DNA of 64,000 nucleotides from Monosporascus cannonballus (lineage: Eukaryota; Ascomycota; Sordariomycetes; Xylariales), in NCBI GenBank assembly GCA_004154925.1, contig QJNS01000059.1:1-64000 (forward strand), in the 5' to 3' direction. Under the pieces are notes generated by a model. The model was given only the letters and a program-made list of their open reading frames with translations. It was not told where the DNA came from and searched no databases. Positions 1 to 64,000 of this stretch are shown here, piece after piece. The stretch's first letter is position 1. Each line of letters begins with the position of its first letter. The position numbers and the translations under genes are program-made.

Positions 1-206
1 AATAAAAAAAATAAAAAAAATAAAAAAAATAAAAAAAATAAAAAAATTAAAAAAATTAAAAAAATTAAAAAAATTAAAAAAATTAAAAAATTTAAAAAAA
101 TTAAAAAAATTAAAAAATTTAAAAATTTTAAAACCATTAAAAAATTAAACAAAATTAAAAACATTAAAAAAATTAAACAAAATTAAAAAAAATTAATAAT
201 TGGATG
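1..206. repeat. A-rich low-complexity tract
   Basis: About 200 bases of A-runs broken at near-regular intervals by single T or TT, so one strand is almost pure A/T with strong A bias. It has no coding content and no telomere-type repeat. Its left limit lies outside the window. Confidence 0.9.
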
Positions 207-874
207 GTGGGCAAAGCACATTCTCGACTGTGGGGAGGGCGGAAGGTCGTTCCTCGGGGGTCTGAGTCTGGCCCGAGGAGCCTGGTTCGATTCGTTCTTT
301 TCTTATTACTCTCTTCCATTCCTCATGTTCTGGTCCTGGTGAATCGAAGGCTGGCTATCAGCACCGGATAACCGGTAATTAGACCATGCGTGGGCTTACA
401 GATATACCCATTGGGGTTTCTAGATATCAGCTTACGACAGCCGGACCACTTGTCTACAACGCCAAATCCGCTCAGTTCTGGGGGTTGATAGCCCATCGAT
501 TTGTGGCTTGATCGCCCAAGAACTTTTCAGCACTTCCTCGGCCCGTTACATAACTTTATGGATAAGTATCTAAATCATAGCAAATAGGCAGTTATATCCC
601 CTCCCTTGAACTCATACCTGATGCACATCCCCATTAATACCTAGACAGGTGTGAGATAAGCGAGGGTGCGACGCTAACCACAAGACCAAAAGATCAACAA
701 TTCCAAACCCCAATTGGGATTTGGGCACCCAAATCCACCTTATAAGAGCGCATGCAACAAGCCTCCAGCTACATTATAACAGGCCTTAAATATATTTTTC
801 TAAATTATATTCTCTAAATAATTATTTTCCAAAAATTATAAGAATAAATAAGGGTGTGTATTACGTATTATATA
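207..874. other. GC-balanced non-coding island
   Basis: Base composition changes abruptly here from A-rich to balanced and becomes AT-rich again after about 780. No long reading frame and no recognisable protein is present. A 7-bp stem (CCTCGGG/CCCGAGG) lies near 253-279. The segment contains the tRNA-like dispersed repeat at 649-709. It looks like unmutated, low-copy or too-short-for-RIP sequence. Confidence 0.6.
649..709 (-). repeat. tRNA-like dispersed repeat, copy 1
   Basis: Read on the minus strand, this stretch contains a TGTGGTTAGCG-type segment resembling a tRNA D-arm/box A, then an anticodon-arm-like stretch. About 60 bases match 11175-11233 in inverted orientation, with differences mostly of RIP type in the second copy. 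No convincing box B follows at tRNA spacing, so it is a repeat with a tRNA-like head rather than a tRNA gene. Confidence 0.5.
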
Positions 875-895
875 TGTTATGATCTAACGGGCTTG
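875..895 (+). repeat. Gypsy LTR 5'-end fragment
   Basis: Twenty-one bases match the 5' end shared by the Gypsy LTRs in this window (TGTTATGA.CTAACGGGCT). They are in forward orientation and abut the oppositely oriented LTR at 896. The rest of that LTR is absent, so this is a broken or recombined LTR end. Confidence 0.6.
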
Positions 896-1297
896 TGTGA
901 CGGCTAGGGGGTTTAACCAACTATTAAACCTTAGTCGTACAGGTTTATGTTGGCAGGAGTATTGTGGGAATCTGAGCAATGGATACAGTAATCATGTCAC
1001 GTCTCGTAATACCAAGGGTACCTTAGGTAACAATGTTGTATTGCAAATAATTGGTATTGGTAAGTATTACAAGCTGAAATTATTTAAATTATGGAAATAA
1101 TAAATGTATATATTTTTTTCCCTTTTGGCTTGATTATTTCTAATTACGTAGCCGGTAATGATTATAATTATTTGGGATCACCTTTAATTACTGATAATCA
1201 CTGGCTTAGCGGTAATCACTGTTACGTAACCCGAAGGGTAACCCGTATAATCCCTATTTGACCGTTTCTTGAGGCCGGAGCTTATTAGGTCGTAATA
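896..1297 (-). repeat. Element 1 3' LTR
   Basis: On the plus strand it begins TGTGACGGC and ends GGTCGTAATA, with terminal TG..CA changed to TG..TA by one RIP-type C-to-T. It pairs with 7445-7844. It is the less mutated of the two LTRs. The U3 part carries a short reiterated GGTAATCAC-like motif not found in the other LTR subtypes here. Confidence 0.88.
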
Positions 1298-1373
1298 CGA
1301 TTTCCTTTTTCTCAAAATCTTGCTTTCAAGATTTTTTTTTTACTTAATAAGTAACCCCTTTTTGTGCTTAATT

Positions 1374-1987
1374 ATGTCGTTTCGTATTTCCAAAATCCGT
1401 CGTATTTTTCGTTCTTCTACCGTTCGTCATACTGACCTCGTAAAAGCCTTTAACGAATTTGGGTACGAAATTATGCCTTACTTTTATTGTTTTTAGAAAA
1501 ATATAAAGTGTGAAATAATAGAAAACGTTTTAAGGTGTAAGGAATATGTTAATCGGGGTTGATTCTATAATAATATTGGCGTATTGCTTTTTTTTTGTAA
1601 AATATTTATCGGAAATATTAATATTTGGCATACGAAAAAATATTTGCTAAAAAACGGTTATTAAAATTTTAACGGCTTTATTTGAAAACTTAACGTCGTT
1701 ATTAAAAAAATAAATAAAGTATTTTTCGTTTTATTCGTTTGCGTAAATAAAAGGCGTTAATTTGTTCGAAAGGCGTTATTATTCTATAACGTAAGCTTTA
1801 GTTATTAAACGAATTAAAAAAATAAAAACGTTAGGAATAAAAATAATTAGAAACTGCCGTTATAATTATTATATTAATATAGGCCGCAGCCGATTAACTT
1901 AATATTTCGGTTATTAATTGGTTAATTATGGACTGGGATACGTTTGTTATTATTAGTAAAACTTTTTTAATAGGCGTTTGGCGCTAA
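1374..1987 (+). pseudogene. Antisense Zn2Cys6-like accessory ORF, element 1
   Basis: This frame lies opposite to gag-pol, between the chromodomain and the 3' LTR. It opens with ATG and MSFRISKIRRIF, then a six-cysteine motif with C-x2-C-x6-C-x8-C-x2-C-x6-C spacing (first, fifth and sixth Cys now Tyr), the spacing of fungal Zn(II)2Cys6 clusters. A lysine-rich stretch follows. The end (INWLIMDWDTF, then GVWR and stop) matches the tails of the copies in elements 3 and 5, but total length is not a multiple of three, so an indel separates the two halves. Several TAA/TAG/TGA codons interrupt it. Zinc and DNA binding are inferred from the motif; the protein's role in the element is unknown. Confidence 0.72.
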
Positions 1988-4900
1988 TAAGAATTTTGGC
2001 GGGTTCCCAGATATTTTCGAAATCCCGATACTTTTTCTATTTAATTAGATACTGGGTAAATTCGTTTTATTTTCGTATATCGAAGATTTTTTCCACTTTA
2101 TATATTTATTCGTCCTTTATTTTTACGTCGTTTTATGCCATATACATTTTGATTATATCTGCTTCTAATTCAAATAAAAAGCATAAAAAATTAAATAAAA
2201 TTTGATTTTTAATAAAAGTTTTAATTAATAATTATTTTCTAAGATTCTTTTGGTGATTTTATATAAACCGATATACTTAAAATCGAGTTTTTGATTAAGT
2301 CGTTTTATTTAAATATTTTTAATAACGAGAAAAATTATTTCCCTTTTTTCGAAAGTTAAGTTTTTTAACCTTTTTTGGTTGTAATATTTATTTATTTGAT
2401 TTCGTACGAATTTTAATTCCGTTTTAATTTTTTGGTATAGCCGTTATACCTATTTTAATATAAAAATTATTTTAATATTAATCGGACGGTTATCGTATAT
2501 TTTTTATAGACTTTTGGAATAAAACCAAACTTTACATTTATCAATATTATTTTGATATTTCTACAATAATTAATATTATAAATTAATTGGGCAATTAATA
2601 ATTTATTAATTTAATTATTTTATTTGTAATTAATGTAATATCGTAAATAAATATTTAAGGTTTAATTTATTTGTTTTATTTATTTATCCGTTTAAAATTT
2701 AAATACGTTAAATAATTTATAATTAAGGCCGATTTATATTATTAGGTTTTGTTAAAATTTTTATACAAATATCGATCTTTTATTGAGAATAATTTTTATA
2801 AGTAATTAATATATATAAAAGTTTTTTTAAAGAAAATATATGTTATTTATTCGACATTGATGTTTTCGTAATATAGTAGGAAATAAAAAAAATTTCGCAA
2901 ACCGATTAACGATTACGAAAATATTGTTATAATATATCCTTATAACTGGATTTTCTGATATAGAAAATTTGGTAATAAAATTAAATGTAACTAAATATTA
3001 TAATCGTTTTATAACTGGTAATAGTTATAGTTTTTCGTATAGCTTATGTCGTCCAGTCTTTGTTCTGGCGTAAATATCGTATTACCGTATAATATTTTAT
3101 ACCGTTAATTTTATTTTAGGAAAAGAATATGTACGTTAAAATCGTTTTAAGGTTTTGCAAATTCTTGGATGTTTATATAGCTAATTTTTATATATTTTTC
3201 GTATTAAATTCTTTTGATATTCTTCTGGAATTTATATCTTATTTATCTTTTGAGTTTCCGAAAAATTATTATTATATAATTGGATTTTTTTAATATATGT
3301 CGAAAGGTACTGCCCGAATTGTCGTAATTTATTATAAGTATAAATATTTTTCTATATTAGTATTTAAAATTATATAATTAATTTTAATTAATTTCTTTTA
3401 ATGTCCGGTCGTCTGTTTAAGATATTTGCTTTATTATTCTCTAAGTTTCTTTTGTAAATAATAACGAAATCGAAGTTCGTTAATTTTTTTATATAACGAA
3501 ATTATTGTCCGGTAAATCTTTTGATCGTAGTAAATCGGGTAAGATTTTGATAATTCGTATAAACTTTAATTTAATGCAAATTTTCTTTTAGAAAATGCCT
3601 AAACTTTTAAAATCCCATAATAATGGCCATAATTCCTTATTTGGAATACCATAATTAAATTCGGTGTTTTTTTAATTTGTACGAAAAAAATATAATAGGG
3701 TATAATTTGCCTTAATTATTTCGTTATCCGATTATTACGCTTAACGTATAATCCGAAGTATCCGTTTTTAATTTAACGGGGCGGTTTAGATCGTATATAA
3801 TTGATATTAATTTGTTAATAATCGCATCCTTAATATCCTAAAATGCTTTTTTCGTATCTGGCGTTTATTTAAACCTTTTCGTTTTTTTTCGTAAGGTTCG
3901 TTAAAGGAATAATTATTCCGTTAAAATTTTGGATAAATTTCCTATAATAATTAGCGAATCCAAGAAATGCCTGTATTTTTTTGACTATGGTTGGCGTTTG
4001 CCATTTTGTGATTATAGCGATTTTTTGGAGTTTATTTTGATATGTTCTAGGGTAATAATATGTTCTAGATATTCCATTTCCTATACGTAGAACTGATTTT
4101 TTTCTGCGTTAATAAGTAATTTTGCGTTTTATGAAGCTTAAAAAAACTTTATAAACGTATTTTGCGTATGTTTTTTTATCTTTAAGAAAATGAGAATGTC
4201 GTCGAGGTAGCAAACGACAAAAATATCGAAATATTTTCGTAGTACGTAATTAGTTATCCGTTAGAAGATTACTGGTACGTTCGTAAGTCCTATTAGCGTA
4301 ACCAAATATTTAAATAGTCCGTATTTCGTTTTGAAAGTTGTTTTTTATTTGTATTTTATTTTTATTTTGATAAGGTTATATTTATTTTTAACATCAAATA
4401 TTATGAATTATTTGGTTTCGTAAAATCGGCTTTTTATTTCCTTAATTAGAGGTAATAATGTTCGATTTTTGATAATAATATCGTTTAGTTATTAATAGTT
4501 AATTATAAGTCGTAAGTTTCCGTTTTTTTTGGTACGAAAAATATCGGATATTTTGTTGGTGATTTCGAAGGTCGAATTTATTTTTTTTTAACCGATTTTC
4601 TAGGTATTTTTTAAAAGTACGTAATTCGTTTCCATTAAAGTTGTAAATGGGGTAAAATTTCGTCGAAAATCCTTTTTCAAAAATTATCTTATAATTTTAT
4701 TCGTAATATTTTAGTAATTTCGTATCGAGCTTTTTTTTTTGAAAAGTTATTTATATCTGTGGTATTGTAATAATATATTAATTAAAATTTTTAATCCCTT
4801 AGGCTGTTATTATTTTAGGTCGTTATTTAGTTGCTTTAATTTCGTTTTGATAGTAATAATAATATGTTGTATTTTTCTTTAATGTCTGTTTTCTTTTTTA

Positions 4901-6290
4901 TGTTTTGTTTTTTTTTTGATAGTAAGGTTTTTGTCGTATCCTTATGTTTGTATTCGTCGCCATTATCGATCGAATATTAAGATCTTAATTTTTTTTGGTT
5001 TGTTAATGGGATATAAGGCGAACCTTATTTGGCCAGTTCCGCCATTAATTAAAATTCCGTACTGGCGTATCCATGGTAATCTTAAGATTATATTATAATT
5101 CCCAAATAGAACGATATCGAAATTAATTGTTTAATATTGTCCTTAGATAAAAATCTTGAAGTGATTAATTTCCTATATGAGTTTTCTGTTGTCGTAGCTG
5201 AATTCCTGACTTTCGGTATTTATCGTTATATAGGGTTTTAATTTGTATTTTATGGCAGTTTTAGCTTATTAATTACATTCGGTATAATATAATTTCCGTT
5301 TAAAGCCTTGCAATTTACTATTACGGTATACTAGTATGTTCCGATTCGTATATCCAAAGTAATAAGGTTATTAACAGTTTTTATCGTCGCGTTTAAAGCC
5401 TTTCGTAAAAGTTCTTTTTAATTTTTTTAGGTTCCGTTATTTTGCGGCTTTTTTATAAGTGACTTTTTTCTCTTAATTCTTATTCCAATTTGTCGAATTT
5501 TATCTGTGTTTTTTCGTTTAGCGCGTTAAGCTGCTATATTTGTTATTGTTGCCGGCGTATTATTTTTTCGAGCTGTATTAAGTTTTCTTAATTTTGTTGC
5601 GATTTTTTTCCTTATCGAATAAATTGTTTTTTTATGTTTGTTATTATGTCTTATTATGCGTTATCTTAATTGTTGTTTTAGAGTTCGTTTGTAAATTAAC
5701 GTATTTCTTTTGATAATTTTCTTTTTGTAAGGGTTTATAATAAATGCCAATTGAAAATAAATATTTATAATAGTTTTTTGGCAATGGTTTTTTATTATAT
5801 GCTGGATTAATTCTTTTTCCGTTTGGTAGTTATATTATCAATAATAATAAAAGGGAGTTTTTTGCGGGTGTTGCTTTTTTTTAGGCTAATTTTTTATTTC
5901 GGCCAGCTGCTAAATATCTTTTAGGGCTATGGATCCAAAATATCGATATTATTATTTATCGTTTTTATTATCTTCGGTACGGTTTGGAAAATCGAATTCT
6001 TTATAATATATGCGAGTAATTCGTTCGTAAATATGCCGTTTCCATTTTTCGTAATTAGAATATTTTCGTTATTAACAATATATGGTATGCATTTTGCCGT
6101 ATCGATTAGTGGTTCCTGGACAGATTTTTTCCGTCTAATCCTGGTATTCGCGTAATTATCTTTGTAATGCTTTTTGTTATGTTTGCAATATCTGTTAAAC
6201 CTGCTTTTTAGCTTTTCGTATTTCTTATTGGACTTTTCGCCGTAGGGAACCTGGTATATATTTAGGCTAAATTATGTTAATAAATTTATT
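1960..6290 (-). pseudogene. Gypsy pol relic, element 1 (PR-RT-RH-INT-chromodomain)
   Basis: Domains run right to left. The retropepsin site (IVNCKALNGNYII, catalytic Asp now Asn) lies near 5291-5332. The RT catalytic motif CYLDDILIF is still intact near 4190-4222, and the RT end (FFGFANYY-like) lies near 3950-3990. The integrase core (FVIVNRFAKF, Asp now Asn) lies near 2855-2945. The chromodomain (QYLIKWKKY-type with FENIWEPAK) lies near 1985-2090. Stops occur throughout, mostly at positions where related copies have Gln or Trp. The chromodomain marks this as a chromovirus, a lineage that targets heterochromatin. The 3' end overlaps the end of the antisense accessory gene by a few tens of bases. 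Confidence 0.82.
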
Positions 6291-6299
6291 TCCGTTTTT

Positions 6300-7325
6300 T
6301 TGGGTTTTTTTGGATTATTTCTTAGGTATAGGTTTTTAATTATCTTAATAGGGTTTTTTTAAATACCTTATATTATATTACCTTATGTCCCATTTTGTGA
6401 TAATTTTAATATTTAATCTGGTTTTAATTTTTCTTACAAGTGCCTTTTAGTTCTATAAGTCCTAGTTCCGTGCCGTAAAAATGTTATTACGTCGAAAAAC
6501 GTTAATATTAGCCGTATATTAAGGCTTATTATTATTTTTTCTTTTAATGCTTTTAATGCGTTAAGTATATTATCGACCGTTAATCTTAATTATTATAGCG
6601 ATATAATCCGATAACATATTAGGCTAATTAAGTTTAAAAAGATTTTTTTATATTTTTTTTTCAGGCCGTCGAAAAATTTAGCTATTAATACTTTTTGTTT
6701 TTAGTTCAGTTTAACGGCTAATTAAACTAACGTACTGCCGTAATTAGATGTTAATTCTTTTTGTCGCAATTATTAAATTTGTATTTCGGCTTTTGCTTTT
6801 TCGTTTATTATTTTAAAAGTTTTCGTTAATATTTATTCGAATTATTCGTAATTCTTATAAATTCGCATTATTTCCGGGTTTCGTTTTTTAATTAATAAAG
6901 TAATATATATTTTATAACGGATTTAAATTATATGGCCGTATTTTCGGTAAATTGTTCGATTACGAATTTAATTTGTATATTAAGCATAATTAATCCAATA
7001 GAAAAATATTCGAAATATATTTGGTATTAAGTTAAAAATAATTATAACTTAAGTAAGGTTCCGTCGAAAAGTTCTAATTTAAAAGGTTTAAGGATTTTTT
7101 CTGATTTTTTGGTAAAATTTAGCTAAATAATTTGGTTTATTTAAAAAGGCTTTCCGGTTTTAGAAAATCTTTTTTGTCTTAAGCTTCTTATAGGCGGCTT
7201 AAAAAAACGTCGTAGGATTATTATTGTTTTTTAAGCTGGATAATGCGTTCGTTTATAATATCTAGTCGTCGAAGAACTTTTTCGCGAAAAAGGCAAAACT
7301 TTTCCTTTTCGTCCTCGGATTCCAT
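6300..7325 (-). pseudogene. Gypsy gag relic, subtype A, element 1
   Basis: The gag frame starts at an ATG on the minus strand (MESEDEKEKFCLFREKV), 120 bases inside the 5' LTR, and runs to a zinc knuckle near 6372-6413 (C-x2-C-x4-H-x4-C, with Cys positions now Tyr but His kept). Gag forms the particle and binds RNA. This N-terminus is shared with element 6 but differs from elements 2-5, so two gag subtypes coexist with one pol type. Stops of RIP type break it. Confidence 0.65.
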
Positions 7326-7444
7326 TTTAGTGTCCGGGTAATTAAGGATCTGGTAAATAGGTTATTCGGGCTGTTTACTAATAAACATAATGTTGGCGAT
7401 ATTGCTCAAAGTTTAACGGTATTATTAAACAAAAACTTATAACG

Positions 7445-7844
7445 TATAACGGCTAAAAGATTTAATTAATTATTAAATTTTAGTCGTACGGATTTATGTT
7501 AATAGAAATATCGTAGGAATTTAAATAATAAATATAGTAACGTATTACGTTTCGTAATACCAAAGGTACTTTAGATAACAATATTATATTGCAAATAATT
7601 AATATTAATAAATATTATAAGCTCAAATTATTTGAATTATAGATATAATAAATATATGTATCTTTTTCCATTTTGGCTGAATTATTTCTGATTACGTAGC
7701 CGGTGGTAATCATGATTATTTTCGATTACCTTTAATTATCGATAATTATTAACTTGGCGGTAATTACCGTTAAGTGATCCGAGAGGTGGCTCGTATAATC
7801 CCTGTTGACCGTTTCTTAAGGCCGGAGCTTGTTGGGTCGTAACA
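7445..7844 (-). repeat. Element 1 5' LTR
   Basis: This 400-bp partner of 896-1297 begins TATAACGGC (RIP-mutated TGTGACGGC) and ends GGTCGTAACA on the plus strand. It is more heavily mutated in its left half than its partner. Confidence 0.88.
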
Positions 7845-10547
7845 AATCCCATATAAAGTTTTAAAAATTATTAATCCGAAATTTTTAAAATTAAATTTAA
7901 TTTAACGCTATTTATTATATAATGACGCACAGTTAATACAAAATTAAAATCTTTATTTTCTTATATATATTTAGTTTTAGTTAAAACGGATATAGTATTA
8001 TAAATTCGAAAAAATAACGAAAATACTATTTTAAATAAGTTATAACCTTTTACCCGTTTTAAGTTCATATAATAATATTATAACTTTACGAATCAAAATA
8101 ATAATATATAAAGTTTAAAATTGTATATAACAAATTTCGAAATATATTTTTTCTAAAATAGCTAAATACAAATCATATATTTAAAGGTTCAAGATGAAGA
8201 GTTTAATTATTTAAGTATTTAATTGTTTAAAAGGAAATATGTATTTTTATTTTATGTTTTTACCGAGTTTTTGTTAATATAAATAAAATTAACTTATAAT
8301 TTAACATTATATATATGGCTACTAATAATAGAAAAAGTGTATGTTATTAATTTATTGACCTTATATTAACTATTGTATTTAACTAATAAAGTCTTATTTT
8401 ACGACAAAAATAAATTAATATAATATATAATTTAGCTTTCGAAAAACTTAATATTTGGTTATTATTAAAAGAAGTTTTAAAATATTCTAAGTATTTAAAA
8501 CCTTTGCTTAATAATTAATAAAATTATAACTTAAGTTATATTATTAATTACGTTAACAAAAAAAGGAATATTTATATTAAGAATATTTCTTTTTCTTGTT
8601 TTAAAATTCGTAAATACGAAAAAAGTTAATTTCCAAACATTTAATTATATAATTACGGGATAATATAATTATATTACATTTGATTATAAATAAGTATTTA
8701 ACGATCAATTTTAAATTATTATATTAAAATTTGTTTTTTGAGCTATGATAGAATTTGGTTATTATTATCAAAATATATTTGTTATTAAAATAAGAACACT
8801 TTCGGCTTAACAATATTATTTTGCGTATTTAATAACCGTGGGTATTTTTCTAAAAAGTAATTGCACAATTTAAAAGTTTTTGTTAAATCGGCAGCTTAAC
8901 TAAATATATTTACAAGGCGAAAATTCGGCGTTTTATTATTAATTATATCGATATTAACCTTTCTATTATTTTTTATTTGAAAATTAGTATCTCAATTAAA
9001 TTTAATAATATACTTTTTATGATAAAAATTATTACTTTTGTTAATAATAAAATAAAAACCATAAATATCCGTCATTATCTAATTAAAATTATAATAAACC
9101 GAAAGTATTTATAAAAATTAGAAAAGGATTATTAGATTCTATCATTCCGAAACATATTATAAAAACTAAATTTATATATACAATAGATTAAAACATTTTA
9201 ATTGTTTTATTTCTATTGTAAAATTTATTAACGTTTTTAAATTACATACCAATAGTTTAGATATTAATTAAATAATATGATAAAATATCCTACGAAGAGT
9301 GTATATAAAATTATATCATTAAAAGCGATTATTTATAATTAATTATAAATAAATTAAATCTTGGATTAAAAAAGAGTAAATGAATGAAAAAAATATAAAT
9401 CCGAAAGATTAAAAAGTTATAATATTTATAAAAACATAAAAATTATAATAGAAATAACGTAATAAATTTAGATAATAAAAGAATAATATCTAATTTATTA
9501 GAAACAATTTCGACTATAAAGAAAAATTGTTTAATTTTATACATATTTTTCGGCTAGTTAAAATATTATTTATGTTATTTAAAAATTTCGAAAATAAACA
9601 ATTTTAATTTATAATATTGCATGAAACCAAGGTTGTAATAATATATATTATCTAACAGCATGTATATTCGTAAACCGATTTTAATATATTTAAAAACCCG
9701 AAGTTGTTATGTTTAAAAAATGGAATAATTTTATTTCCGTGACATTGTATTATAATATTTATGCGTTTCATTTCTTTTATATACTTAAAATTTTAAATTT
9801 GAAAATATTTTTATAAAAATAATGGAAACTCAGTCTTAAGAAGACGGTTATATAAAAATACCAAGTTTTTAATATACATAATGATAAATCTTTTATGTAA
9901 TTATATTTATTGATCGGTAAAAAAGAAAATAAATATTTATTTTTATTATATTTAGATTGTCTTTATTTAATAAATTTCGGAATAAATTAAACGAAATTGA
10001 AGAAATACATTTAAATTAAAATAAAATAAAATTAGAAAAAGAAAGGTCTCGGATTTATTAAATTATATTATTAAAATATTTTAAAAACGGCTTGGTTTTA
10101 ATATTAGATATAATATATACAAAACATTTTAATTTCGATTTTATTAGAAATATAAGTAATTTTCTATAAATAATGCAATTTTCTGAACTAGAAATTACGG
10201 CGATATATTTTTATATTATAAATTAATTTATATAAGTTACCGATTATTATTACTTTTTTAATTCGATAAATATCGAACGAAATTACAAAATCGCTATAAG
10301 TTGTACATAGTTTTAATTAAGGTATATCCTAAATAACTAGTCAATTTAAATTAGTAATTAACTATTGAATGCTAATTTTGATAATTTAAATGTTAAACCA
10401 ATATATATTTAATACAATTTTATAATTTGGAATTATAATTTCGATTATAATAATGTTTATATTTACATACGTAATTTCTAACGTGTTAAGTAATTTTGAT
10501 TAAACATTTATTTTATTTTTTTTATTTATATTATCGGCACAAAATTG
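7845..10547 (-). repeat. Unclassified RIPed repeat family, copy 1
   Basis: Very AT-rich sequence with no surviving frame. Its reverse complement aligns in order with 18600-21140. Matching landmarks include the block around 9700-9830 with 19000-19130, the block around 8870-8930 (GCGGCTTA/ATTTAAC region) with 20035-20070, and the block around 8060-8110 with 20890-20950. The colinear similarity over about 2.4 kb shows one dispersed element family. I could not recognise reverse transcriptase, transposase or helicase motifs in either orientation. Its left edge coincides with the end of element 1. Confidence 0.6.
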
Positions 10548-10610
10548 TAAGAATATAGCCTTATATATGTCTTAATAAAACCTTAACCTAATATTAAGAA
10601 AAGTAACTAG
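10548..10610 (+). repeat. 63-bp direct repeat, left copy
   Basis: It begins TAAGAATATAGCC and ends AAGTAACTAG. It matches 11091-11153 in the same orientation with scattered differences. The two copies bracket the tRNA-like segment and 0.4 kb of mixed composition. Confidence 0.7.
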
Positions 10611-10690
10611 TCGTTAATAGCTCAAATAGCACAGCTGACTCACACACCCGACGGGCAATAGTTTAATTCTCTCGAAAAGCGCATTTTTCA
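10611..10690 (+). repeat. tRNA-like (SINE-type) head
   Basis: A box A-like TAGCTCAAATAG (10618-10629) and a box B-like AGTTTAATTCT (10660-10670) sit 42 bases apart, the spacing of a pol III internal promoter. Both deviate from consensus by RIP-type changes. The anticodon arm does not fold, so this is not a functional tRNA. The following 300 bases of mixed composition (to about 10990) may be the body of a SINE. Low certainty. Confidence 0.4.
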
Positions 10691-11090
10691 AAGCAGATTG
10701 ATCACCTGCGACGGAGGTATAATGGGACTAATCACCCTTGCCGAAATGTTAAGTCGTACAAGAATGGCGCGTATGTAAAGTCGCGTAACGAAAAAGCGCA
10801 TAAGAAATTATTATCGCTTAAAGTCGTGGCGATAAGACCAAAAAAAGGTCGGAGGTTAGGTGGGCCCACTCTAAACCTTTTGTATGCGTAGTAGCACTGC
10901 TCCAAATTACGACGAGGCTTCTTTTCTTTGGCCTTAGCCAAATAGAGCTTAGCCAAAAACGCTATTATCTAACTTAACGAAATACGGGTAGTCACTGTCA
11001 GAAAAAGAAATTCTGCATAAAAATCCAATTATACGAAAGGGGTAATTAATAGCTTTAAAGACCAAAGTTCTTAAAAAGACGAAATAAGTA

Positions 11091-11153
11091 TAAGAATATA
11101 GCCCTATATATATCTTTATAAAACCTTGTCTAAATGTCGAAAAAAGTAACTAA
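11091..11153 (+). repeat. 63-bp direct repeat, right copy
   Basis: Partner of 10548-10610. Both begin TAAGAATATAGCC and end near AAGTAACTA. The spacing between copies is 543 bases. Confidence 0.7.
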
Positions 11154-11174
11154 GTTGCTGATATAATTAAAAAA

Positions 11175-11233
11175 GGTTTGGAATTATTAACCTTTTGGTG
11201 TGGTGGCTAACGTTGCACCTTCGTTATCTTACA
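11175..11233 (+). repeat. tRNA-like dispersed repeat, copy 2
   Basis: Inverted match to 649-709, reading GGTTTGGAATT then TGTGGTGGCTAACG on the plus strand. The latter resembles a tRNA D-arm. It lies directly right of the 63-bp direct repeat. Confidence 0.5.
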
Positions 11234-11560
11234 AAAATATAAGATTTTTTTAATATTCTTTTAATATTTTTAACCTCTTTTTTATTACAGTACTTATATT
11301 TATATAATTCGTTTATTTTTGTATCGTTATCAAAATCGCCTAATTTATTAAAATTGTCAGCAGTTCCAGTGATCAAATGCAGGAAACTGGTGATAACTTG
11401 ATAATCTATACTAGGAAAAACTAAAGAAGTCTAGGACATACCGCCCTTACATATACGTCCTGTTTGTACAAACGGTAGTCCCTAGACAAACGCTATCCCA
11501 GGTTACAAAGCATTACTTCAAAACGCTAGCCGTAAGCATTTAAAGCACCTAATTGCCGAT
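11234..11560. other. Non-coding stretch left of the Copia relic
   Basis: AT-rich to about 11345, then about 210 bases of balanced composition with a 12-bp palindrome GTTTGTACAAAC near 11462-11473. No gene is visible. It may hold the Copia 3' LTR, but I found no partner copy to prove that. Confidence 0.4.
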
Positions 11561-11639
11561 ACGCTCTTTTGCATCAAATAACCTTATCCACTAAAGTTTT
11601 CAGTTTATATAAGAATTCAACTTTTATTTTCGTTAATTT

Positions 11640-14600
11640 TAAATATTTTTTTAGCTTATTTTCTATTTATATCCTTTCAAACCTTAAATTATTTATAAAT
11701 CGTTCGAAATTAGCTTTAGTTAATAGCTTCGTAAACTTATTTATTAGATTATCCTTATTTTTTACATATTAAAAATATATATTACCGTCCTAAAACCTTT
11801 AACGTACGTAATAATATTCGAACCGAATATAACTTTTTATTGGGTTATTTATATTTCCGTTACTTATTTTAATATGCCTATATTATTTTTCAGAATAAAA
11901 ATAAGGGCTTTAAGTATAAGATTTAATTTTGTAAGGAAGTTTTTAATTTTAATCATTTCCGTTATTATTACTCCTGTTTTTACGTATTTTGCTTCCGTAA
12001 TATACTTAATAATAATATCTTATAATTTCGAAAATTACGTAACAGATGTTTTAATTATAAAAAATACATACCTCGTAATAGATTTTGTTAATTCGGAATC
12101 TGTAAAGCTTATATGTATTATTTCGAACAGCCTTAAGTCGTTATATTTCCGGTACGGATAATTTTCGTTTAACTTCTTATATCGAAAAAATAAATTTACC
12201 GTACCGTTTAAAGATTATAATAATCGCTTAATGCCTTCCCGATATTTAAATAATAAGTTATTTATAAACTTAACCCAAATTAAGATCGTAAACATTATAT
12301 CTAATTTGTTAATATAATTGGAAAAATTATATTTTTCTATTAGGCTAACGTATTCGAACGTTTTTTTCCTTATTAATTATTCTATTATACCGTATAATAT
12401 ATTTTAAACAATCCTTAATAAATAACGTAAATACTTTTCGTATAACGTTTAAATTTATTAATTACATTAATTTTTCGATATATTATTATTGGTTTAGTCC
12501 GATATTTCCAGTTAGCGAAAAATGTATAATCGGTGTACCGAGATACTAATTTGTATTACCTAAATTTTTAATAAATACGTTCTTAGCAATTTTTTTAGCA
12601 ATACCCTAAAAGCGTTATTTATTAAAGCCGAAAAATAAAACGTTATCGACGTACGAAACAGTCATAGTTCTTATTTCCGGATTATAATATATCGCATTAT
12701 TCGAAATTAATAAACTTAATCTCTATTTTGTTAATTTTTTTCTTATTTTTTAATTAAATAATTCCGGCTTATTTTAAATTATACAAAAGTTTTATCAATT
12801 TCATAACTTTTGTAAAGAAAAACTAATAAATATCTTTTTTTATATAAATATTAAAATATTTCGTTAATATAAAAAAGACTTTATATAAACGTTTTTCTTT
12901 AAATTATTATTTAAATAAATAGCGATAAAATCAACCTGGAAAATATACTAACCTAAGGCGGTAATTAACGTTATTAAAATCCTATAATTTATAGCCCTTA
13001 TAATATTAACTGTAATTTCGTTATAATTTATTTCTTTCCGTTAAATAAATCTTTTTGCGTAAATACAGGCCTTATACTTTTTTAATTTTCCCGTAAACGT
13101 ATATTTTTTTAATACGTATTTGGTATCCATAAAATGCCCGTAAACCTTTTCGCGAAAAGATATAAATTTAAAAATTTTACGTAAAATACTTTTTTAATTT
13201 CAGTAAAAATCGCTTTAAACTATATTTTTCGTTTGAAACTCTTTATAATTTCCTATATGTTTAAACCATTATCCACTATAAATAACTTATAAATTTCGTT
13301 ATTAAGGTTATTACCAGGATCAAAATAAAAGGTATATATGTTATAATCGTTTTTTTCGTCACTTTTTTAAATTAAAATTTATTTTAATTCGTATAAGAAC
13401 TCCGGAATTTCGTTTAGGGCTTTTAAAATATATAAATCAAGAACTATTTTTTAGACGCCCCGTTTTAAGCTTTACTTATTTCGTTTTCTAATTTATATCG
13501 TTTTTTCAAATAACGTTATCGTTCTTATTTTTTATTTCGATATCTTGTTTTTAACGATATCTTAAACGTTTTTATACGGGTTACGAAAATAACTAAATAA
13601 TCTCTTTTAGGCTAAAAGGTTATCCTGGCATTTTTAAATCCTTATAAATAATAATATATAATATTATTAATAATTTGCCGCCCTTTAATAGCCAAACCTT
13701 ATAATTATATATCTTTTAATACCTTAATAATATTTTTTTACTTCCCGGATTACTAATTCCTTTAATATAATTCTATAATTCGTATCGATTAAGATTATAT
13801 ATTTATTATTAAAAATACAAAAATGATTATTAGGCGGCTTATATAACTATTTCGGTCTAAGATTAAATATATTTTTAAAACATTTAATAAATATTATATC
13901 TTTTACAGTTAATTATTTCATTTTATTAATCGTATAAATTATAACTTCCATTACTAAACCCCAAAAAATATCAGTATTTTTATTTATACGGAAATCGTAC
14001 GCATTTTATTTTGAAAAAACTGGATACTACATTTTGTAATTCCATTTTAATACTGGTTATATAAGCTAGAAATTACCAGCTTAATATTTTCTATAACGCA
14101 AAAAGTCTCGATAATTATTATACCGAATTTTTTATTACCGTTAAACTGCAAAATCTATATTTTTTTCTTTTTATTTAGTGCCTTTAAACGCTTAATTTGT
14201 TACGTAATATACGCGTATAAATATTACTATATTTCGTCCTTAAACCTAAACAAATAATACTTCTTATAATATAATAAATTATTTATAATAAATCCAAAAT
14301 AATTATTATTTTTAATAATAACGAATTTTACCAAATTTACGTCGTACTAAATAATTTCCCTTATATATTATTTTCGTTTTTGAAAATTTATAAACAAAAT
14401 CCTCCGTAATTTCGTTTCGTTACAAATTATATAAAAATAATTTTTATATTTTTAAAGTCCAAATTTATCTCTCTAAATCTTATAATAATCTAAATTAATC
14501 GGTTAATATTAAGGTAATAAAGGCGGCAATATTAAAAAATAATTTTCTTTATATTTTCGACCGTTATAAGAATCTTTTCATTTTTAAAGGCTTTTGTAAA

Positions 14601-15400
14601 GGCCTTCCTTAAGTTATTAATTAGGTTACCGTTATTTTCCTTATTAAATACCTTTCTTAACACGTATCCCTATTAATCGTTTTCGTTTATTATTAAAACT
14701 TTAACGATAAGCTTTAATTTTTTATAAAATTATAAAAAAAGGTTTTTCGAAAAACGTTAATTATTATGAATTAAATTTTATTAGGATTAATTAAGACGTT
14801 ATAATTTAAATATCTTTTTCGTTTACAAAATATTTTTTCGAAAAATACCTTAAATACAAAGTCCTTAATATATAACGTATATTTTATTATAAATTTATTA
14901 CTTTTTCTATTAAAACATTTTAAAAATTATTTAATAATACCGATAAAAATAATAATTATTAATCCGCCGTTTATCATAATTTGAATTCCTTTAAACTTAA
15001 TATTTAATATAATATTTCTCTTAAAGTCGTCGATATTATTCGTAATATTAACGTTTATTTCTAAAGCCTAAAACAATTTATTTCGGTTATTATTTATAAA
15101 AAAATATACGTATAAAAACATTACCGTATTTATAATTATTGTTTTAATTATTTTAGAATAATTAATTACATAAAGCTTAATATATTTTACGGTTTAAAAT
15201 TCAAGGCTTTCGGTTACCTATAATTTAAGGTTTTTATCCATTATAGCACTTTAAGCTTTTTGTTGTACCATTTCGTCGTATTATAATATAAAGTCTTAAA
15301 ACTATTATTTTTTAACGTAAATATTAAAGGTTTTTCCGTTTAACCGGTACAAATCTCTAAAACCTTTAAGGATAAATTACTTTTTGCTTTAATTGCTATT
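11640..15400 (-). pseudogene. Copia pol relic (INT-RT-RNase H)
   Basis: On the minus strand, RT shows QVDFIAIYLNN near 12880-12960 and the catalytic box as YVDNVL near 12637-12660 (YVDD with the second Asp now Asn). RNase H follows with FTDSELTKSITRYVFF and AKYVKTGVIITE near 11900-12110. The C-terminal signature (KLLTKANFERFINNL) lies near 11670-11720. These are Copia-specific and in the expected order. The integrase should occupy about 13700-15200 but is too mutated for its HHCC/DDE residues to be placed. Stops are frequent. Confidence 0.78.
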
Positions 15401-15479
15401 ACGGGTATTACGAAAGTTATTGTTATTATTATTCTGGCCATTATTATTGATTTAACGTTATTTACGCGTTCTTTTTTTT

Positions 15480-16526
15480 CCCTTGCCATTTTTCTGCTTT
15501 TTTTACGGTTTAAGACAATCCTTCGCTATATAGCCGTATTTTTCATATTTAAAGCAAAAGGGCTTTTTATTCTTATTTTATGCGAACTTTCCATTTCTGG
15601 AATTATTATTACTTTAGCCTTTACCTTTTTAGGCGTTATAGGCTTTCCTATTTTTTTGTTATTAATACGGTTATAGGATTTATTATTAAAGTTATTAATT
15701 AATTATTAAAAAACATAATCTATTTACCTTAATACTAATTAAATAATTTTGTACTAATTGCCGGTTCGGTTTTTAATAATAATAAAAAACATAATAATTT
15801 ATTTTTCTGATTTAAATTGCATATTATAACCTTTTATTTCGCAAAGGAACTTTTAGAATTTAATTATAAATTGCATTAAAATTTTTTTATCGTAAAGAAT
15901 TTTACTAAGCCTTCTCCAAAATGATCTTTATTTAACCTTATTTATAGCAATATAAGTTTTCCTAAAAGTTCTTAATATTTTCGTACTTTTCTTAATATTT
16001 ATAGTTAATTTCAAAAGCGCTTCTTTAGAAATTTTAATAATAATTTTTATAAGGCGTAATTAATTTAATTACCTTAACTTTATTCCGTTTTCGTAATTAA
16101 ACTCTTTAAAAATTAAAATTAAAACGTTATTTCAAAGTTTTTAATTAACCGAACCTAATAAATAATTATCCTTATCCAAAGTAAAATCAAAGCGTTTTTA
16201 ACGCAATTTCGTTTTATTTCTATTATTAAATTTCTTAATATTTTCTTTTTTACTTGTTAAAATAATATCTGATTCGTTAAAATTATTTAAATAACTAAAA
16301 AATTATTATAACGTTTTGGTTATTTCGAATAACACTTACATGAATCCGGAAAAAATAATAATAAATTATTTAAATTATCCGAGTTATTACGTATTATACC
16401 ATTATTTTTAAGTAATTTCTTTTTAACGTTTTTCGTCTTTTTCGGAGCGTTTAACCTTTTAATAAATTACCTTAATTATATTTTCCCTTCTTTTATAGGG
16501 TTAATCTTTTCTATATCGTTTCCCAT
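15480..16526 (-). pseudogene. Copia gag relic
   Basis: Starts at a minus-strand ATG (MGNDIEKINPIKEGKI), about 140 bases left of the Fot1-like insertion. It ends after a zinc knuckle at 15515-15556 that reads CFKYEKYGYIAKDC, i.e. C-x2-C-x4-H-x4-C with the second Cys and the His changed to Tyr. A Lys/Asn-rich tail follows. Stops appear where TGG or CAA codons are expected. Confidence 0.68.
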
Positions 16527-16669
16527 TATAATAAATATTTTTTAAATTGCCTAATTTAATAAGCCTAACGCTTTATAACGCTTTCCGCAAACCTTTCGAA
16601 TTTTGCGATCCTTTCTATCGGAATAAAAATAATGGCGTTCTGGCTCTTTATAATTAAGAATTTCCCCTA

Positions 16670-16722
16670 ACGTCCCACACAAGTGAGCGCCACACATAAG
16701 TAAGCGCAACACTTTTTTGACA
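16670..16722 (+). repeat. Left terminal inverted repeat, Fot1-like copy 1
   Basis: Contains two imperfect CACACAAGTGAGCGC-like subrepeats, a layout expected for transposase-binding sites. It pairs with 18486-18538. Confidence 0.85.
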
Positions 16723-16769
16723 CATTTTAATTATTTATCTTCAATTGTCCATTTCTTAATATTAACATT

Positions 16770-18420
16770 ATGGAACGTCTTATAAAAAAAGCGAAAATGA
16801 ACCTAGCTATTTAAGCTAAAAAACAAGACCCGAAACTTAGTTATAAAAAGCTTAATTTTATTTATGAAGTTTTATTTTTTACCTTAATATACCGTTTTAA
16901 AGATAAATACGCCCGAACCGATATTATTTTTTCTTTATAAAAATTAACGGCGACCGAAAAAAAATTAATTGTTAACCGAATTCTTAACCTAAATACGTAA
17001 ACGTTTCCTATCCGGTTTTAATACGTTAAAAATATAATTAATATATTATTTATTTAACGCATTATAAAATATATCGGAATTAACTGGGCGTTAAATTTTG
17101 TTAAACGGTAAAAAAAATTCCAAATATATTTAAATCGGAAAATCAATTATTAACGGATTTTATGCGAAAATCCAGAAATATTTCGTAAGTAATTCGAACT
17201 TATTTGGATTATAATTGCAAAATACGGTATCGCAAAAAAAATATTTATAATTTTAAAGAAATTAAATTTTTAATAAGGTTTTTTATAATAACGGATATAA
17301 TAAATATTAATACCGAAAAACGTAAAAAACTTAAATAAATATAATAAAAAAATAAAAAATAAGTTATAATTATTTAAGTTATTAATTTTTAAAATTAAGT
17401 TATATTATTATTTATTATTATAACGGAAAAGAATTATTTTAAATCTTATTATTACAATAATTTATTATTAACTAATTAAAAAATTATATTAAATAATAAT
17501 AATTAAATAATAAATAAATTAAATTTAAAATAAATTTAATATTTTAATAAATATATTCGGACGCGTACGAAAAGTTCGAAACATTTTTTTCTTTTTAACG
17601 GTTACAAAAGTTATTATTCGATAAAATTCGAAAAATATTACGTTAATTATAATATTATTACATTTTACATACCCGCATATTTTTCGTATCGGCTTTAACT
17701 TTTTAATATATTTTACTTTTTTTATTTTAAAACGTATTTATTTGCGGTATATCGAAAACCTAATACGACGTTATTATATTTATATTATTAAAGAAGATTT
17801 TCTTGCCGGCTTTTATAACATATTTTAAGTTATTATAACGTCCGATAATATTAAATCCGGATTTGCAAAAACTGGTTTTATTTTATTCGATCTTAATAAC
17901 GTTTTTTCCGAATTGGACGTTCCTTTAATTGTACTTATACCGACGGTTTCGCCGCTTACTTCCGCCGATTTTATTTTTCCGTCCGCAAAAACTTTTAAAA
18001 ATATTTAAAAAGTAATAAAATAAAGACGTTATTTATAAAAAAATATTAAAAATTATTAAAGTAATTTATTAATAAAAATAATAAAATCCGTTAATTTTTT
18101 AATGAAAAATAACTTATTACTTTTATACGAAATTATTTTTTTTGGGAAAAAAACCGTTTAATTATGCAAAACGAATTATATTTTGAATAAATATCGGAAA
18201 ACCAAAAATAAACGTTTTTAAAAAAGAAAAATATTTATTATATAAAAAGGATAAGTTTTTCTAGCTTAAAAAAAAGGGGTGATAAAAAAATACAGTTAAT
18301 AATAATTGGAGGAAGTTATTATAAAAGGGTTAAAACCAAGGAACGGAAATATGGCGTTTGTAATAAGCCCGGGCATAATATACGTATTTATAAAAAATTG
18401 TAGATACGTTTAACGAAAAA
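16770..18420 (+). pseudogene. Pogo-type (DDE_1) transposase relic
   Basis: The frame opens with ATG exactly 100 bases inside the element. It reads MERLIKKAKMNLAI, stop, AKKQDPKLSYKKL, which resembles the N-terminal helix-turn-helix of Fot1/Pot-like transposases (the stop is where Gln is usual). The catalytic DDE domain should follow but is obscured by stops. The end coordinate is approximate. Confidence 0.7.
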
Positions 18421-18485
18421 AAATCCGATTAATTTTAATTAATACGATATATTATTGTTAAATTATTTGTATTTGTTATTGCGAG

Positions 18486-18538
18486 GTGCCAAAAAGTGTT
18501 GCGTTTATTTGTGTATGGCGTTTATTTATATGGGACGT
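18486..18538 (-). repeat. Right terminal inverted repeat, Fot1-like copy 1
   Basis: Reverse complement of the left TIR with several RIP-type changes. The terminal ACGT is intact and followed by the TA duplication. Confidence 0.83.
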
Positions 18539-18599
18539 TATTTATTAAATTTATAATATAATAATAATTTATAAGTTATATAAATTGGTTTATGGAATA

Positions 18600-21140
18600 A
18601 AGATATGATATTATTATTTTAAATTAAGCGAATTTCGCCCCTTATAAAAACTTACTTATATTTTTTGTAAAATTAAAAATAGAATTTTTTCGTATATTAT
18701 ATATAATGTAAAAAATAAATGGTTTTTTAAAATATCCTAATATTGTTATTTATCGAAACCGGAAATTACTTTAAATAATTCGATTATATTTTGAATTAAA
18801 TATAAACTTTTATTTTGTTTAATATATTTAAAAAATTGAATAAATAAAAACCGTTTAAATTTAATAAAAATAAGTATTTATTTATCCCTTATATTATTGA
18901 ACGGAAATAATAGCATAAAAAATAATTTGTTCGTTTATTATTTATATTAAAATTTTATTTTTTCTTAAATAGCCGTTTTTACTAAATCGGCTTTTAATTA
19001 TTTATACGTAAATATTTTGGAATTTTAAGGCTTAGGTATATGGAAGAAATCAAGCGTATATATATTATCATAAACTTAACCGGAATTAAGTTATTACGGT
19101 TTTTTTAGCATAATAACTTTATTTTTTTTAAATGTATTAAAATTGCTTTATATATATATTTATTATTAAATAATACGTATTATTAAGTCCTTGTTTTTAT
19201 TCGATATCGCAAATTAAAATTACTTTATTTCGGAAATTTATAAATAATATTTTAACCGGTTAAAAGCTAAAATTAAAATTTAATAATTATTTTGTCCTAA
19301 TTAAAATTCTTTATAATAAATTATATATTATTTTTTATTATCCGAATCCGTTACGTTATTTTTTACTTAAATATTTATATTTTTATAAATAATATAGTTT
19401 TTAGTTTATCTGGCCTAAAGTATTTTCGTTATTTTAAATTCTGTTAGATAAGTAACTTAATTTTATATTTATTAAATACTTAATAAAATATAAATAATAT
19501 AATTTATTTATAATTAATTATATTTAATCGCTTATAATTATAAACCGTTTTACGGAATTATTATTATAAATTCGTAATTAAAAATTTTATAATATATTTT
19601 ATTATATTATTTAATTAATATTTGGAATATCTATACCTAATTTAAAAACGATAATAAATATAGTAATACGGATAAAATCATTTAATTACTTTAAGTTATT
19701 ATATACCTAAATTTGGTTTTCGTAAAATATTTCGGAATTATTAAATTTAATAACTTTTTTTATAACGTTTAACGAATATCTCCGGTTTATTATAATCTTA
19801 ATTAAATAATTACGGATATCCATAATTTTCGCCTTATTATTAATATAAATAATAATTTTAATAATAAAACGTAAATAATTAAATTAAATTAAAAAATAGT
19901 AATTAGTAATCCAGATATATTAAATATTAGGAAATTTAAATATCATTAATTTAAACGTTAATTTTTGAGTATAAAAAATTAACAATATCGATTTCGGAAC
20001 GATTAATATTAAAATGCCGGATTTTTGCCTTATAACTTTATTTAATTAAGCCGCCGATTTAACGAAAATTGTTATATTTTGCAATTGTTTTTATAATATT
20101 ATTAGCAGTTATTATATACGTAAATTAATATATATAAATAAGGAAAATTAAATTTAAATTACGGATATTAATATATTTAAGCTAGAAATTCTGTTATTTA
20201 AATAATAAATATATTTCGGCGATAATAATCAAATTATAACGTTTTTTAAAAAGGAAATTTAATATAATAATTTGGAATTAGTTATTTTATATTTATTCAA
20301 AATTAAAAATAATATAATTATATTATTTGGCAATTATACGGTCGAATAGTTTTGGATTAAGTTATTTTATATCCGCAAATATTAGGATAAAAGTAAATTA
20401 TAAAATTACTAATATAAAAATTTGTTATTTTTCCGTTAATTTAATTAATAATACGATTTAAATAATATTTAAATTAATTATTAACGAAAAAGGTTAAATA
20501 ATTAAAAATTTCTTAAAACTTATTTTAATAACGAAAAAATATTAAATTTTCCTAAAACCAGATTATATACCGTATCGATTTATTTTTTCCGTAAAATACG
20601 GCTTTATCCGCCTAATATAGCGCCTAATATAAGGCGAATAAACCGATAACGTAAAGCTTTTATAAGGTTATCCGCCGTACATATAATATTGGTATATAAG
20701 TTAATTATGTTTATAACGGCAAAAAACCGGAAAAAGTATTAGAGAAAAATAAACGTTTCGATTTAAAAAATTAAATATTCGAAAATTTAAAGTATTTATT
20801 TTAAATCTTTAAATATATTACCCGTATTTAATTAATTAAAAAAAGAATATATTTCGAGATTTACAACGGACGATTTTAAACCTTATATATTATTATTTTG
20901 GTTTAAAAGGTCATATTATTATCATATAAACTCAAAAAAGATAAAGAATTATGGTATATATTAATTTAGATTTTAACTTATCTTTTTATTAAATTAATCT
21001 TTATTTCGTATTAATTAGGATTATTATTATATTAAAAAATAAAAACTTTAATTTTGTATTAAATTATATAGGTTAAAATATTAAAAGTTTCGTAAATAAC
21101 ATATATTACCAAAATTAATATTATTAATTTCTGAGAATTT
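18600..21140 (+). repeat. Unclassified RIPed repeat family, copy 2
   Basis: Colinear with the reverse complement of 7845-10547 across most of its length. It is slightly less mutated than copy 1. A possible frame near 20930-21180 gives KLKKDKELW and then ITYITKINIINF, but no domain is recognisable. The left edge may begin right after the Fot1-like element and any residual Copia LTR. Confidence 0.6.
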
Positions 21141-21180
21141 GTATAAAAGCGCACTAAACGAAACAAAAAAATCACAACTT

Positions 21181-21356
21181 GTTATCAGGCCTTATTTTGG
21201 AGGTTTTATTATTTTTGTAGGTATTATTCCTAAAGGAGTTTAGCTGATACATTGGACCCTTAACAGATATTTCTTGATCAAAAGCTAAAGCTGTGGCTAC
21301 GGCTGCTGCGCTGCAGGCGCAGCCATAACCTCCAAAATGGGGTCCTGATCACGATG
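21181..21356. repeat. Short inverted-repeat (MITE-like) element
   Basis: Arms of about 27 bases at 21181-21207 and 21329-21356 are inverted copies with roughly four mismatches (TTATCAGG...TTTTGGAGG against CCTCCAAAA...CCTGATCA). The 120-bp centre contains a GC-rich palindromic stretch. No coding content and no clear target duplication, so mobility is only possible. Confidence 0.5.
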
Positions 21357-21554
21357 AGGCAAGGCAGGGGGTAAGTGATAAGCTTTATCCGGGTATTGGC
21401 TTAGTAATTGTTCTGGCTGGCCTTTATGTATAATCCCGAAGTGGCGTAACCTTTCCGTTCATTCAGCAAAATACGCTTTGTTTTGCTATTATCTTGCTTT
21501 TTCTAGCTGCTTTTCCCGGATTCGGGTCTATTAAGCCTTTCGTTCTTGTTTTCG

Positions 21555-22271
21555 TTATGCACGAATTTCCGCGGATTCCGTAGATGGATAAAGCCCGGGG
21601 ATAAGGCCGCCGTATCCGGAAAAACCTAGCGGACCGACCGGCCCTATTATCCCAGTTACATGGTAAACAAATTTCATATCTTTTATTATTAAGGTAACGC
21701 GTTTGCCGTAAATATAGCATAAATTGGCAGCTATTAACAATTAATACGTAAATTAATACGTATATTACTAACGCGGACATACCAATAAAAAACGTAATCA
21801 AAGTAGCCTTAGTTGCTTTTTATTAAGCTTTAATAACTAACCGTTAAAATCGGAAATCCGTTCCGCCAGGTAAACCTTGGGTAATTTTGCGTACAAAACG
21901 TTAAAATGGTACCTTTAGTATTAAATGGCTGAAATCTCTTTAATATTTGCGGATTTTTCGAAGCGCAGCGGTTAAACAAAAAAAATTAATTGAAAATCAA
22001 AATTAATAAGGCCTAAAGTACTTACTATCAGGCTTTTATCGTCTGGGCCTTTTAATCGTGCCGGTTGAATCCGCAGCGGTTTTTTTGGCTGTCGGCTTGG
22101 TTTTACCTTTGCCTTTAACCGTATCTTTGCCTTTGGGTAGGTATTTGCCCTCGACGCCTTTGGCTTGCGAAATTACGAGCGGTTTTGAATTAAGATTAGT
22201 ACATCGATTAATACGCGGATTAGTACGTTATTTAATATAAATATTAACTTACGAGTTTTTACGCGCGACAT
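21555..22271 (-). pseudogene. Histone H3-like gene relic (H3 variant or CENP-A-like)
   Basis: A four-exon model on the minus strand: exons 22253-22271, 22026-22163, 21783-21971 and 21555-21730. Introns are 89, 54 and 52 bp with donors GTAAGT, GTAAGT and GTATGT. Exons sum to 522 bases, in frame, for 173 residues. The product has a basic N-tail (MSRVKT, then GKGKTKPTAKKT), KPDTAALRKIRKY, LKVPF, RFVRKITQ, TDFRF, ANLCYIYGKRVTL and KDM, in histone-fold order. Five of six in-frame TAA stops sit where H3 has Gln (RYQ, PFQ, RFQ, ALQ positions). The middle acceptor AG now reads AA. Loop 1 is two residues longer than in canonical H3 and the tail lacks ARTKQTARKS, as in CENP-A, but RFQ is H3-like. A C-terminal extension of about 30 residues is odd. 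RIP implies a duplicate elsewhere in the genome. Confidence 0.78.
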
Positions 22272-22739
22272 AACGAAAAAATTATTTGTCATATCTAGAA
22301 AGTAATATCAAAATCGAAATTAACTAATTGAAATTAACGAGGAGGTACAATTATACCAAAATACAACCGCGCAAAATTTTGCAGTATGTTGTATATGGTA
22401 TAGGTAAAACGAGGTAATGGTATTACGATATTTTAGGTAACTAATTAATAAATTCGTTTTTTTCGAGAATTATTATTTTTAATATAAAAAATTAATATTC
22501 GCGTATAACAAAGATTATATGATAAATAATACTTTAAATTTAAAATTCCAAATTTAAAATAAACTTATTATTATTTACAGAATATTTAGTCATAAATTAA
22601 ATGAATTTTAATAAAATAAATGATACAAAGAATATTTAATAAAGAAAATATTATTTAACGAAGACTATAAATTCGAATATATTTTAAGCAATTAAATTAA
22701 ATTATTTATATTATATAATAATATATAAATTAATTAGCA
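22272..22739. other. AT-rich spacer upstream of the H3-like relic
   Basis: No gene seen. It would hold the promoter of the H3-like gene. A 12-bp palindrome GCAAAATTTTGC lies near 22371-22382; its meaning is unknown. Confidence 0.4.
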
Positions 22740-23399
22740 ATACGCTTATTTTTTGTTGATATACGTTTTCGAACAGATTTTAATAATTTTTTAAAACTTC
22801 TGTAAAATTTGTTTTTTCGTATTCTTACCGATCCAGTTATAACGTTTCTAGTTTTCGTTTGCTTTTTAACTCCTATATTAACTAAAGGCGTTAATAAGCC
22901 AGGTTTCTGTTATACGATAATCTTATCGTAACTTTGTTGCCTTAATAAAAAATTAGTTACATTCGACGTTATTCCGCTATCGATTTAAAATATAACCGTT
23001 TAAAAAACGGGTTGAGGATTGTTAATTTCGTTAACAGCGGAAGCAGGATAAGTAACGTTTAAACCTTATTTTTCCGAAAATTTCGTATAGAAAGTTTTTT
23101 CGATTTTTTTTGCCGACATTCCGTAATTTAGATAAGTTTGTTGCTTTCGATATAATTGTACTAAATATTAAGTAATAAATTTTCTTGTATATTTTGCAAA
23201 TGGGATAGGATAAAAAGATTAATTCGAAATATAAGGTACTTGAATTCGGAACGGTTATACGAATAAATTAATCTCGTTTAACTTTATATTCGTTTTATTA
23301 ATATAATAGCAATCTGGATAAAAAGGTGATTACGGGCAAATATGGCTAGTTCATGAAAAAATATTTCTATTTTACGTTAAAATATAAAAACATTTTAAT

Positions 23400-25740
23400 T
23401 AGTGGGTAGGTTTACGTATTAATTAACGTATTAATTTCCGTATCGAAAACTTATATAATTTACGCATTGTTAGGTAATAATCGACAATTTGTTCCTAAGG
23501 TTAATTGTTATCGGGATTTAATAAATTCGAAAAAATACGTTATTAAATGTTAATAAATGCATTACAGGGAAAAAGAATAAAATAATACGAAAAAATAAAT
23601 ACCTTTTCAGAAATTTTAATATTTTAAGTATAATTTCCGATAGGTTTCGATGAATATATTATTAACGAAATACCTTTATTATATTATTTCCATATTTTTC
23701 GTAATAAAACTTATAAATATGTTTAAAGTAACGAATCGCTTTATCGCAAAAAAAATCGTTTATAAACAATTAACCTAAAAACGTTTTTCATTTATCGAAA
23801 TAAAATTTTGTTTTCGAATCCGATAAAAGATATAAAAGCATAACGAGGAAAAAATAATACTTATTATTGTTGAACATTTTATCGATATAAATCTAAGAAA
23901 ACTTAAAATAATCTTAAACGGTTCGAAATAAATTTTCAAAATAAGATTACGAAGTACTAATAAAAATTCGATTTTGTATATAAATTTCGTATTTACGAAA
24001 ATACTTTTTTATAATTTTAGACCTTGTAAAAATATAATTATAATTCGGATTTTTCTAAAAGTTAAAAAGGTTTATTAATAAAAAAATAATTTGCAAATAT
24101 CGATTAAATAACCGATAATATTTCAAATAATTTTCGTAATTTCGAAACTAATTATTTTTTCGCAACGTATGTAATTTTCGATTACAGGTTTTAATTAACG
24201 AACCTGGATAAACATATATATTACGGAGCTCCAACGAATCCTTACGTTTCGAATAATCTATAATAATTTTTAAATATTTCAAATACCTTTTTTTAAAATA
24301 ACTTATACGCGTTTAAACCATTATTAGCGTTTCGTATTAAAATTAAAATATATCGCGAATTATTTCATTTAAATTGGCCAAAGGATTAATAGAAAAATTA
24401 ATATAAAAATTAATACGACGTTATTAACGAAATAACAAAAGGTTAACGTACCCCTATTACAATACGATCAGCTATATCGAACTTAATTTGCTTAATTTTA
24501 ACTATCCCTTTTTCGTTTTTTTATTTTTAGGCCCGCTTGATCTTTTATATTTACGTTATTTATAACTTTTAAACGTTTAAAAAAACGCCTGTAAATATTT
24601 TGTAAAAAATACGAAAGATAATAAAAATAATTCGCCCCTTTTATTTATTCCTATTTTTGCTTCTTTGTTTTATACATTTCTTAAAATGCTTTATGCCGAA
24701 ATTTACTCCGCCATCCGTTATTATGACCTGGACTTTTATATGGAGTCCGTATTTCTTTAACGCCTTATATAACGTTCGGATATTTAATTTTTCTTTTTTG
24801 CTTTTATATAGGTAAATATTAATCAAAACGTATTTCAATATCCAGTTTTTATTAATAAAATAAATATATATATTTTGGAAAACTTATGTTAGACCAGCGG
24901 AAATCTAAACGTTGGTAATTACCGAAACGTAAAAATAGAGAGAAAAATTTTGCAATTGCGACCGTACAACCTTATTTGCGTACTTTTCGTATTTGTCTTT
25001 AAACGTACGGGAATTTAGAAAATTATAAATAAGGCATATATGCCGGACCTAATTAATGAAATACGGATTTTCGATAACATTAAAAAATAAATATAAGCTG
25101 GCCTATATTTTAACCATATAACGATTATCTTAAGACATAATTCCAGTAGCATTAAATAAATATTATTAAATTATTATTAATACGATAATTAGTACAATAA
25201 ATAATACGTACTAAGGAAATTTTACTTATAGTAAAACTTATAACGGTTTAATTTTTCTTATATCGGGCTAATTTCTTTTCGCATAATTTATTATTTACAT
25301 AATTCTTTTAATAAAATAATATTATGATTATTTTGTTCGATTTCGGATATATCCGGATTTTATAACCAAATTAATAAATTATTATCGGCTGATTTGCTTT
25401 TAAGGTCGCTCCATGGAACCAGCCTTGCTAATATTAAAACTTTTATTTAAAAACGAAATTTTTATAAAAAAATATCTCGTTTACATTATTATCGAAAGCA
25501 GCTTTTTCTTAAAACTACGGCCGCCGCATAAATTACGTTTTGAATATTTCGGCGTTTTTCGTTTTATAAATGTAACATATTAAAATGCTAAATCGTTAAA
25601 GTGGTTCGAATATTTTTTATATATTATTTTAAGACCGTAAGTTAAACCTTAATTAGATTAAGGATTTAATTCCCTTTTTGGCATATTTGTTACGTAATTC
25701 CTTATTATTCGATTCGTTAAAATCTTTTTCGTTCCTATAA
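23400..25740 (-). pseudogene. hAT-family transposase relic
   Basis: On the minus strand (about 24640-25130) the translation follows the hAT order: FFNVIENPYFIN, NSRTFKDKYEKY, VSVITNVWISAG-like (TGG now TAG), NKNWILKYVLINIYL, then IITDGGVNFG in place of the usual TDNAsN box. This covers the N-terminal half of the catalytic domain including the second acidic region. Downstream (24600 to about 23400) a coding-like frame continues with SKYYFF and DSKTKFYF. The C-terminal dimerisation motif was not found. A BED finger is expected near 25600 but is not clear. Terminal repeats and the 8-bp duplication could not be placed. Coding-like pieces continue leftwards to about 22740 (for example VNIGVKKQTKTRNV) and may belong to it. 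Confidence 0.65.
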
Positions 25741-26529
25741 TGAAATTCGTTTCTTAATTCCCCGTTACTTTTTTTTCCTAATCCGTTTCATTAAATACGT
25801 AATTACTTTCAAATTCGTTCCTATTTTTGATATTAAGTTATTTCCTAAATTTAGGTTGTCTTTTATTTTCGTTTTTGCTTTTATGCTTATTATATAAAAT
25901 ATTATTTAATTTCTGCGATTAACTCTTTATTTTAATAACTTTTTTGGTATGGCCCGACCAATAATTTTTTTCGTCGGTTGTGGTCTGGCTAAAAAGGTTA
26001 ATAAAAAGCGGTAGTATTTTATAATATCAAATTCGAATAATATTTTACTTATATTACAAATTATATTTTTAAATCCTCCTGTATATATTTAATATTTTCA
26101 AAGCGGAAAATTAATACGTTAAAAATAAAAAGATTAATACGTTAAAAATTGAAAATTAATACAGGCGGAAACCTAAAAATAAAATTCAAAAAAAGTATAT
26201 TCGCAAAATATTGCAACGGAACTATTTATTATCCAAATTATTTATTTGGCGCTTATTTTATTCCAGACCTTCCGAATAGATTTTAAAAATTTATTATTAT
26301 TTCTCTCTTTAACCTTTCCGCGCCCTATATAGCTAAAATGTTTTTTCTAATAAATAAAACCATATTTTTATTACATTGCGCATTAGGTGATATTATAAAG
26401 GAAATCTTAATTAACGGTAATAATTTACGGTTTAATCGTTTTACCAATTTATCCGGTATTTTTATTATTATTATTATTATTATTATTACGATTATTAGCA
26501 ATAATAATCTTATTTCTTTTAAAAATGAA
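25741..26529. other. AT-rich stretch with TTAATACG motifs and an ATT tract
   Basis: No gene identified. Three TTAATAC[GA] motifs cluster at 26115-26165, and a (TTA)n tract lies at about 26459-26508. A short open frame at 26338-26583 has low-complexity composition and no recognisable similarity. Confidence 0.4.
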
Positions 26530-27080
26530 ATTTTTACCCCGGGAATTCGAATAATAAAAACGATTAGATTATCTCAATATTAACCGCCGACTGCAATTCG
26601 AAAGACAAAAACGACTAGATTATTCCTATAACAACTGCCAATTACTTTTATTAGGCAAAGGCAAGTTTCGAAACAAAATGTTCGCGGTCGCCAGGTACAA
26701 AAATAAAACGCTAAAATATAGGTTCGGTATCGTCGATTTAAACCAGAGAATAAGTTACAAATTACAAAATTAATATATTAATTAATGCGATTTTAATTTT
26801 AAAAAACTGTGGCTATACGTAAATTTAAACGGTTTCAGACATTATACATGCCGTTAATTCTATAACATTACTTTAAATTTGTAATCCGGGAGATCTTATT
26901 TAATATACGACCGGGAAACGATTTTAAGATTTAACGATCCGCATTAAAGGTATTACAGAAAACGGCAGAAAATAAATTAGTTATGTTATTTATTAACAGT
27001 AACCTTTATGCGATTTATGCGAAAAAACATATTATTTATCTAAAGAATTTCCGTTTAATTAAATAAATTTGCAAATAAAT
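26530..27080 (+). pseudogene. Unrecognised gene relic A
   Basis: A single plus frame keeps protein-like composition for about 180 codons: FLPREFE, QKRLDYLNINRRLQFE, LLLLGKGKFRNKMFAVAR, KYRFGIVDLNQ, YLIYDRETILRFNDPH, YYRKRQKIN, LLTVTFMRFMRKN. The breaks are nearly all TAA, as expected from RIP of Gln codons. A near-duplicate of QKRLDY occurs twice, 16 residues apart. I do not recognise the family. It may belong to the same unit as relics B and C. Confidence 0.4.
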
Positions 27081-27480
27081 AAACTTAACGTTGTTTCCTA
27101 ATATCGTATAATAAATATAACGTATTTCTTTAATAGAAAAAGAAATTTACCCGAAATTTAACCGGGATTTTTTAAATAAGTTAATTGTATATATATTTAC
27201 TTAACTTCCTCCTAATCCATTTACTAAGTACCAAATTTCCGTTTTGGCGTGTTTTTATTATATAACAAAGTATTTTCATTAGTTTTTTATATTTTTAATT
27301 GCATTAGTAATACGATAATAATTTTGATACTTACAATTTATTTATATGTAAATGCCATAATAAATAAAGGATTATTTTCTCGTACGCCGCAGGTATTAAT
27401 CCAAGGTATAAATATACCGTATTCCCGATATAATACGTATTAACAATCGTACTCATCGATATTTTATTATATTTAATATA

Positions 27481-28430
27481 ATGTCGGCTTTCGGAAAAAA
27501 TAATGGTAAACCTTTTTGTAAACGTCGTAAATCCGACGACGCACTTTTAAGTAATAAACATATTACGAAAGCGCAAAATCGTAACGAAAAGCTTTTTCGT
27601 AAAAATCCCAACAAAAAGGCCGTAAAAATACCTAGCAAATATTATAAGCCAAAATTCACCACGATAAAGCGGCTTGGAATAAAAAATACACCGAACCGGA
27701 CCTTATTATCCAAAATAAAGCCTATATAAACATTATAGATATCGCTAATAATTTGTTATAAGTTCCGCTTTTAACAGCATATTAATCTTCGTATTAATTA
27801 CTTTTAATGATTTATAAAACGAATACTCTAAATAATTTGCAACTTAATATAATATCGATTTTAAATTACGTTCCAGTATAATAAAAACGGTTATAAGTAA
27901 TTCGGACTAATTATCTTATGAACTCCCTAGTTTAAATAATAATCTTTTATAAGCGTTTATTAACTGAAAATATAAATTTGTTATTAAAAAAAACTTTCGA
28001 AAAACGAACAAATTGCTTTATTACAATAAGACAATACGACTTGCCGTTACCTTTATTTGTTAAAGTTCGAAAACAAATTGACGCTAATAATTAACGATAC
28101 GGCATATGCTATGGCCGAAAGATTTCCTAAATTATTAATACTTATTTCGAATAAATTTAAAGCTATATTTTTAATTATAAAAAAAGGAAACAAAATTATT
28201 ATTATTATTTTTCGAATTTCATTTACTCGATTTTGTACTTTTTTTATATATTTAACTAATATTTTTTTAGATATTTAATTGTAAACTTAAGCTTAACCTA
28301 TATTCGGATACGGCACCCTTATATACGAAATACTTTGCCCGAATAGTTACTAACGTAATCGTAAAACATAGCGGACGGAAAGCGCTTTCGTTAAAGCATA
28401 AAAATTATGATATTTTCGCCAAATAACGAC
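27481..28430 (+). pseudogene. Unrecognised gene relic B
   Basis: Opens with an 82-codon uninterrupted ATG frame (MSAFGKNNGKPFCKRRKSDD), rich in Lys and Asn. Part-way through, coding-like character shifts to another plus frame: IHHDKAAWNKKYTEPDLII, INIIDIANNLL, KRLLTENINLLLKKTFEKR, YDLPLPLFVKVRKQID. Stops there are TAA at likely Gln positions. This suggests one protein broken by an indel. The family is unknown. Confidence 0.4.
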
Positions 28431-28559
28431 AGTCGGTAAACTGACTAATACGTAAATTAATACGTATATTCGGTATTAACTTAATTTATAATACCAGCTA
28501 TATTATACATATATTTATTAAGTTAAACTTTTTCAAAAACCCTTACAAACTTTATATTA

Positions 28560-28985
28560 TAAAGCCAAATAAAGCTTTTACTATTTATTTAATAGGAATA
28601 TAATATTCAAAATTAAATTAGATATTTTTAATTTTATTCGTAACGAAAAAATAAATAACGTTTGGGTTACCTTTATTTTGTCTTATTTTTACCATTTTGC
28701 CGATATTTATCTTTAAATAACGCATAACGAAAAAGACATTTTAACTAATTTTATCAAATTTTAACCTTTAGATATTACAGCTTAAAAAAATTATTTTCCC
28801 GGGTGGCGGATAAATTCAAATTACGCCTCCGGTTTTACAAACTTCGGTAAGCTAATTATTTACTTATTTTATTAGCGCATTAATTTTCGTACTAATATAT
28901 TTTTTTCGCCTTAGTTCGAAATATAAATTTCGTTATTTTAATTACTTATCAAAAATGCCTTCGTACTTTCAGCTTACGGTTACCA
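28560..28985 (+). pseudogene. Unrecognised gene relic C
   Basis: Plus-frame coding-like segment: IKLDIFNFIRNEKINNVW, THNEKDILTNFIKF, NYFPGWRINSNYASGF, LLIKNAFVLSAYGYQNIK, broken by TAA codons. It ends just before element 2. The 353 bases between elements 2 and 3 are the continuation of the same pre-insertion locus. Not recognised. Confidence 0.35.
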
Positions 28986-29027
28986 GAATATTAAGAAAAA
29001 TAATTTTCTTTAGCTATAATGCTCGCA

Positions 29028-29456
29028 TGTTACAACCTGACAAGCCACGGCCTCCAAAAACGGTTGCAACGGGAAAGGCCAAGAAAACTATGTGGATCAG
29101 GTCACGTAATGGATCACCAACTCACTGGTGGTAAGCCAGTGAGCCGGATTACCAACTTACTGGTGGTGAGCCAGTAAGCCGGATCACCAACTTACTGGTA
29201 ATAGGCTAATGAGCCGGATTATTAACTAACTAATAATAAACTAGCTAAAAAGAAAAAGAATATATATGTTTATTAATTCCATAATTTAAATAATTTTAAT
29301 TTGTAATATTTATTAATATTAATCGTTTGCGATAACCCGGTATTAAAAAATGTAATACGTTATTATATTTATTATTTAGATTTTTACGATATTTCTGCTA
29401 ATATAAGCTCGTCGACTTAAAGTTTAATAATTAGTTAAACCGTTAAGTTCGTTATA
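29028..29456 (+). repeat. Element 2 5' LTR
   Basis: Begins TGTTACAACC and ends CGTTATA. At 429 bp it is longer than its partner because it holds four imperfect copies of a 35-bp minisatellite (29111-29250) against three in the other LTR. Confidence 0.92.
29111..29250. repeat. 35-bp LTR minisatellite
   Basis: Imperfect tandem copies of ACCAACTCACTGGTGGTAAG plus CCAGTGAGCCGGATT. Each unit contains an 8-bp inverted repeat CTCACTGG/CCAGTGAG able to form a hairpin. Copy number differs between LTRs: four here, three at about 35460-35556, one in the solo LTR near 55798-55837. Confidence 0.8.
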
Positions 29457-29515
29457 CGTTATAAGCTTTTATTTAGTAATACCATTAAATTTTAAATAAT
29501 ATTTAACATTATTAA

Positions 29516-30480
29516 AATATCGACCAATATCTAGGAAATTTTTATTTAGCAACTTTGGGCTCGAATTCGGGAATTAAAAAAAGAAGTTCGATAATTTAGG
29601 GTTACGTTATTTGCTTAATTTTTTTTCGTTCGTATAAAACCAAAAAAACCCAAACCTTATAATGGAAAAAGTAATTTTTAAATTTTTTTTAATTTAGGTA
29701 CGAATTTATTTTCGCTTTTTAAATTTTAATAACTTAACGGATATAATCTTAATAATGGGAATATATTTAATAAAAAATGTGGCTAATTAATTTAAGCCTA
29801 TTATAAAAAGTTTTTTTGGAAATAAAAAAAGTAAATAAAAAAGATTTTATTAACAGGATTTTTTTAATTTATACCAATTTCGAAAATAAAATACGTAATA
29901 ATTTCGGTAATCCGGATAAAAAACAATTAATAACTTAATAACTTTTATAATTTCGACAAAAAGTACTTACGTTTAAATAAGCTGTAATTATTAAAGATTT
30001 CGTAGTTAAAGCGGGATAAGGAAATAATAAAGCCGATATTTTGATTAATATATTTTATAAAGGCTTAAGAAATAAAATAAAAAATAAAATTATTTAAATT
30101 AAATAATTAATTACTTTAAACCAATATATTATAAAAGTAATTAAAATTAATAACCGATAATTTAAAAGATAATAAAAGAAAAAAGGATAATATATTTTAT
30201 GTTTAAGATATACATTTAACGAAGGGAAAAAATAAAATATACCTTTTATTTTTTACGGAACGGCGCCAAAACTTATGGAACTCGGCGTTACCCATAAACA
30301 AAATTAAAGCCAGATTAAGTACTTTAATTATGGCAAAACGGGATATAAGGTTTATAAATATAAGAAACCCAAAAAGTTGTAATAAGATAATTAAATCTTT
30401 ATATTAAAGAGATAATTTAAAAATAATTACGTAAATAATAATAAAGTTATTAATATAATATAAACCAAGTATATATTTGG
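29516..30480 (+). pseudogene. Gypsy gag relic, subtype B, element 2
   Basis: Equivalent to the better preserved gag of element 3, but the start ATG is now ATA. The zinc knuckle at 30320-30361 reads YFNYGKTGYKVYKY: all three Cys and the His of C-x2-C-x4-H-x4-C are Tyr. Many stops. Confidence 0.65.
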
Positions 30481-31399
30481 CTTATAGCAAAAAGTATAAT
30501 AAAGATTATTATAATAAAAAATTTAATACGGAATGCGAAAAACCAGAAAATTAACTTAATAAATATTGTAAATATAATAAGAAATATTATAAGAATAATT
30601 TTACGAATACCGGAATTAAATAAAAGAATTTTGCCCCGGAATACCTGATTAATATGGCAAAATATATGCCAAATATTATTAACGACGAAAATGTACCGAT
30701 TACGAAAAATAAAAATAATATATTTATATATGAATTACCCGTATATATGATAAGGGATTCGATTTTCCAAATTATACCGGATATAATAAAAATAATAAGT
30801 AATAATATCGACAATTTCGAACCATAACTTTAGGAAATATTTAATAATTGGCCAAAGCAAAAAATAAGCCTAAAGGAAAATAATGCCCGTAAAAAGATTT
30901 TTTTTATTATTATAAATAATGCAATTAATAAATAAAAAAAGAATTAATTTAGCGTACGGTAAAAAAGTATTATTAAAAAATTATTACGGACCTTTATTTC
31001 GAATTGGTATTTACGGCAAACCCTTACGAAAAAAAGGTTATTAAAAAGAAATACGTTAATTTATATAAAATCTTTAAAATAATAATCGAAATAATATATA
31101 ATAATATATAATTGTAAATATAAAAAAATAATTTATTCGATAAGGAAAAATATTATAAAAAAATTAAAAATAATTAATACGGTTCGAAAAAACAATACGC
31201 CGATAATAACGATAAATATAATGATTAAACGCGTTTAACGAAAAAATATAAGTAAAGTTTAATAGGTTCGAATAAAAATTAAAAAAAAATTATTTATAAA
31301 AAAACTATAAAATAACGAAACTTAAAGAAATTAAAATTTTTTTTAAAAAAAGGTTGTAAATACGACGATAAAAAATATTAACGCCTTTATTACTTTAAA

Positions 31400-34300
31400 A
31401 ATATAAATCGGAACATATTAATATATTGCAATAATGGATTACGGAACTTTAGGCAGAATTTATATTATACCGGATATAGTTAATAAACTTAAATTACTAC
31501 GGAAATATAAGTTAAAACTTTATATAACGATAAATGCCGAAAGTTAGGAATTTATTTATAATAACAGAAAAATTATATGCAAAATTAATTATTTCGAGAT
31601 TTTTATAAAAAGATAATATTAAATAATTAATTTTAATATCGTTTTATTCAAAAATTACGATATAATCTTAGGATTATTATGGATACGTTAATACAAAATT
31701 TTAATTAACGGCGGAATTAACCAAATAAAATTTACTTTATTTTTTATTAAAAAATAAAAAGAAAAAAAATTTAAGATTTTAATATTTAATAAATAATAAC
31801 GACAAATATAAACATAAGGATATAATAAATACTTTATTATTTAAAGAAATTAAATATAAAAAAATAAATATTAAAAAAATACGACATATTATTATTATTA
31901 TTAAAGCGAAATTAAAGTAATTAAATAACGATTTAAAATAAGAATAACAATTTAAGGAATTAAAAAATTTAATTAATATGCTATTATAATATTATTAATA
32001 CGAATAGCTTTTTAAGAAAAGATTCGATACAAAGTTACTAGAATATAACGAATAAAATTATAAAATAATTTTTAAAAAAAGATTTTCGACAGAATTTTAC
32101 CTTATTTATAATCTTAATAAAAACGAATTACGTACTTTCAGAAAATACTTGGAAAATCGATTATTAAAAAGATAAATTTAAATTTCGAAATTACTAATAA
32201 AATATTTTATGATTTTTATACTTAAAAAAAACAAGATATTATAATTTATGGTTAATCATTAATATTTAAACGATATTATAATTAAAAAATTAAATATTAT
32301 TATTTTTAATTACGGAAATAAAAAACCGATTTTATAAAATTTAATAATTTATATTAATCGATTTTAAAAATAAATATAATTTTATAAAAATTAAAAAAAA
32401 TACAAATAAAAGATAAATTTTAAAATAAAATATAAATTATTTAAGTATTTGGTTATATTAATAGGATTTATAAACGTACCAGTAATATTTTAGCAAATAA
32501 TTAATTACGTATTACGAAAATACCTTAATATTTTCGTCGTTTATTATCTTAACAATATTTTTATTTTTTTAAAAATGGAACAAATATACGTAAAATACGT
32601 TTATAAAATTTTTTAAACTTTATAAAACATAAAATTATTTGTTAATATAAAAAAACGTTAATTTTATATATAAAAAATAAAATATTTAGGATATATTATT
32701 ACTTTAGAATATATTAAAATAAATCCTAAAAAAATCGCTATAATTACAAAATGGCAAATATTAACGATAATTACAAAAGTATAAATATTTTTTAAATTCG
32801 TTAATTATTACAAAAGGTTTATTCGAAATTTTAATAAAATAATTATATTTTTAACGAATTTTACGGAAAAAAAAATTAAATAAATGCCAGATACAGAAAA
32901 AGTATTTTAAGTTATTAAGGATATAATTATTAACGAATTAATATTAATTATATATAATTTAAACCGTTTTATTAAATTAAAAATTAATATATCGGATTAT
33001 GCATTAAACGTAATAATCGGATATTAAGATAATTAAGATAAATTATATCTTATTATGTTTTTTTTCGTATAAATTAAAAAGAATTAAACTTAATTACGGT
33101 ATTCCAGATAAGGAATTTATGATTATTATTATAACATTTCGAAAATTTAGGCATTTCTTAAAAAGAAATTTATATTAAGTTAAGGTTTATACGGATTATT
33201 AAAATTTTACTCGATTTATTACGATTAAGGAATTTATAAAATAACAATTAAAATACGTAAAAAATTAGCGAATTTTGATTTCGTTATTATTTATAAAAAA
33301 AGTTTAAAAAACGATAAAGTAAATATTTTAAATAAATAACCAAACCTTAAAAAAAATTAGTTAAAATTAGCTATATAATTTTTAATACTATTACGGAAAA
33401 ATATTTACGTTTACTACAAATTACGATAATTCGGGTAATATTTTGCAATATATATCAAAAATTTTAATAATATAATAATAATTTTCCAAAAAATTAAAAA
33501 ACGGATAAAATATAAATTCCAGAAAAATATTAAACGGATTTAATATAAAAAATATATAAATATTAATTATACGGATATCCAAAAATTTATAAAACTTTAA
33601 AATAATTTTAACGTATATATTTTTTTCTTAAAATAAAATTAACGGTATAAAAAACCATACGATAATACGATATTTGCGCCAAAGTAAAAATTCGACGATA
33701 TAAGCCATACGGAAAATTCCAGCTATTATTAATTATAAAACGATTATAATATTTAATTATATTCGATTTTATTGTCAAATTTCCTATATTAAAAAATTTA
33801 ATTACGGGAATATATTATAATAACCTTTTCGTAATTATCGATTAATTTACGAACTTTTTTTATTTTTTATCATATTACAAAAATATATATATTAAATATT
33901 TAATATATATTTTCTTTAAATACGCTTTTAATATATACGGATTATTAATAAAAATTATATTAAATAAAGATTTAATATTTACATTAAAATTTTTGCAAAG
34001 TTTGATAATATAAATTAATTTAAATTATAAATAAATAAATAAATAAAATGAACGAATTTAATTTTAAAAACTTATTTACGATATTATATTAATTATAAAT
34101 AAAATAAGTAAGTTAAAAAATTACCGATTATTTAATTAGCTTATAATATTAATTATTACGAAAGCATTAAGATAATATTTACAAATACAAATTTTGGTTT
34201 TATTCCAAAAGTTTATAAAAAAATATGCAATAACGGTTTAATTAATATCAAAATAATCTTTATATTATAATAATTACAATAACTGTACAAAAAAATAAAA

Positions 34301-34770
34301 TTAAAATTAAAATTCGTACGAAACCAAATAAGCAAATTTTATAATGAAAAAAGGTTAAAAGGATTAATTTTCGAAAAGGGGAAAATAATTTTCCTTATTA
34401 TAAAAAATATTTAAATAAAACGACCCAGTAAAAAACTTAATTTCAAATATATCGGTCTATATAAAATTGCCAAAACAATCTTAAAAAATAATTATTAATT
34501 AGAACTTTTACGGGAAATTAAATTTTATTTAATTTTTTATATTTTTTTATTTAAGTTAACAGTAAATATAATTAAAATATATATGGCATAAAACGATATG
34601 GAAATAAAAAATAAATAAGTATATAAAGTAAAAAAAATATTTGATATGCGAAAATAAAACGGATTTACTTAATACCTAATTAAATAAAAAAATACCTTAA
34701 TTCCGAAAATACCTAGAAACCCGCCAAAAATCCTATTGGCGCTTAACGTTTATTAAAGAATTTTTATTAA
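31400..34770 (+). pseudogene. Gypsy pol relic, element 2
   Basis: Protease site near 31430 reads MDYGTLGRIYI. RT catalytic box near 32539-32570 reads VYYLNNIFIF, with both Asp now Asn. The RT end (FFKFVNYYKRFIRNF) lies near 32785-32835. Integrase core near 33790-34010. Chromodomain near 34620-34765 (YLIK, then NSENT-type WEP region). Domain order is that of chromoviruses, and every domain is interrupted. Confidence 0.75.
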
Positions 34771-35293
34771 TAACGGCGGAATTACCCAAAATAATAATAT
34801 TTTAATTTATTAAATTTACAAAGGGAAGCCCTTGGTTTACCGTATTTTAATTAATAACCTTTATTTTTCTTAAGGCCTAAACCTTAATTACGGATTTCGA
34901 TTTTAATTGCGCAAAATCGTTAAAATTATTTAAAGATTAAAGGGTACGATTAACGAATTTCGCACCTTAAGATTAATAATATTAACGTTAATAACGTATA
35001 CGAAAAAAACATATAAAAGTTTCGAACAAAGATTTTTCGGCCGTTAATTCTTTTTTTTTTAATTTTTTCGATTTTACGATATAATGATTAATTATAAAAA
35101 TAAGGATTTTTATTCTGTTATACGGGCGGTCTTAACGGATATATTCCTTATAACGAATAACATTATTTATTATTTAGTAATTAAATTGCGAAACAAAATA
35201 AAAAAAATAAGGTATTACGTCAAAACTTTCGAATTTAATTAAATTAACCAAAGCAAATCGCTATTCGGATTTGCGAAAACGATATTTGGACAT
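34733..35293 (-). pseudogene. Antisense Zn2Cys6-like accessory ORF, element 2
   Basis: Minus-strand frame of 187 codons, ATG at 35293 (MSKYRFRKSE) to TAG at 34733, in phase end to end but with internal stops. After PYFFYFVSQFNY all six metal-ligand positions of C-x2-C-x6-C-x8-C-x2-C-x6-C are Tyr, at exactly the spacing of the other copies. This fits TGT/TGC-to-TAT/TAC mutation by RIP. Its last codons overlap the end of the chromodomain frame on the other strand. Confidence 0.72.
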
Positions 35294-35378
35294 ACCGGAA
35301 AACATATTAAAAGTACAGAAAAAAGACTTATTAAAAAGAAAAAATTTTAAAAGCAAAATTTTGGGAAAAGGGAGATCG

Positions 35379-35772
35379 TATTACAACTTAACAAGTTACG
35401 GCCTCCAAAAACGGTTGTAACGGGAAAGGCCAAAAAAATTATGTAAATTAGGTTACGTAATAAATTACCAATTTACTGATGGTAAGCCAGTAAGCCGGAT
35501 TACCAACTTACTGGTAGTAAGCCAATAAGCCGGATTACCAACTTATTAGTAATGAACCAATTAAAAAGAAAAAGAATATATACGTTTATTAATTCCATAA
35601 TTTAGATAATTCCAGTTTGCAATATTTATTAATATTAATTATTTGCGATAACCCGGTATTAAGAGATATAATACGTTCCTGTATTTATTGCTCAGATTCC
35701 CACGATATTCCTGCCAACATAAACCTGTCGACTTAAGGTTTAATAGTTGGTTAAACCGCCAAACTCGTCATA
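35379..35772 (+). repeat. Element 2 3' LTR
   Basis: Begins TATTACAACT (RIPed TGTTACAACC) and ends GTCATA, followed by the TCGCA duplication. It contains three minisatellite units. Confidence 0.92.
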
Positions 35773-36130
35773 TCGCAAGCTTCGTAAGTCTTGGTCGCCT
35801 TATTTTCCCGGCTCGGCTTGGTTCTGGAATAATACGGCAACGCAATAGCTAGAAAAAACCGTTTTTCGTTCGGCTCCTAAAGGAAAAATAAAGTTGGCGG
35901 TAGCATTAATATGCATTCCAAAGGTTTTTCCGATTGCCCTTAAGATATTCGTAAATAACTTTTTTCCAAACGGATATTTACTTAGCTTACAAAGTATAAT
36001 AAATTAAGTAATTTAGCCAAATTAAGCAATTCGTAATTAATTTTGCTTAGGTCATAAAGCAGGGCGATTATTACGCAAATTAATACGCATTTAATAATAA
36101 TTTTACTTTTAAAATAAATAGAACTTTTAG
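35773..36130. other. Pre-insertion locus fragment between elements 2 and 3
   Basis: Moderately AT-rich sequence continuous with 28985-29027 once element 2 is removed, and with 42796 onwards once element 3 is removed. Short plus-frame coding-like pieces occur (for example NMHSKGFSDCP), but no gene can be called. Confidence 0.45.
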
Positions 36131-36470
36131 TGTTATGGCCTAACGAGCTGCGGCCTCAGAAAACGGTCGCAACGGTGACTAAGCCATATGGGTCGAGTCA
36201 CGTAATGGCTCGATAGGATCGATCGTAAAGCCTCTAGAGCCGGGTTGGACAGAATGAAACAATTAATTATAAAAATATTCATTATCTCCATAATTTAGAT
36301 AATTTTAGCTTATATCATTTACCAATATTAATCGTTTGCAATAAGGCATTTCCGGTATTAAGAAATGTAATACGATTACTGTATTTATTGCTTAGATTCT
36401 TACGATATTCCTATTAACATAAACCCGTTAACTTAGGTTTAATAATTAATTAAACCGTTTAGCCGTTATA
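36131..36470 (+). repeat. Element 3 5' LTR
   Basis: Begins TGTTATGGCC, ends GCCGTTATA. Its U3 carries a single GATCGATCGTAAAGCC unit (about 37 bp); the partner LTR has two. Confidence 0.92.
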
Positions 36471-36530
36471 CGTTATAACCTTTCATTTAGTAGTACCGTT
36501 AAACTCTGAATAATATTCAATATTGTCAAA

Positions 36531-37500
36531 ATGTCGATTAGCATTTAGGAAACCCCTATTTAGCAGCTTTAGGCTCGAATTCGGGAACTGGAGAAAGAAG
36601 TTCGATAACTTAGGGTTACGCCTGCCTAACCCTTTTTCGCCCGTATGAAGCCAAAGAAACCAGAACCTTACGATGGAAAAAGTAACCTTTAGATTTTCCT
36701 AATTTAGGCATAAATTTACTTTCGCTTCCTAAATCTTAATAACCTAACGGATATGGTTTTAGTAATAGGAATATACCTAATAAGAAATGCAGCTAATTAG
36801 TTTAAGCCTATTATAAGAAATTTCTTAAAAGTAAAAAAAATAAATAAAAAGAATTTTATTAACGAAATCTTTTTAATTTATACTAATTTCGAAAATAAAA
36901 TACGTAATAATTTCGGTAATCCGGATAAAAAAATTAACGGCTTAATAATTTTTATAATTCCGACAGAAAAAACCTATATCCAAATATGCCGTAACCTTTA
37001 AAAGTTTTACAGTTAAGGCAAAATGGGGAAATAACAAAATTAACGCCCTTATTAACATATTTTATAAAAAACTGAAAAACGATATGAAAAATAGAATTAT
37101 TCGGATTAAATAATTAATTGCTTTGGATTAGTATATTATAAAGGTAATTAAGATTAACAATAGATAATTTGAAAAACGATAAGAAAAAAAGGGATAATAT
37201 ATTATATGTTCGGGATATAACAAATTTAATTAGGGGAAAAAACAAAACGTATTCCTTACCTTTTACGGAACGGCGCCAGGACTTAGGGAATTCGGCGTTA
37301 CCCATAAATAAGATTAAAGTTAAATTAAATGCTTTAATTACGGCAAAATAAGATATAAAGTTTATAAATGCAAAAAATCTAAGAAGTTACGATAAAATAA
37401 TTGGACCTTTATACCGGAAAGATAATTTAGAAATAATTAAGGAAATGATAGCAAAGTTATTAATATAATTTAAGCCAAGTATATATTAGGCTTACGATAA
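36531..37500 (+). pseudogene. Gypsy gag relic, subtype B, element 3
   Basis: The frame starts with ATG (MSISI). It contains RIRELEKEVR, a probable short coiled coil, then KPKKPEPYDGKS and a GIYLI..AAN.FKPI stretch, which is the typical retrotransposon Gag core. The zinc knuckle at 37330-37371 reads CFNYGKIRYKVYKC (second Cys and His now Tyr), in a different frame from the upstream part. A 60-codon open stretch lies at 37169-37351. Stops are TAG/TAA at likely Gln positions. Confidence 0.75.
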
Positions 37501-38399
37501 GAGGTTTAACCGGAATTATTACTATAAAAAATTCGATAAGGAATACGAAAAGCTAAAAAGTTAGTTCGATAGGCGTTATAAATATAACAAAAGGCGCTAT
37601 AAGTTTAATTATACGAATACCGGGATTAAACAGAAGAATTTTGTCCCGGAATACCTGATCGATACCGTAAAATACATGCTGTATATTGTTAACGACGAGA
37701 ATATCCCGACCATAAAAAATGGAAATAATATATTTACGTATGAATTACCCGAATATATTATAAGAGATTTGATTTTCTAAACCGTACCGGGCATAACAAA
37801 AATGATAAGTAATAATATCGACAATTTCGAACCATAGTTCCAGGAAATATCTAATAACTGGCCGAAGCAAAAAGTTGGCCTAAAGAAAAATAGTACTCGC
37901 AAAAAGGCCTTTTTTGTTATTATGGATGGTACAACCACCAAACGGAAAAAGAATTAATCTAACGTACGGTGAAAAAGTATTATTAGAAAGATATTACGAA
38001 TTTTTATTTTCAATTAGCATTTATTGCGAATCCCTAAGAAAAAAAGGTTATAAAAAAATACGTTAACTTACAGAAGATCTTTAGAATGACAGCCAAAATA
38101 ACGGATAATTGGATACAATCGTAAATATAAAAAAACAATTTATTCGATAAGGAGAAAAATTATAAAAAAATCAGGAATAATTAATACAGTTCAAAGGAAC
38201 AGTACGCCGACAATAACAACAAATACAACAGCTTAACGCGTTATACATAAAAATACAAATAAAGCTTAACAAACTCGAATAAAAATTAAAAGAAAATTAC
38301 CTATAAAAAACCTACAAAATAACGAAACCTAAAAAAGTTAAAGAGAACTCCTAAGAAAAGTTTTAAACGCGATAATAAAAAACGTTAATAACTTTATAA

Positions 38400-41300
38400 T
38401 CTTAAAAATACGAATCGAAAGGTAATAATATACCGTAATAGTAAATTGCGGAATTCTGAGCGGAAATTACATTATACCAGATATGGTTAATAAGCATAAA
38501 CTGCTATAACAATATAAGTTAAAACCTTATACAGCAACGAATGCCGAAAGTTAGAAATTCGCCTACGATAACGGAAAAATCATACGCAAAATTAATTACC
38601 TCGGATTCTTATTTAAAGACGATATTAAACGGTTAATTTCGATATCGTTCTATTTGGGAATTACGATATAATCTTAGGATTACTATGGATACGCCAGTAT
38701 GGAACCTTAATTAATAACGGGACTGGCCAGGTAAGGTTCGCCTTATACCCCATTAACGGACAAAAAAAAGAATTAAGGTTTAAATACTTAATCGATAATA
38801 ATAAGGAATATAAATATAAGGACACGATAAATACTTTATTACCCAAAAAAATAAAATACAAAAAAAACGGATATTAAAGAAAAATACGACGTATTATTGT
38901 TACCATTAAAGCAAAATTAAAACAACTAAATAACGATTTAAAATAACAAAAACAATAGCATAAAAAATTAGAAACTTTAATTAATATATTACTATAATAT
39001 TATAAATACAAACAGCTTTTCAGAAAAGAATTCGATATAAAACTACCAAAATACAGCGAATAGAATTATGAAATAATCCTTAAAAAGGATTTTCAACAAA
39101 ATTTTACCCCATTTACAATCTTAACGGAAACGAATTACGTATTTTCAGAAAATACCTGGAAAATCGGCTACAAAAAAAATAAATTCGACTTTCGAAATTA
39201 CCGGCAAAATACCCTATATTTTTCGTATCTAAGAAAAATAAGAAATTGCAATTTCTAATTAACTATTAATAATTAAATAATATCATAATCAAAAATCAAA
39301 TATTATTACCTTTAATTACGGAAATAAAAAGCCAATTTTACGGAACTAAATAATTCATAATATTTGATCTTGAAAATAAATATAATCTTATTAAAATCAA
39401 AAAAAAATACAAATAAAAAATAATTTTTAAAACGAAATACGAATTATTTAAATATTTAGTTATATTAATAAGACTTATTAACGTATTAATAACTTTTTAG
39501 CAGATAATAAATTACGTATTACGAAAATACCTTAATATTTTCCTTATTTGCTATTTCGATAACATTTTTATCTTTTTAAAAACGGAAAAAACATACGCAA
39601 AATACGTCCATAAAGTTTTTTAAACTTTATAAGACGTAAGGTTACTTATTAACGCAAAAAAAAAATTAATTCCATACATAAAAAGTGAAATATCTGGAAT
39701 ATATTATTATCCTAAAACATATCAAGATAAACCCCAAGAAAATCGCTGTAATTACAAAATGGCAAACGTTAACAAAAATCAAAAAGGTACAGGCATTTTT
39801 TGGATTTGCCAACTATTACAGGAAATTTATTCGAAACTTTAGCAAAATAATTATACCCCTAATAAATCTTACGAAAAAAAAATCAAATAAACGCCAAATA
39901 CGAAAAAGGTATTTTAGGATATTAAGGATATAATTACCAGCGAACCAGTACTAATTATATACGATCTAAACCGCCCCGTTAAACTAAAAAACGATATTTC
40001 GAATTACGCGTTAAATACAGTAATCAAATAATAAGATAATAAAGGCAAACTGCACCTTATTACATTCTTTTCGTATAAACTAAAAAGAGCCAAGTTTAAT
40101 TACGGCATTCTAAATAAAAAATTTATGGCCATTATTATGGTATTTCGGGAATTTAAGTATTTCCTAAAGGAAAACTTATACCAGGTCAAAATTTATACGG
40201 ATTATCAAAATTTTACCCGATTTACCATAACCAAAAAACTTACAAAACAATAATTAAAATATGTAAGAAAATTGGCGAACTTCGACATTGTTATTATCTA
40301 TAAGAAGAAATCAGAAAACGGCAAAGTAAATACTTTAAACAAGCGACCCGACTTCGAAAAAAATTAATTAAAATTAATTATAAAATTTTTAATTCTACCA
40401 TAAAAGAATATTTACGCTTACGACAAGTTACGATAATTCGGGCAATACGTTATAATATGTACCAGAAAATTTAACAATATAACAATAATTTCTCAAAAAA
40501 CCAAAAAACAAATAAAATGTAAGTTCTAAAAAAATATTAGAAAAGTTTAATACGAAAAATATACGAATATTAATTATATAAATATCCAGGGATTTACAAA
40601 ACCCTAAAAAGATTTTAACGCATATATTTTTTTCCTAAAATAAAATTAACGGTATAAAAAATTATACGGCAATATAATATTTGCGCCAAAATAAAAGCAT
40701 AACAATACAAACCATACGGGAAATTACAGCCATTACTAATCATAAAACGATTATAATATTTAATTATATTTAACTTTATTACTAAACTTCCTATATCAGA
40801 AAATCCAGTTACGGGAATATATTACGATAACATCTTTGTAATCGTCGATCGATTTACGAAATTTTCCTATTTCCTACCATATTATAAGGACATAAACGCC
40901 GAATAACTAATATATAATTTCTTTAAATATATTTTCAATATATACGGATTACCAATAAAAATTATATCAGTTAAATAATTAATATTTGTATTTAAATTTT
41001 GACAAAGTTTAATAATATAAATCGGCCTAAATTATAAATTATTTAACGTATTTAAACTTTAAATTAATAAATAAATAAAAAGAATAAATTAAACTTTAAA
41101 AATTTACTTATAATATTACATTAATTACGAATAGAATAACTAAATTTAAAAGTTACCAATTATTTAATTAATTTATAATATTAGTTATTATAAAAGTATT
41201 AAGGTAATACCTACGAACGCAAATTTTGGTTTTATTTCAAAAATTTACAAAAAAGTACGCGACGACGGTCCAATTAATATCAAAATAATTTTTACGTTAA

Positions 41301-41806
41301 AATAATTACGATAACTGTATTATGACATAAAAACAGAATTGGAATTCGTACGGAATCAAATAAGCAAGTATTATAACCAAAAAAGGTTAAAAAAATTAAT
41401 TTTCGAAAAAGGGAAAATGGTTTTTCTCGCCATAAAAATATTCAAATAAAATAACCTAGCAAAAAACTCGATTTCAAATATATCGGTCCATATAAAATCA
41501 CTAAAAAAATCTTAAAAAACAATTATTAATTAGAACTTTTACCAAAAGTCAAATTTTGTCAAATTTTTTATGTTTTCTTATTCAAATTAGCAGCAAATAT
41601 AATTAAAGTATATACGATATAAAATGACATAAAAGTAAAAAATAAACGAATATACGAAATAAAAAAAATACTTAATATATAAAAATAAAACGGATTTACC
41701 GAGTACTTAATTAAATAAAAAAATACCTAAATTCCGAAAATACCTGGGAATTTACTAAGAATTTTATTGGCGCCCAGCGCCTATTAAAAAACTTTTACCA
41801 ATAACG
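38400..41806 (+). pseudogene. Gypsy pol relic, element 3
   Basis: Protease site near 38445-38480 (VNCGILSGNYIIPD, Asp now Asn). RT box CYFDNIFIF near 39546-39578 (YFDD with Asp to Asn). Open RT/RNase H segment 39685-39933 includes KVQAFFGFANYYRKFIRNF. RNase H and the HHCC zinc finger should follow to about 40700. The integrase core at about 40820-41060 reads NIFVIVDRFTKFSYF and FKFWQSL. The chromodomain at about 41640-41806 reads NGFTEYLIK, then SENTWEFTKNFIGAQRLLKNF. The chromodomain assigns the element to the chromoviruses. Confidence 0.85.
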
Positions 41807-42348
41807 CCGAAATCGGCAGGGTTAAAAGTTCCCCAGTTAATAAACGACCAATTTATGGATTCCAGGTTAAACCAGTCGAAAAAAGGAGCGGCCTCCGCCG
41901 TAGCAATTTTGGCGGCCTTCCGATTAATCTGTTTCTTTCGACGTTCCAACTTATTTAATTCTTCCAAGGACCGAAACTTACAAAATAGCATACGTACTAT
42001 ACGATCGGCCCATAATTTCTTTTATTTTCGAAAACGACGAACCTTAACCTGCGTTTGTTTTATTTCTTTTTCGGCTTTCTTAAATTTTGTTTTAACCTTA
42101 AGGTAATTAAAAACAAGCTTTTCGAATTGAAATATGGAAAAACCGTTAATATCATAAAGGCCCTAGTTCCGCGTTACGTATTTTTCATACCTGGAAAAAT
42201 CCGACAAAAAAGTACGACAAAATAACAATCCGTAACGAATATAATAAGAACATACTGGCATATTTACGGCTCGAAAAATAATTAATTTAAGCAAATTATT
42301 TCGTTTTTTCGTTTTTCTGTTAATCAGTTTTTTAATACGATCTGACAT
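41764..42348 (-). pseudogene. Antisense Zn2Cys6-like accessory ORF, element 3
   Basis: The best copy: 195 codons in phase on the minus strand, ATG at 42348 (MSDRIKKLINRK), only two internal stops (after EKYVTRN and after VRRFRK). The cysteine motif reads C-x2-Y-x7-C-x9-Y-x2-Y-x7-Y around MPVCSYYIRYGLLFC, close to the Zn(II)2Cys6 pattern with RIP-type Cys-to-Tyr changes. Next come about 90 charged, Lys/Glu-rich residues likely to form a coiled coil (KFKKAEKEIKQTQVK; LEELNKLERRKK), then an Ala-rich and Trp-rich tail (FNLESINWSFINWG) ending GAGRQ. The last 40 bases overlap the chromodomain frame on the opposite strand. Confidence 0.8.
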
Positions 42349-42418
42349 AATGGCGGGAAGGAAACTTACAAAAGAAAAAAAAAATCTTCGGGACGAAAAT
42401 TATGGAAAAGGAGGATCG

Positions 42419-42795
42419 TATTATAACCTAACGGGCTGCGGCCTCAGAAAACGGTCGTAACGGTAACTAAGCCATATGGGTCGAGTTACGTAATGGCTCA
42501 ACAGGATCGATCGTAAAAGCCTTTAGAGCCGGGCTCGATAAGATCGATCGTAAAGCCTCCAGAACCGGGCTTAACAAAATGAAAAAATTAAGTATAAAAA
42601 TATTTATTACTTCCAGAATTTAGATAACTTCAGCTTGCAACATTTATTAATACTAATCGTTTGCAATAAAATATTTCCGGTATTAAGAGACGTAATACGA
42701 TTACTATATCCATTGCTCAGATTCCCACGATACTCCTGCCAACATAAACCCGTAGACTTAGGTTTAATAGTTGGTTAAACCGCCTAGCCGTCACA
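42419..42795 (+). repeat. Element 3 3' LTR
   Basis: Begins TATTATAACC after the polypurine tract GGAAAAGGAGGATCG and ends GCCGTCACA, then the TTTAG duplication. A 37-bp U3 unit is duplicated (about 42510-42570), which explains the extra length over the 5' LTR. Confidence 0.93.
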
Positions 42796-42939
42796 TTTAG
42801 TTCGTTATGTTTTAACATTATCATAATTTTTACCCAATAGGTACCCGTAGGTGGTTAGTTCGTAGGTAGGTAATCGTGGGTATCTTTGAAAAAATGCCAA
42901 GACTACCCACGGTTACCCACCCACAGTCGTGGGTAGTCC
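42796..42939. repeat. TACCCA/TGGGTA-rich segment with hairpin
   Basis: Interspersed TACCC, GTAGGT and TGGGTA motifs. A perfect 10-bp inverted repeat GACTACCCAC/GTGGGTAGTC occupies 42901-42910 and 42929-42938. Two tandem GGGTACCCATT units follow at 42942-42963 and run into the NmrA-like frame. It is not a known telomere repeat. Confidence 0.7.
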
Positions 42940-43851
42940 GTGGGTACCCATTGGGTACCCATTGCAAACCCTACTGGCTACCAAGGCGGCGGTGTAGCCG
43001 AGCAGTTGCGCAAGCTTGACTGGACGGTCCACGCGACAGTTCGCAAGCTTGAATCCCAGAAGGCAACCACTCTGGCCTCCATAGGCGTGAAACTCACCCA
43101 ACGGGATTGGGACAACGAGGAAGCCCTCAGGTCCAGCATTGCGGGCTGCGATAAAGTCTTTCTCTGTCTGATGTCGACCGTTGACGACTTCGACCGCGAG
43201 CGCCGCCACGCCGTCAAGATTGTTAGGATCGCCAAAGCCGCCGGTGTGAAACAGGTCGTGACCTCCACAAGCTTGGGTGTGTCGCAAATTGACGCGGCGG
43301 ACCCGCTCCTAAAGCCGAGCTTGCTGCAGGAGCTCCTAGTGGTGAAGAAGGCCGTCGAGCAAGCTGTGCTCGACGGCGAATTCGAGTCCTGGACGTTTTT
43401 AAGGCCGGCATATTTCATGACTAATTTCCTAAAGCCAAACATCGACAACTACAGCGATATCGTGTCGGAGAAGATCTGGAAATCCGCGATGACGCCAGAT
43501 ACGAAGATCGGGTTCATCGACCCTCACGATATCGGACAGTTCGCAATTGCAGCGTTCAAGGACCCGAAGGGGTTCAAGAACCGTTCCCTAGGGCTCGTAA
43601 GCGAGCTGCTTACGCCGCAAGAAGCAATGGATCGCTTGGGGAAAGCGATGGGCAGCCCAATCAAAGCGACCTTCATGACCGACGAGGAGATCGCTGCGGC
43701 GCATCCAATGACTGTTCTTTTTCGAATGGAGAAGTCGATGAGGAATATGTCTGATTATGTTGATTTGGAAGAGTTGGGCAAGATTGTTCCCTTGACTAGC
43801 TTCAGCGAGTTTTTGGACAGGGAGCAGGGTAGAGTTAAGAAGCTTACTTGA
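42940..43851 (+). CDS. NmrA-like NAD(P)-binding protein, 5'-truncated
   Basis: An uninterrupted 303-codon frame with normal GC content and codon use. NmrA-like proteins are Rossmann-fold NAD(P) binders, some redox-sensing regulators and some oxidoreductases. The dinucleotide loop appears as NPTGYQGGGVAEQL, where GATGxxGGG-V is usual, so the first glycine and the preceding first beta strand are missing. Later features fit the family: VRKLES, a GCDKVFLC strand, KIVRIAKAAGVKQVVTSTS, and WTFLRPAYFMTNF near residue 160. The frame has no ATG before 43171 (residue 78). Its upstream codons are GTG GGT ACC CAT TGG, made of the TACCCA repeat. So the original 5' end has probably been lost or replaced near 42966, and expression is doubtful. 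No RIP signs, implying single copy. Confidence 0.8.
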   Translation: MGTHWVPIANPTGYQGGGVAEQLRKLDWTVHATVRKLESQKATTLASIGVKLTQRDWDNEEALRSSIAGCDKVFLCLMSTVDDFDRERRHAVKIVRIAKAAGVKQVVTSTSLGVSQIDAADPLLKPSLLQELLVVKKAVEQAVLDGEFESWTFLRPAYFMTNFLKPNIDNYSDIVSEKIWKSAMTPDTKIGFIDPHDIGQFAIAAFKDPKGFKNRSLGLVSELLTPQEAMDRLGKAMGSPIKATFMTDEEIAAAHPMTVLFRMEKSMRNMSDYVDLEELGKIVPLTSFSEFLDREQGRVKKLT

Positions 43852-44789
43852 TGTGGTGTATCACCTTGTGCCACCACAGAGGTAAGCTTCAAGTCGTGTT
43901 GTACAAGTCAACGTGCTCTATCAGTTTTGGGAGACAGCCAGCATCTTTCCTGTCTAATGATCAATCATAGCTTGGCGGCAATCTACACCCTGTTTCCTAT
44001 GCAATTGTAGTACTAGAAGTGTAGACGGATGATATGAATGTAGTAAAGTGCCCCAGTAGTGAATACGGTGACACCCTTAGAACATGATATAGCCAATAGC
44101 AATGTCAGTTAAAGGACCAGTGCATACCTTGAGCCCAAGTTAAACTGTTTATCAATTATATTCAACCGTCCAAGCCTCCGACACAATGGTGCGCGCCCTT
44201 CTGTCTTGGCTATTGACAATGATTGCGGGGGTTGTGTGGATGGCTCTCGCTACTCTACGCTAAGTTGCGAGCTAGAAGGGCCGCCCCCTATAGGCTTTCA
44301 GGAGAATGCGCCCACATGCAGCCCCGGAGTAGCAATAGTATAGGAGGAGTCACAGCCGAGCATACTTCTCCACTTTGAGTGACAGTTCCGGCCGAGGAAC
44401 GGAGCGCCAGTTACGTTCTTGAAGTTACTCAGATGATTTGTTATAACAGAGTGAAGACTTGCAAATCTTCGTCCCCTGAACTTTATCCTTTTACTCTGTA
44501 AAACGAGATAAAAATCCAGACTCATCAGTCTTTCACAGGCAGAGATCAAAATGGTATCTAACGTTTCCGGCAATAATCTGCCTGAATTCGGTACAGGAAT
44601 GCTATAACACTTTCTTATTGAACCCGGCTATCGAAATCTTAATAATGGTATGGGCTCCCGAGAGATAGGTAAGTGGCCGGCTGACGTAAAAGTGTAAGGT
44701 CGTTTGGGAATATCCCCCGTGTTATCTAGGAGGAGTGATGTCGTAATCAGGATTAGGCCGAGGCCAAACCCGATAGCTTCATCCACTAC
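43852..44789. other. GC-balanced region downstream of the NmrA-like gene
   Basis: About 940 bases of unmutated sequence, presumably the gene's 3' flank. Open frames of 91 and 103 codons on the minus strand (44298-44573, 44628-44939) have no recognisable features, and the second runs into an LTR, so neither is called. No RNA gene seen. Confidence 0.5.
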
Positions 44790-45133
44790 TGTCATGACCC
44801 AACAGGCTTGGCACGACCAGAAACAGTCAGGAAACTGGAGACACTCCAGGGTCACGTGATCGCGAGGATCGCTGGCGAGTCCAACGAGTCGTAAAATAAT
44901 AAGAATTAACAGAAAATATATAAATACGTTTATTTCCATAATTTAAATAACTTTAGTTTATAATGCTTATTAATATTAGTTGTTTATTATATAATATTGT
45001 TACCTAAAGTACCTTTGGTATTATAAGACATAATACGTTACTATATTTATTACTTAGATTTTTACGATATTTTTGTTAATATAAACCCGTACGATTAAGG
45101 TTTAATAATTAGTTAAACCTTTTAGCTATTATA
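44790..45133 (+). repeat. Element 6 5' LTR
   Basis: Begins TGTCATGACCC and ends GCTATTATA. The first 100 bases (U3) are GC-balanced and differ from every other LTR here; the last 240 bases are RIPed and match the shared R-U5 part. The preceding bases ACTAC should recur beyond the window. Confidence 0.85.
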
Positions 45134-45252
45134 CGTTGCAAATTTTTATTTAATAGTACCGTTAAACTTTGAGCAATATCGCCGACATTATATTTACCAG
45201 TAAGCAAACCGAATAATTTAGTTACTAAGTCCTTAATTATCCGGATATTAAA

Positions 45253-45887
45253 ATGGAATCCGAAAAGAAAAAAAAAACTTCACCATTTTCGCAAAGAAGT
45301 TCTTCGACGACCGGATGCTATAAACGAACGTATTATTTAGCTTAAAAGAAATAATAATAATCTCATAACGTTTTCTTAAGCTGCTTATATGGAATTTAAG
45401 GCAAAAAAAAAGTTCACGAAAGCGGAAAACCTTTTTAAGTAAGCCAAATTATTTAGTTAAATTTTATTAAGGAATTAGGAAAAGTTTTTAAGCTTTTTAA
45501 ACTAGAACTTTTTAATGGAATTTTAATTAAGTTATAATTATTTTTAATTTAATGCCGAATATATTTCCTGTATTTTCTTATTTAATTAATTACGTTTATT
45601 ATACGAATTAAATTCGTAATCGGACAATTTACTAAAAATACGGCTATTTGGTTTAAACCCGCCATAAAAAACATATTACCTTATTAATCGAAAAACGAAA
45701 CCCGGAAATAATGCAAATTTATAATAATTACGAATAATTCGAACAAATATTAACGAAAGTTTTTGAAGTAATAAACGAAAAAATAAAAGCCAAAATATAT
45801 ATTTAGCAATTATAAGAAAAGGGATTAATATCTAGTTACGGTAATACGTTAATTTAGTTAGCCGCAAAGTTGAACTAGGGATAAAAA
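45253..45887 (+). pseudogene. Gypsy gag relic, subtype A, element 6 (5' part)
   Basis: ATG at 45253 gives MESEKKKK, the same start as element 1 gag. It is interrupted at 45887 by element 4 and resumes at 54703. The downstream zinc knuckle (about 54990-55032) reads YYNYNKTKHKATQYK, the C-x2-C-x4-H-x4-C pattern with Cys changed to Tyr. Confidence 0.65.
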
Positions 45888-46282
45888 TGTTATGACCTAA
45901 CGGTCTTGGCTTTCTTATGGACGGTCGGGCCCACGGAAAAAAAAACCCCGACCACCGCCAAAAGGTTACGTGACCGGCTTAAAGGTCTTAAGGCGCCAAA
46001 CACCTTGAGCCCTTTAAGCCGGCAAAGTAACTTAAAGAACTTAACGGGCTTAAAGGTTTAAACCGTTCAAGCACCTTAAGTCAAAACTAGGATATATACG
46101 TTTATTATTTCCATAATCTGGATAATATTAATTTGTAATAATAATTCGTTACTTAAGGTATTTGTAATATTACGAAACATAATACGTTATTATATTTATT
46201 GCTTAAATTCCTACGATATTCCTGTTAATATAAACCCATACGGCTAAAATTTAATAATTGGTTAAACTTTAAGTTCGTTATA
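45888..46282 (+). repeat. Element 4 5' LTR
   Basis: Begins TGTTATGACC and ends TTCGTTATA. Its U3 is full of reiterated CTTAAAG/CTTTAAG motifs and a GGTTACGTGACC stretch. Confidence 0.92.
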
Positions 46283-46334
46283 TATTACAAATTTTTGTTC
46301 AATAATACTGTTAGATTTTGAATAATATTTAATA

Positions 46335-47330
46335 TTGTTAAAATTTCGACTAGCGTTCAAATAACATTTATTTAATAATTTTAAGTTCGAATTCGAAAAT
46401 TAAAGAAAAAGATCCGATAAATGAGGGTTACGCTATTTGCTTAAGCCTTTTTCGCCCGCATAAAGCCTAAGAAGCCAGAGCCTTACGATAAAAAAGGCAA
46501 TCCTTAGACTTTTTTAATTCAAGTACGAATTTACTTTCGCTTTTTAAACCTTAACGATCCGGCAAATAAAACCTTAATAATAGGAATATACTTAACAGAA
46601 AATATTGTTAATGAATTTGAACTTATTATGAAAATTTTGTTAAAAGTAAGAAAATTGGATAAAAAAACTTTATTAATAAATATTTTGTATTTTATACCAA
46701 TTTTAAAAATAAAATACGCGATAATTCTAGCAATCTAGATAAAAAAGGATTTACGCTTTAATAATTTTTATAACTTCGATAAAAAGAACTTATTTCCAAA
46801 TACGTTATAACCTTTAAAAATTTCGTAATTAAGGCCGGATAAAAAAACGATAAGGCCGATATTTTTATTAACATATTTTATAAAAGATTAAAAGATAATA
46901 TAAAAAATAAAATTATTCGAATTAAAGAATTAGTTGCCCTGGACAGATATATTATAAAGGCAATTAAAATTAATAATTAATAATTTAGAAAACGACAGAA
47001 AAAAAGAATAATATACTTTATAATTGGGGTACAACAAACCCAATTAAAGGAAAAAACGAGATACGCTTTTTACTTTTTACGGAACGGCGCCAAGACCTAT
47101 AGAATTCGGCGTTATCCACAGACAAAACTGGAGCAAGATTAAGTGCTTTAATTATGGCAAAATAGGACATAAAGCCTATAAAGACAAAAAGTCCAAGAGG
47201 CTATAATAAGATAACTAGATCCCTAAACCGGGGGGATAATCCAGGAACAATTAAGAAAGTAACAGAAAAATTATTAACATAATTTAAACCAAATATGTAT
47301 TAGGCCCACAGCAAAAAATTCGATAAGGAC
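46335..47330 (+). pseudogene. Gypsy gag relic, subtype B, element 4
   Basis: The start codon has been lost (ATT at the place of the element 3 ATG). The KPEP core and zinc knuckle (47144-47185, CFNYGKIGHKAYKD) can be read. First Cys and His are kept, the second Cys is Tyr, and the last ligand is Asp, which RIP alone does not explain. Confidence 0.62.
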
Positions 47331-48099
47331 CATTACGATAAGATATTCGACGAAAAATGCAAAAAGCCAAAAAACTAACTTAATAAGCATTGTAAACATA
47401 GCAAGAAACATTACAAAAATAATTACGCAAATATTAGAACTGGACAAAAGAAATCTATTTTAAAATCCCTAATTAATACAGCAAAATATATGCTATATAT
47501 TATCGACGACGAGAATATCCCGATTACGAAAAATAAAAACAGCATATTTACAAACGAATTACCCGCATATATTATAAGGGATTTGATTTTTTAAACCGTA
47601 CCGGAAATAACAAAAACGATAAGTAATAATATCGATAATTTCGAATGATAACCCTAGGAAATACCCAATAATTGGCCGAAACAAAACATTAGCCCGAAAA
47701 AAAATAATATACACAAAAAGAGCCCTTTTGTTAATATAGATAATATAATTACCAAACGGAAAAAACATTAATTTAAGGTAGGATAAAAACGCGTTATTAA
47801 AAAGTTATTACGGATTTCTATTTTTAGTTAACATTCATTATAAATCCTTGAAAAAAGGCCATTAAAAAATACGTTCATTTATAAAAACTCTCTGACATAA
47901 TAATAAAAATAACGTATAATAAAATGTAATTGTAAATATAAAAAATAATTTATTTAAAAAGGAAAGAAACTGCAAAAAATTAAAAGCAATTAATACAATT
48001 TAAAGAAATAGTACGCTGGAAAAAACGATAAATATAATAATTTGACGCGTTACACGAAAAAATATAAATAAAATTTAATAAATTCGAACAGAAATTAAA

Positions 48100-51000
48100 A
48101 GAAATAAATTACTTATGAAAAAACCGCAAGATAATAATATTTAACAAAATTAAAAGGAATTTTCGAAAAATGATGTTAAACGTAACGATAAAAAATATTA
48201 ATAACCTTATTATCTTAAAAATACAAATTGGAACGTACTGGTATACCATAATAATAAACTGCGGAACTTTAGGCGGGAATTATATTGTACAGGATATAGT
48301 TAATAAGCTTAAATTGCTATAAAGATATAAGTTAAAACTTTATATAGCGACGAATACCGAAAGTTAGAAATTCCCTTACGATAACGGAAAAATCATACGC
48401 GAAATTAATTATTTCGAAATGTTTGTCCAAGGACGATACCAGATAAGTAATTTTGATATCGTTCTATTCGGAAATTACAATATAATTTTAGAATTACAAT
48501 ACATATACCAGTACGAAATCGTAATTAATGGAAAAATTAACCAAATAAAGATCGCCTTATATTTTATTAATAAATAAAAAAAGAAAAAATTAAGATCTTA
48601 ATATTGGATCGATAATGGCGACGAATATAGGTATAAGAATATAATAAAAACATTACTACTTAAAGAAACAAAATACAAAAAAAAGAACGAACATCAAATA
48701 AAAATACGAAGTATTATTATTACCATTAAAGCGAATTTAAAACAATTGAATAACGATCTAAAATAATAAAAATAAAAGCCGAAAAAATTAAAAAATCTGA
48801 CCGATATAGTATTACAATATACTAAATACGAGCACCTTTTTAGAAAAAAAGCGCGATACGAAATTATTAAAATATAACTATAAAAGGCTTTACCTGAGCG
48901 GTCTGCAATCAGTTGCCAATGAGAGTTTATTTTCTAGCTAAAGAGAAAAGAAAGGGAAGATGAAAATACAGTTGTGTGTGTTCGCATATAAGGCGCTGCG
49001 CTAGTGCTGCTTGGTACCGGCGTTTGTCCGGTGTTCCATAATAGGGCTCCATATAGCTCTATCACAATAACGAATAAAATTATAAAATAATCCTTAAGAA
49101 AAAGTCTTCGACGAAGTTTTACCCTATTTGCAACCTTAACGAAAACGAATGACATACTTTTAAAAAATACCTAAAAAATCGATTATAAAAAGGATGGATT
49201 CGATTTTCGAAATTATTAACAAAATATCTTATATTCTTCGTACCCCCCAAAAACGGAAAATTGCGATTCGTAATTAATTATCGACAATTAAGCGGCATTA
49301 TTATTAAAAATCGAACATTATTACCCCTAATTACGGAAATAAAAAACCGACTTTACGGAACCAAATAATTTACAGCATTCGATTTTAGAAATAAATATAA
49401 CCTTATCAAAATAAAAAAAAACATAAATGGAAAATATTCGTTAAAGCGAAATGCGGACTATTCAAATATTTGATTACATTAATAGGACTTACGAACGTAC
49501 TAATAACCTTTTAACGCATAATAAATTATATATTACGAAAATATCTCGATATTTTCGTCGTATGTTATTTCGACAACATTTTTATTTTTTAAAAACGAAA
49601 AAGGTATATACAACATACGTTCATAAAGTTCTTCAAACTTTACGAAACGCAAAGCTATTTATTAACGCAAAAAAATTAATTCCATAAATAACAAATAAAA
49701 TATCTGGAATATATTATTACCTTAGGATGTATTAGGATAAATCCTAACAAAATCGTTATAATTATAAAATGACAAATATTTATAATAATTAAAAAAATAC
49801 AGATATTCCTTAAATTCGTTAATTACAATAGAAAATTTATTTGAAACTTTAATAAAATAATTATACTTTTAATAAATTTTACGAAAGAAAAAGTTTAAAT
49901 AAACGCCAAATACGGGAAAGATATTTCAGGATATTAAGGATATAATTATTAGCAAGCTAATATTAATTATGTACGATTTAAACCGCTCCGTTAAATTAAA
50001 AACCGATATTTTAAATTACGTATTAGGCGTAATAATCGGATAACGAGATAAATAAGGCAAATTGTACCTTATTGTATATTTTTCCTATAAGTTAAAAAAA
50101 GCTGAATTTAATTACGGTATTCCAAATAAGGAGTTTATGGTTATTATTATGGCATATTAAGAATTTAAATACTTTTTAAAAGGAAATTTGTACCAGGTTA
50201 AGGTTTATACGGATTATCAAAACCTTATCCGATTTATTACGACCAGAAAATTTATAGGACGATAATTAAGATATGCGAAAAAATTGGCGAACTTCGACTT
50301 CGTTATTATCTATAAAAAAGGCTTAGAAAATAATAGAATAAATATTTTGAGCAAGCGGTTAAACTTCGAAAGGAAATTTGTTAAAATTAGCTATAGAATT
50401 TTCGATATTATTATAAAAGAATATTTACGTTTATAACAGATTACGACAATTTGGGTAATATCTTTAAATATACATTAAAAAATGTAATAATATAACGATA
50501 ATTTTTTAAAAAGTCAAAAAACGAATAGGATATAAATTTTTAAAGAAAATACCAAAAAGATTTAATACGAAAAATATACGAACATTAATTATACTGATAT
50601 CCAAAAATCCACGAAACTTTAAAACGGCTTTAACGTATATATTTTTTTTCCTTAAATAAAATTAACTGTACAAAATGTTATGCGGCAATACGATATTTGC
50701 GTTAAAGCAAAGGCTCGAAAATACAAGCTATATAAATAATTACAGGTATTATTAATCGCAAAACGACCATAATATTTAATTATATTTGATTTTATTATTA
50801 AACTTTTTATGATAAAAAAATCTAATTACAAAAATATAGTATGATAATACTTTCGTAGTCGTCGATCGATTTACGAAATTTTCTTATTTTTTACTATTTT
50901 ACGAAAACATAAACGCCAAACAAATAACAAAATATTTTTTTAAATATATTTTTAGCATATACGAATTACTTTTAAAAATTATTTTAAATAAAAAATTGAT

Positions 51001-51793
51001 ATTCGTACCTAAGTTTTGGCAAAGCTTAATAATATAAATCGGCTTAAATCACAAATTTTTTAGCGTATTTAAACTTTAAATAAATAAAAAAATGGAACGA
51101 ATAAATTAAACTTTAAAATTTTACTTACGATATTATATTAATTATAAATAAAAAAACTAAGTTAAGAAAGGTTTAATTGCATAATTAGCTTATAATATAA
51201 ATTATTAAAAATATATCAAAATAATTTTAACATATGCAAATATTGGTTTTATGCTAAAATTTTACAAGAAGGTACGCGACGACGGTTTAATTAATAATAA
51301 AACAATTTTTATATTAAAATAATTATGATAGTTGTATTTAAGAATGAAAACGGAATTAGAATTCGTACGAAATCAAATAAATAAGCATTATAAGTAAAAA
51401 GATTAAAAAAACTAATTTTCGAAAAACGAAAAGTAAATTTCCTTATTACTAAAAGTATTTAAACGAAACGATCTAATAACAAACTTGATTTTAAGTATAT
51501 CGGTCCATATAAAATTATTAGAAAAATCTTAAAAAATAATTACCAATTAACTTTTTACCAAAAAATAAACTTTATTTAATTTTTTATTTTTTCTTATTCG
51601 ATTAAACAAAAAGATATAATTAAGGTATATACGGTATACAATAATATGAAAATAAAAAACAAATAAGTACAAAAAATAAAAAAGTTTTCGATATACGGAA
51701 ACAAAATGGATTTACCTAGTACTTAATTAAATAAAAAAAGTACCTAAATTCCGAAAATACCTGGGAACCTGCTGAAACTTTTATTGGCGCCTA
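48100..51793 (+). pseudogene. Gypsy pol relic, element 4
   Basis: Protease INCGTLGGNYIV near 48254-48290 (Asp now Asn). RT box CYFDNIFIF near 49552-49585, inside an open stretch at 49451-49687. RT end near 49800-49850. Integrase core near 50830-51070. Chromodomain near 51640-51790, cut at its end by the Fot1-like element. A 188-bp insert at 48879 also breaks it between protease and RT. Confidence 0.76.
48879..49066. mobile_element. 188-bp insert with 5-bp duplication (possible small solo LTR)
   Basis: GC-balanced, unmutated segment inside the RIPed pol of element 4. It is flanked by ATAAC on both sides (48874-48878 and 49067-49071); the other Gypsy copies are continuous here. It begins TATAAAAGGC and ends ATCACA, which would be TG...CA before one RIP-type change. 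Size and duplication fit a short solo LTR of another retrotransposon family; an unclassified non-autonomous element is also possible. Confidence 0.7.
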
Positions 51794-51846
51794 ACGTCCT
51801 ACACAAGTAAGCGCCACACACAAATGAGCGCAACACTTTTTGGCAC
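51794..51846 (+). repeat. Left terminal inverted repeat, Fot1-like copy 2
   Basis: Two CACACAA[GA]T[GA]AGCGC subrepeats; pairs with 53612-53664. Confidence 0.88.
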
Positions 51847-51889
51847 CTTGCAACAACAAATACAAATAACTTAATAATAATATATCGTA

Positions 51890-53564
51890 TTAATTAAAAT
51901 TAATCGGATTTTTTTTCGCTAAACGTATTTATAACTTTTTCATAAATACGCGTATTATGCCCGGGCTTATTACAAACGCTATATTTCCGTTCCTTAGTTT
52001 TAACCTTTTTATAATAACCCTTTTTAATTATTATTAATTATATTTTTTTATTACCCCCTTTTTTTAAGTTAACAAAGTTTATTCTTTTTATATAATAAAT
52101 GTTTTTCTTTTTTAAAAACGTTTATTTTTAATCCTTTGACGTTTACTTAAAATATAATTCGTTTTACGTAATTAAACGGTTTTTTTCCGAAAAAAAATAA
52201 TTTCATACAAAAGTAATAAGTTATTTTTCGTTAAAAAATTAACCGATTCCATGATTTTTATTAACGAATTATTTTAATAATTTTTAATATTTTTTTATAA
52301 ATAACGTTTTTATTTTATTATTTTTTAAATATTTTTAAAGGTTTTTGCGGATAAGGAAATAAAATCGGCAAAAATAAGCGGCAAAACTGTCGGTATAAGT
52401 ATAATTAAAGGAACGTTTAATTCGAAAAAAACGTTATTAAGATCGAATAAAATAAAACCAGTTTTTGCAAATCCGGATTTAATATTATCGGCCGTTATAA
52501 CAGCTTAAAACGCGTTATAAAAGCCGGCGAAAACATCTTTTTTAATAATATAAATATAATAACGTTATATTAAGTTTTCGATATACCGCAAATAAATACG
52601 TTTTAAAATAAAAAAATAAGATATATTAAAAGATTAAAGCCGATACGAAAAATACGTAAATATATAAAGCATAATAATATCGTAATTAATATAATATTTT
52701 TCAAATTTTATCGAATAATGGTTTTTGTAATTATTAAAAATAAAAAAACGTTTCGAACTTTTCGTATACGTTTAAATATATTTATTAAAATATTAAATTT
52801 ATTTTAAATTTAATTTATTTATTATTTAGTTATTATTATTTAATATAATTTTTTAATTAGTTAATAATAAATTATTATAATATTAAAACTTAAGGTAATT
52901 TTTTTCCGTTATAATAATAAATAACAGTATAATTTAATTTTAAAAATTAATAATTTAAATAATTATAATTGATTTTTTTATTCCTTTATTACGTTTATTT
53001 AAGTTTTTTATGTTTTTCGGTATTAATAATTATTATGTTTATTATTATAAAAAACTTTATTAAAAATTTAGTTTCGTCGAAATTATAAATATCTTTTTTT
53101 GCGATACCGTATTTTACGATTATAATCTGAATAAATTTGAATTATTTGCAAAATGTTTTTAAATTTTCGCATAAAATCCGTTAATAATTCATTTTTTAAT
53201 TTAAATATATTTGGAATTTTTTTTACCGTTTAATAAAATTTGACGCCCAGTTAATTTTAATACGTTCCGTAACGTATTAAGTAAGTAATATATTGGCCAT
53301 ATTTTTAACGTATTAAAATCGGATAGGAAATATTTGCGTATTTAGGTTAAAGATTTAGTCGATAATTGATTTTTTTTTGGTCGCCGTTAATTTCTGCAAA
53401 AAAGGGATAATATCGGTTCGGGCGCGTTTACCTTTAGAACGGTATGCTAAGGTAGAAAATAAGACTTCATAAATAGAATTAAGCTTTTTGTAACTAAGTT
53501 TCGGGTCTCGTTTTTTAGCCTAAATGGCTAGGTTTATTTTCGTTTTTTTTGTAAGACGTTCCAT
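51890..53564 (-). pseudogene. Pogo-type (DDE_1) transposase relic, copy 2
   Basis: The minus-strand ATG at 53564 lies exactly 100 bases inside the right end, as in copy 1. The translation starts MERLTKK, then TKINLAI and KTRPETLVTKSLI in shifting frames, matching copy 1 at the DNA level. Stops throughout. The end coordinate is approximate. Confidence 0.68.
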
Positions 53565-53611
53565 AATGTTGATATTAAGAAATGGACAATTGAAGATAAA
53601 TAATTAAAATG

Positions 53612-53664
53612 TGTCAAAAAAGTGTTGCGCTTACTTGTGTGTGGCGCTCACTTGTGTGAGACGT
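53612..53664 (-). repeat. Right terminal inverted repeat, Fot1-like copy 2
   Basis: Nearly unmutated; both AAGTGAGCGCC-type subrepeats readable. Followed by the TA duplication. Confidence 0.88.
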
Positions 53665-53666
53665 TA

Positions 53667-54215
53667 ATATTTATTAAAAAATTTTCATTAATATCGACGG
53701 GAATATCCTAATTAATAATTGACCAATTAGTAACCAAGATATCGGGCCAGTCAGCCGCGACTTACGTTAACGTAATAGCCGTAACGGCAGCCTTTAATTA
53801 TTGTTTTTTTTTTAAAACGTTCGAATTCCTTTATAATTTCCGTACCTTTAATATTACGACGAAATATTTCCATATTACGATAATGGAATAACTGCTGTTA
53901 TTTTGGCAAACGATTTAACTTATTAATAACTGTTTGTAACGTTTCGTAAACTTATTCCTTTTTACGTTTTAAATAATCTTTTTTATCCAGAAAGTTTTAA
54001 TATTTAATTTCCGAAAAACCAAAAATTTTATAAGGATTATTATAATAAATATAACGCGCATATTTTAAAAAATCCCGAATAACTTTATATTTTGTATTCT
54101 TCTTTTTATAACGGAAATAAAAAGATATTTTAAAACCAAAACGTTAAATACGTTTTAAAAGAATAAAAGCGTTAATACGTTTACGAAAACGAAATTCTTC
54201 TACGCGATTCGATAT
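53667..54215 (-). pseudogene. Antisense Zn2Cys6-like accessory ORF, element 4
   Basis: Minus-strand frame starting at ATA (was ATG) at 54215. RFRKRINAFILL is followed by YFRYKKKNTKYKVIRDFLKY and a further Y-x2-Y-x6-Y. All six ligands of C-x2-C-x6-C-x8-C-x2-C-x6-C are Tyr at perfect spacing. Then come GFSEIKY, KKDYLKRKKE, RNMEIFRRNIKGTEIIKEF and the AVTAITLT and WPDI tail shared with element 5. The last few codons are cut off by the Fot1-like element and resume at 51782-51791. Confidence 0.76.
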
Positions 54216-54306
54216 AACGAAAGTAAAGAAAAAAGAGATACGTATTAAAAATAATAAACGAATAATTTGATTTTTAAGAACAAAAATTCTGGAAAAGAGG
54301 AAATCG

Positions 54307-54702
54307 TATTATGACATAACGGTCTTAGCTTTTTTACGGACGGTCGGGTTTACAAAGAAAATAAACCCCGATTACCGCCAAAAGGTTACGTAACCGGCTT
54401 CAAGGTTTCAAGGCGCTAAGTACCTTAAGCCCCTTAAGCCGGCAAAGGAGCTTAAAGGGCTTAATAAGCTTAAAGGTTTAAGCCGTTTAAGCACTTTAAA
54501 TTAGAATTAGGATATATACGTTTATTATTTCCATAGTTTAAATAATATTAGCTTGCAATAATAATTCGTTATTTAAAGTATTTTTAGTATTACAAAACGT
54601 AATACGTTATTATATTTATTGCTTAAATTCCCACGATACTTCTGCTAAAATAAACCCGTACGACTAAGGTTTAATAATTGGTTAAACCCCAAGCTCGTTA
54701 CA
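54307..54702 (+). repeat. Element 4 3' LTR
   Basis: Begins TATTATGACA after the polypurine tract GGAAAAGAGGAAATCG, ends CTCGTTACA, then the AAAAA duplication. Confidence 0.92.
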
Positions 54703-57643
54703 AAAAAGCATTAATAATTAAGTTTTTCGACACCCTGAAAAAAACTGCAAAGATCCTTTTTTTACATTTAATCGGCCCGATTATTTGCTAGATTATATAG
54801 TTATAGCAGTTAAAATTAAGGATTCATAATACGTATAACATATTAAAAGTAGTAAAAGAAAATATAATAATAAATCCCGATATATAGCTAATATTAACGT
54901 GTTTCGAAGTAATAACATTTTTTATACTACGGAACCAGGATTTATAAAACTAGGAGTTACTTACAAAAAAAACTAGAGCCAAACCAAATATTACAATTAT
55001 AACAAAACAAAACATAAAGCAACGTAATACAAAGCATCTAAGAAACCCTGTTAAGATAATTAAAAACTTGTACTAAAAAACAATTTATAAAAAACCAAAA
55101 AACGGAAGCAAATTTATCAAAATAATTCGGCCTAAATATATACCAGGTCATTTATAGCGAAAAGTCCAATAAGGAATACGAAAAGCCAAAAAGCTGGCTT
55201 AACAAATATCGCAAGTATAGCAAGAAACATTATAAGGATAATTACGTAAATACCAGAACTAGACGGAAAAAATTTATCCAAAAACCCCTAATCGATACGG
55301 CAAAATACATGCCATTCATTGTCGACGACGAGAATATCCCGGTTATGAAAAATGGAAATAACATATTTATAGACGAATTACCCGCATATATTATACAGGA
55401 TTCGATTTTCCAAACCGTACCGGAAACAACAAAAACAATAAATAACAATATCGACATTTTCGATCCATAGCCCCAAACGATATTTAGCAACTAGCCAAAA
55501 CAGAAAGCTAGCTTAAAGGAAAGCAGTGCCTGCAAAAAAACCCTTTCTGTTATTACCAGTGGTACGATTACCAAACGGGAAAAGAATTAATCCAGCATAC
55601 CGTAAAAAAACACTGTTAGAAAACTATTACAGATCTCCATTTTCAGTTAATATTCATTACAAACTTTCACAAAAAAAAGCCATCAAGGAAAAAATACGTC
55701 AATTTACAGATAAGTGTCATGACCTAACGGGCTGAGGTCTCCAAAACGGCCTGTCATGACCCAACCACGAGTGCGCGGTGGGGCAGGTCACGTGACGGAT
55801 CACCAACTCACTGGTGGTGAGCCAGTGAGCCGGATCAAGATATATACGCTCGTTATTTCCATAGTTTAGATAGCTTCAGCTTGCAATATAACATCGTTAC
55901 CCAAGACGCCCTTGGTATTACGAGACGTGACACGTTACTGTATCTATTGCTCAGATTCCCACGATACTCCTGCCAACATAAACCCGTATGACTTGGGTTT
56001 AATACTTGGTTAAACGCTAGGCGTCACAATAAGCTCTGGAATAACAATCAAAACGACACATAATGGCATATAGTTGCAAACATAAGAAAATAATTTATTC
56101 GATAAGGAAAAAAACTATAACAGAATTAGGAATAATTGATACCGCTCGAAAAAGTAGTACGTCGGCAACAACGACAAATATAGCAACTTAACGCGTTAAA
56201 TAAAAAAGGTAAATAAGGTTCGACAAACTTAAACAGAAATTAAAAGAAAAAGGTTACCTATAAAAAAGCCGCAAAATAACGACACCCAGAAAAATTAGGA
56301 GAAACTCCTAAAAAAGGCTTTAAACGCGACGATAAGAGCTGTTAATAACCTTATTACTTTGGATATACAAATAGGAACGCATTAATATATCGTAATAATG
56401 GACTGCGGAGCTCTGGGCGGAAATTATATTATACCGGATATGGTTAATAAGCTTAAATTGCTATGGAAATACAAGTTAAAACCCTATATAACGACAAATA
56501 CCGAAAATCAGGAATTCGCTTACGAAAACAGAAAGATTATACGCAAAATTAATTACTTTAACATTTTTGTCCAAAGATAATACCAGATAATTAATTTCGA
56601 TATCGTTTTATTTGGGAATTACGATATAATCTTAAGACTATTATGGATACGTTAATACGAAATGTTGATTAATAACGGGACTGGCCAGGTAAAGTTTACC
56701 TCGTGCCTTATTAACAAACAAAAAAAAAGATTTAAGATCTCAATATTTGACCGATAATAATAACGAATGCAGGTATAAAGACATAATAGAAATCTGATTA
56801 CCTAAAAAATAAGATATAAAAAAGAAAACAGACATCAAAAAAATATGACGTATTATTACTATTATCAAAACGAAACTAAAGCAATTAAATAACGACTTAA
56901 AATAATAATAACTTAAGGAATCAAAAAATTTAACCAATATGCCATTATAATACCATAGATATCAGCAGCTTTTTAGAAAAGAACTTAATACGAAATTAGT
57001 AGAATATAGCGAATAAAATCATAAAATAATTCTTAAAAAAGGATCTTCGACGAGGTTTTACCTTATTTATAACCTTAGCGGAAATAAGTTACGTATTTTT
57101 AAAGAATAGCTAAAAAATCGGTTATAAAAAATAAACTCGATTTTCGAAACTACCAATAACATATCCGATATTTTTAATACCAAAAAAAGGAAAATTACGA
57201 TTTATAGTTAATTATTAATAATTGAACGATATTATTATTAAAAATCAAATATTATTATTTTAAATTACGGAAATAAAAAACCGACTTTACGGAGCTAAAT
57301 AGTTCATAATATTTAATCTTAAAGATAAATATACCCTTATCAAGATTAAAAAAGGATACAAATAAAAAAGAGCCTTTAAAACGAAATACGGATTATTGAA
57401 GTATTTAATTACGCTAATAGGATTTACGAATATGCCAGCAACTTTCCAACAAATAGTTAATTATATATTACCAAAATACCTCGATATTTTCGTCGTGTGC
57501 TATCTCGACAATATCCTTATTTTCTTAAAAACAAAAAGAGCACATATAAAATACGTTCATAAAATTCTTTAAGATTTATAAAACGCAAAGTTATTTATTA
57601 ACGTAGAAAAAATCAATTTCACAAATAAAAAGTAAAATATCTA
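54703..57643 (+). pseudogene. Gypsy gag/pol relic, element 6 (continued)
   Basis: Resumes gag after element 4. The zinc knuckle lies near 54990-55032 and the protease in an open stretch 56398-56580 reading MDCGALGGNYIIPDMVNK, the only copy here with the D-C-G-A catalytic turn intact. RT near 57490-57525 reads VCYLDNILIF (Asp to Asn). The solo LTR at 55715 interrupts it, and element 5 ends it at 57643. Confidence 0.78.
55715..56028 (+). mobile_element. Solo LTR, almost unmutated
   Basis: 314 bp from TGTCATGACC to GGCGTCACA with a perfect ATAAG duplication (55710-55714 and 56029-56033). It is GC-balanced in a RIPed host and carries one unit of the minisatellite seen in element 2 LTRs. The opening TGTCATGACC occurs twice, 37 bases apart. 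It gives the near-ancestral sequence of this LTR subtype. Confidence 0.95.
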
Positions 57644-58040
57644 TGTGACGGCTTGGCGGTTTAACCAACTATTAAACCTTAAGTCGACAGGTTTATGTTG
57701 GCAGGAGTATCGTGGAAATCTGAGCAATAAATATAGTAATGTATTACGGTTCTTAATACCTGGTTGTCGTAAACGATTGGTATTGATAAGTGTTATAAGC
57801 TGAAATTATCTAAATTATGAATTAATGAATGTATATATCCTTTTTTGGCTCAAGGTGCTTAAATAGCTTAAACCCTTAAGACCGTTAAGCCCTTTAAGCT
57901 TTTCTGCTGGCTTAAGGGGCTCAAAGTGCTTGGCGCCTTAAGATCTTTGAGCTAATTACGTAACTTTTGGCTTAGGTCGGAACTGGTATTTTCGTAATTC
58001 CGACCGTCGGGAAAAAAGCCAAAACCGTTAGGTTATAATA
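57644..58040 (-). repeat. Element 5 3' LTR
   Basis: Begins TGTGACGGCTTGG and ends GGTTATAATA on the plus strand. Its U3 has the same CTTAAG-rich stretch as element 4 LTRs. Confidence 0.9.
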
Positions 58041-58122
58041 CGATTTCCCCTTTTTTAGGATTTTTGTCCTTAAAGATCACATTATTTATTTGTTAGTTTC
58101 GGTAAAAAACCTTCCCTTTTAT

Positions 58123-58692
58123 ATGCTTATTATATTAGGCCGAATCGAAAAATTTCGTTCCCGTAAACGTATTAACGTTTTAATTTTTTTAGAATGCACT
58201 GAACGTTTTAATTTTAAAATGTTTTTTTATTTTCGTTATAAAAAGGAAAATACGAAATGTAAGGTTATTCGAAAGTTTTTAAAATGTGCGTAATGCATTT
58301 ATTATGGGGGTCCTTATAACGTTTTTAGTTTTTCGGAGGTTAAGCATAAAAAACTTTTTAATAAAAAGGACCGTTTAAAGTATAAAAAGGAATAGATTCG
58401 TAAAACGTTATGCGCTGCCGCCAACAAATTGGATCGGTTACAGAAATAAAGGCGGTTGTTTCGTCGCCGTAATATGGAAATGTTTCGTTACGGCATTTAA
58501 GGGGCGGAAATTATGGAAAAATTTAGGCGTTTCGAAAAGGAATAAGAATAATTAGAGGCCGCCGTTACGGCTATTACGTTAACAGAGGTTGCGGCTAATT
58601 GGCCCGATATTTCGGCTATTAATTGGTCAACTTTTAATTAGGACGCGCCTATTGCCGTTAATGAAAGTTTTTTAGTAAACGTTGGGCGCTAA
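58123..58692 (+). pseudogene. Antisense Zn2Cys6-like accessory ORF, element 5
   Basis: 189 codons in phase from ATG (MLIILGRIEKFRSRKRINVL) to TAA, on the strand opposite gag-pol. The motif reads Y-x2-Y-x6-C-x8-C-x2-C-x6-Y (third, fourth and fifth Cys intact: KENTKC, FLKCA, C-IYYGG), the Zn(II)2Cys6 spacing. It continues FSEVKHKKLFNKKDRLKYKKE, KLDRLQK, RRRNMEMFRYGI, EKFRRFEKE, then LEAAVTAITLTEVAANWPDI and SAINWSTFN. About six internal TAA/TAG stops, most explicable as former Gln or Arg codons. The tail overlaps the chromodomain on the other strand. Confidence 0.79.
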
Positions 58693-61600
58693 TAAGATTT
58701 TTGGCGGATTTTTAGGTATTTTCGAAATTAGGGTACTTTTTTTATTTAATTAGGTATTAAGTAAGTCCGTTTTGTTTTCGTATATTAAGTATTTTTTTTA
58801 CTTTATATATTTATTTATTTTTTATTTCCATATCGTTTTATGCCGTATGTACTTTAATGATATCCGTTATTAATTTAAGTAAGGAAATATGAAAAATTGG
58901 ATAAAGTTTAATTATCGATAAAAGTTTTAATTAGTAATTATTTTCTGAAATTTTCTTGGCGATTTTGTATAAACCGATATATTTAAAGTCGAGTTTTTTG
59001 TTAGGTTTTTTTATTTGAATATTTTTTATAATAAGGAAAATTATTTTCCCCTTTTCGAAAATTAGTTTTTTTAATTTTTTTTAATTATAATATTTATTTA
59101 TTTGGTTTCGTATAAATTTTAATTTTGTTTTTATTTTTTCATATAAATATTATAATTATTTTAATATAAAGATTATTTTTATATTAATTAAATTATCCTT
59201 ACGTATTTTTTGGTAAATTTTTGGAATAAAACCAAAATTTACGTTTGTAAGTATTATTTTAATACTTTTGTAATAGTTAGTATTATAAGTTAATTAAATA
59301 ATTAATAATTTTTAACCCAGTTATTTTGTTCATAATTAATGTAATATTATAAGTATATTTTTAAAGTTTGATTTATTCGTTTTATTTATTTATTCATTTA
59401 TGGTTTAAATGCGTTAGATAATTTGTAATATAGGCCGGTTTATGCCATAAAACTTTGCCAAAACTTTAATGCAAATATTAATGCTTTATTTAATATAATT
59501 TCTATTAATAATCCGTATATATTAAAAACGTATTTAAAGAAAATATATATTAATTATTTAGCATTTATATTTTCGTAATATGATAAAAAATAAGAAAATT
59601 TCGTAAATTGATCCATAATTACGAAAATGCTATTATAATATATTCCCGTAATTAGATTTTTTGATATAGGAAATTTAATAATAAAATCGAATGTAATTAA
59701 ATATTATGGTCGTTTTGCGATTAATAATGGCTGTAATTTTCCGTAAGGTTTATGTCGTCGAGCCTTTGCTTTAACGCAAATATCGTATTGCTGTATAATT
59801 TTCTGTACCGTTAATTTTATTTTAAAAAAGGAATATGTACGTTAAAGTCGTTTTAAAGTTTTGTAAATCCCTGGATATCTATGTAATTAATATTCGTATA
59901 TTTTTCGTATTAGATCTTTTTGATATTTTTTTAGAATTTGTATTTTTTACGTTTTTTGATTTTTTGGGAAATTATCGTTATATTGTTAAATTTTCTGATA
60001 TATGTTATTTGGTATTACCTGAATTATCGTAATTTGTTATAAGCGTAGGTATTTTTTTGTAATAATATTAAAAATTATGTGATTAATTTTGACTAATTAT
60101 TTTTTAAAATTTGGTCGCTTGCTTAACGTATTTGCTTTACCGTTTTCTGAATTTTTTTTGTAAATAATAACGAAGTCGAAGTTCGTTAATTTTTTTGCCT
60201 CTTTTAATTATTGTTTTGTAAGTTCCTTAATTATAGTTAATCGGATAAGATTTTGATAATCCGTATAAACTTTAACCTGGTATAAGTTTTCCTTTAGGAA
60301 ATGCTTAAATTCTTAAAATGTTATAATAAAAACTATAAATTCTTTATTTGGAATACCGTAATTAAATTCGGCTTTTTTAATTTATACGAAAAGAATATAA
60401 TAGGGTATAAATTGTTTTAATTATTTCGTTATCCGATTATTACGCTTAACGCGTAATTCGAAATATCGGTTTTTAGTTTAATAAAGCGGTTTGGATCGTA
60501 TATAATTAATATTGGTTTGCTGGTAGTTATATTCTTAATAATTTAAAAAAAATTTTCCGCATTTAGTGTCTATTTGAATTTTTTTTCGTAAGATTCGTTA
60601 AAGATATGGTTATTTTGTTAAAATTTCGAATAAATTTCCTGTAATAATTGGCGAATCCAAAAAATATCTGTACTTCCTTAATTATCGTTAATATTTGTAA
60701 ATTTTGGGACTGTAACGATTTTTTTGGGATTCATTTTAATATGTTCTGGGGTAATAATATGTTCTAGATATTTTATTTTCAATATATGAAATTAATTTTT
60801 TTCCGCGTTAATAAATAGCTTTATGTTTTATAAAGTTTGAAAAACCTTATGAACGTATTTTACGTATGCTTTTTTCGTTTTTAAGAAAATAAGAATGTCG
60901 TCGAAATAGTAAATAACGAAAATATCGAGGTAGTTTCGTAATACGTAATTACCCATTTGTTAAAAAGTTAATAATATATTCGTAAGTCCTATTAATGTAA
61001 TTAAATATTTAAATAATTTATATTTTATTTTAAAGGTTATTTTTTACTTATGTCCTTTTTTAATCCTAATAAGGTTATATTTATTTTTGAAATCGAATGC
61101 TATAAATTATTTGGTTCTGTAAAATTGGTTTTTTATTTTTGTAATTAGGGGTAATAATATTTAATTTTTGATAATAATATCGTTTAATTCTCGATAATTA
61201 ACTATAAGTTGTAATTTGTTATTTTTCTTAAGTACGAAAAATATCAGGTACCTTATTAGTAATTTCGAAGGTCAAATCCATCTTTTTTATAACCGATTTT
61301 CCAGGTATTTTTTAAAAGTACGTAATTCGTTTCCGTAAAAATTTTAAATAAGGTAAAATTTTGTCGAAAATCCTTTTTTGAAAACTATTTCGTAATTTTA
61401 TTCGTTATATTTTAATAATTTTTTATTAAGTTCTTTCCTGAAAAGCTATTCGTATCCATAAAATTATGGTAATATATTAATTGAATTTTCAAATTCCTTA
61501 AACTGCTGTTTTTATTATTCTAAATTATTATTTAATTACTTTAATTTCGTTTTAATAATAATAATAATGCATTATATTTTTCTTTAATACATATCCTTTT

Positions 61601-62450
61601 TCTTATATCTTATTCTTTTAGGTAATAAAATATTTATCGTATTTTATGCCTATATTTATTGTTATTATCGATTAAATGTTAAAATGTTAATTTTTTTCCT
61701 TTTATTTATTAATAAAAAGTAAAACAAACTTTACCTAACCAGTTTTGCCGTTAATTAAAATTCCGTACTGGCATATTTATGGTAATTTTAAAATTATATC
61801 GTAATTCCCGAATAAAACGACATCGAAATTAATTATTTGGTATTATCCTTTAACAAAAACCTCCAAATAATTAATTTTGCGTATAAATTTTCCGTTATCG
61901 TAAGCGAATTCCTATTTTTCGACATTCGTCGTTATATAAGATTTCAACTTATATCTTTATGACAATTTAAGCTTATTAATTATATCCGGTACAATATAAT
62001 TTCCGCCCAAAGTTCCGTAATCCATTATTACGGTATACCAATACGTTCCAATTCGTATATCCAAAATAATAAAGTTATTAACGTTTCCTATCGTCGCGTT
62101 TAAAACCTTTCTTGGAAATTTCCCTTAACTCCTTTAGGTTTCGTTATCCTGCGGCTTTTTTATAAATAATCTTTTTCTTTTAATTTTTATTCGAATTTAT
62201 CGAATTTTGCTTATGTTTTTTCGTTAAACGTATTTAATTGCTACATCTATCGCTATTGTCGGCGTATTGTTCTTTTAAACCGTATTAATTGTTCCTAGTT
62301 TTTTTGCAATTCCTTTCCCTATTGAATAAATTGTTTTCGTATATTTGAATTATATCCCATTATATGTCATTTCGACTATTATTTTAAAGATCTTTTATGA
62401 ATTAACGTATTTCTTCCTTAATAACTTTTTTTTCTTAGGGATGCGTAATA
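58690..62450 (-). pseudogene. Gypsy pol relic, element 5
   Basis: Chromodomain near 58690-58850. Integrase core near 59570-59720. RT end (FFGFANYY-like) near 60620-60670. RT catalytic box VIYYFDDILI near 60891-60920 with both Asp intact. Protease near 61990-62045 reads VIMDYGTLGGNYIVPD (Cys to Tyr after the catalytic Asp). Fewer stops than elements 2 and 6. Confidence 0.8.
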
Positions 62451-62999
62451 AATATTAATTAAAAATAAAAATCCGTAATAGTTTTTTGATAATATTTTTT
62501 TACCGTACGCTAAATTAACTTTTCCTTTATTTGGTAATTACATTATCCATAATAATAAAAAAGGTTTTCTTATAGGCATTATTTTTTTAAGTTAACTTTT
62601 ATTTCGGCTAATTATTAAATATTTCCTGGGGCTATAATTCGAAATTGTCGATATTATTACTTATTATTTTTGTTATACCCGGTACGGTTTGGAAAATCGA
62701 ATCTTTCGTAATACATATAGGTAATTCGTATATAGATATATTGTTTCCATTTTTCGTAATCGGGGCATTTTCGTCGTCGACAGTATATAACGTACATTTT
62801 GCTATATCGATCGGATATTCCGAGGCAAAGGTTTTTTATTTAATCCCGGTATTCGTATAATTATCCTTATAATGCTTTTTATTATGTTTACGATACTTAT
62901 TGAACCAATTTTTTGGCTTTTTTTATTCCGTACTAAACCTTTTATCGTCATGGTCCTTATTAGGCTTTTCGTTATAAACCGGATATATACTTAACCCGA

Positions 63000-63937
63000 A
63001 TTATGTTAATAACTTTATTATCGTTTCCTTAATTTTTTTTAGATTATTCCTCCGATATAGGGATCTAATTATCTTATCGTAATTTCTTGGGTTTTTTGTA
63101 TTTGTAAGCCTTATATCCGATTTTGCCATAATTAAAGCATTTAATTTGGCTTTAATTTTGTTTATGGGTAACGCCGAATTCCACAAGTCCTGGCGTTATT
63201 TTATAAAAAATAAAGTATGTATTTTTTTTCCCTTAATTAAACTTATATCCTAAACGCAGGATATATTATCTTTTTCTTTTTTATCGTTTTTTAAACTGTC
63301 GGTTATTAATCTTAATTACCTTTGCGATATATTGGTTTAAAGTAATTGGTCGTTCGATCCCAATAATCTTATTTTTCATATTATTTTTTAACTTTTTATA
63401 AAATATATCGATAAAGACATTAGCTTCGTCGTTTTCCTATCCCGTTTTAGCCATAAGATTTTTGAAGGTTACGGCGTACTTGGACGTAGGTTTTTTTTGT
63501 CGAAATTATAAAAGTTGTTAAACCGTTAATCGTTTTTTATCCGGATTACCGAAATTATTGCCTACTTTGTTTTCGAAATTGGTATAAATTAAAAAGATCT
63601 TATTAATAAAATCTTCCTTATTTATTTTTCTTATTTCCAAAAGGTTTTTCATAATAGGTTTAAATTAATTAACTGTATTTTTATAAGGTATACTTTTATT
63701 ATTAAGACAATATCTGCTGAGTTATTAAAATTTAAGAAACGAAAGTAAATTCGTGCCTAAATTAAGAAGGTTTAAGGGTTGCCCTTTTTATCGTAGGGCT
63801 CTGGTTTTTTTGGCTTTATATAAACAAAAAAAAGGTTAGGCAGGTAACGTAGTTTTAAATTGTCGAATTTCTTTTTTTAGCTTCCGAATTCGAGCCTGGA
63901 ACTGTTAAATAAGGGTTTCCTAAATACTGGTTAACAT
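63000..63937 (-). pseudogene. Gypsy gag relic, subtype B, element 5
   Basis: The minus-strand ATG at 63937 gives MLTSI, stop, ETLI, with ARIRKLKKEIRQF (coiled coil) and the long readable stretch FKPIMKNLLEIRKINKEDF, FLIYTNFENKVGNNFGNPDK. The zinc knuckle at 63098-63139 reads CFNYGKIGYKAYKY. This gag matches elements 2-4, not 1 and 6. Confidence 0.74.
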
Positions 63938-64000
63938 TTTAACAGTATTAAATATTATTTAAAGTCCGATAATATTATTAAACAAAAACTTATAACGTAT

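What the first reader, a model, noticed from the sequence alone, without database searches (positions are those of the whole stretch)
41764..42348. Conserved antisense gene with Zn(II)2Cys6-type motif inside a fungal Gypsy chromovirus
Seen: all five Gypsy elements whose 3' region is in the window (1374-1987 +, 34733-35293 -, 41764-42348 -, 53667-54215 -, 58123-58692 +) carry, opposite to gag-pol, a 187-195 codon frame. It has six Cys (or RIP-derived Tyr) spaced C-x2-C-x6-C-x8-C-x2-C-x6-C (x7/x9 in element 3), then a charged probable coiled coil and a conserved INW/WPDI tail. In elements 2 and 4 all six positions are Tyr in exact register. Known: that spacing is the fungal Zn2Cys6 binuclear cluster consensus. 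Inference: the retrotransposon carries a DNA-binding regulator in antisense, perhaps acting on its own LTR, on host chromatin or on target choice. I recall Cys-rich coiled-coil hypothetical proteins beside fungal Gypsy elements but know no described function.
Basis: partly seen in the sequence, partly recalled or inferred. Interest (0 to 1): 0.88.

Follow-up and report, generated by a model that had tools for sequence, protein, structure and literature searches.

The report
Antisense zinc-cluster-like gene in fungal retrotransposons
A family of fungal jumping elements carries, backwards beside its tail repeat, a small gene for a zinc-cluster-like protein with a long helix, probably a regulator of the element itself; such backward genes are known in fungi, but this domain and the repeat arrays in the element's control region may be new.

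Summary
All five elements carry the antisense frame beside the 3' LTR, broken by repeat-induced point mutation (RIP). The six Cys/Tyr positions hold in 30 of 30 cells, and their registers occur nowhere else in six frames of the window. In 68 genomic copies of three subfamilies the six columns are TGY or TAY in 398 of 408 cells, so Cys is ancestral. An intact natural relative (194 aa, Monosporascus sp. 5C6A, profile E = 9.7e-59) has all six Cys. It scores 19.6 bits against Pfam Zn_clus (cut-off 21), so I call it Zn2Cys6-like, not a member. Such an antisense gene is already known: brtn of Boty-like elements; homology is untested. New lead: U3 carries subfamily-typical tandem arrays (periods about 36, 9, 35), all rich in GGCTT (top of 512 five-mers), beside TTACGTAA. 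Best reading: an LTR-driven, element-encoded nucleic-acid-binding regulator of its own U3, working like plant VANC proteins. The coding gene is shown; the function is inferred. New variant of a known kind.

The parts
41764..42348 (-). antisense zinc-cluster-like gene, copy 3 (2 internal stops; x2-x7-x9-x2-x7)
1374..1987 (+). antisense gene, copy 1 (a further subfamily; heavily broken)
34733..35293 (-). antisense gene, copy 2 (all six positions Tyr)
53667..54215 (-). antisense gene, copy 4 (all six positions Tyr)
58123..58692 (+). antisense gene, copy 5
36131..36470 (+). 5' LTR of element 3 (approximate)
42418..42796 (+). 3' LTR of element 3 (approximate); presumed antisense promoter
39231..41580 (+). 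span of the pol domains detected in element 3, broken: RT, RNase H, integrase zinc-binding, SH3_Tf2-1, in different frames
42505..42572 (.). U3 array of element 3: two GATCGATC units (42505, 42542) with AAGCC/GGCTT at 42517, 42553, 42568
42486..42493 (.). TTACGTAA palindrome in the 3' LTR of element 3; also one each at 1222, 35453, 54386, 57956 in the other four 3' LTRs (absent from element 3's 5' LTR)

Best explanation
The gene is a conserved accessory gene of a large group of fungal chromodomain Gypsy elements. It is transcribed from the 3' LTR against gag-pol (inferred). It encodes a protein of about 190 residues: an N-terminal helix, a six-cysteine zinc cluster resembling fungal Zn2Cys6, a helix of about 83 residues, and a Trp-containing tail. 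Most likely it dimerises through the long helix and binds short repeats in the U3 of its own LTR (arrays that share GGCTT beside TTACGTAA), controlling transcription or silencing of its own subfamily. That would be a fungal counterpart in logic, not in homology, of plant VANC anti-silencing proteins. Shown: gene, place, ancestral cysteines, coding constraint, intact relative, predicted long helix, U3 arrays. Inferred: transcription, zinc, dimerisation, DNA binding, target, effect.
For: Six columns TGY/TAY in 177 of 180 (fam3), 173 of 180 (fam5) and 48 of 48 (fam2) cells; the decayed-Arg columns still show CGY, the six do so in 1 cell. Shared transversions by codon position 14/9/28, p = 0.003. 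Intact relative P0001 with exact C-x2-C-x6-C-x8-C-x2-C-x6-C; Zn_clus E = 0.001. Helix 69-151 predicted, pLDDT 81-96 by blocks over residues 71-150. Own-genome matches: 150, 151 and 150 for three queries, at the scoring limit, many partial. U3 arrays: period 35-37 in 19 of 30 fam3 copies (shuffles 0 of 150), period 8-10 in 29 of 30 fam5 (16 of 150), period 34-36 in 7 of 8 fam2 (0 of 40). GGCTT: 11.9-21.7 per kb in U3 against 0.6-0.9 in the pol flank, first of 512 5-mers by minimum enrichment over the three (16x). TTACGTAA in 17 of 30, 24 of 30 and 7 of 8 copies, about 3% in shuffles of the first two sets, and in 5 of 5 window 3' LTRs. VANC binds short motifs in tandem arrays that vary between related elements (PMC5735166, abstract and passages).
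Against: No binding or expression data. Zn_clus gathering score is missed. The first loop of the intact relative is acidic. CGG, the half-site I recall for many zinc clusters, is not enriched in U3. The cluster region itself is modelled at pLDDT below 50. The heptad test is weak: P = 0.017 at period 3.5, 0.12 at 3.6, 0.07 over 3.4-3.7. LTR arrays and palindromes may serve host factors. GGCTT and TTACGTAA hold no CpA/TpG, so RIP tends to spare them. The motif was picked after looking, and common descent of the arrays is not excluded (fam3 and fam2 have nearly the same period). One of 30 fam5 and one of 8 fam2 copies have no GGCTT in U3; element 3's 5' LTR has no TTACGTAA. Shuffled sequences give some array of period 6 or more in 96 of 345.
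Confidence: 0.42

Rival explanations
1. The protein is an RNA-binding or nucleocapsid-like accessory factor that uses its two CxxCx6C units on element RNA or in particle assembly, not on LTR DNA.
For: The two halves resemble each other (7 of 14 residues identical, 3 of them Cys), and Pfam's best stretch aligns the first half to positions 17-35 of the 39-position Zn_clus model, so it is not a textbook zinc cluster. Its first 29 residues are basic by count (sequence).
Against: Antisense placement separates it from gag expression; the spacing is that of Zn2Cys6, not the CCHC knuckle (recalled).
Confidence: 0.2
2. The protein acts through protein contacts: a suppressor or adaptor of host silencing, or a partner of integrase or chromodomain in target choice, without own DNA specificity.
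For: Acidic first loop in the intact relative; long helix; Trp-containing tail in both aligned subfamilies.
Against: Does not explain the U3 arrays with a common core, though these may be unrelated.
Confidence: 0.17
3. The U3 arrays and TTACGTAA are sites of host transcription factors (a bZIP for TTACGTAA, recalled), and the antisense gene is independent of them.
For: Enhancer repeats are common in LTRs (general knowledge); TTACGTAA is shared by the subfamilies looked at.
Against: Array units and, between fam5 and the others, periods differ, more than a common host factor would need.
Confidence: 0.2
4. Chance, or a constraint of the sense strand, gives a Cys-like register without any antisense protein.
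For: All listed matches in this genome that cover the gene end to end carry stops; the lists are capped.
Against: Intact homologue with E = 9.7e-59; register found nowhere else in the window; transversion periodicity.
Confidence: 0.01

Closest known systems
brtn, antisense gene of Boty-like Gypsy elements of Botrytis cinerea and Sclerotinia (Zhao et al. 2011, Virology 417:248; paper not held, seen only as cited in PMC7264820, PMC8365987, PMC4227169, PMC5987419)
   Same: Additional antisense gene between pol and 3' LTR of a fungal Gypsy element whose gag-pol has a chromodomain
   Different: Whether BRTN has the six Cys or any sequence similarity could not be tested; no protein search was left and no BRTN sequence was at hand
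Antisense additional ORFs (aORF-3R) of plant LTR retrotransposons: Grande1, RIRE2, Retand, PvRetro13 (PMC7264820 passages)
   Same: Same place and orientation; function not known
   Different: Neither 'zinc' nor 'DNA binding' occurs in that review's main text; homology not tested
Fungal Zn(2)-Cys(6) binuclear cluster, Pfam PF00172, e.g. GAL4
   Same: Six-Cys spacing, N-terminal place, long helix behind it; GAL4 is a weak sequence match (E = 1.1)
   Different: Below gathering score; acidic first loop; x7/x9/x7 in fam3; little room for an activation domain
VANC anti-silencing proteins of Arabidopsis VANDAL elements (PMC5735166, abstract and passages)
   Same: Element-encoded accessory protein; short motifs in tandem arrays of the element's own noncoding DNA that vary between related elements
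   Different: Plant elements that I recall as DNA transposons; no sequence relation claimed; binding here not shown

Membership tests
Zn2Cys6 (PF00172) | Six Cys, C-x2-C-x6-C-x(5-12)-C-x2-C-x(6-8)-C (recalled consensus) | tested here: met
   P0001 and fam5 exact; fam3 has x7 in the first gap, outside the strict consensus
Zn2Cys6 (PF00172) | Pfam gathering score 21 bits | tested here: not met
   19.6 bits, E = 0.001 for P0001; no Zn_clus hit in the 16 broken copies scanned
Zn2Cys6 (PF00172) | Lys/Arg-rich first loop contacting DNA (recalled) | tested here: not met
   CSRCEKEGVDC in P0001; fam3 loops hold Arg in part
Zn2Cys6 (PF00172) | Coiled-coil dimerisation helix behind the cluster | tested here: inconclusive
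   Helix 69-151 predicted; heptad signal P = 0.017 to 0.12
Zn2Cys6 (PF00172) | Two zinc ions and CGG-type DNA half-sites | not testable with these tools
   No biochemistry; CGG not enriched in U3
Antisense aORF between pol and 3' LTR (brtn-like class) | Antisense, between pol and 3' LTR, kept in many copies | tested here: met
   Element 3; related loci; 150, 151 and 150 own-genome matches at the scoring limit. The share of elements that lack the gene was not measured.
Antisense aORF between pol and 3' LTR (brtn-like class) | Sequence homology to BRTN | not tested
VANC-like anti-silencing system (works like) | Tandem motif arrays in own noncoding DNA that differ between subfamilies | tested here: met
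   motif chosen after looking
VANC-like anti-silencing system (works like) | Protein binds the motif and removes silencing | not testable with these tools

The most novel reading that the evidence does not exclude
Fungal chromoviruses encode, in antisense, a zinc-cluster regulator that co-evolves with subfamily-typical GGCTT arrays in its own U3 and counteracts host silencing of its own copies: a VANC-like self-recognition system in fungi, arisen independently and built on a fungal-type zinc cluster.
Probability: 0.18. Interest if true: 0.82.

Novelty: new variant of a known kind. Interest (0 to 1): 0.5.

Why it matters
Antisense accessory genes occur in plant and fungal LTR elements, and a review says their function is not known (PMC7264820 passages). 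Here such a gene has a recognisable domain, an intact natural protein that can be made in the laboratory, and candidate DNA targets (GGCTT arrays, TTACGTAA) in the same element. That makes the old question of what these genes do directly testable, and a fungal self-regulating or anti-silencing factor would open element-host conflict in RIP-bearing fungi to experiment.

Tried and rejected
Single broken copies as protein queries found nothing (77 and 17 candidates, none at E <= 10). The profile A1, made of 16 of the 60 fetched copies, then found one protein. Pfam on broken copies gave only hits far below cut-offs. PDB: weak coiled-coil hits for the profile; GAL4 at E = 1.1 for P0001, behind unrelated chains at E = 0.06 and 0.46. 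IMG/VR scan with P0001: no relative. AlphaFold model: mean pLDDT 63.8, cluster region unreliable, so no fold search was run. CGG half-sites in U3: not enriched, so a GAL4-type target is not supported. tblastn of P0001 against gene regions, best frame: antisense frame in 30 of 30 fam5, 15 of 30 fam3 (14 without hit, 1 best in frame -3), 2 of 4 further window copies (copies 1 and 2 without hit); fam3 and copies 1 and 2 are therefore tied to P0001 by alignment, profile and register rather than by this test. Matches without stops are partial (C66, 142 of 189 query residues; C555, 88 of 194) and are not an intact host gene. No full-length match without stops was among those listed; the lists are capped. 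Paper searches for a zinc-cluster antisense gene in fungal LTR elements listed 20 of 50, 20 of 112, 15 of 38 and 10 of 47 papers; none of the listed titles or abstract starts describes one; of these, passages of PMC8365987 were read. Paper searches for Boty/brtn; for Monosporascus: nothing useful. PMC9409477 was a false 'brtn' hit; passages of PMC3158057 named Boty only. On recount the array numbers turned out to be rows, not copies; copies were counted (19 of 30, 29 of 30, 7 of 8).

Full report
Setting. The window is an AT-rich stretch with the marks of RIP, in an 88.8 Mb assembly of 618 contigs. A GC-rich NmrA-like gene (42940-43851 +, PF05368 E = 6.4e-34) lies just behind element 3.

Anatomy of element 3. 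The 5' LTR lies at about 36131-36470 and the 3' LTR at about 42418-42796. Pieces of pol on the + strand match RT, RNase H, integrase zinc-binding and SH3_Tf2-1 models between about 39231 and 41580, in different frames because the copy is broken. In related loci L046 and L037 a chromodomain (PF00385, E = 4e-11 and 6e-11) accompanies SH3_Tf2-1; L045, the third locus scanned, gave SH3_Tf2-1 only. The antisense gene occupies 41764-42348 (-), between pol and the 3' LTR. Its ATG is about 70 nt from the LTR; in the other four elements I estimate 75-90 nt from the matches.

Is it a gene? The x2-x6-x8-x2-x6 C/Y register of four elements occurs nowhere else in six frames of the window (4 hits in 127,996 starts), and copy 3's x2-x7-x9-x2-x7 register occurs once. 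Own-genome searches with three window copies reached the scoring limit: 150, 151 and 150 matches out of 876, 1459 and 1851 candidates, many partial; overlap between the lists was not checked. I read 30, 30 and 8 of these (L001-L030, L031-L060, L061-L068; each set includes the window's own copy). At the six positions codons are TGY or TAY in 177 of 180, 173 of 180 and 48 of 48 cells. RIP turns TGY into TAY, so Cys is ancestral. In fam2 TGY itself is seen at only 3 of 6 columns. Other columns with two or more TGY still hold CGY and are decayed Arg. RIP makes only transitions, so transversions shared by at least two copies test coding constraint: 4/4/11 (fam3, p = 0.076) and 10/5/17 (fam5, p = 0.033), together 14/9/28 (p = 0.003) by codon position. 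The antisense frame has the lowest mean stop count of six frames in both families (5.8 and 5.9; the next lowest 7.97 and 8.2).

Intact relative. A profile of 16 copies (A1: 8 fam3, 8 fam5) found one protein in 5.8 billion: P0001, 194 aa, E = 9.7e-59. It is 45-58% identical to the eight fam5 copies in A2 and 21-27% to the six fam3 copies. It has all six Cys in x2-x6-x8-x2-x6 spacing and no stop. Pfam Zn_clus: E = 0.001, 19.6 bits, cut-off 21. The best Zn_clus stretch pairs residues 30-49, the first half of P0001's cluster, with profile positions 17-35 of 39. The two halves resemble each other: CSRCEKEGVDCKVF and CARCIRHGGPCDVF, 7 of 14 identical including the three Cys. The predicted fold is a helix at 2-25, a poorly modelled cluster (pLDDT below 50 for 27-67), and one helix 69-151 with high confidence over most of its length. 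Heptad periodicity is suggestive only (P = 0.017 at 3.5, 0.12 at 3.6, 0.07 over 3.4-3.7). A direct tblastn of P0001 to the gene regions finds the antisense frame best in 30 of 30 fam5 but only 15 of 30 fam3 copies, and misses window copies 1 and 2.

Control region. I compared up to 650 nt upstream of the antisense ATG. With element 3's LTR as query, 28 of 30 fam5 copies align over its outer part only (query 4-217 of 383), whereas the fam3 copies align over most of it: the U3 differs. At 140-340 nt upstream lie tandem arrays: period 35-37 in 19 of 30 fam3 copies (shuffles 0 of 150), period 8-10 (GGCTTAAGG-like) in 29 of 30 fam5 (shuffles 16 of 150), period 34-36 in 7 of 8 fam2 (shuffles 0 of 40). 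The fam3 and fam2 units are of nearly equal length but different sequence. Some array of period 6 or more occurs in 96 of 345 shuffles, so only the specific periods and units count. GGCTT (either strand) has 14.8, 21.7 and 11.9 occurrences per kb in U3 of fam3, fam5 and fam2 against 0.6-0.9 in the pol flank. Against base composition it is the 5-mer with the highest minimum enrichment over the three subfamilies (16-19x, first of 512). TTACGTAA lies about 144-172 nt upstream of the ATG in 17 of 30 fam3 and 24 of 30 fam5 copies, about 3% in shuffles of these; it is present in 7 of 8 fam2 copies and in 5 of 5 window 3' LTRs, but not in element 3's 5' LTR. Both motifs lack CpA and TpG and so tend to escape RIP, which inflates their survival; the motif was found by looking; common descent of the arrays is not excluded. 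CGG is not enriched.

Mechanism. I take the protein to be an element-encoded nucleic-acid-binding regulator made from the 3' LTR in antisense and acting on U3 repeats of its own subfamily. The logic is that of VANC proteins, which bind short motifs in tandem arrays that vary between related elements (PMC5735166, abstract and passages). Steps shown: gene, place, Cys, constraint, intact relative, arrays. Steps inferred: transcription, zinc, dimer, DNA binding, effect.

Known and new. [quoted passage not shown] PMC8365987 passages; PMC4227169 passages; PMC5987419 passage). The original brtn paper is not held, so whether BRTN is homologous or has the same cysteines is open. I recall, without a call, many fungal hypothetical proteins with this Cys spacing; that is a lead only. 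The kind is therefore known; the zinc-cluster-like domain together with the U3 arrays is the new variant as far as the searches named here go.

Noticed in passing
1222, 35453, 42486, 54386, 57956: Exactly one TTACGTAA palindrome in each of the five 3' LTRs, shared by subfamilies whose U3 arrays differ; possible host bZIP site or antisense promoter element.
   Followed up: partly
L003 (-261 to -146 of the ATG), L062 (-307 to -172), L033 (-280 to -196): U3 tandem arrays with subfamily-typical units (periods 36, 35, 9) and variable copy number; the arrays hold GGCTT.
   Followed up: partly
L031-L059, gene against whole locus: The antisense gene has a higher G+C (0.27-0.43) than its whole locus (0.18-0.32) in 29 of 29 fam5 copies printed; origin composition or uneven RIP, not resolved.
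   Followed up: no
42830-42970: GC-rich minisatellite-like stretch (GGGTACCCA / CCCACGG units, read by eye) between the 3' LTR of element 3 and the NmrA-like gene.
   Followed up: no
42940-43851 (+): NmrA-like gene with a 303-codon open frame in a GC-rich island directly behind element 3, apparently spared by RIP.
   Followed up: partly
4-196: 9-nt spacing of weak repeat copies at the window start (family D4).
   Followed up: no
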